Source: Verrucomicrobiota bacterium
GTDB taxonomy: Bacteria; Verrucomicrobiota; Verrucomicrobiia; Verrucomicrobiales; Akkermansiaceae
Length of the DNA stretch: 43,845 nucleotides
NCBI GenBank assembly: GCA_030835305.1
Contig: JAURPJ010000001.1
Span: 1-43,845, forward strand
Reading direction: 5' to 3'
Positions 1 to 43,845 of the stretch are shown one piece after another; within the stretch, counting starts at the first letter, position 1, and every line of letters begins with the position of its first letter. Under the pieces are notes generated by a model. That model saw nothing but the letters and a program-made list of their open reading frames with translations, ran no database searches and was not told the origin of the DNA. The position numbers and the translations under genes are program-made.

Positions 1-990
1 CTTGGGATTCAAATAGCTGACATTCCGGGGAAGAGCGAGATACTGCAAAAACCGTTTCTCATTCTCTTTCCCTTGGGCCCGGTCATGCATGAGCCGTTGA
101 TAAAGAAGGTGGGCCTTTAGGGAATTGAAGGCAGGAGGCAGGGTCACCACAAATTTTTCTGCACGAGTCAGATAAGCTTCGCGAACCTCCGCTGAAGCAG
201 CCATCGACTCATCGGCATTTGGCAGAAGCCGGGTCAGGTAGGTCTCCACAAAAGCAGCCGAATTGATCACATCATTTTTCAGTGCAAGAAGCTCTTCAAG
301 CTGAGCCTTCGTCAACAAACGATGAATCCTAAACTCCCCAAACCCCTTGCTTTCCTTGCTTTTGAGATCGGTGTGAACCAGTGAAACCAACCCCGGCAAA
401 TCCGGAGTTGAAGCCCGGGCAAGAAGATCCCGCACTTCTGAAGGCGTCAATTTGGGATTCCCTTCCAGAAATTTGTAAAATGCCGACGACTGAAGATTCT
501 GAAGCGAGCTAGACCCTCTCAAGGCGTCATCCAGAAATGCCTTCCACGACACCCAATTTTGATCCAAAACGGCAGGATACTTGGCCTCCCGGGCCTTCCC
601 TTCCTGCTGGTGATTCAGGGTCAAACCCATTTCCCGGCGGAGGTAGGCCAGGGTCGCTTTCGGGTCATCGGAATACCGAATAAGGGCTTCACGATGCTCG
701 ATCTGCTGGCGCCGGCCGGAATTACGAAAGCGATTTTTCCATTCCTCGAGAATCCGATTGAGCTCCTTGAGATTCCTCTCATTCTGAAAATGCAGGGCGT
801 GATAGTAATAGTATTCCTCGGTTCCGGGAATCAGAAGCTGCAGCGCCTTCTCCCGGTCGGCAGAGAGAGCAAAATCTTCAACAAATCCAACCTCCTGCTG
901 CGCCATGACGCTGAGGCTGGCAAAAATCGAAACGCCAAACGTAACAATCCAGCGACAGCATGGTTGTGGTAAATCAATGGTCTTCTTCAT
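1..990 (-). CDS. Exported alpha-helical protein of unknown function, N-terminal part (runs off the left edge)
   Basis: The minus-strand frame from the ATG at 988-990 stays open for 330 codons to the first base of the window, so only the N-terminus is present. Residues about 12-28 form a hydrophobic signal segment (WIVTFGVSIFASLSVMA), with a likely cleavage after the AMA-like site before QQEV. The mature part is charged and predicted mostly helical. It includes a Tyr-rich segment (IPGTEEYYYYHALHFQN) and TPR-like stretches. I recall similar openings from very large hypothetical proteins of Planctomycetes and Verrucomicrobia, but I assign no function. The leader between 991 and 1129 has no gene. 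Confidence 0.75.
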   Translation of the reverse strand, partial: MKKTIDLPQPCCRWIVTFGVSIFASLSVMAQQEVGFVEDFALSADREKALQLLIPGTEEYYYYHALHFQNERNLKELNRILEEWKNRFRNSGRRQQIEHREALIRYSDDPKATLAYLRREMGLTLNHQQEGKAREAKYPAVLDQNWVSWKAFLDDALRGSSSLQNLQSSAFYKFLEGNPKLTPSEVRDLLARASTPDLPGLVSLVHTDLKSKESKGFGEFRIHRLLTKAQLEELLALKNDVINSAAFVETYLTRLLPNADESMAASAEVREAYLTRAEKFVVTLPPAFNSLKAHLLYQRLMHDRAQGKENEKRFLQYLALPRNVSYLNPK

Positions 991-1129
991 AAGTAGTTAT
1001 CTCTGGCAAGGCTGTCCAATCGAATACCAGAATCGGCAACAGGCTGGAAAGCAGTTTTCCTATTGATAAGGAAACGCCAGACGACAACTTCTTGGAAGAA
1101 AATCTGCCTTTTTTTGAATCAGGAGAAGA

Positions 1130-4100
1130 TCAACGATAAATCCGGCTTTTAGAGTCACCGCCTGACATCAGATACCCCATGAGATCCTTGAGTTCACTTG
1201 GGTTGAGAGAATTGATTAATCCGGCCGGCATCTGGGAATTGCTGGTCTGCTTCACCGACTTTACCTGATCGACCGTGGTCAGGAATGGCTCGCCGGAATG
1301 ACCTGCGGGATAGATTGAAACGTCTTTTCCATTTCGAACATACAGCCCCTGCTTTTGGGTCCCATCCGCCAACAAAATATCGAACATGCTGTATTGATCG
1401 GAGACATCCTTGTTAGGGTTAACGATGGCCTCAAGAACGTAGCTGGTATCAAACTTGTTGGGAATGCTGCTCAGATCAGGGCCGATGTCCCCCCCCAGCC
1501 CGCCAAGCCGATGACAAGCACCGCAACTGACTGAGAAATACAAGCTGCGGCCATTCTGAAAACTTGCTCCTTTAAGGGACTTCACATGCTTCCCCGCCGA
1601 CTCGAGCGTGTATTGCCGACCGGGCCCCTGCGGAGGCTTGATCTCAAAGTCCGGGACCGGGTTAAAACTCTCTCCGGAAATATCAGCCAAAGCCGAACGA
1701 TGCTCGTTGCTCATCTGCGACAAATGCAGGTCTCGAATGTTGGCGAGGAATCCCGGGAAGCTTGCCCCTCCTGAGCCTTTTCCGGCTTCGTTCAGCAATT
1801 CAATGCAGGCTTTGCGCTGCTCCAAAGTCCAGCCGTTCTGAACATTCGAAAGCATCAAGACATAATAGACTTCGCGCGAGGGAGGCGGATTGTCGAGAAA
1901 GCCCTTGATGGACGCACCGTAACTTGGATTCCGCGCTGCGATGGCGGCCCAATCCGGAACGATTGTTTCTGGGCGATTCTTGATCAAAGCAATCGTCTTG
2001 GAGACGACCTCGGGAGACTGCAGGTAAGTCAAAACACGAATCAGTTCAGTGTTTAAATCGGCGTTGTCCGCAGGCAGCTCGCGCTCAAGAACATTCAAGA
2101 TCATCTCGCGTTGTATTTCTGACGGACGATCCATGCGAATAAAGGTCAGCGACAGGGCACGAAGGAATCCCAGCTTCTGAGACAGTGGGAGGCCGGCAAA
2201 AGGGATCCTCCCCAAAGTATTGGAGACAAGAGATTGTTGTTCGGCAGACCCGCTTCGAGCAAGCGCCACACAGGCCGTGATCATGGTTTGGTGGGAACTC
2301 ACTCCATTAAGCCTTTCGATCCAGGTTTCGACCGGCTGCGACTCGACTGCCACCCTTGCAGCATGACGGAGAAATCGATCTTCCGACCCCAGATAGGGCC
2401 AGGCCATCTCGACGGCAGATGAATCCACCACTCCATGAAAATTTTCCAACTGCCGCGCCAACTGCCGCGCCTTGGTCGGATTCAGAGCCGGAGCGGGCTT
2501 TGTTGATTCCTTGCCGGTGTAACGCACACGATACATCGCAGACTGGGTTCCCCGCCCTCCCACTAAAAAGTAAAGATGACCGTCCTTACCCACCGCGGCA
2601 TCAGTGAGAGGAAGGGCAGACCGGGAGAGAAAATTCTCACGGGTGCCAACATATCCGGCCCCTTCTTGCTTGAGGTGAATCGCCCAAATCGTTCCGAAAG
2701 TCCAATCGAAGGCATAGAGAGCCCGCTGATATTTGACCGGAAATTTGGTTCCCGTTCCCGAAAGCAAACCCGTCGGAGATCCAGGTCCGATCTCAACCAC
2801 CGGAGGAAGGCTATCCTCGTAATAATTGGGCCACTTACCGGTGCCCGAGCGCCAACCGTAGTCGGAACCGCTGACCGAAAAATTAATTCGAGTGGGACGA
2901 TACCAATGACTGCCGACATCCCATTCCATATCAGCATCGTAGATAAAAAGATCGGCGGCGGAATTCAGTGCGATATCATAGGCGTTACGCATTCCGATAC
3001 TGTGAAGGTCGTGCGTCTTGTTTTGGGGATCATACCGGCTGATCCAACCTCCCGGAGCAAGGCGCCCGCGTGCGTGCCCCCGGGCGTCCCAGAGTCGGGG
3101 TAAAAGATGATCCTCACTCCAAGATTGAACCCGCTTTCGAGTGAGCGAATCTAGGGGAGGAATGGGGGCGTGGTTTCCACCCACCACATAGAGTTGTTTG
3201 CTAGACTCGTCCGGAATCACCGCGTGATTTCCGTGCTCGCCACCTCCGTTGTTCGAGGGCTGTTTTTCGGCCTGATCCGGCAGGCCGTCGCCATTTGAAT
3301 CAATCACCCGGTAGAGCGCCCCACCGTTACGGTGAAACCAGAGGCTTCCTTGAAACCAGGTTAGCCCCTGGGCTCCGGACAAAATTTGGTCAGAACCAGC
3401 TTCGGTGACTCTCAATGGAGTAACCACTGTACCATCGTTACCAACGAGGATTCGAAAAAGTCCCTTCCCACCTTGGTCGGTGGCGTAAAAACTTCCATCC
3501 GGAGCAACGCAAAGGGAAACCCATGAGCCCTGCTCGCCCTTGGGAACGGTGTAAAGGAGCTCGGCCTCGAATCCCTCTGCAATTTGAAATTCATCAGGCT
3601 CGGCCGCCTTGCCCGGGGCCTTCTCACCCGGAATCCCCCACGGTTGCACTCCAAGCTTTCCAAGCGTTTTCAATTTGGCGTTCCAATCCGAATCATCGAA
3701 CCCCGGCTTTTCCCAACCATCCGCGGCCTCCAGCGATAACTTCCAATCCTCACCCGAGACAACCTCCCAATTCTTCCCGTCCGCCATTTCAACCTTCAGT
3801 TTAAACACGAAGGCCGCGACCCCGCCTTTGTTTTGCGCCTTTACCGCAATTTGGTTGCGGCCCTTTTTCAAGAGCGACTTCGCCTTGGCGACCGACAGTG
3901 GTTGCTGCCAATCCGGCACCTTACCGATCGCCTTGCCATTGACCCACACGGTCGCCCTGTTGTCGCAGGTCGTGTAAAGCGAGGCCGATTTCACATCGCC
4001 GGTAATCTCAAACTGATGACGCAAATAGATCGGCTCATCATTTGTCTTGTCAGCCCGCCAAACCCATTGGGCGACACTGGATTTCGAGGGCTTGGCTTGG

Positions 4101-4171
4101 GTCGTTTGAAATGACCCGAAAACGGAACAAATCGCAAAGGCGAACAGGACGGGCTTGCGTGCAAATTTCAT
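1130..4171 (-). CDS. PVC-type haem-binding protein: beta-propeller, HEAT-like region and C-terminal cytochrome c domain
   Basis: This 1013-residue exported protein starts with a signal peptide (residues 1 to about 26, ending TTQA). An N-terminal beta-rich region (about 30-180) resembles the carbohydrate-binding-like module often placed before such proteins. Residues about 195-555 look like a sorbosone/glucose-dehydrogenase type beta-propeller with blade motifs such as GLTWFQGSLWF and DSNGDGLPD. Residues about 565-830 are helical and HEAT-like. The C-terminus is a cytochrome c domain with CGACH at 883-887 and a candidate distal Met near 981 (SQMPAG). This architecture is characteristic of the PVC superphylum and is usually read as a periplasmic dehydrogenase or electron carrier of unknown substrate. 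No quinone-binding residues can be confirmed by eye. An 83-bp gap separates it from the upstream aminotransferase gene, so co-transcription is possible. Confidence 0.9.
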   Translation of the reverse strand: MKFARKPVLFAFAICSVFGSFQTTQAKPSKSSVAQWVWRADKTNDEPIYLRHQFEITGDVKSASLYTTCDNRATVWVNGKAIGKVPDWQQPLSVAKAKSLLKKGRNQIAVKAQNKGGVAAFVFKLKVEMADGKNWEVVSGEDWKLSLEAADGWEKPGFDDSDWNAKLKTLGKLGVQPWGIPGEKAPGKAAEPDEFQIAEGFEAELLYTVPKGEQGSWVSLCVAPDGSFYATDQGGKGLFRILVGNDGTVVTPLRVTEAGSDQILSGAQGLTWFQGSLWFHRNGGALYRVIDSNGDGLPDQAEKQPSNNGGGEHGNHAVIPDESSKQLYVVGGNHAPIPPLDSLTRKRVQSWSEDHLLPRLWDARGHARGRLAPGGWISRYDPQNKTHDLHSIGMRNAYDIALNSAADLFIYDADMEWDVGSHWYRPTRINFSVSGSDYGWRSGTGKWPNYYEDSLPPVVEIGPGSPTGLLSGTGTKFPVKYQRALYAFDWTFGTIWAIHLKQEGAGYVGTRENFLSRSALPLTDAAVGKDGHLYFLVGGRGTQSAMYRVRYTGKESTKPAPALNPTKARQLARQLENFHGVVDSSAVEMAWPYLGSEDRFLRHAARVAVESQPVETWIERLNGVSSHQTMITACVALARSGSAEQQSLVSNTLGRIPFAGLPLSQKLGFLRALSLTFIRMDRPSEIQREMILNVLERELPADNADLNTELIRVLTYLQSPEVVSKTIALIKNRPETIVPDWAAIAARNPSYGASIKGFLDNPPPSREVYYVLMLSNVQNGWTLEQRKACIELLNEAGKGSGGASFPGFLANIRDLHLSQMSNEHRSALADISGESFNPVPDFEIKPPQGPGRQYTLESAGKHVKSLKGASFQNGRSLYFSVSCGACHRLGGLGGDIGPDLSSIPNKFDTSYVLEAIVNPNKDVSDQYSMFDILLADGTQKQGLYVRNGKDVSIYPAGHSGEPFLTTVDQVKSVKQTSNSQMPAGLINSLNPSELKDLMGYLMSGGDSKSRIYR

Positions 4172-4254
4172 AGGTTGGATGGTTGAGGGATATCCCGGAG
4201 AGCATTCCGCGAATCGCGCGGGATGAACATCTCAAAATGACCTCAAGTTGACTT

Positions 4255-5031
4255 TCAGCAACTCGAATCCCGACCGGAAACACGGGACAAGGCATCCGCA
4301 AATTTCGTGGAAGGCCCGGACAACTCGCGACCGTCGATCGAAGCCACTGGCCTCAGCCGTCTCAGGGCATTGCTGAGCCAAATTTCATCAACACTGTCCA
4401 AAACCTCCATCGGCCACTCTCCTTCTTGCACCTCCAGATGCTGCACGACCTCCTGGCGCATCACTCCAGGAAGACAACCAGTCTTTAGCGAAGGGGTGTG
4501 AAGGACTCCGTCTTTCACAAAAAAGAGGTTGGAGATACAGGCCTCGCAAATTTCCCCCCGGGTGTTGGGCCGGATCACTTCATCAAAGCCGGACTCGCGC
4601 AGCAGGATCATATTCTCCGCGTATGAAGTGCTCTTAACTTGTGCCAACGGGCTCCGCTCGTTGACCGGACATGATGAAGTCACGACATGAATTTCGCCAC
4701 CTTCTTCCGGCAATGGCTCAGCGGAAATCAAACACCCCTCGCCCAAGGTCACCCTCACTCTCGCGGACTCCAAATGGTTTGCCGCAATCACTCTGCGTAT
4801 CGTATCGAGAAGAACGGCCCGCCCGGGAACCACCAACCCAAGTTTTTTGGCCGAAAAGCACAGTCTCGCATGATGCTGAGTCCAGAGACATGGCTCGCCA
4901 CCCTCGGCCCGGATGGTCTCGAAGGCGCCCTCGCCGCGCAGAAACACAGCATCCGAGACGGGAAGCGAAAACTCCCCGCCCTCGATCAGCCGGTCATTCC
5001 AGGAGACGATCATCGACACCTCTTTAGCCAC
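4255..5031 (-). CDS. Class IV aminotransferase (aminodeoxychorismate lyase / branched-chain aminotransferase family)
   Basis: The protein has 258 residues and the fold-type IV PLP enzyme signature. The expected catalytic Lys is K133 in QVKSTSYAEN. The family block GEICEACISNLFFVKDG follows, with E163, and then TPSLKTGCLPGVMR, which resembles TP...GiLpGitR. The early segment SDAVFLRGEGAFETIR is also typical. Length and motifs fit PabC-like enzymes (4-aminobenzoate formation for folate), but D-amino-acid or branched-chain transaminases share them, so the substrate is unresolved. The first ATG at 5031 is used here. The in-frame ATG at 5013 (MIVSWNDRL) is equally plausible and matches family N-termini better. 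It is divergent from the acpH remnant with only 21-39 bp between starts. Confidence 0.88.
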   Translation of the reverse strand: MAKEVSMIVSWNDRLIEGGEFSLPVSDAVFLRGEGAFETIRAEGGEPCLWTQHHARLCFSAKKLGLVVPGRAVLLDTIRRVIAANHLESARVRVTLGEGCLISAEPLPEEGGEIHVVTSSCPVNERSPLAQVKSTSYAENMILLRESGFDEVIRPNTRGEICEACISNLFFVKDGVLHTPSLKTGCLPGVMRQEVVQHLEVQEGEWPMEVLDSVDEIWLSNALRRLRPVASIDGRELSGPSTKFADALSRVSGRDSSC

Positions 5032-5052
5032 CGTTTAGGAACTCAACAAGCC

Positions 5053-5661
5053 TTGAACTTCCTCGCCCACTTCCATCTCGCACGGCCTACCGACGGATCC
5101 CGCGTAGGTGCTCTGCTCGGTGACTTTGTTCGTGGCACTCCGGAAAGCCTGCGGGACCGGTTGCCATCCGAGCTGGTCGAGGGAATCGTCCTCCACCGGG
5201 CCATCGACCACTTCACCGACAGCCACTAAATTTTCCTCAGAACGAAAAAGCTCCTCAGCCCACCGAGAAGGCGCTTTGCGGGGATCATCGTCGACATTTT
5301 CTTTGACCACCTTCTGGCGCAAATGTGGTCTGAATACTCCAAGGTCCCTCTCCGCAAATTCATCGCCGAAATGTATCGGACCCTCGAACGCCGGGACGAC
5401 TGGCTCACACCTGAAGTCAGCGCCATCATTGGACGAATGCAAAAGGAGAATTGGCTGGGAACCTACGGCACTATTCCTGGTCTCGCCCTAACCTTTCGCA
5501 GGGTCAGTCAGCGCCGGGCTTTCCTCGCTCCACTGGTAGGAGCCGAAGATGACCTAACCAGCCACTATCAATCTTTCACGACCGCTTTTCAAAGCTTCTA
5601 TCCCGAGGTGATCTCGTTCGCTGCCAGGGAAAACCCGGGTGGCGCGTTGAGCTCGCCATAG
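5053..5661 (+). pseudogene. acpH: Acyl carrier protein phosphodiesterase (AcpH/DUF479) interrupted by an in-frame TAA
   Basis: Starting from the TTG at 5053, the frame reads (M)NFLAHFHLARPTDGS, then GDFVRG and HRAIDHFTDSH. This is a clear match to the N-terminal half of E. coli AcpH (MNFLAHLHLA...DFVRG...HRRID..TD). A TAA at 5227-5229 (codon 59) then stops it. The same frame continues without any shift as IFLRTKKLLSPPRRRFAG, then DIFFDHLLAQMWSEY, to a TAG at 5659-5661. This is the rest of the family, about 202 residues in total versus 193 in E. coli. Only that one codon breaks the gene; CAA to TAA would be a single change. The enzyme family removes 4'-phosphopantetheine from ACP. TTG is chosen as start because it aligns exactly with the AcpH N-terminus; AGGA lies at 5037-5040. 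The 3' end overlaps the convergent gene at 5598 by 64 bp. Confidence 0.85.
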
Positions 5662-6242
5662 AAATCCCGCCCCGAGATTGCCCCGAGCATTTCGAGCTCC
5701 ATCCTAAGTGATTCTCGTGCAGGCCGGGCAGAGGCGACCGATTTTCCGCAAGGCGTAAAAGTCGCGAAGCGAGCTTTGTCTCCCTTTCGGGAAAGCAAGG
5801 TCAGCATTGGCCGGTCAGCTTCCTTCTTCAAAATCAGCGGATGCATCCAGCAGGAAGTGGGTTTGTAAAACCAGGGATGCCTTCCCTCCTCCACCGCACG
5901 AAGCTGCCAAAGACAGCGGTGTTGTTCATCAAGAAAAACACAGCGGGTCTTAGGAAAGTGGTCTGGGAAATCATCGGCAAGCTGCTCTGATGACACTTGA
6001 ACCGTCTCAGTTTTAAAACGGCCATCCTCAAGCTTGATGACTCCCTCGCTCTCCCGGCCTAAAACATCAGCTTCCTCAGGTGACAAAATCACCCCGTCGT
6101 GGCAGCAGATCGCACGACACATCGCCAGTTCACAAACCGGCAACGGTATTTCAAACGCGCCATGGTCAACGGCGGTCTCGCCTAACGATGAGGCCAGCTC
6201 CTGAACCGTCTCTCGAAATATCGTGGTCGGTTCCAGAGGCAA
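5598..6242 (-). CDS. Cysteine-cluster protein of YkgJ/DUF3109 type (putative metal-binding)
   Basis: The 214-residue protein is probably cytoplasmic and has no signal peptide. It contains a cysteine array: C37, C42, C46, C47 (CELAMCRAICC), then C101, C110 and C131. The spacing C-x4-C-x3-CC plus later single Cys residues resembles the Fe/Zn-chelating cluster of the YkgJ family and of DUF3109. The family has been proposed to bind zinc or an iron-sulfur centre, but its biochemical role is unknown. It lies 12 bp downstream of the small lipoprotein gene and probably belongs to the tail of the MoxR operon. Its 3' end overlaps the convergent acpH remnant. The family-level assignment is fairly sure; the function is not. 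Confidence 0.75.
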   Translation of the reverse strand: MPLEPTTIFRETVQELASSLGETAVDHGAFEIPLPVCELAMCRAICCHDGVILSPEEADVLGRESEGVIKLEDGRFKTETVQVSSEQLADDFPDHFPKTRCVFLDEQHRCLWQLRAVEEGRHPWFYKPTSCWMHPLILKKEADRPMLTLLSRKGDKARFATFTPCGKSVASARPARESLRMELEMLGAISGRDFYGELNAPPGFSLAANEITSG

Positions 6243-6254
6243 AATCAGAAAAGT

Positions 6255-6470
6255 TTATTCGCCAGAATCGGCGTCTTTCTTCTCGTTTCCGCCTTCGGGC
6301 TTGGAATGCCCACCTTCATTCTCGTGCTCCGCATCGTCACCATCCTCACCGTGGGCGGGAAAAAGGTTGATGGTATCGCTGGACTTCGGAGGATCGGATT
6401 CCCACTCGTGACGCTCGCAAGAACACAGACCAAGAGCGACAAGCGCTGTAAGAACCGGGAAAAGTTTCAT
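6255..6470 (-). CDS. Small acidic, Gly/His-containing lipoprotein
   Basis: This 71-residue protein has a short signal peptide with a lipobox: MKLFPVLTALVALGLCSC, where LCSC gives lipidated C18 (L at -3, S at -1). The mature part is about 53 residues of low complexity, dominated by D, E, G, H, K and P (HGEDGDDAEHENEGGH), with no recognisable domain. It is probably disordered and exposed in the periplasm. It could bind cations, which is inference from composition only. It lies between the DUF58 gene (58 bp upstream) and the Cys-cluster gene (12 bp downstream) on the same strand, so it is likely part of the same transcript. Confidence 0.65.
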   Translation of the reverse strand: MKLFPVLTALVALGLCSCERHEWESDPPKSSDTINLFPAHGEDGDDAEHENEGGHSKPEGGNEKKDADSGE

Positions 6471-6528
6471 GACTCACGTGGGATAGTCGAGGCTAATGAA
6501 AATGGCAACCCCCCTTTTTACCCGAAAC

Positions 6529-7833
6529 CTAGATAATCTGGCGGGTATCGAGGTAGGCGTTTGCCAGGGCGATCGGGAATTGCTGAGCCGTTTCATCGAG
6601 AGTCACGATGCCGTCAGCCCTGAGAGTTGCGAGCACGGTCTCCCGCTCGGCTGCGTAGTCGTGGGCAGCCAGGTAACCCAGCGCATCCTCAAAGCTCGTC
6701 AAATCTTTGTCCATCATCTCCCCAATCCCCATTTCACGAAGACTCGCCAGTACCACCACGTGCTTCTGACGAAGTTTCCTCAGGGGCTCACGGAGTTCAT
6801 CGGAATCCTCCCCGCGTAAATTGGTCATAACAACGACCATCGACCGCCGCTGTTGGTGCTTGAGCAGTCGTTCGGCTGCCTCGGCGAAATCGCTCGGAAA
6901 CGGGGAGGTTTCGTAATCATAAAGGTGATTAAGCACCGTGGTCATCGCGGATGCTCCCTTGACCGGCGGGAGCCAGCGGTCGGTTCCGCCGAAACTGAGA
7001 ATGCCAACCTGATCTCCCTGGCGCAAAGCCACGTAGGAAAGGAGAAGCATCGAATTCAAACAGTGATCAAACTGGCTGATCTCACCGTCGATCGTCCGCA
7101 TCCGGCGACCGCAATCGAGCATCAGAATCACCGATTGATCCAACTGCTCCTGGAAATCTCGGCTGATCAGACTCTGTCGTTTGGAACTAGCCTTCCAGTC
7201 GATCTGGGAAAGAGAATCGCCCATTTGATAATCACGAAGCTGGTGGAAATCACGGCTTAGGCCCGTTCGGTTTTTTCGGATAATCCCGGTGTGTTCCTGT
7301 CGATGAGCCATTGCCATCAAGGCGTAACTCAGAACCGCTTGGTAGTTGGGGTATACTTTGACAGTGCCCTCATCACCCACTTTGACCAACCTTGACCAGA
7401 ACCCCAGCAAGGATGTCATAAGGACATGGGTCTTCCCAAAATCGATCTCACCCCGCTCGGGAAGAATAATGGGGTAGTTTAGATCAAGATAGCCTTTTCC
7501 CTTGATCCAGCCACGCCATGGGAAAGCCTCGCATTCACAATGACTCGGAATACCATCGACCACCCCGACATGAACAGGTCGAGGGGTTGGGTTGATGATT
7601 CGTAGCTTCACCTCGCTCTCGATCCCTACCGCAATGCGCCCGGGAAGGGTTCGCTCCACCCGGGGTGGTTTGAAGACGAACGCCACAAGCGCATCGAACA
7701 AGACAACAAGCGCCAGAATTCCGCCCATAATCCCCCACCACCCGGAAACCGGAGGATGCAAGGAACCCGCCAATCCCATGAAGGTCCAGAGGATCAGGAG
7801 TGCAATATGGGCACGCGTGGGGCGAAGTGGCAT
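6529..7833 (-). CDS. DUF58 / VWA-like protein of the MoxR operon
   Basis: The 434-residue protein has two N-terminal membrane segments (about 8-25 and 33-54), a beta-rich middle, and the DUF58 signature at about 193-225: GLSRDFHQLRDYQMGD followed by IDWKASSKR. After this comes a von Willebrand A-like stretch starting VILMLDCGRRM, with D240. The canonical MIDAS DxSxS is altered to DCGRR, as is common in DUF58 proteins. The gene lies 9 bp downstream of the moxR-type gene. MoxR/DUF58 pairs are widely conserved and thought to act as a chaperone plus VWA adaptor for folding or cofactor insertion. The client in this organism cannot be told from the sequence. Confidence 0.9.
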   Translation of the reverse strand: MPLRPTRAHIALLILWTFMGLAGSLHPPVSGWWGIMGGILALVVLFDALVAFVFKPPRVERTLPGRIAVGIESEVKLRIINPTPRPVHVGVVDGIPSHCECEAFPWRGWIKGKGYLDLNYPIILPERGEIDFGKTHVLMTSLLGFWSRLVKVGDEGTVKVYPNYQAVLSYALMAMAHRQEHTGIIRKNRTGLSRDFHQLRDYQMGDSLSQIDWKASSKRQSLISRDFQEQLDQSVILMLDCGRRMRTIDGEISQFDHCLNSMLLLSYVALRQGDQVGILSFGGTDRWLPPVKGASAMTTVLNHLYDYETSPFPSDFAEAAERLLKHQQRRSMVVVMTNLRGEDSDELREPLRKLRQKHVVVLASLREMGIGEMMDKDLTSFEDALGYLAAHDYAAERETVLATLRADGIVTLDETAQQFPIALANAYLDTRQII

Positions 7834-7842
7834 GACAAAAGG

Positions 7843-8877
7843 CTAGATCCGTGGAGCGACCACGGTCTCAAGAGAAGAGCTCAGAAGGTCGTCAACGATT
7901 TGACCGCTAATCGCGACCTCCGGAGCAATCTGAACACGGTGACGGAATACCGGCAGCGAAGCCTGCTTGATGTCATCGGGCATAACGTAATCGCGACCGC
8001 CCATTATGGCGTAGGCTTTGGCGACCTGCACGAGACTGATTGCACCGCGCGTTCCAGCCCCCAAACTCATGCCGTGGGCCTCGCGGGTATGACGGGTCAG
8101 CCGCAAGGCGTAATCGATGACTTCGGGAACCACCTTCACCATCGCGGTCAGGCGTTGGGCTTCGATAATCGTGGCCGAATCGCAGACCTGATCGACGCGG
8201 CGAGGGTCCAGCCCCTTGGCGCCGGGAGCGGACGTTACCGCTGAAACCACCTGGAGTTCTTCGGCCATGGTCGGGTAATCGATGATCACCTTCATGAGAA
8301 AACGGTCCAACTGAGCTTCGGGAAGCGGATAGGTTCCCTCCTGCTCAATGGGGTTCTGCGTTGCAAAGCACATAAATGGAGGAGCGACCGGCAGTGATTG
8401 CCCATCAATCGTCACCTGCTGTTCCTGCATTACCTCAAGAAGCGCAGCCTGGGTTTTGGCAGGGGCGCGGTTAATCTCATCCGCCAAAAGAAGATTCGTG
8501 AAAACAGGACCACGTCGGGTTTGGAACGACTGGCTCTTCATATCGAACAAGGTAAAGCCAGTGATATCCGAGGGCATCATATCCGGAGTGAACTGAAGAC
8601 GCCCAAATTCACCGCCAAAGGTGCTCGCAAGCGCCAGAACCATGTGGGTCTTGCCAAGACCGGGCTTACCTTCCAGAAGAACGTGTCCCCCGGCTAGGAA
8701 AGCAGCAATAATCTGATTCACCGTATCGCTTTGGCCATAGACCACATTTTGGATCTGGGAGCGCAGACTATCGGTCAGACGGCGCACTCCACCGAGATCA
8801 GGAGTTGCTTCCGCTGGACTTTCCACTGGAGCGGGAGTCTCCGGTGCGGGTTGGGAATTGGGATCATTTTCTGTCAT
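7843..8877 (-). CDS. MoxR-family AAA+ ATPase
   Basis: The 344-residue ATPase has Walker A GKPGLGKT at 70-77, Walker B LLLADE ending at D132-E133, and the typical NRAPAKTQAALLEVMQE segment. It also has the sensor-1 region FATQNPIEQEGTYPLPEAQLDRF. The first 30 residues are Pro/Ala/Glu-rich and probably disordered. MoxR ATPases act as chaperones with VWA-domain partners, and the partner here is the adjacent DUF58 protein. The start codon overlaps the stop of the upstream DUF4350 gene as ATGA (8874-8877), which implies translational coupling. All catalytic motifs are intact. Confidence 0.95.
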   Translation of the reverse strand: MTENDPNSQPAPETPAPVESPAEATPDLGGVRRLTDSLRSQIQNVVYGQSDTVNQIIAAFLAGGHVLLEGKPGLGKTHMVLALASTFGGEFGRLQFTPDMMPSDITGFTLFDMKSQSFQTRRGPVFTNLLLADEINRAPAKTQAALLEVMQEQQVTIDGQSLPVAPPFMCFATQNPIEQEGTYPLPEAQLDRFLMKVIIDYPTMAEELQVVSAVTSAPGAKGLDPRRVDQVCDSATIIEAQRLTAMVKVVPEVIDYALRLTRHTREAHGMSLGAGTRGAISLVQVAKAYAIMGGRDYVMPDDIKQASLPVFRHRVQIAPEVAISGQIVDDLLSSSLETVVAPRI

Positions 8878-10025
8878 CGTTTCAAAAGAGCTTGGAGTTT
8901 TTGTGCCACTCTCACGAGATGGCCGGGATCTTTGGGAGGATCAATAGTGAGAGCTTCGGCCACGTCAGCGCGTGTCAAACCGGACTGTTCAGCCAAACGA
9001 TCGTAAAGGGTTTCAGGATCTCCCTGGTTTTCTATTTCAAGCTGAAGCTGAAGTGGGCGCAGGAGATGTTGAAGCTGACCCGTTCGCCATAGGAACCGGG
9101 CCGAAGTGGTGAGCGCCTTCCCGTAGGCTTGTTGCTTGATCGCGTTGTCACGGAGGATGGGGCCAAAGCGCGGAACGCGCATCCAGAGCCAGGCGAAAAG
9201 TAAAATCAATCCGCCAATCACGACCATTCGGCCTTCCTTCCAAATCAGCCCGAAGAACGAGGTCGTCGAACCGTAAAGAAAGACAATTTTGCCGCCCCCA
9301 CCATATTCCCCGGCCAAATGATCCAGGAATCCAGCGTGATCTGCGCGCGCCAGATAAGGATTCCGAAATGGTCTGGCGTGCGCGAGCACCATCACTTCAC
9401 CGGCTCCGTAGCTCGTCCCCACCATGCGGGAACTCCCGTCATTATCGGAAATCCAATCCCAGCCATTCTCAATTTCCAGACCAACCTCACCTTCAAACTC
9501 AAGATGGTGCCCACCCCACTCTTCCCTGGTTTTTACCAGCTCCCAAAATCGGGAGAGAGGCCCTTCGCGGTCTGAATCCTCCTCCGCAGGTTGATAGGAG
9601 TAATAAGTCGAGGAGATCTCCAACTGATCAAAGACGTGGTCCAAACCGGTGAAATCCCCCTTTTCGGGAGCGCCCATTCCGGAATCAGGTGTCGTAAAGT
9701 CGTTCCTCTCAGGCTCTCCACCTTCGACCGTAAGGACAAGATTTCCGCCATTGGCGACCCAATCCAATACCCGGATCCCCATCCCCTTCGTCTGGAGAAA
9801 CGACCCCGGCAAAATAATCACCCGCGTTTCAAAATCGTAATTCGACCACGTCCGCGAGCTTTCGACATCCCACCCCTGCTGATCGAGATACTTCTCAGCG
9901 GCGAGGTAGGGATTGACGCGGGCCTGCCCGGTGTAGCCCAGAGGTATTTCACCCACCTTGCGACGGTCTCCCTTCTGATCACAACCCGCCAACAAGAAAA
10001 GACTGACGAGAACAAACCACCTCAT
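8874..10025 (-). CDS. DUF4350-type lipoprotein/membrane protein of the MoxR operon
   Basis: The 383-residue protein begins with a lipoprotein signal peptide (MRWFVLVSLFLLAGC, lipidated C15). An alpha/beta region (about 25-250) resembles DUF4350, a degenerate glutamine-amidotransferase-like fold: VNPYLAAEKYLDQQGWDVE, then VIILPGSFLQT and VLDWVANGGNLVLTVEGGE. A membrane segment lies at about 264-283 (VVIGGLILLFAWLWMR), and a cytoplasmic helical tail ends in LVRVAQKLQALLKR. The enzymatic Cys-His of true amidotransferases is not evident. It overlaps both neighbours by ATGA (10022-10025 and 8874-8877). This is the usual position of DUF4350 genes between the DUF4129 and moxR genes in such clusters. 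Confidence 0.8.
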   Translation of the reverse strand: MRWFVLVSLFLLAGCDQKGDRRKVGEIPLGYTGQARVNPYLAAEKYLDQQGWDVESSRTWSNYDFETRVIILPGSFLQTKGMGIRVLDWVANGGNLVLTVEGGEPERNDFTTPDSGMGAPEKGDFTGLDHVFDQLEISSTYYSYQPAEEDSDREGPLSRFWELVKTREEWGGHHLEFEGEVGLEIENGWDWISDNDGSSRMVGTSYGAGEVMVLAHARPFRNPYLARADHAGFLDHLAGEYGGGGKIVFLYGSTTSFFGLIWKEGRMVVIGGLILLFAWLWMRVPRFGPILRDNAIKQQAYGKALTTSARFLWRTGQLQHLLRPLQLQLEIENQGDPETLYDRLAEQSGLTRADVAEALTIDPPKDPGHLVRVAQKLQALLKR

Positions 10026-11551
10026 GGCCTCCTCCTTTCCTGGAAAGGCCAGTTACTCCAAAGCTCATTAATTGTCTCCTCGTTGGGACGGCGACGCGCG
10101 TAGGCCTGCGAAATCCAGGCATTGGTCAAAAGTTTAAAGTAAGAAGCATTTGCGACCTCTCCTTTGGAAGAGACCCTGCGCAGGCAATCCATCTCGGTAT
10201 CACTCTCCTCGATCTCCACCAACTGACGGGTCACGAGCGAAGAAATGGCTCCCCGATAAAGAAGTCCAAGAGCCTCCTGATACTGCCCGTCCTCCCAAAG
10301 CTTGCGAGCCTCCGCAGGCAGATTAGAGGGCAGCTTTTCGGGTTCCACATTCATTCCCGCGATGGTGGTTACCTTCTTGCGTTCCTCTGCGGACTCTTTG
10401 GGACCGCCTCTGAAAGCGTGCAGATTATTGACAATCACCCAGATCAATACAGCAATGGCGGCAATGACGATAACCCAAAAAAGAAGATGCCCAATCCCTG
10501 CAAAAGCTCCTGGATTTACACTGGAAATCGAGTCGCTCACTGAGTCGCGGGACTCACTCTCTTCTTCATAAATCTCACGGGTGCGCACCTCAAATTCCTC
10601 CTGCTCCAAGACCCGCTGAGCCTCTTGATTGGCTTCCACCCGCGTCGATGAACCCAAGATCACCAGCCCAAAAAAAATGAGTCCCAGCCTTTGTCCCAGG
10701 CCTTTAAACTTAAGCTCAATGTCCCACCCTTCGGTCCAGGTTCGTGTGTTCACATAAAGCCCGAATCCAGCTCCGGTGTAAAACCAAGTCACGACGGAAA
10801 CCGCATTCAAATAGAATACTCCAAACAAGACCAACATCCAATTGGGGAGCAAGTCGGCATCTCCTTCAAAAAAGGCCTCCAAGGTCAAAAACTGGTCCAC
10901 TTCCACACCCTCCGGCAACATCATAAGGGCGAAATACACCTGACTTCCAAAGAGGAGAATCTCCATCAAAAGACAAATGAAAGTCAGCCCCACCGCCGAG
11001 CTCGCACTACGATACGAGAGGATCTGATAACGGGCTTTGTAGCGTGCGCCCTCCAATCCTTCCAGATAACGAATTGGTAACACTAAAGACCGAGTCAACG
11101 GCGAACGGTAAAACAAAAGCCCGATCACGACACACCAGAAGAGCACCGCTAAACCTGCCTTCGCGCTCACATCTTCACCATCATCCGAATGGAGAAACCA
11201 GCCCATGGCGGTCAGAATCAATCCAATCAGAACCAGTCCCTTATTTTTATTCAACTCCTTCGGAAGCACTTTCATGGTTTCCCGCCAGGTTGGATTTTCC
11301 CCAAAAAGACTCCGGCTCAGAGGATGAAGCGCGACACGTTCCCAAATCGGCTTTAACCACCAAATCAGAAACATGCCCCAGCCCACCGATTGATAGCAGA
11401 TTACCAAAATTAGAATCCCAAGCGGAAACACCGAGGCCATCCAACCCTTGAGAAGCGAAACGGCATACTCGCCCGTCAAACGAACCCCCAGATCAATGGC
11501 TTCCCACTGGGTACGGGGCCGGATCTCCGCCGTCACTTTTTCAAGTTCCAC
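10022..11551 (-). CDS. Multispanning membrane protein with C-terminal DUF4129 domain
   Basis: The 509-residue protein has about six or seven hydrophobic segments: near 35-60, 105-120, 130-147, 190-212, 240-265, 288-303 and 358-380. An acidic linker (EEEFEVRTREIYEEESES) precedes the last membrane segment. The C-terminal cytoplasmic region (about 410-505) fits DUF4129: KLWEDGQYQEALGLLYRGAI, then EMDCLRRV and NAWISQAYARRRPNEE. DUF4129 proteins accompany MoxR/DUF58 modules but have no known activity. The start overlaps the upstream spoIIM-like gene by 11 bp, and the stop overlaps the DUF4350 start by ATGA. Confidence 0.82.
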   Translation of the reverse strand: MELEKVTAEIRPRTQWEAIDLGVRLTGEYAVSLLKGWMASVFPLGILILVICYQSVGWGMFLIWWLKPIWERVALHPLSRSLFGENPTWRETMKVLPKELNKNKGLVLIGLILTAMGWFLHSDDGEDVSAKAGLAVLFWCVVIGLLFYRSPLTRSLVLPIRYLEGLEGARYKARYQILSYRSASSAVGLTFICLLMEILLFGSQVYFALMMLPEGVEVDQFLTLEAFFEGDADLLPNWMLVLFGVFYLNAVSVVTWFYTGAGFGLYVNTRTWTEGWDIELKFKGLGQRLGLIFFGLVILGSSTRVEANQEAQRVLEQEEFEVRTREIYEEESESRDSVSDSISSVNPGAFAGIGHLLFWVIVIAAIAVLIWVIVNNLHAFRGGPKESAEERKKVTTIAGMNVEPEKLPSNLPAEARKLWEDGQYQEALGLLYRGAISSLVTRQLVEIEESDTEMDCLRRVSSKGEVANASYFKLLTNAWISQAYARRRPNEETINELWSNWPFQERRRP

Positions 11552-12509
11552 GATACCCCCTCCCTACAAAAACAAAGTAAAAAAGGAGCAGAACCCAAAA
11601 AGCAATTCCCACCGTGTATTTGATGTTGGCAGCAATCGGCTGGGCCGACCAAAACCCCTCTACCACCGCAGCAAGGGCAGTCATGCACGCTCCACCGATA
11701 AGTAGGGGAAGTCCGTCCCGACCGGCGCGCGTCAACGCACCGCCCCGGCTCAATTGGCCGGGAGCCAACAGAGCGAAGCCCATTTTCAAGCCGGCCATTC
11801 CGACCACCAGCATTCCCAGAAGCTCGAACGAGGAATGGCCCGCCACAAATCTCCAAAGTAGTTCTGGCTCCCCAGCATAATCCACATACCCGACCACCGC
11901 TCCAAAATAAAGTCCGTTGTAAATTAGAAAAAAGAGAGTCCCGATTCCAAAAAAGATTCCTCCCGCAAACAGCCGGAAATCAATCCCCACATTGTTGTTA
12001 ATGTAGTGGGCGAACATCATAAAATTCGACCCGTGTTCTTGTCGGAGGTGCTCCACACTGTCAGCATCCTTTCCATACATGCCCTCAATACTGGACATCG
12101 CCTCCGCTCCCAATAGAGCTTGCACCCATTCGATCTCCTTGTCCGCAGACCACCACATCGCAAAAAAGGGCAACCAAAACACAAACGACACAACTGCAAA
12201 AAGTTTCCATTCACGACGAAAAGACTTGGGAAAAGTACCCAGAAAAAAACGAATCGCTCCTTCACCAAATGCGCCCCTCTTGCGATGAATCTGACGATAA
12301 CCTCGAATCGCCAAACCATTCAACCGATCACAAATCCGATGCCCGAACATGCGATACTGCGCCAAGGACAGATCGTAGCATATTTTGCGAAATCGCGACG
12401 GAACCTCGTGACCATCCAGAGTTGGCTTCTTGCTTTCCGAACTCGCCAACTGCAATTCGAAGGTCTGCCATTCGGAGGCATTCTTGTTTTCAAATTCCTG
12501 TCGATTCAT
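11541..12509 (-). CDS. SpoIIM-like (DUF95) integral membrane protein
   Basis: The ATG at 12507-12509 (MNRQEFENKN) is chosen, giving 322 residues. It forms an ATGA overlap with the upstream RDD gene stop, whereas a longer frame from 12626 would overlap that gene by about 120 bp. A soluble N-terminal helical part (about 1-120) is followed by membrane segments: FAVVSFVFWLPFFAMWW, IFFGIGTLFFLIYNGLYFGA, a Gly/His loop (HSSFELLGMLVVGMAGLKMG), and a C-terminal pair. The FELLGM.. block with preceding HSS is typical of SpoIIM/DUF95 proteins. These occur widely in non-sporulating bacteria beside RDD and MoxR genes, so the name does not imply sporulation. Confidence 0.85.
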   Translation of the reverse strand: MNRQEFENKNASEWQTFELQLASSESKKPTLDGHEVPSRFRKICYDLSLAQYRMFGHRICDRLNGLAIRGYRQIHRKRGAFGEGAIRFFLGTFPKSFRREWKLFAVVSFVFWLPFFAMWWSADKEIEWVQALLGAEAMSSIEGMYGKDADSVEHLRQEHGSNFMMFAHYINNNVGIDFRLFAGGIFFGIGTLFFLIYNGLYFGAVVGYVDYAGEPELLWRFVAGHSSFELLGMLVVGMAGLKMGFALLAPGQLSRGGALTRAGRDGLPLLIGGACMTALAAVVEGFWSAQPIAANIKYTVGIAFWVLLLFYFVFVGRGYRGT

Positions 12510-13216
12510 CGTTGCTCCTCCAGCCAGTGTGCCATTCCCATGAGTTTTGAAACGCCCTTGGGCCCGACTTCGCCCGTCATTTTTTCGAGATGATTGGCCA
12601 ACTCCATTCGACGCGCTTCGGACCATCCGCCGCTTCGGTAACGAAAAGAAAGAACCGCCGCTTCCTCTTCCCGGCTCAGGATCAAATTAACCGGAACCTT
12701 TTCCAACGGAGGAGGCCCGGGGATGACCGGGTCGATGCGAGGCTTCGAATAGACCACAAGAGTCCCCGCAGCCAGATCTCCCAGCCTTTGGAATCGCGGA
12801 TTGAAAAACACAATCAGCGAAGCAAACGGAATCAGCAACTCCACCCCCCTGATGAAGTTTCGGGTCATCGAAGCGCCCATCGCAATTCCTCCTCCGGCTT
12901 CATTGACGACCCGTAACCCGAACGCCCTCTTGCCGATTGTCGCCCCCCAAGGGCTAATCTCAAAGAACACGTGGTAGAACCACCAGATCAAAAAGAAGGA
13001 GAAGAGGAAAATTCCCTGCGAAACGTTGCCCCCCATCACCGGGAAGATCAGATTAAAGCCAACACTCAAAATAATAAGGGCAATCATTTCGATCACCAGA
13101 TCAAGGATCCACGCGACCAGGCGCAAAAAAGGCCCTGCAGTCCGGAGATGGATCTCCATCCCCTCGGCGAGTTCCACCGTCTGCAGTGTGTCGATGCGCC
13201 GTTTGAGACCTGCCAT
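12506..13216 (-). CDS. RDD family membrane protein
   Basis: The 236-residue protein has the RDD arrangement. The first membrane helix follows RLVAWILDLVIEM (Arg and Asp in helix 1), the second is IFLFSFFLIWWFYHVFFEI, and then comes the family segment GATIGKRAFGLRVVNEAGG. A third hydrophobic segment is LLIPFASLIVFF with RFQRLGDLAAGTLVV. A C-terminal soluble tail of about 75 residues follows. RDD proteins are thought to be membrane components, some with ion-transport roles; the role here is unknown. It is the first gene of the MoxR operon. Its stop codon overlaps the spoIIM-like start. The 50 bp upstream to purU contain no gene. Confidence 0.88.
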   Translation of the reverse strand: MAGLKRRIDTLQTVELAEGMEIHLRTAGPFLRLVAWILDLVIEMIALIILSVGFNLIFPVMGGNVSQGIFLFSFFLIWWFYHVFFEISPWGATIGKRAFGLRVVNEAGGGIAMGASMTRNFIRGVELLIPFASLIVFFNPRFQRLGDLAAGTLVVYSKPRIDPVIPGPPPLEKVPVNLILSREEEAAVLSFRYRSGGWSEARRMELANHLEKMTGEVGPKGVSKLMGMAHWLEEQR

Positions 13217-13266
13217 CTGAGCTGTAACAGAGGTTAACGGGCCAAAACCGGAGGTAAAGCTCCCAT

Positions 13267-14121
13267 TTAGTCAGGAAAAACAATCGCCCTCTTTCCATCG
13301 ATAATCGTGCGGTCATGCACGTGGTAGCGAATTCCCCGCGCAAGGGCCGACCTCTCGCAATCGCGACCCAGACGAACCAAATCAAGCACACTGTGGTGAT
13401 GCTGAACCCGCTCAACCTCCTGCTCGATAATTGGCCCGGCATCGAGCTCCCCGGTCACGTAGTGACAGGTCGCTCCAATAAACTTCACTCCGCGTTCATA
13501 AGCCTGCCGATAGGGGTTGGCCCCGATGAAAGCCGGAAGAAAGCTGTGATGGATATTAATCATCCTACCGCTGTATTTCTCACACATCCACGGCGGCATG
13601 ATCTGCATAAACCGAGCCAACACCACCAACTCCACATCCTGATCCACAAGCAATGATTCGATTTCCCGAAACCCGGCTTCCTTGTCCTCCTCCATGTCGA
13701 TGTGATGGAAGGGCAGCCCCGCGTTCTCGGCAATCTTCTCACAATCCGCCCGATTCCCAATCACCGAAGTGATCTCGATCGGCATCTCGCCAAGTTTGGT
13801 GCGCCAAAGAATCTCGTTTAGGCAATGATCGGTCTTGGTCACCAAAACCGCCGTCCGCATTTTGTAGGGTAGCCGACGAAAATGCCAATCAGCCTTGATA
13901 GCCCTCCCCAACACCTCAAAACCCGCGATGAAATCCTCAATCGAAACCTCAAGGCTCCCGGTATCAATCTCGAGGCGCGCATAAAAGATGCCGCGCTTTT
14001 GCTCAATAAACTGGTTAAACTCGACCAGGTTTGCACTAAATTCTGAAGCATGAGTGGCGATCCGCGCCACCAAGCCATGCTTGTCGGGACAGGTGAGTTT
14101 AAGAATGAGACCTTCGCGCAT
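13267..14121 (-). CDS. purU: Formyltetrahydrofolate deformylase
   Basis: The 284-residue protein combines an N-terminal ACT domain (1 to about 85, beginning LILKLTCPDKHGLVARIA) with a formyltransferase-like catalytic domain. The catalytic triad positions are N189 and H191 in INIHHSFLP and D227 in ELDAGP. It hydrolyses 10-formyl-THF to THF and formate, balancing one-carbon pools and supplying formate for purine synthesis. The length matches E. coli PurU (280). The start ATG at 14119-14121 sits directly after a short hairpin (see the separate entry). It is followed 50 bp later by the RDD gene on the same strand. Confidence 0.95.
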   Translation of the reverse strand: MREGLILKLTCPDKHGLVARIATHASEFSANLVEFNQFIEQKRGIFYARLEIDTGSLEVSIEDFIAGFEVLGRAIKADWHFRRLPYKMRTAVLVTKTDHCLNEILWRTKLGEMPIEITSVIGNRADCEKIAENAGLPFHHIDMEEDKEAGFREIESLLVDQDVELVVLARFMQIMPPWMCEKYSGRMINIHHSFLPAFIGANPYRQAYERGVKFIGATCHYVTGELDAGPIIEQEVERVQHHHSVLDLVRLGRDCERSALARGIRYHVHDRTIIDGKRAIVFPD

Positions 14122-14146
14122 GGGTGCTCAATGCACCAATACCCTC
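14122..14146 (-). promoter_or_regulatory. purU ribosome-binding site with hairpin abutting the start codon
   Basis: On the minus strand a GAGGG sequence (14146-14142) lies 20 nt before the purU ATG, too far for a normal Shine-Dalgarno. Between them is a perfect 5-bp hairpin, GGTGC-ATTGA-GCACC (14137-14123). If folded, it would reduce the effective spacing to 5 nt. This is structure seen directly; the bridging role is inference. Confidence 0.4.
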
Positions 14147-14242
14147 AAAAACTCAAGCAAGACAACTAGAAACCGGCTGCACAGAACTCTTCCGCCCACG
14201 CCATCTACTGCCAAGCAAGGCGGAACATCGTGTTCAACCCCA

Positions 14243-15136
14243 TCAAGCAAACTCCTTCACATGCGCCTTGGCGATCGCAAGGAAATCCTCCACAACTCCT
14301 TTCGGCCGCCCCTGATACATCGCCCCAATCACCAACGGGGGAAAGTCTTTCAGCACCAACGGCTTCACCCCTTTTGGAGAGGTTAAGCCCGGGATAAAGA
14401 TTCCAATTCCCACTCCAAATCCCCGCCCCACAAAATCACGCACCACATCGGTCGAGTTCACCTCCACCGAGACCGGCCAATTCACTTCGTTCCGATCAAA
14501 CTCTTTCTGGAAAACTTGCTGTAAAACCTCGTTGGGAGGCAGACCAATCAGGGGTTCCTTGCCGATCAATCCCGTCTTTGAATAAGGATCTTTTTCCACG
14601 AAATCCTTCCAGGACTTGGCTCTTGATTTTGAGGGAACCCACAGAACAGTGGGAATTTTCAACAAAGGCTCGCTCTTCAACCCCTCCGACATCTTGCCAC
14701 CAATCACCCCGATTGCGACATCAGCCTGCTGGGAAGTAACAAGCCCATGAACGTCCGACGGTGCTACCTCGCGCAGAGACAACTTTAGATTGGGCTCCTT
14801 CTTCTTTAGCGTTTCCAGGCAATCAGGAAGATGATTCCTCAGCGCCGATGCAGTCGCAGCGAGCCGTAAATGCCGGCCTTCCTCACCCCGCAACTTTTCC
14901 TCCAGTTCTCCCAGTCGGGAAAAAAACGGGTAAATGTAATCGTACAGCTCCTCCCCTGCCGGAGTGAGCGCGAAGGGACGGCGATTGAATAACTTGACTC
15001 CCAGCTTCTCCTCCAACTGGAGGATTTGGCCACTCACCGCCGGTTGTTGAATCCCGTAAGGCATCTTTCGCACCGCAGCAGTGATCCCTTCAAACTTTGC
15101 CACGAAGTAAAACAATTCAAGATGATGGATGTTCAT
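14243..15136 (-). CDS. LysR-family transcriptional regulator
   Basis: From the ATG at 15134-15136 the protein is 297 residues, the usual LysR length. This start is preferred because MNIHHLELFYFVAKF aligns with LysR N-termini; a frame from 15160 adds eight unlikely residues. Residues 1-60 form the winged helix-turn-helix, including QQPAVSGQILQLEEKLGVKLF and RRPFALTPAGEELYDY. The remainder is a two-lobed effector-binding domain (PTVLWVPSKSR ... FGVGIGIFIPG). The effector is unknown. It is divergent from the DUF2339 gene with a 97-bp intergenic region, the common arrangement for autoregulated LysR genes. Confidence 0.92.
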   Translation of the reverse strand: MNIHHLELFYFVAKFEGITAAVRKMPYGIQQPAVSGQILQLEEKLGVKLFNRRPFALTPAGEELYDYIYPFFSRLGELEEKLRGEEGRHLRLAATASALRNHLPDCLETLKKKEPNLKLSLREVAPSDVHGLVTSQQADVAIGVIGGKMSEGLKSEPLLKIPTVLWVPSKSRAKSWKDFVEKDPYSKTGLIGKEPLIGLPPNEVLQQVFQKEFDRNEVNWPVSVEVNSTDVVRDFVGRGFGVGIGIFIPGLTSPKGVKPLVLKDFPPLVIGAMYQGRPKGVVEDFLAIAKAHVKEFA

Positions 15137-15233
15137 TGGCGCAAATTCTACCCAGGTCATTCATCATTTCAATCAATGTTTTTAAACAAGATATCGATAC
15201 ACTAAAAATCCCCATCCCTGCCATTCTGCAGCC
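15137..15233. promoter_or_regulatory. Divergent LysR / DUF2339 intergenic region with TATCGATA palindrome
   Basis: This 97-bp spacer between two divergent starts is more AT-rich than the flanking genes. It contains the perfect 8-bp palindrome TATCGATA at 15192-15199, about 35 bp upstream of the DUF2339 ATG. LysR operators often contain dyads in such spacers, so this is a candidate operator. No -35/-10 pair stands out clearly. Confidence 0.35.
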
Positions 15234-17882
15234 ATGAACCCACTGGCTGACCGCGTTTCCTCCGTTGAGTGCGAACTTTCTCAACTCCAGGCCACTGCCA
15301 AACGATTGGCTGATACCGTCTCGGGCTTGAAAAAAGAAGTCATGAAAGAGGAGCTTACCGAAGCTCTTGCCCAGACCACCCCCACCAAAACGACACCTCC
15401 ACCCTTGCCGAAAGAATTCCCCGCAAGCATTGCCACCGAGACCAGGGAGATTGCCACCGAAGAAATCGACATCAAGCCCCCGGTTCCGGCACGGGTACGG
15501 GAAAAATCCGCAGGGCTGGAAATGCAACTCGGACGCGTTTGGTCCGTTCGACTCGGTATCGTTCTTCTTACCACCGGATTCGTATTCCTCAGCCGATACA
15601 CCTACGATGCCTTCATTCATAATCTCGGCCCCGGAGTTCGCCTCACCCTAATGTATCTTCTTTCCTTCCTCCTCACCGGAGCCGGCCTTTTTTGCGAACG
15701 CTGGAAAGAGAACCTTAAGAACTATGGCCGCATCGTTGCCGCCGGAGGCCTCGCCGCCTTTTATTACTGCGGATTCGCGGCACACAATGTCGAGTCGCTC
15801 AAAGTCATCGACAGTCCCGTAATCGCTTCGGTCGCCCTTACCATCAGCGCCGGAATCTTTTGCGCGATCTCTCTCTGGCGCGAGTCTCGTGTTATGCTGA
15901 GCACCAGCCTCGCACTCGCTTTCTACAGTGTATCGGTCAACCCCATCGGCTGGATGGCATGTTTTTCATCCGTTGTTTTGGCAGCCTTCGGCGTGGCTAT
16001 GATGATTCGCCATCGCTGGGTGGAAGTGGGATTTCTGGTATTGATTGGCAGCTACCTGTCCTTCATTTGGTGGCAATTTGCCATTGCCCAAAACACCAGT
16101 GAATCAACTCATTGGTTCCTCGCGGGATACTGGGTTTTATTTACGATCGCCGCCTGGGTCCCCCAGCGAGACATGAATGACAACACTCATGTCCTCTTCA
16201 GCGGGATCAACAATAGTGCCTTCTTCCTGCTGTTCTCATCCCGCCCCGTGATCGGGCAATGGATGGAAAACCATTGGATCTTTTGCTTTGCTTTTGGAGG
16301 CGCCCTCCTCGCGATCTCAGCCTTGTCAAAAAACAACTATCCGGAACGGTCGCGTCTTGTCCACCTCGTGAAAGGGATCGGTCTCATCACGCTTGGCTTG
16401 GCCCTTCTGCTGGATGGACATCAACTCTTCGTCGCCTTCCTCATCGAAGCTCTCGTCCTCATGGCCTTGAATTTGAAACATCCGCACCATCTCACTAAAT
16501 CAGTATCATGGGTCGTGGGCATCTTCTCTTGTCTTACCTTCTCGCACATCGAACTCTCCGGGGTCCATCCTATCATCTGGCTGTTCGCAGCCCTCGCGTG
16601 GCTCACCCTCGGCAACATCCATCGATGGACCGAGCGAAGAGAGATTGACGGAACCTTCCACCCGGGAGGAATCGGAGCTTCCATCATCTCGCTTGCGCTA
16701 CTCATCTTTGGCCTCATGGCAGATTGGGAAAAATTCGACCTTTCCCTGACCATCGCTCTCGCCGGAATGATCGCCACCGGTCTGGTCATCCTCAAACTTC
16801 CCCGACTTCACCTCTTCGACACCCTCTCGGTCTTCTCAGTCGCTGGATTCCTGGCTCTCGTAAACCTCCTCACGACGCCCGGCGTCGCCATCAATCTTCA
16901 ATTGCTTGGCGCGGCCATTGCGCTCCTGAGCTCAATTCCTCCTGCAATCGCGTGCCGGTTCATCGATAAAAAAGAGATCTCACAAGGTCTTCACATTTAT
17001 TCAGGCGGATTCCTGGGGCTCTCCCTTGCCTTCTTCTGGCAAGCTCTTATCGCAAGCAACCTCCCCGAGCTGACTATCGTGGCCATCGTCCTTGCGATCC
17101 CGGTCGCCGGAACCATAGTAGCCCGCTTCACCGGATTACTGGCACATATTCTTGTTCCATTCCTGATGTATCTCGGCCTGCTCAAATTGCTTCCCATGAG
17201 CGATGGCGCGCTCCTTCTCGGATTTTTCACGACGGCCGGGCACTTTGCCCTCGCAAAATCCAGCCGGCAATTGGAACAGGACACAGTCATTGAATCCTGC
17301 CTGTTCGTCTTGGCAGCGCTCTTTTGGGGAGCTTTTCTGTCGCAACTTACATCCCCCGCCCTCCCTCTTACAATCACTGCGATCGCGCTTTTGCTCACCA
17401 CCGGCTACTTCGTCAAACGTCTTGTCACTCCAATTGCCGCATCTTACTACGTCTTGGGGCTTACTTCAGCCTTTTGGAACGACTCCTCCTTTGAAATCTA
17501 TCTCTGTCTCGCCCTAACGCTTACCCTTCACTTATACCGCGCCTTTAAGGAATCGACCGACAAGCTGCCATGGATCGCGGTTCCCTCCCTTCTCGCGCTT
17601 TGGGCACAAATCACCATCGATGCAGACCCTCTTCCCTTTGCCGCAATCTGGGCTGCCAGCGGCACCATCATGCTCGTCACAGGGCTCTTCCTGAAAAGCC
17701 GCTGCTTCCGGCTCATCGGCCTGATCATCCTTGCCGCCAGCCTGGGGCACCTTATGTTAATCGACCTTGTCAAACTTGACCCTCTTCCACGGATCCTGAG
17801 CTTCATGACCCTCGGAGCCGGACTTCTCGGCCTCGGTTTTGTTTACAATCGCTGGCAAGATCGCTTGAAACAAATCCTTTAG
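15234..17882 (+). CDS. DUF2339 polytopic membrane protein
   Basis: The 882-residue protein starts with a short coiled coil (about 5-45, VECELSQLQATAKRLADTV), then a Pro/Thr-rich linker. From about residue 95 it has some twenty or more closely packed hydrophobic helices to the end. The segment GRVWSVRLGIVLLTTGFVFL matches the first membrane helix of DUF2339 proteins, a broadly distributed family of unknown function with large helix numbers. No catalytic motif is visible. It is divergent from the LysR gene and followed 17 bp later by dtd, so the two plus-strand genes are probably co-transcribed. Confidence 0.85.
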   Translation: MNPLADRVSSVECELSQLQATAKRLADTVSGLKKEVMKEELTEALAQTTPTKTTPPPLPKEFPASIATETREIATEEIDIKPPVPARVREKSAGLEMQLGRVWSVRLGIVLLTTGFVFLSRYTYDAFIHNLGPGVRLTLMYLLSFLLTGAGLFCERWKENLKNYGRIVAAGGLAAFYYCGFAAHNVESLKVIDSPVIASVALTISAGIFCAISLWRESRVMLSTSLALAFYSVSVNPIGWMACFSSVVLAAFGVAMMIRHRWVEVGFLVLIGSYLSFIWWQFAIAQNTSESTHWFLAGYWVLFTIAAWVPQRDMNDNTHVLFSGINNSAFFLLFSSRPVIGQWMENHWIFCFAFGGALLAISALSKNNYPERSRLVHLVKGIGLITLGLALLLDGHQLFVAFLIEALVLMALNLKHPHHLTKSVSWVVGIFSCLTFSHIELSGVHPIIWLFAALAWLTLGNIHRWTERREIDGTFHPGGIGASIISLALLIFGLMADWEKFDLSLTIALAGMIATGLVILKLPRLHLFDTLSVFSVAGFLALVNLLTTPGVAINLQLLGAAIALLSSIPPAIACRFIDKKEISQGLHIYSGGFLGLSLAFFWQALIASNLPELTIVAIVLAIPVAGTIVARFTGLLAHILVPFLMYLGLLKLLPMSDGALLLGFFTTAGHFALAKSSRQLEQDTVIESCLFVLAALFWGAFLSQLTSPALPLTITAIALLLTTGYFVKRLVTPIAASYYVLGLTSAFWNDSSFEIYLCLALTLTLHLYRAFKESTDKLPWIAVPSLLALWAQITIDADPLPFAAIWAASGTIMLVTGLFLKSRCFRLIGLIILAASLGHLMLIDLVKLDPLPRILSFMTLGAGLLGLGFVYNRWQDRLKQIL

Positions 17883-17899
17883 CGGAAAAGATCCCTGCC

Positions 17900-18352
17900 A
17901 TGCGAGTTGTTCTTCAAAGAGTCAGTGAAGCTTCCGTCACAGTTGAGGGAAAAAAAATCTCGGAGATCGGAAACGGCTTCCTAATCCTGCTTGGAATCGA
18001 GTCCACCGACAATCAAAGCGATATCGATTGGTTAATACGAAAAATCGTCAACATGAGAATCTTCGACGATAGAGACGGCAAAATGAACCTTTCGCTTCTG
18101 GATAAAAATGGCGAAGCTCTCGTAGTCAGTCAATTCACCCTTCACGCCTCTACGAAAAAAGGAAACCGCCCCAGCTTCATCAAAGCCGCCCGTCCCGAAC
18201 TCTCGGAACCGCTTTATGAATCATTCTGCGAAAGCTTCTCGCGAGAACTCGGGCGACAAGTTGGGAGAGGGATTTTTGGAGCCGTGATGGAAGTCGCCCT
18301 CATCAACGAAGGACCCGTCACCATTAACATGGACTCAAGGGACCGCGAATAA
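17900..18352 (+). CDS. dtd: D-aminoacyl-tRNA deacylase
   Basis: The 150-residue protein starts MRVVLQRVSEASVTVEG, the standard DTD N-terminus. It contains both active-site signatures, SQFTLHA and NEGPVTI (the Gly-cisPro motif). It hydrolyses D-aminoacyl (and glycyl-tRNA-Ala) esters, clearing mischarged tRNAs. It is a cytoplasmic homodimer in known members, and the length is typical. The stop at 18350-18352 is one base from the stop of the convergent gene at 18354, leaving no room for separate terminators. Confidence 0.97.
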   Translation: MRVVLQRVSEASVTVEGKKISEIGNGFLILLGIESTDNQSDIDWLIRKIVNMRIFDDRDGKMNLSLLDKNGEALVVSQFTLHASTKKGNRPSFIKAARPELSEPLYESFCESFSRELGRQVGRGIFGAVMEVALINEGPVTINMDSRDRE

Positions 18353-18353
18353 C

Positions 18354-19385
18354 TCACTCCTTCAAGCGAACCGAGGTCCCGCAATACATACAGCGAAACC
18401 AGTGGAAAAGGAGCAACTGAAAACTGGTTGGGAGCATGTATCCCAAAAGCGGGATGTGGTGGGCATTGGGATTCCGCAGACAAGACTTCTGCTGAAAAAT
18501 TGGCTGTCCGCAAACCCGGCATTTTACGGGGCGCGCGAACATAAAATGCATCAACCCGAAAAGCACCAAAGCCGCAGGCACTGTCGCAGACCAAATCACG
18601 AGCGGGTGATAATCTTTAAAGAGCAAAAGCGCTCCCCCCGCCAGGAATGAAAGCGGGAGCAAAAGAATCGTCAGCACACTTAGAAAAGCGCCAAACTTCA
18701 CCCTCCCCGGCTGGGGATGCAGAACACCACGAATGTAGCCTCTCGAGTGTATTTTCTTACCCACGTTGATTTCCGGAGTAGCAGTCTTGCGAATATCGAA
18801 ACCGGCATTCCGCTGCAAGGGTTCCACCTTCGCTCTTTCCGGCTCCGAAGTGGACTCCTTTGAAGCCCTGGTCACGCGAGAAGTCTTCGGAGCGATTTCG
18901 CGAACGGTCGCCTGGATCTCAGCAGGCTCCGCACTGATATTCCTAACCTCCTCAACATAGAGTTCCCTCTCTTCGAGAAATTCGTCCATCACCGGGACAT
19001 CACCAACTCCGATCTCATGCTTGAGAATGCTTTCCTTGCTCACCGGATAAGCTGACAAAACCTCAATCGGAACAAGCTCAACCACCTCATCGAGCCGTGT
19101 CACCAGCGGAGGCCCCAATTCACCGAGCCGATTTCGGGCCCCCTCAATCCAACCGATCAGTTGATCCAGATCCGGTAGTTGCTCCACCAGCTCGAGATGC
19201 GAATTCGCGTGCTCGATCTCCTCCAGCAAACTCCCCGGATCGCTTTGCGCAAGCATGGAACAAGTTTCGACACCAACCGCTCCGAGCAGTTCCGCCCTAT
19301 CCTCGCTAACACCTTGAATTTCTAGTAAATCGCCCACCTGCTTCTCTCTGAAGAAAAATAACCACGATTCGAGCCACGGCTCCAA
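18354..19385 (-). CDS. DUF4332-like helix-hairpin-helix protein with membrane segments and C-terminal zinc ribbon
   Basis: This 343-residue protein appears to have three parts. Residues 1 to about 90 are helical, with LLEIQGVSEDRAELLGAVGV resembling the DUF4332/HhH type. About 90-215 is an acidic, probably disordered linker. About 230-285 holds two hydrophobic helices (GAFLSVLTILLLPLSFLAGG and LVIWSATVPAALVLFGLMHF). The C-terminus carries two Cys pairs, CRVCGQ and CMYCGT, likely a zinc ribbon. I do not recognise the whole architecture. The frame is antisense to no conserved gene, and the Cys pairs support it as real. It is upstream of nothing obvious and convergent with dtd. Confidence 0.75.
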   Translation of the reverse strand: MEPWLESWLFFFREKQVGDLLEIQGVSEDRAELLGAVGVETCSMLAQSDPGSLLEEIEHANSHLELVEQLPDLDQLIGWIEGARNRLGELGPPLVTRLDEVVELVPIEVLSAYPVSKESILKHEIGVGDVPVMDEFLEERELYVEEVRNISAEPAEIQATVREIAPKTSRVTRASKESTSEPERAKVEPLQRNAGFDIRKTATPEINVGKKIHSRGYIRGVLHPQPGRVKFGAFLSVLTILLLPLSFLAGGALLLFKDYHPLVIWSATVPAALVLFGLMHFMFARPVKCRVCGQPIFQQKSCLRNPNAHHIPLLGYMLPTSFQLLLFHWFRCMYCGTSVRLKE

Positions 19386-19397
19386 CCTAAGTTTTGT

Positions 19398-22094
<2,697 letters not shown>

Positions 22095-22519
22095 CGCGCG
22101 GGATGAGTAGCCGACTCCCTCCCCCCAAGCAAGCACTACGGAGCCCGGACTTTGGTCCGAGCGCCCTCTACCCCGCCTGCTCCAATCCAACATCTGGAAA
22201 TCGCCCTTCTCATTTCTGCTCAAAATGGCATCTTAAACACATCGTGCGAAGCTTCCGTGCCCTCCTCTCCGCCTTCCCTCTCCCCGACCAAACTCCCACC
22301 TCGATCTCAGTAGGAATCATTTTCGGCCAAGACAATCTCTGGTCCGCCAACCAAGGGTTCGGCCTCCAATTATAAGGACCACGCCCTGCTACGGATCAAA
22401 GCTACACCCGGACAAGCTTTCGCGGTTCTCCCGGAAATTCCGCCAAACCCCAACTTTCCCAAATTCCGTAGTTGGCTCCCTTGCCCCGAAAATTCTAAGA
22501 TTTCTCCACACAATCTAAA
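22095..22519. other. Intergenic region between valS and pyc (divergent promoters expected)
   Basis: These 425 bp carry no convincing gene; the open frames here lack conserved features. Small inverted repeats are visible. CGGAC-TTTG-GTCCG at 22146-22159 lies in the presumed valS leader. CGGAA-A-TTCCG lies at about 22433-22443. CCAACT...AGTTGG (22450-22455 / 22470-22475) is about 45 bp before the pyc start. None matches a riboswitch that I recognise. Confidence 0.4.
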
Positions 22520-25500
22520 ATGGCCACTCAACAAAAACTCCTCGTCGCCAATCGTGGCGAAATCGCCATCCGCGTCTTCCGTGCCGCCACCGAACTGAAC
22601 ATCCCCACCGTCGCCATTTACGCCGAAGAGGACCGCTTCTCCCGCCATCGCTTTAAAGCCGACGAAGCCTACCAACTAGATGCCTCCAAAGGCCCCGTTG
22701 GCGCTTACCTCGACTACGAAGGCATCGTAACCCTAGCCAAATCCAAAGGCGTCACTCTCATCCACCCTGGTTACGGCTTTCTCTCGGAAAATGCCGACTT
22801 TGCCCGCGCCTGCGCCTACGAAGGGATCACTTTTATCGGACCCTCCGCCGACCTTCTCGGCTCGATGGGCGACAAAACCGCGGCCCGTGCCCAGGCCATC
22901 GCCGCCAAGGTCCCGGTCCTCCCTGGCACTGATGACGCCATCTCGGATCCCGACCAGGCCCTCACCGTCGCCCACGAAGTCGGCTTCCCCCTCATCATCA
23001 AAGCGGCCTTCGGTGGTGGTGGTCGCGGCATGCGCATCGTCGAAAAACCCTCCGAACTCCAAGCCCGCCTGAAGGAAGCCCAGGAAGAAGCCCTCAACGC
23101 TTTTGGTAACGACGCTGTCTTCCTGGAGCGCTACATCAAGCGCGCCAAACACATCGAAGTCCAAATCCTCGGCGACCAGCACGGCAATGTCGTTCACCTT
23201 CACGAACGCGATTGCTCGGTCCAACGCCGATACCAAAAAGTTGTCGAGATCGCCCCCTCAATCGACCTCGAAGGCGACCTCCGCAACGAACTCTGCCTCT
23301 CCGCCGCCAATCTCGCCAAGTCCATCGGCTACGACAACGCCGGCACCGTCGAGTTCCTCTATGACATGGATTCCAAGGAGTGGTTTTTCATCGAGATGAA
23401 CCCCCGCATCCAGGTCGAGCACACAGTAACCGAGTGCGTCACCGGCATCGACCTTGTCCGATCACAAATCCTCGTGGCCCAGGGCAAAAAACTTCACGAA
23501 CCTGAAATCGGCATCCCCGCGCAGGCGGACATTCCCTGCAACGGCTTCGCCATTCAGTGCCGGATCACCACCGAAGACCCCGAAAAAGGCTTCGCACCCG
23601 ACTACGGTCGCATCACTAACTACCGTTCCGCCGCCGGCTTTGGCATCCGACTCGATTCCGGAAATGGCGACGCCGGAGCCGTAATCACTCCGTATTACGA
23701 CTCCATGCTCGTCAAGCTCACCGCCACCGGCCGTGACTTCGAGACCGCCTGCCAACGCATGGACCGCGCCCTCCGCGAATTCCGTATCCGTGGCGTGAAA
23801 ACAAACATCCCTTTCCTCGAGAACGTGATCGAGGATCCCACCTTCCGTGCGGGCGATGCCCACACCAAACTCATCGACTCCCAACCGAGTCTCTTCGAAT
23901 TCGTCCCAAAACGCGACCGCGCCACCAAACTCCTCAACTACCTCTCCGACCTCACCGTCAACGGAAACCCTGGAGCCAAAAACTGGCGCCCCGCCAAACC
24001 CTTCGCCCAACCAAGAATCCCGAGTAGCTGGCCCATCCGCGAAGCCACGGGGTCCCGGGAAATCCTTCTCGAACAAGGGCCGGAAAAATTTTCCGAATGG
24101 ATCAAGCAGACCAAAAGACTGCTGGTCACCGACACCACGATGCGTGATGCCCACCAGTCGCTCATCGCCACCCGCATGCGCACTTTCGACATGCTCAACA
24201 TCGCCGAAGCCTACGCCAAGCGCACTCCCGACCTCTTCTCGATGGAAATGTGGGGCGGCGCCACCTTCGACACCGCGATGCGCTTCCTCAAGGAGGACCC
24301 GTGGGACCGCCTCCGCGAACTCCGCGAGCGCATTCCCAATATCTGCTTCCAGATGCTCTTCCGCGGGTCGAATGCCGTCGGCTACTCCAACTATCCCGAT
24401 AACGTCGTCGCCGGATTCGTGAAGCACGCTGCCGACTCCGGCATGGACATCTTCCGCATCTTCGACTCCCTCAACTACCTGCCCAACATGCAGGTCGCCA
24501 TGGAGGCGGTCCGCGGGCACGGCAAGTCCGTCTGTGAAGCCGCCGTCTGCTACACCGGCGACATCACCAACCCCGACCGCGCCGAATATTCCCTGAAATA
24601 CTACGTCGATAAGGCCAAGGAGTTGGAGAAGATGGGAGCCCATATTCTTTGCATCAAAGACATGGCCGGCCTCTGCCACCCCGCCGCCATCACCAAACTC
24701 GTCTCAACACTGAAGGAAGAGGTCGGCATCCCGATTCACTTCCACACCCACGACACCTCGGGCCTCAATGCCGCCTCCATCATGTCGGCTGCCGACGCTG
24801 GCGTCGACATCGCCGACATGGCCCTCGCCTCGATGTCCGGATCAACTTCGCAACCCAACCTCAACTCGGTTTGCGCCGCAATGAAAGGCCACGAGCGTAA
24901 TCCCGGTCTCGACGTTGAAACCCTCAACGAGTTTTCCGACTACTGGGAGGAAATCCTCACCCACTACGAGCCCTTCTACTCCGCTCCCCGCAGCGGCACT
25001 GCCGAAGTCTATCTCCACGAAATGCCCGGCGGCCAATACACCAATCTCAAGGAACAAGCCAACGGGATGGGCCTCGGCCACCGCTGGCAGGAGATCGCCC
25101 ACACCTATGCCGATGTGAACCAACTCTTCGGCGACATCGTCAAGGTCACCCCGTCCTCCAAGGTGGTTGGTGATATGACGATGCTCCTCGTCACCCAAAA
25201 CCTCAAAACCGAAGACCTCCTCAATGGCAGGTCCCCCAACCTCGACTTCCCGGAGTCCGTCATCGACATGCTCGCCGGAGGCCTCGGCCAACCCGACGGC
25301 GGCTGGCCCAAGGAGATTCAAAAACTAGTCCTCGGCGACAAGGTCCCGGTCACCGTGCGCCCGGGAGATCTTGCACCCCCTTGCGACCTCGAGGAAACCA
25401 AACAACAGGTCAGCGGGCAACTGGGCCGCCCCGCGAGCGACGATGATCTCTACAGCCATCTCATGTATCCCCAGGTCTTCGCCGACTATCAGGAGTCACT

Positions 25501-25966
25501 GAAGAATTTCGACCGCCTCACCGTCCTGCCCACTCCCTCGTTCTTCTATGGCCTGCAAGTTGGCGAGGAAGTCCACGTCGACATCGGCCCCGGAAAAACC
25601 CTCTTCATCAAGCTGATCTCGATTGGCGAAGCCGATGGTGAAGGACGACGAACCCTTTTCTTCGAACTCAACGGCATGCCTCGCGAAACCGTCGTCGTTG
25701 ACAAGGCCCTCGGCAAAGAAGCTGTCGCCAACCTCAAGGGCGACCCCGGCAACCCCAAGCACATCAGCGCTCCGCTCCCCGGCATGATCAGCGAAGTCGC
25801 CGTAAAAGCCGGCGACAAAGTGAAAGAAGGCGACAAGCTCGTTGTCATCGAAGCCATGAAAATGCTCACCACCGTCAGCGCCCCGGCAGATGGCACCGTG
25901 GGAGAAATCCTGCTGGCAAAAGGCAAGGCGGCGGATACCGGCGACCTCCTCGTAACCTTCTCCTAA
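22520..25966 (+). CDS. pyc: Pyruvate carboxylase (single-chain, biotin-dependent)
   Basis: The 1148-residue protein has the full single-chain order. The biotin carboxylase (1 to about 455) includes LVANRGEIAIRVFRA, the ATP-grasp GGGGRGMR loop and EMNPRIQVEHTVTE. The carboxyltransferase (about 530-800) includes DTTMRDAHQS and the metal/carbamyl-Lys region CIKDMAGL near 712. The allosteric/PYC-OADA region follows. The C-terminal biotinyl domain has EAMKM, with biotinylated K1114. It converts pyruvate and bicarbonate to oxaloacetate for anaplerosis. Third codon positions are strongly C-biased, more so than neighbours, which suggests high expression and explains the long antisense open frames. 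The stop TAA at 25964 is followed, in the same frame, by the next gene. Confidence 0.97.
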   Translation: MATQQKLLVANRGEIAIRVFRAATELNIPTVAIYAEEDRFSRHRFKADEAYQLDASKGPVGAYLDYEGIVTLAKSKGVTLIHPGYGFLSENADFARACAYEGITFIGPSADLLGSMGDKTAARAQAIAAKVPVLPGTDDAISDPDQALTVAHEVGFPLIIKAAFGGGGRGMRIVEKPSELQARLKEAQEEALNAFGNDAVFLERYIKRAKHIEVQILGDQHGNVVHLHERDCSVQRRYQKVVEIAPSIDLEGDLRNELCLSAANLAKSIGYDNAGTVEFLYDMDSKEWFFIEMNPRIQVEHTVTECVTGIDLVRSQILVAQGKKLHEPEIGIPAQADIPCNGFAIQCRITTEDPEKGFAPDYGRITNYRSAAGFGIRLDSGNGDAGAVITPYYDSMLVKLTATGRDFETACQRMDRALREFRIRGVKTNIPFLENVIEDPTFRAGDAHTKLIDSQPSLFEFVPKRDRATKLLNYLSDLTVNGNPGAKNWRPAKPFAQPRIPSSWPIREATGSREILLEQGPEKFSEWIKQTKRLLVTDTTMRDAHQSLIATRMRTFDMLNIAEAYAKRTPDLFSMEMWGGATFDTAMRFLKEDPWDRLRELRERIPNICFQMLFRGSNAVGYSNYPDNVVAGFVKHAADSGMDIFRIFDSLNYLPNMQVAMEAVRGHGKSVCEAAVCYTGDITNPDRAEYSLKYYVDKAKELEKMGAHILCIKDMAGLCHPAAITKLVSTLKEEVGIPIHFHTHDTSGLNAASIMSAADAGVDIADMALASMSGSTSQPNLNSVCAAMKGHERNPGLDVETLNEFSDYWEEILTHYEPFYSAPRSGTAEVYLHEMPGGQYTNLKEQANGMGLGHRWQEIAHTYADVNQLFGDIVKVTPSSKVVGDMTMLLVTQNLKTEDLLNGRSPNLDFPESVIDMLAGGLGQPDGGWPKEIQKLVLGDKVPVTVRPGDLAPPCDLEETKQQVSGQLGRPASDDDLYSHLMYPQVFADYQESLKNFDRLTVLPTPSFFYGLQVGEEVHVDIGPGKTLFIKLISIGEADGEGRRTLFFELNGMPRETVVVDKALGKEAVANLKGDPGNPKHISAPLPGMISEVAVKAGDKVKEGDKLVVIEAMKMLTTVSAPADGTVGEILLAKGKAADTGDLLVTFS

Positions 25967-26017
25967 AATCCTCTGTATCCTCAAATAAAATCGATCCTTA
26001 TCCTCAGCTTTGCTCTC

Positions 26018-26671
26018 GTGGGCATTGTTCAGTCTGCAACCGCCCAGAAAGCAAACGAAGCCGAAACGCACCCGGCCCTCCTGGCCCTGATCACTTGGGC
26101 CGAATCCCACAAAAATGGTAAAACAACTTCGGACCGGGAGATTTTTTTACCAAACGACCTCAAAGCGCTAAAAGAGGAAATGGGGAATCCCAAGGCAAAT
26201 GTAAAAGGGAAGTTGAGTCAAGCGGTCCTCGAGGACCAAGCAAAGCTCTCGTTTAAAAGCGACGCAAAGGTGGCTGGGACAGGTGTTATTTTCATGAAGG
26301 AAACACCTGTATTCCCAATGGCCCTCAAAAATAAACGCTGGCTCTACGACCCGAAAGGGGCGGAAAAGTTGATGGCGAAGAATAATATATCAGGTGCAAA
26401 ACGGGACATGGCCAGTTTGATCTCGTCACTTCAACAATATCGTAATCTGGCAGGACACTACCCTTCAGAGAAGCAAGGGCTCCGCGCTCTCTTAACAAAT
26501 CCGACCACGCCGCCTCGTCCCCGGAAATGGGTAAAAATGATGGAAACCGCCAAATCGCTCAATGATCCATGGGGTAATCCCTACCAATACAAGCTCTTGA
26601 AGGACGGCTCCGTCATTACATCCCTTGGCCCTGATGGAAAGGCCAGCGATGACGATGTCTCATCCAAGTAG
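26018..26671 (+). CDS. Exported protein with a GspG-type pseudopilin C-terminal domain
   Basis: The C-terminal third is a type II secretion GspG-like domain: DMASLISSLQQYRNLAGHYP, then QGLRALLTNP, DPWGNPYQYK and LGPDGKASDDD, the Ca-binding end. The hydrophobic pilin helix and prepilin cleavage site of real GspG are absent; instead about 120 residues of different sequence precede it. The GTG at 26018 is the only usual start, but it truncates a good signal peptide that begins upstream in the same frame (KSILILSFALVGIVQSATA after an ATA at 25985), so the true start may be non-canonical or mutated. The frame is the same as pyc and begins 18-51 bp after its stop. The gene is more A-rich than pyc. 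It is an orphan: no other secretion genes are nearby. Confidence 0.7.
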   Translation: MGIVQSATAQKANEAETHPALLALITWAESHKNGKTTSDREIFLPNDLKALKEEMGNPKANVKGKLSQAVLEDQAKLSFKSDAKVAGTGVIFMKETPVFPMALKNKRWLYDPKGAEKLMAKNNISGAKRDMASLISSLQQYRNLAGHYPSEKQGLRALLTNPTTPPRPRKWVKMMETAKSLNDPWGNPYQYKLLKDGSVITSLGPDGKASDDDVSSK

Positions 26672-26882
26672 AATGCCCCCGAAACCCCGCCCGGAGGAGG
26701 ACATTCCAGATAGTCAATGGCAGCGCAAGGCACGAGCAACGCTCTGGTTTTTGCCGCGGTAGAAATCGTGGGCGTTGAAAGCGCCATCTCATTCCCAACC
26801 AAACCTTGACCCGCACAATCACCCAACATTTGGATCACACCCTCGGCGCCCCGAATTCCCTGCGACCGGACCATCGAGGGCC
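26672..26882. other. Convergent intergenic spacer
   Basis: These 211 bp lie between two convergent genes. I see no clear gene and no stem followed by a T-run on either strand that would make a convincing intrinsic terminator. Confidence 0.4.
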
Positions 26883-29168
26883 TCACTTCAGTTTCCCCGT
26901 CAGGTAAAGATTCCGTTTGGACGATTGCAGGACCAGCGGGTAGATGCAGTTCAGCAGATCATCCTCGCCCATGTAGGGAGCCCCCATATGCGGAGTGGTG
27001 AAATGCAATCCATAGCCCGGCTCCCATGCGAGGGAAAACCACCAGCGATAGTTCGCGATCACCTCCTGATAAAATTCAGGTGCGGCCAAACTGAGTCCCA
27101 TCAAGCCCCAGGCTCCACCGGGCTCTCCGTAAGCGTGGCTATTGCGGATCCAAGGATGGCGCTCCCACATGATTTTGGCCAGCGCTGGCTTCACGCGGGG
27201 CTTCTTACTACGAAGATGAGCGGCAATCAAATAGAGACCACTTCGCGACCAAAACTCGCCAAGATCCCGATAAGACCCATTGTAACCCATCGCGCCATGT
27301 CCTCCTTTCTCAGGATCCGACCAGGAGTGCATCATGTAGGGATCAAGCAGCTCCCAAATTTGAGATTCAACACCACAGTCTTTCGTCAATGCTTCACCCA
27401 CGAGAAGATGCAGGGCCGGCGCGACGAGCGACTTATTGTCATACGGAAGTCCCGATGGCCCGTGACCAAGAGCAGGCATCCCCCATTTACAAATATGCTG
27501 TCCGGCCACGGCCCAATCCCGCGCTTCCCGGATCGGCTTAAGGACGCGTTGATCACCGGTGTGAAGATGCCACTCGCCAAAAAGTGTCATCATGTAACCC
27601 GCCGACCAAAAGCCGAGATTCCCATGCTTTTCAGGTTCGGGAAATTGCGACAAAGCCCAATCAATCGCTTTTTTGACACGGCGCCGATGCTTGGGCTCAC
27701 CCGTCGCCAACATCGCAAGCGAAGCAAACATGGTCCGCTTGATATCTCCGGACCATGATCCATCTTCGCGCTGATTATTCTCAAGCCATTCAATCATATC
27801 TTCGAGCAAAGCCGCCGCCTCGGGATCGGTGGCAGGATTCATCGTCGTGAACGCCTTGCTTCGACCAAAGACATGGTCCAGAACTTCGACCTTCCCCTTT
27901 CGGAGAACAGTCAGGGAAACTTTGCCGCTTCCACTTTTTAAAGCCTCTTCACTCGCCGTGCCAAGAACCGCTTCATGGCTGTTTGCCAACCACTCCCAAC
28001 CGGGATCGAGGTTATTGATCGGGAGAGGACGCCCTTCGACAGCCACGATGGCATCACCCACTTTGAGTCCAGCCTTTGATGCCGGAGAACCTTTCCGAAC
28101 ATCCATGACCGTGAGGACAGTCTGCTCATGCTCGGTCAGGGCATCAAACCCGAGAAGGCCAGCGCCCAATTTGTCGGGCCCCTGACCTCCATTAGAGCGG
28201 CCAAAGAGCTTGCTGCTTGGCTCCTTGTTGATTCGACAAAAAGAAGGCTGCCCGATCACAACCGGCTCGCCGGCCCGTCCTTTGATCCGAACGCCAAATC
28301 GATTCCCGACTAAAGCCACCATGAGGAGCTCGGGGATTTCGATCCAAATCCTCTCGCGCGCGGGAGAAGCCCCCGTATCCTGTTCGGCAAGTTGAATTCC
28401 CAGCGGCGTGATCTCACCGCAAGTCCCAAATCCTCCGCCGCTCCAATCACTCTCAATGACAAAACGAAAGGCCGTCACGCCAAGCGGCTTCTCAAATTTA
28501 ACCTCCAGAGCCTTTCGCTCATTCGCGACCGATGCCTGCTCACTCGTCCCCTCGTGGACCAACTCCCAGTCTCCACCCCCTTTTTGAACCTCGATGCGAT
28601 ACGATTTCGCGACTCCATTGGTGAAACCTCCCTGACGCGGAAGATATCGAACCCCCTCGAGCGATTGGATTTCTGAAAAACGCAAGCCGAGCCAGTGGGG
28701 AGCAGGAGCCTTTTCTCCACTATACCTCGAATGCCACGAAGTTTCAGGATCGCCATCGAAAGCAAGCAGAGCTGCCGCCCCCGGCTGTTCGGATGAAGAA
28801 ATGACCGACCAGGGGGCCTGGGGAGCCTTTCCGGAAACAGCGGCCGTTGAACTTGCAAAGATTTTGCCGCTGGCCGAATCGAAAGCCTCCAGCGTAACCA
28901 TCCCTTCGCCGTTCCCGATGGTCCCGTGCAACCCAAGTGAAACAATTCCGCGCCAACCTTCGGCGATCCGCTGTTCCTTGACACCAAGCGCCGGCACCTC
29001 CAGCGGAATCATCGTGTCCTCCCCTTCCCTCAAAAGAGCCCCCTGCTCATTGCCGGGCAAAGACCAGGGTTGCTTCGCCACAAGCGGAGCAACCGGAAGA
29101 ACGGTTCCGGAAACCTCCAACGATAAAACAAGGGCGAAAATAATAAGGGGCATGAGATGGCATTTCAT
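26883..29168 (-). CDS. Exported multidomain protein: discoidin-like, PDZ and alpha/alpha-toroid regions (DUF6288-like)
   Basis: From the ATG at 29166-29168 (MKCHLMPLIIFALVLSLEVS) the protein has 761 residues with a signal peptide; a start at 29195 would add nine residues. A discoidin/F5-8C-like domain is suggested by AALLAFDGDPETSWHSRYSG and LGLRFSEIQSLEGVRYLPRQ. A PDZ domain lies around 340-400 (VRKGSPASKAGLKVGDAIVA). The C-terminal 300 residues are helical with repeated WLENNQREDGSW- and AIDWALSQF-type segments, like an alpha/alpha toroid of terpene-cyclase or pectate-lyase type. I recall this mix as DUF6288 from PVC bacteria, with no known activity. It is presumably periplasmic or extracellular and carbohydrate-related, which is inference. 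It is divergent from sufS. Confidence 0.78.
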   Translation of the reverse strand: MKCHLMPLIIFALVLSLEVSGTVLPVAPLVAKQPWSLPGNEQGALLREGEDTMIPLEVPALGVKEQRIAEGWRGIVSLGLHGTIGNGEGMVTLEAFDSASGKIFASSTAAVSGKAPQAPWSVISSSEQPGAAALLAFDGDPETSWHSRYSGEKAPAPHWLGLRFSEIQSLEGVRYLPRQGGFTNGVAKSYRIEVQKGGGDWELVHEGTSEQASVANERKALEVKFEKPLGVTAFRFVIESDWSGGGFGTCGEITPLGIQLAEQDTGASPARERIWIEIPELLMVALVGNRFGVRIKGRAGEPVVIGQPSFCRINKEPSSKLFGRSNGGQGPDKLGAGLLGFDALTEHEQTVLTVMDVRKGSPASKAGLKVGDAIVAVEGRPLPINNLDPGWEWLANSHEAVLGTASEEALKSGSGKVSLTVLRKGKVEVLDHVFGRSKAFTTMNPATDPEAAALLEDMIEWLENNQREDGSWSGDIKRTMFASLAMLATGEPKHRRRVKKAIDWALSQFPEPEKHGNLGFWSAGYMMTLFGEWHLHTGDQRVLKPIREARDWAVAGQHICKWGMPALGHGPSGLPYDNKSLVAPALHLLVGEALTKDCGVESQIWELLDPYMMHSWSDPEKGGHGAMGYNGSYRDLGEFWSRSGLYLIAAHLRSKKPRVKPALAKIMWERHPWIRNSHAYGEPGGAWGLMGLSLAAPEFYQEVIANYRWWFSLAWEPGYGLHFTTPHMGAPYMGEDDLLNCIYPLVLQSSKRNLYLTGKLK

Positions 29169-29236
29169 GAAAAAAGGCTTAAGGACCGGCGGCAAACAAT
29201 TGTCTGAAACAAGGTATTTTCAAGGAAACAGATGGC

Positions 29237-29369
29237 GGACCGACCAACGGCTCGGTCCCACCAGTTGCTTTTCCTGTTCACCCCACTGCACTTGCGCAAG
29301 ATCCCACTGCCTGAGGGTTCAAATCAGATCCCCATCCCGCGATCAGAGACACCTGCACTTGCGGGATGG
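29237..29369 (+). promoter_or_regulatory. Structured leader upstream of sufS (two perfect hairpins, a palindrome and a direct repeat)
   Basis: The stretch before the sufS start holds four elements. GGACCGA-8nt-TCGGTCC lies at 29237-29258. The 10-bp palindrome CTTGCGCAAG is at 29291-29300. CCATCCCGC-20nt-GCGGGATGG spans 29332-29369. The 11-nt direct repeat CTGCACTTGCG occurs at 29286 and 29353. This density of dyads is unlike other spacers in the window. It could be an attenuator, protein operator or RNA element. It does not match an IscR box or a riboswitch that I know. Confidence 0.45.
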
Positions 29370-29393
29370 CCCTCGCGGGATTACAGACAGACT

Positions 29394-30617
29394 GTGAGCG
29401 CGTTCGACCCCTATCAGATTCGGTCTGACTTCCCCATCCTCAACCAAGAGATCAACGGGAAGCCCCTCGTCTATCTCGACAACGCTGCGACCTCCCAAAC
29501 GCCGCTCTGCGTCCTCGATTCCTCCCGAAACTACTACGAAAGGATCAATTCAAACATCCACCGCGGCGTTCACAGGCTCTCGCAGGCCGCCACGGCCGCG
29601 CACGAAGCCGCGCGGGAAACCATCGCGAAGCACCTCAATGCCTCACGCCCCGAAGAGATCATCTTCACCTCCGGCACCACCGATTCCATCAACCTAGTCG
29701 CTTCAGCTCTGGGACGATCCGACCTCCTCAAGTCCGGAGACGAAATCATCATCTCCGGTTTGGAGCACCATTCCAACACTGTTCCCTGGCAAATGCTTTG
29801 TGAACGACTGGGAATAACTCTGAAGATCATTCCAGTCCTAGATGACGGCACGCTTGACCTTGAGGCCTACGACAAACTTCTCTCGGAGAAAACCAAGCTG
29901 GTTTCTGTAAACCACGTCTCAAACGCATTCGGCACTGTGAACAACGTTATTCACATTTGTTCCCAAGCGAAGAAGTTTGGCGCCCTCACATTCATCGACG
30001 GCGCCCAATCAATTCCTCATTTCTCTATTGATTTACAGTCTTTTGATTGTGATTTTTATGCTTTTTCAGGACACAAGGTTTATGGACCAACCGGGACCGG
30101 AATCCTCTTCGGAAAACACGATCTGCTCTGTGAATTACCACCCTCGCGAGGTGGTGGCGAGATGATCAAGGAGGTGACTTTCGAGAAAACCACCTACAAC
30201 GATCCTCCGTTCAAGTTCGAAGCCGGGACTCCAAATATCGATGGCGGTATCGCTCTGGCAGCCGCTTTCGACTATGTGAATAACTTGGGCATAACCAATA
30301 TCGCGGATCATGAGACTCTCCTCATCCGGCGCGCGGCAGAGATTCTTGAGGATCTCGATGGCATCACTCTCTACGGACCGGATGACCGCGCGGGGGCCCT
30401 TTCATTCAACTTCGAGGGGATCCATCACTACGATCTCGGCACTCTGCTTGATCAGATGGGCTTCGCCCTCCGCACCGGACACCACTGCTGCCAACCACTC
30501 ATGGCCCGTTTTGGTATGACGGGCACCCTCCGCGCTTCTTTCGCTGCCTACAACACACTGGAAGAGGTCGGGTCTCTCGGCGAATCCCTCAAGAAAGCCC
30601 TCATGATGCTGCGTTGA
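29394..30617 (+). CDS. sufS: Cysteine desulfurase, SufS type (group II)
   Basis: From the GTG at 29394 (VSAFDPYQIRSDFPILNQ) the enzyme has 407 residues, close to E. coli SufS (406). A longer frame from 29232 lacks family similarity and covers the repeat-rich leader. The PLP Lys is K228 in FYAFSGHKVYGPTGTGILFG. The sulfur-acceptor Cys is C365 in RTGHHCCQPLM, in the short group II loop; the next residue is also Cys where Ala is common. It removes sulfur from cysteine as persulfide for Fe-S assembly and passes it to SufE, encoded 40 bp downstream. The scaffold genes sufBCD are not in the window. Confidence 0.95.
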   Translation: MSAFDPYQIRSDFPILNQEINGKPLVYLDNAATSQTPLCVLDSSRNYYERINSNIHRGVHRLSQAATAAHEAARETIAKHLNASRPEEIIFTSGTTDSINLVASALGRSDLLKSGDEIIISGLEHHSNTVPWQMLCERLGITLKIIPVLDDGTLDLEAYDKLLSEKTKLVSVNHVSNAFGTVNNVIHICSQAKKFGALTFIDGAQSIPHFSIDLQSFDCDFYAFSGHKVYGPTGTGILFGKHDLLCELPPSRGGGEMIKEVTFEKTTYNDPPFKFEAGTPNIDGGIALAAAFDYVNNLGITNIADHETLLIRRAAEILEDLDGITLYGPDDRAGALSFNFEGIHHYDLGTLLDQMGFALRTGHHCCQPLMARFGMTGTLRASFAAYNTLEEVGSLGESLKKALMMLR

Positions 30618-30657
30618 TTCCATTGCGTTTCGAGGAATCCACGATTATGGATCTCCC

Positions 30658-31074
30658 GTGACCATTACCGAGAAACAACAGGAACTCCTCGACGAACTCG
30701 ATCTGTTTCAAGATTGGACCGAGCGCTACGAATACGTCATCAGCCTTGGCAAGAAACTCGCTCCGATGGACGAGGCTTTGCAAACTTCTGATCGCCTCAT
30801 CAAGGGTTGCCAATCACAGGTCTGGCTCGATTCTTCATCGGAAAATGGGAAAATGTGCTACCTCGCCGATTCGGACTCCGTTATCACCAAGGGCATGATC
30901 GCCCTTTTCGTGCGGGTTCTCGATGGTGAATCGCCCGAAGACGTTCTCACCGCAGATCTTTCCTTCATCGACAAGACCGGCCTCAAGGAACACCTCGCCC
31001 CCACCCGGGCCAATGCCCTCACCTTGATGGCGGCCGAAATGAAAAAAGGAGCGCTCATCGCCACCCAAGGATAG
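30658..31074 (+). CDS. sufE: Sulfur acceptor protein SufE
   Basis: The 138-residue protein starts at GTG 30658 (MTITEKQQELLDELDLFQDW). The acceptor cysteine is C51 in LIKGCQSQVWL, at the same position as in E. coli SufE, and the length matches. It takes the persulfide from SufS and enhances its activity. The gene follows sufS by 40 bp and is followed by pdeM within 6 bp, so the three genes are probably one transcript. Confidence 0.96.
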   Translation: MTITEKQQELLDELDLFQDWTERYEYVISLGKKLAPMDEALQTSDRLIKGCQSQVWLDSSSENGKMCYLADSDSVITKGMIALFVRVLDGESPEDVLTADLSFIDKTGLKEHLAPTRANALTLMAAEMKKGALIATQG

Positions 31075-31080
31075 TCTCTC

Positions 31081-31743
31081 ATGGAAATTTCCCTCGGTGC
31101 GACCAAGGCAAAACTCCTTCTTGGTCGCGCCGTTTTTCTGCCTGATTCCGGGTCGCTGGTTGTGGCCGACTTGCATCTGGGAAAAGCGGCGACTTTTCGC
31201 AAGCGCGGAATCGCCATCCCGGAGGGCTCCAACGCTTCCGACCTGAGCCGACTGCATGGCTTGATCGATCAAGAGAAGCCAAAACAGCTCGTGATTGCCG
31301 GAGATCTTTTTCATTCCGCCGATGGCCTCGGTAGATCCACGATTGAATCGTTTCAGGACTGGCTTGAGCAACTAACCCTGCCCGTGATTCTCACGGAGGG
31401 AAATCACGACCGACGCTCCTGGTTTGAGCGTCACAAATTCCCAATCGAAGTTACTCCCGAACTGGAGGAGGGAGATTTGATCATCACCCATGATCCCGCC
31501 GATCTTCCGAACGGACAACCGGGCATAGCAGGTCACCTCCATCCCGGTGTCCGCGTTAAGGAATCACCAAGACAATCAATTCGCGTTGCAGGCTTCTTTC
31601 TCCGGGACGCCAAGCACCTCATCCTGCCCGCCTTCTCGGAATTCACTGGAATCCACCCCCTGAAAGTCAGCGGAGAGGACCAATTTTTTGCCGAGATTAA
31701 TGACAAGATCGCAGAGATTCCAGTTGGGTTGATCCGGGCGTGA
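31081..31743 (+). CDS. pdeM: PdeM-type metallophosphoesterase (ligase-associated DNA-damage-response endonuclease family)
   Basis: The 220-residue protein shows all calcineurin-like metal-binding motifs: ADLHLGK, IAGDLFHS, EGNHDRR, ITHDP and GHLHPGV. The pattern ADLHLGK with FRKRGIAIPEG is characteristic of the PdeM/YprB-like small phosphoesterases that in many bacteria cluster with an ATP-dependent ligase, an exonuclease and an Lhr-type helicase. None of those partners is next to it here; the neighbour is sufE, 6 bp upstream. It is a soluble two-metal hydrolase, probably acting on DNA, although the substrate is inferred from family naming. Confidence 0.88.
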   Translation: MEISLGATKAKLLLGRAVFLPDSGSLVVADLHLGKAATFRKRGIAIPEGSNASDLSRLHGLIDQEKPKQLVIAGDLFHSADGLGRSTIESFQDWLEQLTLPVILTEGNHDRRSWFERHKFPIEVTPELEEGDLIITHDPADLPNGQPGIAGHLHPGVRVKESPRQSIRVAGFFLRDAKHLILPAFSEFTGIHPLKVSGEDQFFAEINDKIAEIPVGLIRA

Positions 31744-31795
31744 GCATGTTTTCCTCTCGACGCAGAACGAGAAATCAGATGTCTTCGTCAGACCT

Positions 31796-32104
31796 ATGAA
31801 TCCTAAAATGTTGGCACTGGCGTTTTCGTCATTACTTCTCGGAACCCCGGCAACGCGGTCACAAACCGATCCATTCGCAATAAGCGAAGCTGAAGATGAC
31901 GCACCGCGTATGATCCGGGTGCAGGCCGAGTTTATCGAAATGCCCCATGCCACCTACACTCGCTTGATGGCCACGCCCCGGACCTCTACCAATGACACCG
32001 CGCTCCGTGCCGAATGCGCCATCACCATCGACATCCTAGCCGGATACGGGATTGATGAACTCCGCGTCCTCACTCGCAGCACTTCCATTCTCGCTCATAA
32101 CTAA
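31796..32104 (+). CDS. Small exported protein of unknown function
   Basis: The 102-residue protein has a signal peptide (MNPKMLALAFSSLLLGTPATRSQ). The segment RMIRVQAEFIEMPHATYTRL followed by TNDTALRAECA resembles the opening of longer verrucomicrobial exported proteins that I recall with a VQVEFIEM..T..L pattern. Here the protein ends about 35 residues later, so it may be a shortened member. No frameshifted continuation was found in the other two frames before the next gene. It lies 12 bp upstream of the sulfatase gene and may be co-transcribed with it. Function is unknown. Confidence 0.6.
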   Translation: MNPKMLALAFSSLLLGTPATRSQTDPFAISEAEDDAPRMIRVQAEFIEMPHATYTRLMATPRTSTNDTALRAECAITIDILAGYGIDELRVLTRSTSILAHN

Positions 32105-32116
32105 TCACTCTCCCCC

Positions 32117-34222
32117 ATGAAACAATCTCTCTTCGCCCTACTCCTCCTCATGTTCCCGCTCCGGGCATCGGAGCGACCCAACGTTCTTCTCATCCTTGCC
32201 GACGATCTGGGATTCTCGGATCTCTCCTGCTATGGAGGAGAAATCCCCACCCCCAACCTCGACCGACTCGCCAACGGAGGAGCCAAGTTCTCTTCCTTCT
32301 ACACCAGCGCCCGCTGCTGTCCATCCCGCGCTTCTCTGATGACCGGGATTCACCCGCACCAAGCCGGCATCGGCTCCTTCACCCACGCGAAGCAACCTCC
32401 CGGTAAAGGGCTCGCTTATAAAGGAACTCTCCTCCCCTCCTGCGCCACCCTGGCTGAAATACTTCTCGATGAAGGCTACTCCACCTGGATGGTCGGCAAG
32501 TGGCACATGGCGCAACCCGGCCCCATCGGCCGAGGCTTCCAAAACTACTACGGCTACAAAAACTTCCTTGCCCACTCCGAGGATCAATGGACCCCCTCCA
32601 ATTATGTGCGCCTCCCCGAATCGACAAAACCTGAACTCCCTGTAAAAAACGACTTCTACGTCACCGACGTCTTCACCGATTACTCCCTTGAATTCCTCAA
32701 GCAGGCCCGCGCCCAAAAGGACAAACCATGGTTCCTCTACCTCGCCCACTCCTCGCCTCACTTTCCAATTCAAGCTCCCAAGGAATCCATCGACCGCCAT
32801 GTGGAAACCTACCGCAAAGGCTGGGACGTCCTCCGCGCCGGACGCTTCGAACGTCAAAAGAAACTGGGGCTCGTCCGTCCCGATTCTACGCTCCCTCCAC
32901 TGTCGGAAGTGCCCGTTGATCGCGACGACATCGCCAATGGCTTTTCGGGAAAAAAGAACCCCAAGTGGAACGACCTTCCCGCCGATCGACGAGAAGATCT
33001 GGCCCGCCGCATGGCCACCTTTGCAGCCATGGTTGAACATATTGATCAAGGCATCGGACGAATCATCGACGACCTTGAGGAAAACGGTGAACTCGACAAC
33101 ACCATCATCGCCTTTTTATCCGATAACGGCGCTTGTTACGAATGGGGCCCGTTTGGATTCGACGGGCGTTCGCGCCTTGGCAAAACCACCCTCCACTCCG
33201 GCGAACAACTTGCCGACATCGGCCAATCGGGCACACACTCATCCTACGGTTCCGGGTGGGCCAACCTCGGAAACACTCCGCTGAGTATGTACAAGCATTT
33301 CTGCCACGAAGGCGGAATTGCGTCTCCTCTCATCCTCCACTGGCCCAAAGGAATCGCCAAAAAGGAAGGCTACGTCAAAACACCCTCTCACCTCGTGGAC
33401 ATCGTCCCCACCATCCTTAACGCCACTGGAGCAAAATATCCCTCGGAACGAAACGGACACAAAATCACTCCCGTGGAAGGAACCGCTCTTCTCCCTGCAA
33501 TCGAAAATCCCAGGGCAATTCCCGAACGCGTCCTCGCCTTTGAGCATCAGGAAGCCCGTGGTCTTCGCAAAGGAGACTGGAAGTTGGTTTGGGGAAAACG
33601 TCAGCCCGACAAAATCACATGGGAACTTTACAACCTGGCCGAGGACCGCTCCGAGCAAACAAACGTCGCTCAGAACTACGCCACCATCAAAGACCAGCTC
33701 GTAGAGGACTGGAACACCTGGGCCAAGCGCGTTCATGCTTCACCGCATCTCATGCCCGAACCTGGCTACGTAAAGAAGTCACCCGGACCAAAATCACCAC
33801 AGATCGCAAACCGACCCATCACCATTACCGCAACCGTGGAAGGCCACGACCTCAACGGAGTCGTCCTCGCACAAGGAGGCAAAGAACACGGCTATTCTCT
33901 GCACTTCATCAACGGGATCTCTTCGATTGATGTTCGAATCAACGGCGAGGTTACCCGGCTCAGCGCTGATAACAAAATCAGCGGAAAGATCGATCTCAAG
34001 GCAAGCCTAACAGCAAGCAAGCTCACCCTAACCGCCATGGGCAGGACCTTCGAAACAAAATCACCCGGCTTAATTCCCGTTCAACCAAAAGACAATCTTT
34101 CAATCGGTCGCGATGAACGAACCCCCGCTGGAAACTACGAGATCCCAAACCCTTTCAACGGGAAGATCCTTGGATACAACATTCTCAATAACCAAACACC
34201 TCCAACCCGAACGGCAAAGTAA
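32117..34222 (+). CDS. Secreted arylsulfatase with C-terminal beta-domain
   Basis: The 701-residue protein has a signal peptide (MKQSLFALLLLMFPLRA). It has an S1-type sulfatase domain: metal-binding ILADDLG (D29, D30) and the formylglycine motif C67-C-P-S-R-A-S-L-M-T-G, where C67 would be converted to formylglycine. MVGKWHM and the later FLSDNGA metal site are also present. After about residue 555 there is an extra beta-rich domain of about 140 residues (ITITATVEGHDLNG ...), possibly a binding or LamG-like module. It hydrolyses sulfate esters, presumably on algal or other polysaccharides. No maturase (FGE or anSME) gene is in the window. The gene is convergent with the propeller gene, 31 bp away. 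Confidence 0.94.
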   Translation: MKQSLFALLLLMFPLRASERPNVLLILADDLGFSDLSCYGGEIPTPNLDRLANGGAKFSSFYTSARCCPSRASLMTGIHPHQAGIGSFTHAKQPPGKGLAYKGTLLPSCATLAEILLDEGYSTWMVGKWHMAQPGPIGRGFQNYYGYKNFLAHSEDQWTPSNYVRLPESTKPELPVKNDFYVTDVFTDYSLEFLKQARAQKDKPWFLYLAHSSPHFPIQAPKESIDRHVETYRKGWDVLRAGRFERQKKLGLVRPDSTLPPLSEVPVDRDDIANGFSGKKNPKWNDLPADRREDLARRMATFAAMVEHIDQGIGRIIDDLEENGELDNTIIAFLSDNGACYEWGPFGFDGRSRLGKTTLHSGEQLADIGQSGTHSSYGSGWANLGNTPLSMYKHFCHEGGIASPLILHWPKGIAKKEGYVKTPSHLVDIVPTILNATGAKYPSERNGHKITPVEGTALLPAIENPRAIPERVLAFEHQEARGLRKGDWKLVWGKRQPDKITWELYNLAEDRSEQTNVAQNYATIKDQLVEDWNTWAKRVHASPHLMPEPGYVKKSPGPKSPQIANRPITITATVEGHDLNGVVLAQGGKEHGYSLHFINGISSIDVRINGEVTRLSADNKISGKIDLKASLTASKLTLTAMGRTFETKSPGLIPVQPKDNLSIGRDERTPAGNYEIPNPFNGKILGYNILNNQTPPTRTAK

Positions 34223-34253
34223 CTTCCCCACAATCAATTTGAAGGAACCGCAT

Positions 34254-36185
34254 CTACCGTTTTGGCTCAATCACCTGCAAATGGTCGATATTTCCGCCAC
34301 TCGCCCCATTGGTTTCCAAAACGACTAAGTTATCGCCCTTCCTGAAAGCAACGGAAGCGGTCAAATCTTTCCAACGACTCCACCCTCCTGTCTCGGGAAA
34401 CGGGAGAATCGAGTGCTCCTCACCATTCACAATCAGCTTGAGAGGCCGGGCATTTGAACCCATTGCATAGCGAACAAGGATCTTACCGGATCCAGATTTA
34501 GCGGACTTCACGGTCCACTCAATCGATTCTTTCCCGGTCCCAAAGTCAGCGTAGCAAGTCCCGGTGTAACCGTCATGCTCGGTCGAGGTCCGGACTCCTT
34601 TTAACTTTGCCTCTGTCACTTGATAAACGGCCCCAACAGGATCAACCACCTTGGCCGGCTTTCCCGCGGCTTTCTTCCTGGGTTCCGCAGCTCCGCTGAC
34701 GTGAAGGGGATCGGGGGGAGTGTTTTCGAGAAGCCGGTTCAGGGTATAGGCGATGTAGGAATTTGCCAGCGGGGTTCCGTCGGCAGATTTCATATTTTGA
34801 ACCCTCACCTCATGAATGTGCCAGGCCTTCAGCTCCTCAAGATTTACCTCGACCGTCTTTCCATCATTCGAGATCACTATCGAATCAACCTTTACCGGAG
34901 TGACATCCATCTGCGGCGATCCATAAGATTTGTGATACTTGTAATAGTAGCGCTTGAAGGGCCAATTGGCGACCTCCGCCGCGATTTTGGAATCCACAGG
35001 CTTGGTGAAAGTAAAACGGAAACCTGTCTTCGTGAGCTTCATCGAAACGGCTTCGAAAGGATCTTCGCCATTCCACTCAACTCTCGAAATTCCTTCACCT
35101 CCGGCCCAGCTGTGCTTGGTATGACCTACGTAAAGACTACCATCCGGTGCCCAGGCCATGCGATTGCAACCACGAGGAAGAGAACCACCGTCTATAAACG
35201 GAACGCAAGCCCCTTGAAGCTCCCCGCCAATTTCCTCCAGTATGACCCGAACGATTCGATTCGTGTTCATCTCGCCAACCAGAAGCTGTCCGGTGAACGG
35301 CCCAAAATTCGCTTCCGGGGAAATCGCAAGAACCTGGGTTGGCGAGTTGGCCATCGAGCCGTGAGGAAATACCACCGCGGCACGGGTCCGCATCTTGGCG
35401 AGTTCCGCAGGATTGGTCTCTACCGGTGTGCCTTCAAAACCCGGCTTCCAGGTCAGACTTGCGGCATGACCGTAGAAGCGTCCTTCCTTGACGTGGAACA
35501 ACTTGCTCGAACCAACCCAATCGCCCTGATTGTCGGTCACGAAAAGATTCCCCTCCAGATCAAATCCAAGTCCGTTTGGAGTACGATGCCCGTAAGACCA
35601 GGGGATCGTTTTCCCGTCTTTTGTCAGCTTCATGACACAACCACGATAAGGAGTGGACGCGTGCATTCGTCCCGGTCTTCCCCTGGGGTCAAACCGACCC
35701 CGCACGATTGAGCGAATTCCGTCTCCGGAAGAACCAGTCCCCAAGGAGAAGAAGTAGTTACCTTCCTTATCCCTGACCGGAGTAAAGTGAAACTCGTGAT
35801 AGTTTCCCGACATTCCAAACTCATCCGTCATCACCTGATAAAGATCCGCTTTTCCATCGCCATCGGTATCGCTCACACGAGTGACCTCGGGACGCTGGGA
35901 AATGACCAGTGACGTGTTGGATTCCGCGATCACTCCGAGAGGATTGTGCAATCCTTCCGCAAAAAGCTGCCAATCTGCAGTCTTTGAGTTATACAAAAAA
36001 ACCTCACCACTTGGCAGACAGACCACCATTCGACCGTCCGGAAGAAAATCAAGACCATCAATTTGTTTGGTTCCAAACTTGGAGGGAGGATTGGGGATCC
36101 CGGTCACGTCATAACTTGGCGAAGTGCCGCCAAATGCGAGCTTTGCGGCCAGCGAGAAAGAGAGGATGTTGCTGAACTTTTTCAT
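34254..36185 (-). CDS. Exported beta-propeller protein (PQQ-sugar-dehydrogenase-like) with C-terminal beta-domain
   Basis: The 643-residue protein has a signal peptide (KFSNILSFSLAAKLAFG). Residues about 30-380 form a sorbosone/PQQ-dehydrogenase-like propeller: IDGLDFLPDGRMVVCLPSGE, VSDTDGDGKADLY, HRTPNGLGFDLEGNLFVTDN. About 385-500 is an Ig-like or linker region. The last 110 residues are a beta-sandwich resembling a carbohydrate-binding module (TGTCYADFGTGKESIEW, VNGEEHSILPFPETGG). The start overlaps the stop of the upstream cytochrome gene as ATGA (36182-36185), so the two are made together and probably form an oxidoreductase plus electron acceptor. The substrate is unknown. Confidence 0.85.
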   Translation of the reverse strand: MKKFSNILSFSLAAKLAFGGTSPSYDVTGIPNPPSKFGTKQIDGLDFLPDGRMVVCLPSGEVFLYNSKTADWQLFAEGLHNPLGVIAESNTSLVISQRPEVTRVSDTDGDGKADLYQVMTDEFGMSGNYHEFHFTPVRDKEGNYFFSLGTGSSGDGIRSIVRGRFDPRGRPGRMHASTPYRGCVMKLTKDGKTIPWSYGHRTPNGLGFDLEGNLFVTDNQGDWVGSSKLFHVKEGRFYGHAASLTWKPGFEGTPVETNPAELAKMRTRAAVVFPHGSMANSPTQVLAISPEANFGPFTGQLLVGEMNTNRIVRVILEEIGGELQGACVPFIDGGSLPRGCNRMAWAPDGSLYVGHTKHSWAGGEGISRVEWNGEDPFEAVSMKLTKTGFRFTFTKPVDSKIAAEVANWPFKRYYYKYHKSYGSPQMDVTPVKVDSIVISNDGKTVEVNLEELKAWHIHEVRVQNMKSADGTPLANSYIAYTLNRLLENTPPDPLHVSGAAEPRKKAAGKPAKVVDPVGAVYQVTEAKLKGVRTSTEHDGYTGTCYADFGTGKESIEWTVKSAKSGSGKILVRYAMGSNARPLKLIVNGEEHSILPFPETGGWSRWKDLTASVAFRKGDNLVVLETNGASGGNIDHLQVIEPKR

Positions 36186-37354
36186 TTCTTTGGTGCTTCG
36201 GTTGGAATGGTGACAGGAGAAGCCGGATTCTTCTCGCTGATGGTGATCTGAAACTTCATCGCTTGTTTCGCGGAGAGCTTCAGGGTGCCGTCTTTGGCGA
36301 TCGTTCCGGCCGAACTGGAATAGGTCGCGGCTTCGTCCGGGGTAAGCTTGAACGTAATGGGAACCTTGGGAGAGATTGCAAACTTTCGAGTGATTCCCAA
36401 ATTTCCCTGTGATGCCTGGATCAACTCTCTGATCTCGTAATCGCCGACCTTGTAGATGAACTCCGGAAACCCCTGAATCAAACGATAGCCTCTGTATTTT
36501 GGCAATTCATCGACGCCTTCGATTTCAATCGGAAAATCCACTGCTTCCGTCGTGTCATACAACGGAGTTTTCCTTCCCGTGTCGGCGAGATGCTGATAAT
36601 CCTCCGGCTTAAGCTTGCTGGAACGGGCAAGATAGTAAGGGATTCCATTGAACTTTGCCACCGGCTTGCCATTGCTCGACCAGTGCACCTGGTTTCCCCG
36701 GATGAAACCACCTTTACTCCACGCGTAGCGCAAGCGACATTCCCCAGCATCCCAGCAGTAGTATTGGTTCCCTGGAAGGGCCACCGCAAAGGCCGCAGGC
36801 GAGGCCCCGGGCATAAAGGTCCGGTAAACGACCGGTTCCGCCACATCGGCCAAAAAATCATCAAAATCCGGGGTAAAGGTCCCGTTGTTTCTCCTCAGCT
36901 TCTTTTCAAAAGGGAAGGCCTTGAGAATGGCCTCAGGCGTGTAAACATCCGGCGGAAGATTTTCCCGGGCTTTTGAAACTTGGGCCGCTGTCACTGCCGC
37001 GCATTTGTTTCCCCACGCATTGTTCACGTAGGTGACGATATCCGCGATCTTTTCATCGTCGAAAAGAAGCTGGGGCGGCATGGCCGAGTAATAACGTTTT
37101 CCATTTACCTTAACTGGTCCAGCCATCCCGCGAAGAACGATTGCGATGGTGCGATCCGGATTATCCAACCAATCGCTGCCTGCCAATGGTGGTACAGACC
37201 CCGGTTGCCCCTTCCCATCAGCCATGTGACAAGCGATGCAGGATCCCGCGCCGTCATAAAGCTCCTTTCCTTTTGCCAGAGCAGCGGCATCCGGGGCCGA
37301 GTAAGCCATCCCGGCGACCAGAGATGAGAGAAGAATGGAAATGATTGCTTTCAT
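36182..37354 (-). CDS. Periplasmic c-type cytochrome with long C-terminal domain
   Basis: From the ATG at 37352-37354 (MKAIISILLSSLVAGMAYSA) the protein has 390 residues with a signal peptide. A longer frame from 37462 would place 36 non-signal residues ahead of it. The cytochrome c domain (about 22-115) has C39-I-A-C42-H43 and a likely distal Met at M92 (YSAMPPQ). The remaining 270 residues are beta-rich (GNQYYCWDAGECRLRYAW, YRGYRLIQGFPEFIYKVGDY) and occur with propeller partners in PVC genomes. It probably accepts electrons from the translationally coupled propeller protein. The 148-bp spacer to the divergent SGNH gene contains an inverted repeat. Confidence 0.88.
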   Translation of the reverse strand: MKAIISILLSSLVAGMAYSAPDAAALAKGKELYDGAGSCIACHMADGKGQPGSVPPLAGSDWLDNPDRTIAIVLRGMAGPVKVNGKRYYSAMPPQLLFDDEKIADIVTYVNNAWGNKCAAVTAAQVSKARENLPPDVYTPEAILKAFPFEKKLRRNNGTFTPDFDDFLADVAEPVVYRTFMPGASPAAFAVALPGNQYYCWDAGECRLRYAWSKGGFIRGNQVHWSSNGKPVAKFNGIPYYLARSSKLKPEDYQHLADTGRKTPLYDTTEAVDFPIEIEGVDELPKYRGYRLIQGFPEFIYKVGDYEIRELIQASQGNLGITRKFAISPKVPITFKLTPDEAATYSSSAGTIAKDGTLKLSAKQAMKFQITISEKNPASPVTIPTEAPKK

Positions 37355-37416
37355 ATCTGGGAAACTAGTTAACGCCGATTGGCAGTCTACCAAGTAAAAA
37401 GACCAACGATTGTCCC

Positions 37417-37435
37417 GCCCACAGATTCCGTGGGC
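37417..37435. repeat. Inverted repeat in the divergent cytochrome / SGNH promoter region
   Basis: GCCCAC-7nt-GTGGGC (37417-37422 / 37430-37435) is followed on the plus strand by seven A residues. No T-run follows the stem on either strand, so it is not an intrinsic terminator. It may be an operator between the two divergent genes. Confidence 0.35.
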
Positions 37436-37502
37436 AAAAAAATCATGGTGCAAATCAATCATCTTGGTTGAGCGACCTGGATCTGAACGTTAGAAAGCGA
37501 GA

Positions 37503-38237
37503 ATGTTCTTGCGCCGCAATCTTCTTCTATCCCTTTTCTCTCTTTACCTCGGAGTTTCGGCTTCCGCCGAACCCGCCGAAAAAATCCTGTTTATCGGGAA
37601 TAGCTACACAGGTGGCGTTCGTAAAATGGTGACCGAATTGGTGCAGCAATCCCCCCACGCCAACGCTCAGATTTCGTTTATCAATCCCGGCGGAAAAACA
37701 CTCGAGTTTCATCTTAAAAACAAGGCAACTGTTGAAAAAATCGAGACTGGCAAATTTGATATCGTTGTCTTGCAGGACCAGAGCCAATTTCCAGCAGTCT
37801 TCCCGGATCGCTTTCAAAAGGCCGCAGTGGCATTGCATAAAATTATCAAAAAATCAGGAGCCACAACCGTCTTCTACGAAACCTGGGGCAGACGGGATGG
37901 TGACAGATTGAACAAGAAACTCTTCCCGAATTTTGAATCCATGCAAAAGGCCCTCAGCAAGAGCTATCAATCGACGGCAAAAAAATGCTGGGCAAACCTA
38001 GCTCCGGTCGGTTCCACATGGAGCATCGTGAGAGAAAAGAATCCCAAACTGGGAAGGGAGCTCTACCGTGGAGACGGCAGTCATCCCTCGCCGAAAGGTT
38101 CCTACCTCGCGGCGTGCGTTTTTTACGCCACTCTTTTCGACAAAGACCCTCGCAAACTGAAATTCACGGGCGGTCTGCCGGAAGACGAAGCGAAACTCAT
38201 CAGAGAGGTGGCCTATTCTACCGTGACAAACGCGTGA
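37503..38237 (+). CDS. Secreted SGNH-type hydrolase-like protein
   Basis: The 244-residue protein has a signal peptide (MFLRRNLLLSLFSLYLGVSASA). It shows an SGNH fold: block I ILFIGNSYTGG with the candidate Ser, the VVLQDQSQF block, and C-terminal DGSHPSPKGSYLAA with Asp and His of the triad. Members cleave acyl esters, including acetyl groups on polysaccharides. The substrate is inferred only from the nearby sulfatases and oxidoreductases. The stop at 38235-38237 overlaps the 3' end of the convergent selenoprotein gene by 20 bp. Confidence 0.82.
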   Translation: MFLRRNLLLSLFSLYLGVSASAEPAEKILFIGNSYTGGVRKMVTELVQQSPHANAQISFINPGGKTLEFHLKNKATVEKIETGKFDIVVLQDQSQFPAVFPDRFQKAAVALHKIIKKSGATTVFYETWGRRDGDRLNKKLFPNFESMQKALSKSYQSTAKKCWANLAPVGSTWSIVREKNPKLGRELYRGDGSHPSPKGSYLAACVFYATLFDKDPRKLKFTGGLPEDEAKLIREVAYSTVTNA

Positions 38238-39156
38238 TATTCACCCGGAAAAGAAATGGACCGCCACTTGAGGCAGGAGCGACAAAAACGACCTCTTCGG
38301 TTCCTGAACCATCATAAGTCCCGGTCTTCCGGGAAAGAATAAACAGGTCACCCACGTTTTCCCAGTCCTCACCATTGCCGCTTCGCTGAATCTCATAATT
38401 CAAACCGCCCGCCTCTCCCAAACGCCGGCGAAATCTCAGCGAAAACAGATCATCATTTTCAATCGTTACGAATTCTGCAGCCAACCGGGCAAGGTCCTCC
38501 GGTGTATTCGGTTTTGACCCAAGGGCATACTCAAAAAAATTGCTCCCCTCATCAAGATCAGGATCATCAGCATCCCCACTCCCTAAACCTCCAAAAAACC
38601 GTTCCTCCCAATCATCACCTATTCCATCATCGTCCGAATCAACAAACCGGGCCGCATCGCGCAATCGCTTTTTCAGCAGTTCGCGTGTTGCCGCACTGGA
38701 AAGATCATTGGCAGTCAAATTGAAGGGGGGATCGATGGGACGATTTAAAGAATCCAGGATAACAACATCACGATAGGTCACACCCCAGAGACTTCGGACG
38801 TTCGCTTCAAGGGTATCTTGCAGCCAGGGAATGTTCCTATCTGCCGTCGTCAAACTGTTTCCGGCTTCATTGCTGAGGTTCCAGTTGATCCCCATAATCT
38901 CAATTGGATATCCTGTCGCCTCGGTTCGAAGCTCTGAATAGATTTGTTGCAAGAAGCCAAACTGACTTCGGCAGTATCCTCAGGTCGAATCGCCAAAATA
39001 ATAGGCGGTTACTTGATGGAGATAATCCCTGGGTGACACCAACTCTCGGGAACGCGAAGAGGTCTCGTTCTCATCAACCAAGCGAAAATCCGGAACTGGT
39101 TCCCCTGTCGCCAAAGACGCCAAGAGGCAAAAAACAGAAATCGTTCGACCTATCAT
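38218..39156 (-). CDS. Probable secreted selenoprotein: thioredoxin-like domain with UxxC, acidic repeat and beta-rich C-terminus
   Basis: Read conventionally there are two short frames: 39156 (or GTG 39174) to a TGA at 38982-38980, and a downstream frame to 38218. They are in the same frame with nothing else between. The product is 312 residues: signal peptide (MIGRTISVFCLLASLATG), then PVPDFRLVDEN and a thioredoxin-like core, AYYFGDST-U59-G-Y-C62-RSQFGFL, continuing IYSELRTEATGYPIEIMGIN. U59 takes the place of the first, nucleophilic Cys of CxxC. Next is an acidic repeat (DSDDDGIGDDWEERFFGG) and a beta-rich domain typical of exported verrucomicrobial proteins. A hairpin of bacterial-SECIS type follows the TGA. 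Alternatives are a nonsense mutation or a sequence error. The Sec machinery (selA, selB, selC, selD) is not in the window. Confidence 0.75.
38948..38982 (-). promoter_or_regulatory. Candidate bacterial SECIS element following the in-frame TGA
   Basis: Just 3' of the TGA (38982-38980) the mRNA can form TGC-(C)-GAAGTC-[AGTTT]-GGCTTC-(TT)-GCA (38973-38948). This is a 6-bp upper stem with one GU pair, a small internal bulge, a 3-bp lower stem and a 5-nt loop. The loop starts 16 nt after TGA and has G as its second base. From memory, the bacterial consensus asks for G among the first two loop bases and a spacing of roughly 16-37 nt. A competing hairpin, GCCGAA-[GTCAG]-TTTGGC, is also possible. Confidence 0.6.
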
Positions 39157-39284
39157 ACAGAACAAAAGTTCCACATAAACCTATCCCCGGCAAGCCTCTC
39201 CCCACCCGAACCATCGCAACAAACGCGCAGCATTTGAAAAGGCGTCCGCAGAGACGAGTTATCGCGGGGCGTATTGTCGGTGTT

Positions 39285-39539
39285 ATGGAAACTCTCACAT
39301 TACCCGTAAAAACCCTTTCATCATCTCTCAAAATCGGCCCCGTTGTATATGGGCCCTCGAGCGGCGAGCGCTTAATGCATTTTGTTGAAACCCTGACCGA
39401 GGAACACTACCACCGTAAGATCTCTCTTACCTGCGAATCGGGAGTCAGGGCCTTCATCAACGCGGATGTGCATGGCTCGGGAAAAGCCGATCTTCTTCTG
39501 GGCCGTTCCGAAAGGAATAGAAAAGGAAGCTGGTGCTGA
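39285..39539 (+). CDS. Small hypothetical ORF (uncertain)
   Basis: This 84-codon frame has ordinary codon use for this DNA and a protein-like middle (FVETLTEEHYHRKISLTCES, then INADVHGSGKADLLLG). It lacks a good ribosome-binding site and I know no family for it. A second plus frame (about 39466-39660) overlaps its end, so it might also be a remnant of a frameshifted gene. Confidence 0.3.
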   Translation: METLTLPVKTLSSSLKIGPVVYGPSSGERLMHFVETLTEEHYHRKISLTCESGVRAFINADVHGSGKADLLLGRSERNRKGSWC

Positions 39540-39556
39540 AATTGGCCGTCACGAAA

Positions 39557-42006
<2,450 letters not shown>

Positions 42007-42016
42007 GACCCAACAA

Positions 42017-43456
42017 ATGAAATACATTCTCCTCATTCTTTCTCTCATCTCGGTCTCGTTCGCGGCCAAAAAGCCCAATTTTATTTTTGTTCTCAGCGAT
42101 GACATTGCCCAAGGTGACCTCGGTGTCTACGGGCAAGAGGTCATCAAAACTCCCAGGCTCGACCAAATCGCCAATGAAGGAACCCGCTACATGCAGGCCT
42201 ACTGTGGCACCAGTGTTTGCGCGCCCTGCCGTTCAGTTTTCTTCACCGGCCTCCATTCGGGACGCTGTCCGGTGAGAGGCAATCGCGAGATGGCACCGGA
42301 AGGCCAGTGGCCCATTCCAACAAATACCGTCACGATCGGCGAGGTAGCCAAAAACGCCGGTTATGCCACCTCTACTTTTGGCAAGTGGGGCATGGGTTTT
42401 TTCAACACCTCCGGCAGCCCCTTGAAGCAAGGAATCGATCGCTTCTTTGGCTACAACTGCCAACGCCATGCCCACTCTTATTTTCCTACCTACCTCTGGG
42501 ACAATGACCAGCCCATCGCCCTACCGGGGAATAAGGGAAAAGGTATTGGCAAAACTTACGCGCAAGAATTAATCCAGAACGAAGCTATCAAATGGGTGAA
42601 ACAAAATGCCAAGAATCCCTTCATGATGTTTTACGCGATCACCCTGCCCCACGGAGCACACGAAATTGATGACCTTGGAATCTACAAAAACAAGCCTTGG
42701 TCCAAACTGCAAAAATCCTATGCGGCCCAAGTCACCCGCATTGATTCGGACATGGGAGAACTGGTCGACACCCTCCGGGAACTTGGCATCGAGAAAGATA
42801 CCCTCATCATTTTCACCGGTGACAATGGATCGTCATTCAACCCGCAATCGGAGATCGGCAAGCTCTTCAAACAGAATGCCAACGGTCTCCGCGGATACAA
42901 GCGAGGCATGTATGAAGGAGCCTTGAGACAAGCCGCCTTTGCCTGGTGGCCGGGAACAGTGCCCGCCGGACGGGTCGATCAATCGCCCTGGGCACTCTGG
43001 GATCTCATGCCGACCTTTGTTGAAATGACCGGGATCACCCCGCCCGAAGGATACCAAACCGACGGACACTCGCTCCTCTCCTATCTCAGAGGAGGCAACG
43101 CCCCAAACCGGGACTACTTTTATTGGGAACTCCATAAAGGAACTGTCGCGCAAGCCGCCCGATGGGGTGACTGGAAAGCGGTCCGGAACGGAATCAAAAA
43201 ACCGATTGAAATTTACAATCTAGCCCAGGATTCCGGCGAAAAGAATAACCTCGCGGGAAGAAGACCGGAATTGGTGAAACGAGCTGCAAGGATTTTCGAG
43301 GAAGCTCACCAAGTCGACCCGGAATGGCCCTTGGCCGGACCGACTCAGAGGCAAATAGACGAGGCCAAAAAAGCGTGGGAAATCAAGCGAAAGCGGGACA
43401 AGGAAGGCTATGTCCCGGAAGGCGCCACTCCACTTTCCAAAACACCGGTGAAGTAA
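42017..43456 (+). CDS. Secreted sulfatase
   Basis: The 479-residue S1-family sulfatase has a signal peptide ([17 protein letters not shown]). Metal-binding D28-D29 lie in [11 protein letters not shown]. The formylglycine motif is C68[10 protein letters not shown]. It keeps the CxPxR core, but the usual Ser is C71. The GKWGMG segment and [20 protein letters not shown] place it in a sulfatase subgroup that has GKWG rather than [13 protein letters not shown] is the second metal site. It is presumably periplasmic and acts on sulfated glycans. It lies 10 bp downstream of ligA, an unusual partner, so it may have its own promoter within ligA. Confidence 0.94.
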
Positions 43457-43465
43457 TCCGCCAAA

Positions 43466-43495
43466 TTGACAAAAATCGGAGGTTTCTTCGACAAT
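43466..43495 (+). promoter_or_regulatory. Candidate sigma70-type promoter for the lamin-tail gene
   Basis: TTGACA at 43466-43471 is a perfect -35 match. GACAAT at 43490-43495, 18 bp later, matches four of six -10 positions. The ATG follows 22 bp after. Position and spacing fit a promoter for the gene at 43517, with a short leader. No experimental basis. Confidence 0.4.
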
Positions 43496-43516
43496 GTGTT
43501 GGGGCTATATTCCGCC

Positions 43517-43845
43517 ATGCGCCCATTCACACAGGCTTTTGCCGCATTCACGCTGGTGGCACCACTCCGTGGAACTCCGATCATCAATGAGATCCACTAT
43601 AACCCAGAGGAACGTGGAAACTCGCTGGAGTACATTGAGCTGCTAAATACCGGTGAAGCAGTCGTGGACATCAGTGGTTGGAAGCTTGCCAAGGACGTCA
43701 AGTTTGAGTTTCCCAAGGGCACGAAGATCGACAACGGGAAATACCTAGTAATCGCGAAGGATCGGAAGCTCATGCGCGAGTTCTACGGCATAGAACCCCT
43801 TGGTGAATTTAAGAAATCGCTTGGCAATGGCGGTGGCGAGGTGAC
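43517..43845 (+). CDS. Exported lamin-tail-domain protein, N-terminal part (runs off the right edge)
   Basis: From the ATG at 43517 the frame is open for 109 codons to the window end. A short signal peptide (MRPFTQAFAAFTLVAPLRG) is followed by a lamin-tail domain beginning at IINEIHYNPEERGNSLEYIE, with LLNTGEAVVDISGWKLAKDV and FEFPKGTKIDNGKYLVIAKD. Bacterial lamin-tail domains occur in large secreted proteins, often with CotH or nuclease partners, and in PVC bacteria many are very large. The rest of the protein is outside the window, so its full function cannot be given. Confidence 0.85.
   Translation, partial: MRPFTQAFAAFTLVAPLRGTPIINEIHYNPEERGNSLEYIELLNTGEAVVDISGWKLAKDVKFEFPKGTKIDNGKYLVIAKDRKLMREFYGIEPLGEFKKSLGNGGGEV

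What the first reader, a model, noticed from the sequence alone, without database searches (positions are those of the whole stretch)
38218..39156. Secreted selenoprotein with a UxxC thioredoxin-like motif
A single in-frame TGA (38982-38980, minus) splits an otherwise continuous 312-codon frame. It falls exactly where the first Cys of a thioredoxin CxxC would be (AYYFGDST-U-GYC). Both halves are needed: the first carries the signal peptide and the strand before the motif, the second the rest of the fold, an acidic DSDDDG repeat and a beta-rich domain. A SECIS-like hairpin follows at the expected spacing. The combination of a secretion signal, a Sec redox centre and a calcium-type acidic repeat is not a selenoprotein family that I can name. 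Standard annotation would give two fragments and miss it.
Basis: partly seen in the sequence, partly recalled or inferred. Interest (0 to 1): 0.88.

Follow-up and report, generated by a model that had tools for sequence, protein, structure and literature searches.

The report
Thioredoxin-like selenoprotein with shared C-terminal tail
This bacterial gene very probably reads an internal stop codon as selenocysteine, making a redox protein of a family that a public database already names, with a tail shared by some two dozen mostly giant proteins of the same genome.

Summary
Window 38221-39156 (minus) is a 312-codon gene with one in-frame TGA at codon 59 (38982-38980), best read as selenocysteine. 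The genome has selA, selB, selC and selD; selD has its own in-frame TGA. Twenty-four distinct sequences (window included) keep TGA at this codon, followed 10 nt later by a covarying stem (score 0.668; shuffles 0.196, 0 of 500 as high; 17 of 24 form all six pairs). The one full-length Cys form (CPTC) has lost the stem, and its genome (86% complete) gave no selA, selB or selC hit.

The family is not new: 21 of 21 members scanned match NCBIfam NF053656 'TUGYCR motif thioredoxin fold (seleno)protein'. No paper was found under that name or motif. The fold is TlpA/ResA-like, but the family has Arg-Asp where distant relatives have the Pro of the cis-Pro site.

New here: the C-terminal part is a module with 61 matches in the same genome. 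Twenty-six reach its end; all 17 of these examined (this gene and 16 others, mostly 1,300-2,100 residues long) stop within 3 residues of the stop codon. Most likely: an exported Sec-dependent thiol-disulfide oxidoreductase or peroxidase. Export, activity and the module's role are inferred.

The parts
38218..39156 (-). Selenoprotein gene, 312 codons plus TAG stop; TGA at codon 59 read as Sec
   Evidence: only one in-frame stop; 96%-identical relative with the same TGA.
38980..38982 (-). In-frame TGA (Sec59), aligned with the first Cys of CxxC
   Evidence: 24 of 24 TGA-form sequences carry TGA here; CPTC in the one Cys form; first Cys of CxxC in 29 of 29 distant redoxins that the profile reported, of 31 loci given.
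38971..38982 (-). UxxC redox motif (U59-G-Y-C62)
   Evidence: Positions 59 (U, or C in one row) and 62 invariant in all 21 aligned members.
38953..38969 (-). bSECIS hairpin: six pairs, AGUUU loop, 16 nt between TGA and loop
   Evidence: 91.7% of 144 cells paired, 5 of 6 pairs with double changes, covariation 0.668 vs 0.196 shuffled; RNAalifold finds the same stem.
39103..39156 (-). Putative signal peptide (residues 1-18)
   Evidence: Hydropathy up to 2.6 over 9 residues; no signal-peptide predictor was available; inferred.
38653..39096 (-). Thioredoxin-fold domain, NCBIfam NF053656 redoxin_TUGYCR (residues 21-168)
   Evidence: AlphaFold2 model whose best solved matches are ResA and DsbE-like, Z 17.2.
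38230..38655 (-). C-terminal module: TSP3-like acidic motif followed by a six-stranded beta domain
   Evidence: 61 matches in the own genome, this one included; 17 of 17 examined matches that reach the module's end (of 26 such) stop within 3 residues of the stop codon; model pLDDT 86.5.

Best explanation
The gene is a bacterial selenoprotein of the NCBIfam family redoxin_TUGYCR. During translation SelB and tRNA-Sec read UGA-59 as selenocysteine, directed by the hairpin just downstream. The N-terminal signal probably exports the protein. The thioredoxin-fold domain then works as a two-centre redox enzyme: Sec59 attacks an oxidised substrate (a disulfide, or a peroxide) and Cys62 resolves the selenyl intermediate. 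The C-terminal module, shared with many very large proteins of the same cell, probably places it in the same outer compartment. Shown here: the family, the reading frame, the covarying SECIS stem, the Sec genes, the UxxC position and the shared C-terminal module. Inferred: that Sec is actually inserted, export, the substrate, and what the C-terminal module does.
For: Own genome: selC 52.9 bits (gathering 47) and ARAGORN tRNA-SeC with anticodon tca; selB 317.7 bits; selA 488.8; selD 385.6 with its own in-frame TGA. TGA conserved in 24 distinct sequences. SECIS covariation: 40 cells with double changes against 14.5 shuffled; slid controls at most 8. In 386 genomes of the order, 18 of 19 with the TGA form have selA, against 99 of the 367 others (Fisher p 2.5e-9, relatedness not corrected). 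The exception, G158 (77% complete), has selB, so all 19 have at least one of selA, selB, selC. The Cys-form genome G138 (86% complete) had none of the three at those thresholds, and its hairpin is gone (2 of 6 pairs). NF053656 matches 21 of 21. Fold. C-terminal module.
Against: No protein evidence of Sec. In the common register 17 of 24 hairpins form six pairs, four form five, one four and two three; one of 24 misses the -7.5 kcal/mol limit. The loop AGUU lies in the codons of the invariant Gln-Phe, and the Cys form keeps it, so its conservation alone proves nothing. No selB hit at E <= 1e-60 in three TGA genomes (G146, G546, G623) and no tRNA-Sec hit at E <= 1e-7 in seven of the 19. The tRNA-Sec model is not strictly specific: it rang over its cut-off in 5 of 14 control genomes, where selB did so in 2; outside G000 the anticodon was not checked. 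The family lacks the usual cis-Pro, so a plain TlpA-type reductase is not assured. No conserved neighbour gene points to a partner.
Confidence: 0.88

Rival explanations
1. Same selenoprotein, but its job is a peroxidase (peroxiredoxin- or GPx-like) and not a disulfide reductase: R129 stands at the cis-Pro site and activates a peroxide, as the catalytic Arg of peroxiredoxins does (recalled).
For: R129 is nearly invariant. Nine of 29 distant redoxins were printed at this site, and all nine have a Pro there: six directly under R129, three as a residue inserted just after it. PF00578 AhpC-TSA is the commonest Pfam hit, 15 of 21 members. Peroxiredoxins appear in the structural list at Z about 15.
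Against: ResA and DsbE-like proteins score higher (Z 17.2). UxxC with a resolving Cys at +3 is the reductase-type motif. PF00578 also covers TlpA-type proteins (recalled), and the window protein is below its cut-off (14.9 against 26). No coordinates were at hand to see whether R129 faces Sec59.
Confidence: 0.35
2. Pseudogene, sequencing error or two separate genes: the TGA is a real stop, and the downstream 244-codon frame from TTG 38952 is its own gene or a relic.
For: A mechanical ORF with TTG start exists at 38952. Long open frames after a TGA occur elsewhere in the window (13 of 1552).
Against: The same TGA occurs in 24 sequences. dN/dS is 0.157 after the TGA. A Cys form spans both halves. 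The hairpin covaries, and the Sec genes are present.
Confidence: 0.02
3. TGA is read as another amino acid (for example Trp), or by general read-through.
For: TGA is the only in-frame stop.
Against: The replacing residue in the homologue is Cys; the position aligns with the first Cys of CxxC; a covarying SECIS stem follows; selA/B/C/D are present, and selD too has one in-frame TGA.
Confidence: 0.02

Closest known systems
NCBIfam NF053656 redoxin_TUGYCR ('TUGYCR motif thioredoxin fold (seleno)protein')
   Same: Whole thioredoxin domain, 175.6 bits over a cut-off of 100; motif T-U-G-Y-C-R identical in the window.
   Different: The model covers only the 146-position domain; its name says nothing of a C-terminal module or a function.
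Published UxxC redoxin selenoproteins ('Redoxin family protein' and 'Prx-like thiol:disulfide oxidoreductase' in the tables of PMC13188914 and PMC9312934, passages only)
   Same: UxxC motif in a redoxin or AhpC-TSA domain, as listed there.
   Different: Not compared: their sequences were not at hand, so a closer relation to NF053656 is neither shown nor excluded.
TlpA/ResA/DsbE exported thiol-disulfide oxidoreductases
   Same: Fold (ResA and DsbE-like, Z 17.2, rmsd 2.1-2.3 over 133-137 residues); UxxC in place of CxxC; N-terminal export-like signal.
   Different: Sec for the first Cys; Arg-Asp at the site where nine of nine printed relatives have Pro; extra C-terminal module.
Peroxiredoxins (AhpC/TSA)
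   Same: AhpC-TSA is the best Pfam match in the set (up to 1.9e-7); an Arg at the YRD site resembles the catalytic Arg (recalled).
   Different: The window protein is below the Pfam cut-off; redox pair three residues apart.
C-terminal ends of giant lamin-tail/CotH proteins of the same genome
   Same: Same module, ending at the stop codon.
   Different: No thioredoxin-type Pfam match at E <= 1e-5 in the C-terminal stretches of the ten carriers scanned; 15 of the 16 other carriers examined lie in frames of 1,317-2,109 codons.

Membership tests
NCBIfam NF053656 redoxin_TUGYCR | Whole-protein score over the curated cut-off of 100 bits | tested here: met
   175.6 bits, residues 21-168, profile 1-146 of 146.
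Bacterial selenoprotein | In-frame TGA conserved in relatives, Cys in homologues | tested here: met
   TGA in 24 sequences; Cys in the single full-length non-TGA homologue.
Bacterial selenoprotein | Sec genes (selA, selB, selC, selD) in the genome | tested here: met
   All four over their cut-offs in G000.
Bacterial selenoprotein | bSECIS within published limits | tested here: met
   Loop 5 nt with G at position 2, stem 6 bp, 16 nt from TGA, -10.3 kcal/mol.
Bacterial selenoprotein | Sec shown in the protein | not testable with these tools
   Needs mass spectrometry or 75Se.
TlpA/ResA-type thiol-disulfide oxidoreductase | Thioredoxin fold with redox pair at CxxC | tested here: met
   Model pLDDT 88.1, pTM 0.85; ResA Z 17.2; UxxC aligned with CxxC.
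TlpA/ResA-type thiol-disulfide oxidoreductase | cis-Pro facing the active site | tested here: not met
   No Pro at residues 128-130 in the 20 of 21 aligned members that reach there; nine of nine printed distant redoxins have Pro at the site, six under R129 and three inserted just after it; for 20 of 29 the site was not printed. By alignment, not coordinates. Not filed as a member.
Peroxiredoxin | Pfam AhpC-TSA over the gathering score | tested here: not met
   14.9 bits against 26 for the window protein. Not filed as a member.
Bacterial TSP3 repeat (PF18884) | Match over the Pfam gathering score | tested here: inconclusive
   No match in the window protein; E <= 0.1 in 3 of 21 members.
Type IX secretion C-terminal domain | SprA-type translocon in the genome | tested here: inconclusive
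   No hit, but no control genome rang either.

The most novel reading that the evidence does not exclude
The C-terminal module is a sorting or anchoring domain that sends some two dozen mostly giant proteins to the outer surface of this bacterium, and the selenoprotein has acquired it, making it a surface-displayed bacterial selenoenzyme, perhaps a peroxidase using Sec59, Cys62 and R129.
Probability: 0.3. Interest if true: 0.65.

Novelty: new member of a known kind. Interest (0 to 1): 0.47.

Why it matters
It turns a database name for which no paper was found into a testable protein, with a covarying SECIS, a natural Cys form in a genome where selA, selB and selC were not found, and a defined redox pair. 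Selenocysteine is costly and easily oxidised (general knowledge), so its use in a probably exported protein is worth explaining. The shared C-terminal module offers a handle on how these bacteria sort their many giant proteins.

Tried and rejected
Pseudogene, two-gene and alternative-code readings were rejected (see rivals). Operon partner: all-against-all comparison of frames of at least 100 codons within 9 kb in 20 loci (the window and the 19 loci, many with short flanks) gave, apart from the gene itself, one cluster in three loci, whose window member is a sulfatase; clusters in fewer than three loci were not listed. Phage or plasmid link: no relative in viral contigs; no DNA match of the part after the TGA among plasmids. 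Solved relatives by sequence: nothing below 0.1 for the single protein or at E <= 0.01 for the whole-length profile; weak hits to thioredoxin and tryparedoxin chains for the thioredoxin domain (best 0.0028). The C-terminal module alone gave no Foldseek match at E <= 0.001 and no Z of 8 or more; the best, Z 6.6, were cytokine-receptor and then Ig-like domains, which may mean only a common arrangement. By sequence it gave only weak hits (0.024 to Vip4 over 17 residues; Binary_toxB calcium domain in 2 of 18, best 0.0052), which I read as the shared acidic calcium-type motif and nothing more. Amuc_1099 (NF042425) hits in 6 of 18 module sequences were not followed. SprA was inconclusive. An NF053656 search of 387 genomes drawn from the phylum gave only this genome over the cut-off, so the order was searched. 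One search read minus-strand matches on the wrong strand and was redone. For L025 no start codon was found in the range tried, so I cut it by hand. One search used a wrong offset and was replaced.

Literature (listings unless said): 'TUGYCR' 0 papers; 'NF053656', 'TUGYC', 'UGYCR', 'UGYCQ' together 1 paper, on springtail taxonomy; wider searches on selenoproteins and on the C-terminal module. Of PMC13188914 and PMC9312934 I saw passages only; 'NF0536' does not occur in the main text of the former. The library holds open-licence papers only.

Full report
What is there. The minus-strand frame 39156-38221 encodes 312 codons, with one in-frame stop, TGA at codon 59, and ends in TAG. The reported coordinates and motif are exact.

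Where it comes from. The window is one whole contig (C47, 43845 bases) of a 4.45-Mb, 133-contig genome, 96.9% complete. The 19 named relatives are all metagenome assemblies with Verrucomicrobia-type titles. The placement in or near Akkermansiaceae is inferred from that.

It is a selenoprotein by sequence. The genome has selC (ARAGORN tRNA-SeC with anticodon tca; alignment), selB, selA and selD, and selD itself has an in-frame TGA. Homologues from 192 relatives, 386 genomes of the order (the sets overlap) and the species collection give 24 distinct TGA-form sequences including the window: 20 and four more; one genome, G576, has two. All 24 carry TGA at the same codon. I left out of this count G138, which has Cys (CPTC), the distant relative L097 (G009), which has a TGA in another motif, and the distant redoxin L096 (G105), which has CMPC.

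The hairpin. On the 24 sequences the stem at columns 14-19/25-30 pairs in 91.7% of 144 cells. Five of six pairs show changes on both sides, with 40 doubly changed cells against 14.5 in shuffles; the covariation score is 0.668 against 0.196 +/- 0.039, and none of 500 shuffles reaches it. One measure is not exceptional: the number of pairs with a double change (5) is reached by 116 of 500 shuffles. Sliding the partner by 1-3 columns gives a score of at most 0.141. RNAalifold, unprompted, predicts the same stem. Seventeen of 24 form all six pairs, four form five, one forms four and two form three; 23 of 24 fold at -7.5 kcal/mol or lower over 45 nt. The loop AGUU lies in the codons of the invariant Gln-Phe, so it is not independent evidence. 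The limits of the bacterial SECIS model come from a passage of PMC13188914, and the window meets them. In the Cys form the same register pairs in 2 of 6 positions.

Co-occurrence. In 386 genomes of the order, 117 have selA at E <= 1e-60. Of 19 genomes with the TGA form, 18 do; the exception, G158 (77% complete), has selB. Among the other 367, 99 do (Fisher p 2.5e-9; relatedness not corrected). In the 20 genomes checked further (19 TGA, one Cys), selB is found in 16 at E <= 1e-60 and tRNA-Sec in 12 at E <= 1e-7. The tRNA-Sec model also rang over its cut-off in 5 of 14 control genomes, so it is the weakest of the markers. The Cys-form genome G138 had no hit for all three, but is only 86% complete.

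It is a named family. NCBIfam NF053656 matches at 175.6 bits and matches 21 of 21 aligned members. No paper was found with the name or motif terms searched (open-licence library). Published tables list other UxxC redoxin selenoproteins, which I could not compare. So this is a new member of a known kind.

What the thioredoxin part does. The model is confident (pLDDT 88.1, pTM 0.85). The nearest solved folds are ResA and DsbE-like exported thiol-disulfide oxidoreductases. Positions 59 and 62 are invariant, and so, among others, are F24, Y53, F54, Q65, F66 and W111. Of 31 loci of distant redoxins given to a profile of the domain, 29 were reported, and in all 29 the column of Sec59 holds the first Cys of a CxxC. 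For nine of the 29 my script also printed the next site, and all nine have a Pro there, six directly under R129 and three as a residue inserted just after it; for the other 20 the site was not printed. The family has no Pro at residues 128-130 in the 20 members that reach there; 19 of them have Arg at 129, and the Cys form has Leu. Loss of the cis-Pro is unusual for the fold (recalled), and an Arg there recalls peroxiredoxins (recalled). I therefore keep two mechanisms open: disulfide oxidoreductase, favoured, or peroxidase.

The C-terminal part. A profile of residues 168-312 has 61 matches in the own genome, this gene included, some of them several to a protein. Twenty-six reach profile position 139 or later. 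Thirty matches were held as loci; 17 of these (this gene and 16 others) are among the 26, and all 17 end within 3 residues of the stop codon. Of the other 13 held, eight end at profile positions 102-113 with 1-37 residues left to the stop, and five cover only the acidic motif, 184-505 residues or more before the end. Ten carriers were scanned for Pfam over the C-terminal stretch held: nine have lamin-tail domains (one of these, L126, below the cut-off), one of these also CotH. In other genomes, seven of nine distinct frames outside this family that match to the module's end are terminal within 10 residues; L037 and one frame of L110 continue by about 500 residues. The 23 family members not cut off by a contig end carry the module; 19 of them went into the profile used, so only the other four (L107, L108, L109, L115) are independent, and in L107 the frame runs off the contig. 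Predicted alone, the module gives two short helices and a six-stranded beta domain with only weak Ig/FnIII-like matches. Four Asp of the TSP3-like loop are nearly invariant, which suggests calcium binding; that is not shown. A sorting or anchoring role is the simplest reading of the fixed terminal position, but is inference.

Context. The gene stands alone: no conserved neighbour was found. Nearby genes are a DUF4886 protein, a cytochrome c protein, a GSDH/CBM6 protein, DNA ligase and sulfatases.

Verdict. The selenoprotein call is about as firm as sequence can make it. The most interesting new point is the shared C-terminal module.

Noticed in passing
L097 1216-1875 (minus), genome G009, same genus: A 220-residue distant relative (NF053656 32.7 bits, below the cut-off of 100) with motif DCDC-U-GP, an in-frame TGA and a hairpin with AGUUA loop 22 nt after the TGA; the genome has selA. 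Possibly a separate selenoprotein family; no Pfam match at E <= 0.1.
   Followed up: partly
Own genome, L123-L151: The same C-terminal module ends many large proteins, often with lamin-tail domains and once CotH.
   Followed up: partly
L100: SelD of the same genome has an in-frame TGA (SCGG-U-ASK), so it is itself a likely selenoprotein.
   Followed up: partly
window 20466 (plus): Another TGA with long open frames on both sides (251 codons before, 360 after), antisense to a valyl-tRNA synthetase gene (19398-22223, minus); probably a by-product of that gene's codon use.
   Followed up: no
window 32117-34222 and 42017-43456: Two sulfatase genes on the same contig; a GSDH/DUF7133/CBM6 gene (34254-36185) and a cytochrome c gene (36182-37462) lie between them.
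   Followed up: no
window 29232-30617: Strong class-V aminotransferase (461 aa, 4.9e-141), the fold class of cysteine desulfurases and selenocysteine lyases (recalled), about 8 kb from the selenoprotein.
   Followed up: no
window 1130-4171: 1013-codon frame without any Pfam match at E <= 1e-8.
   Followed up: no
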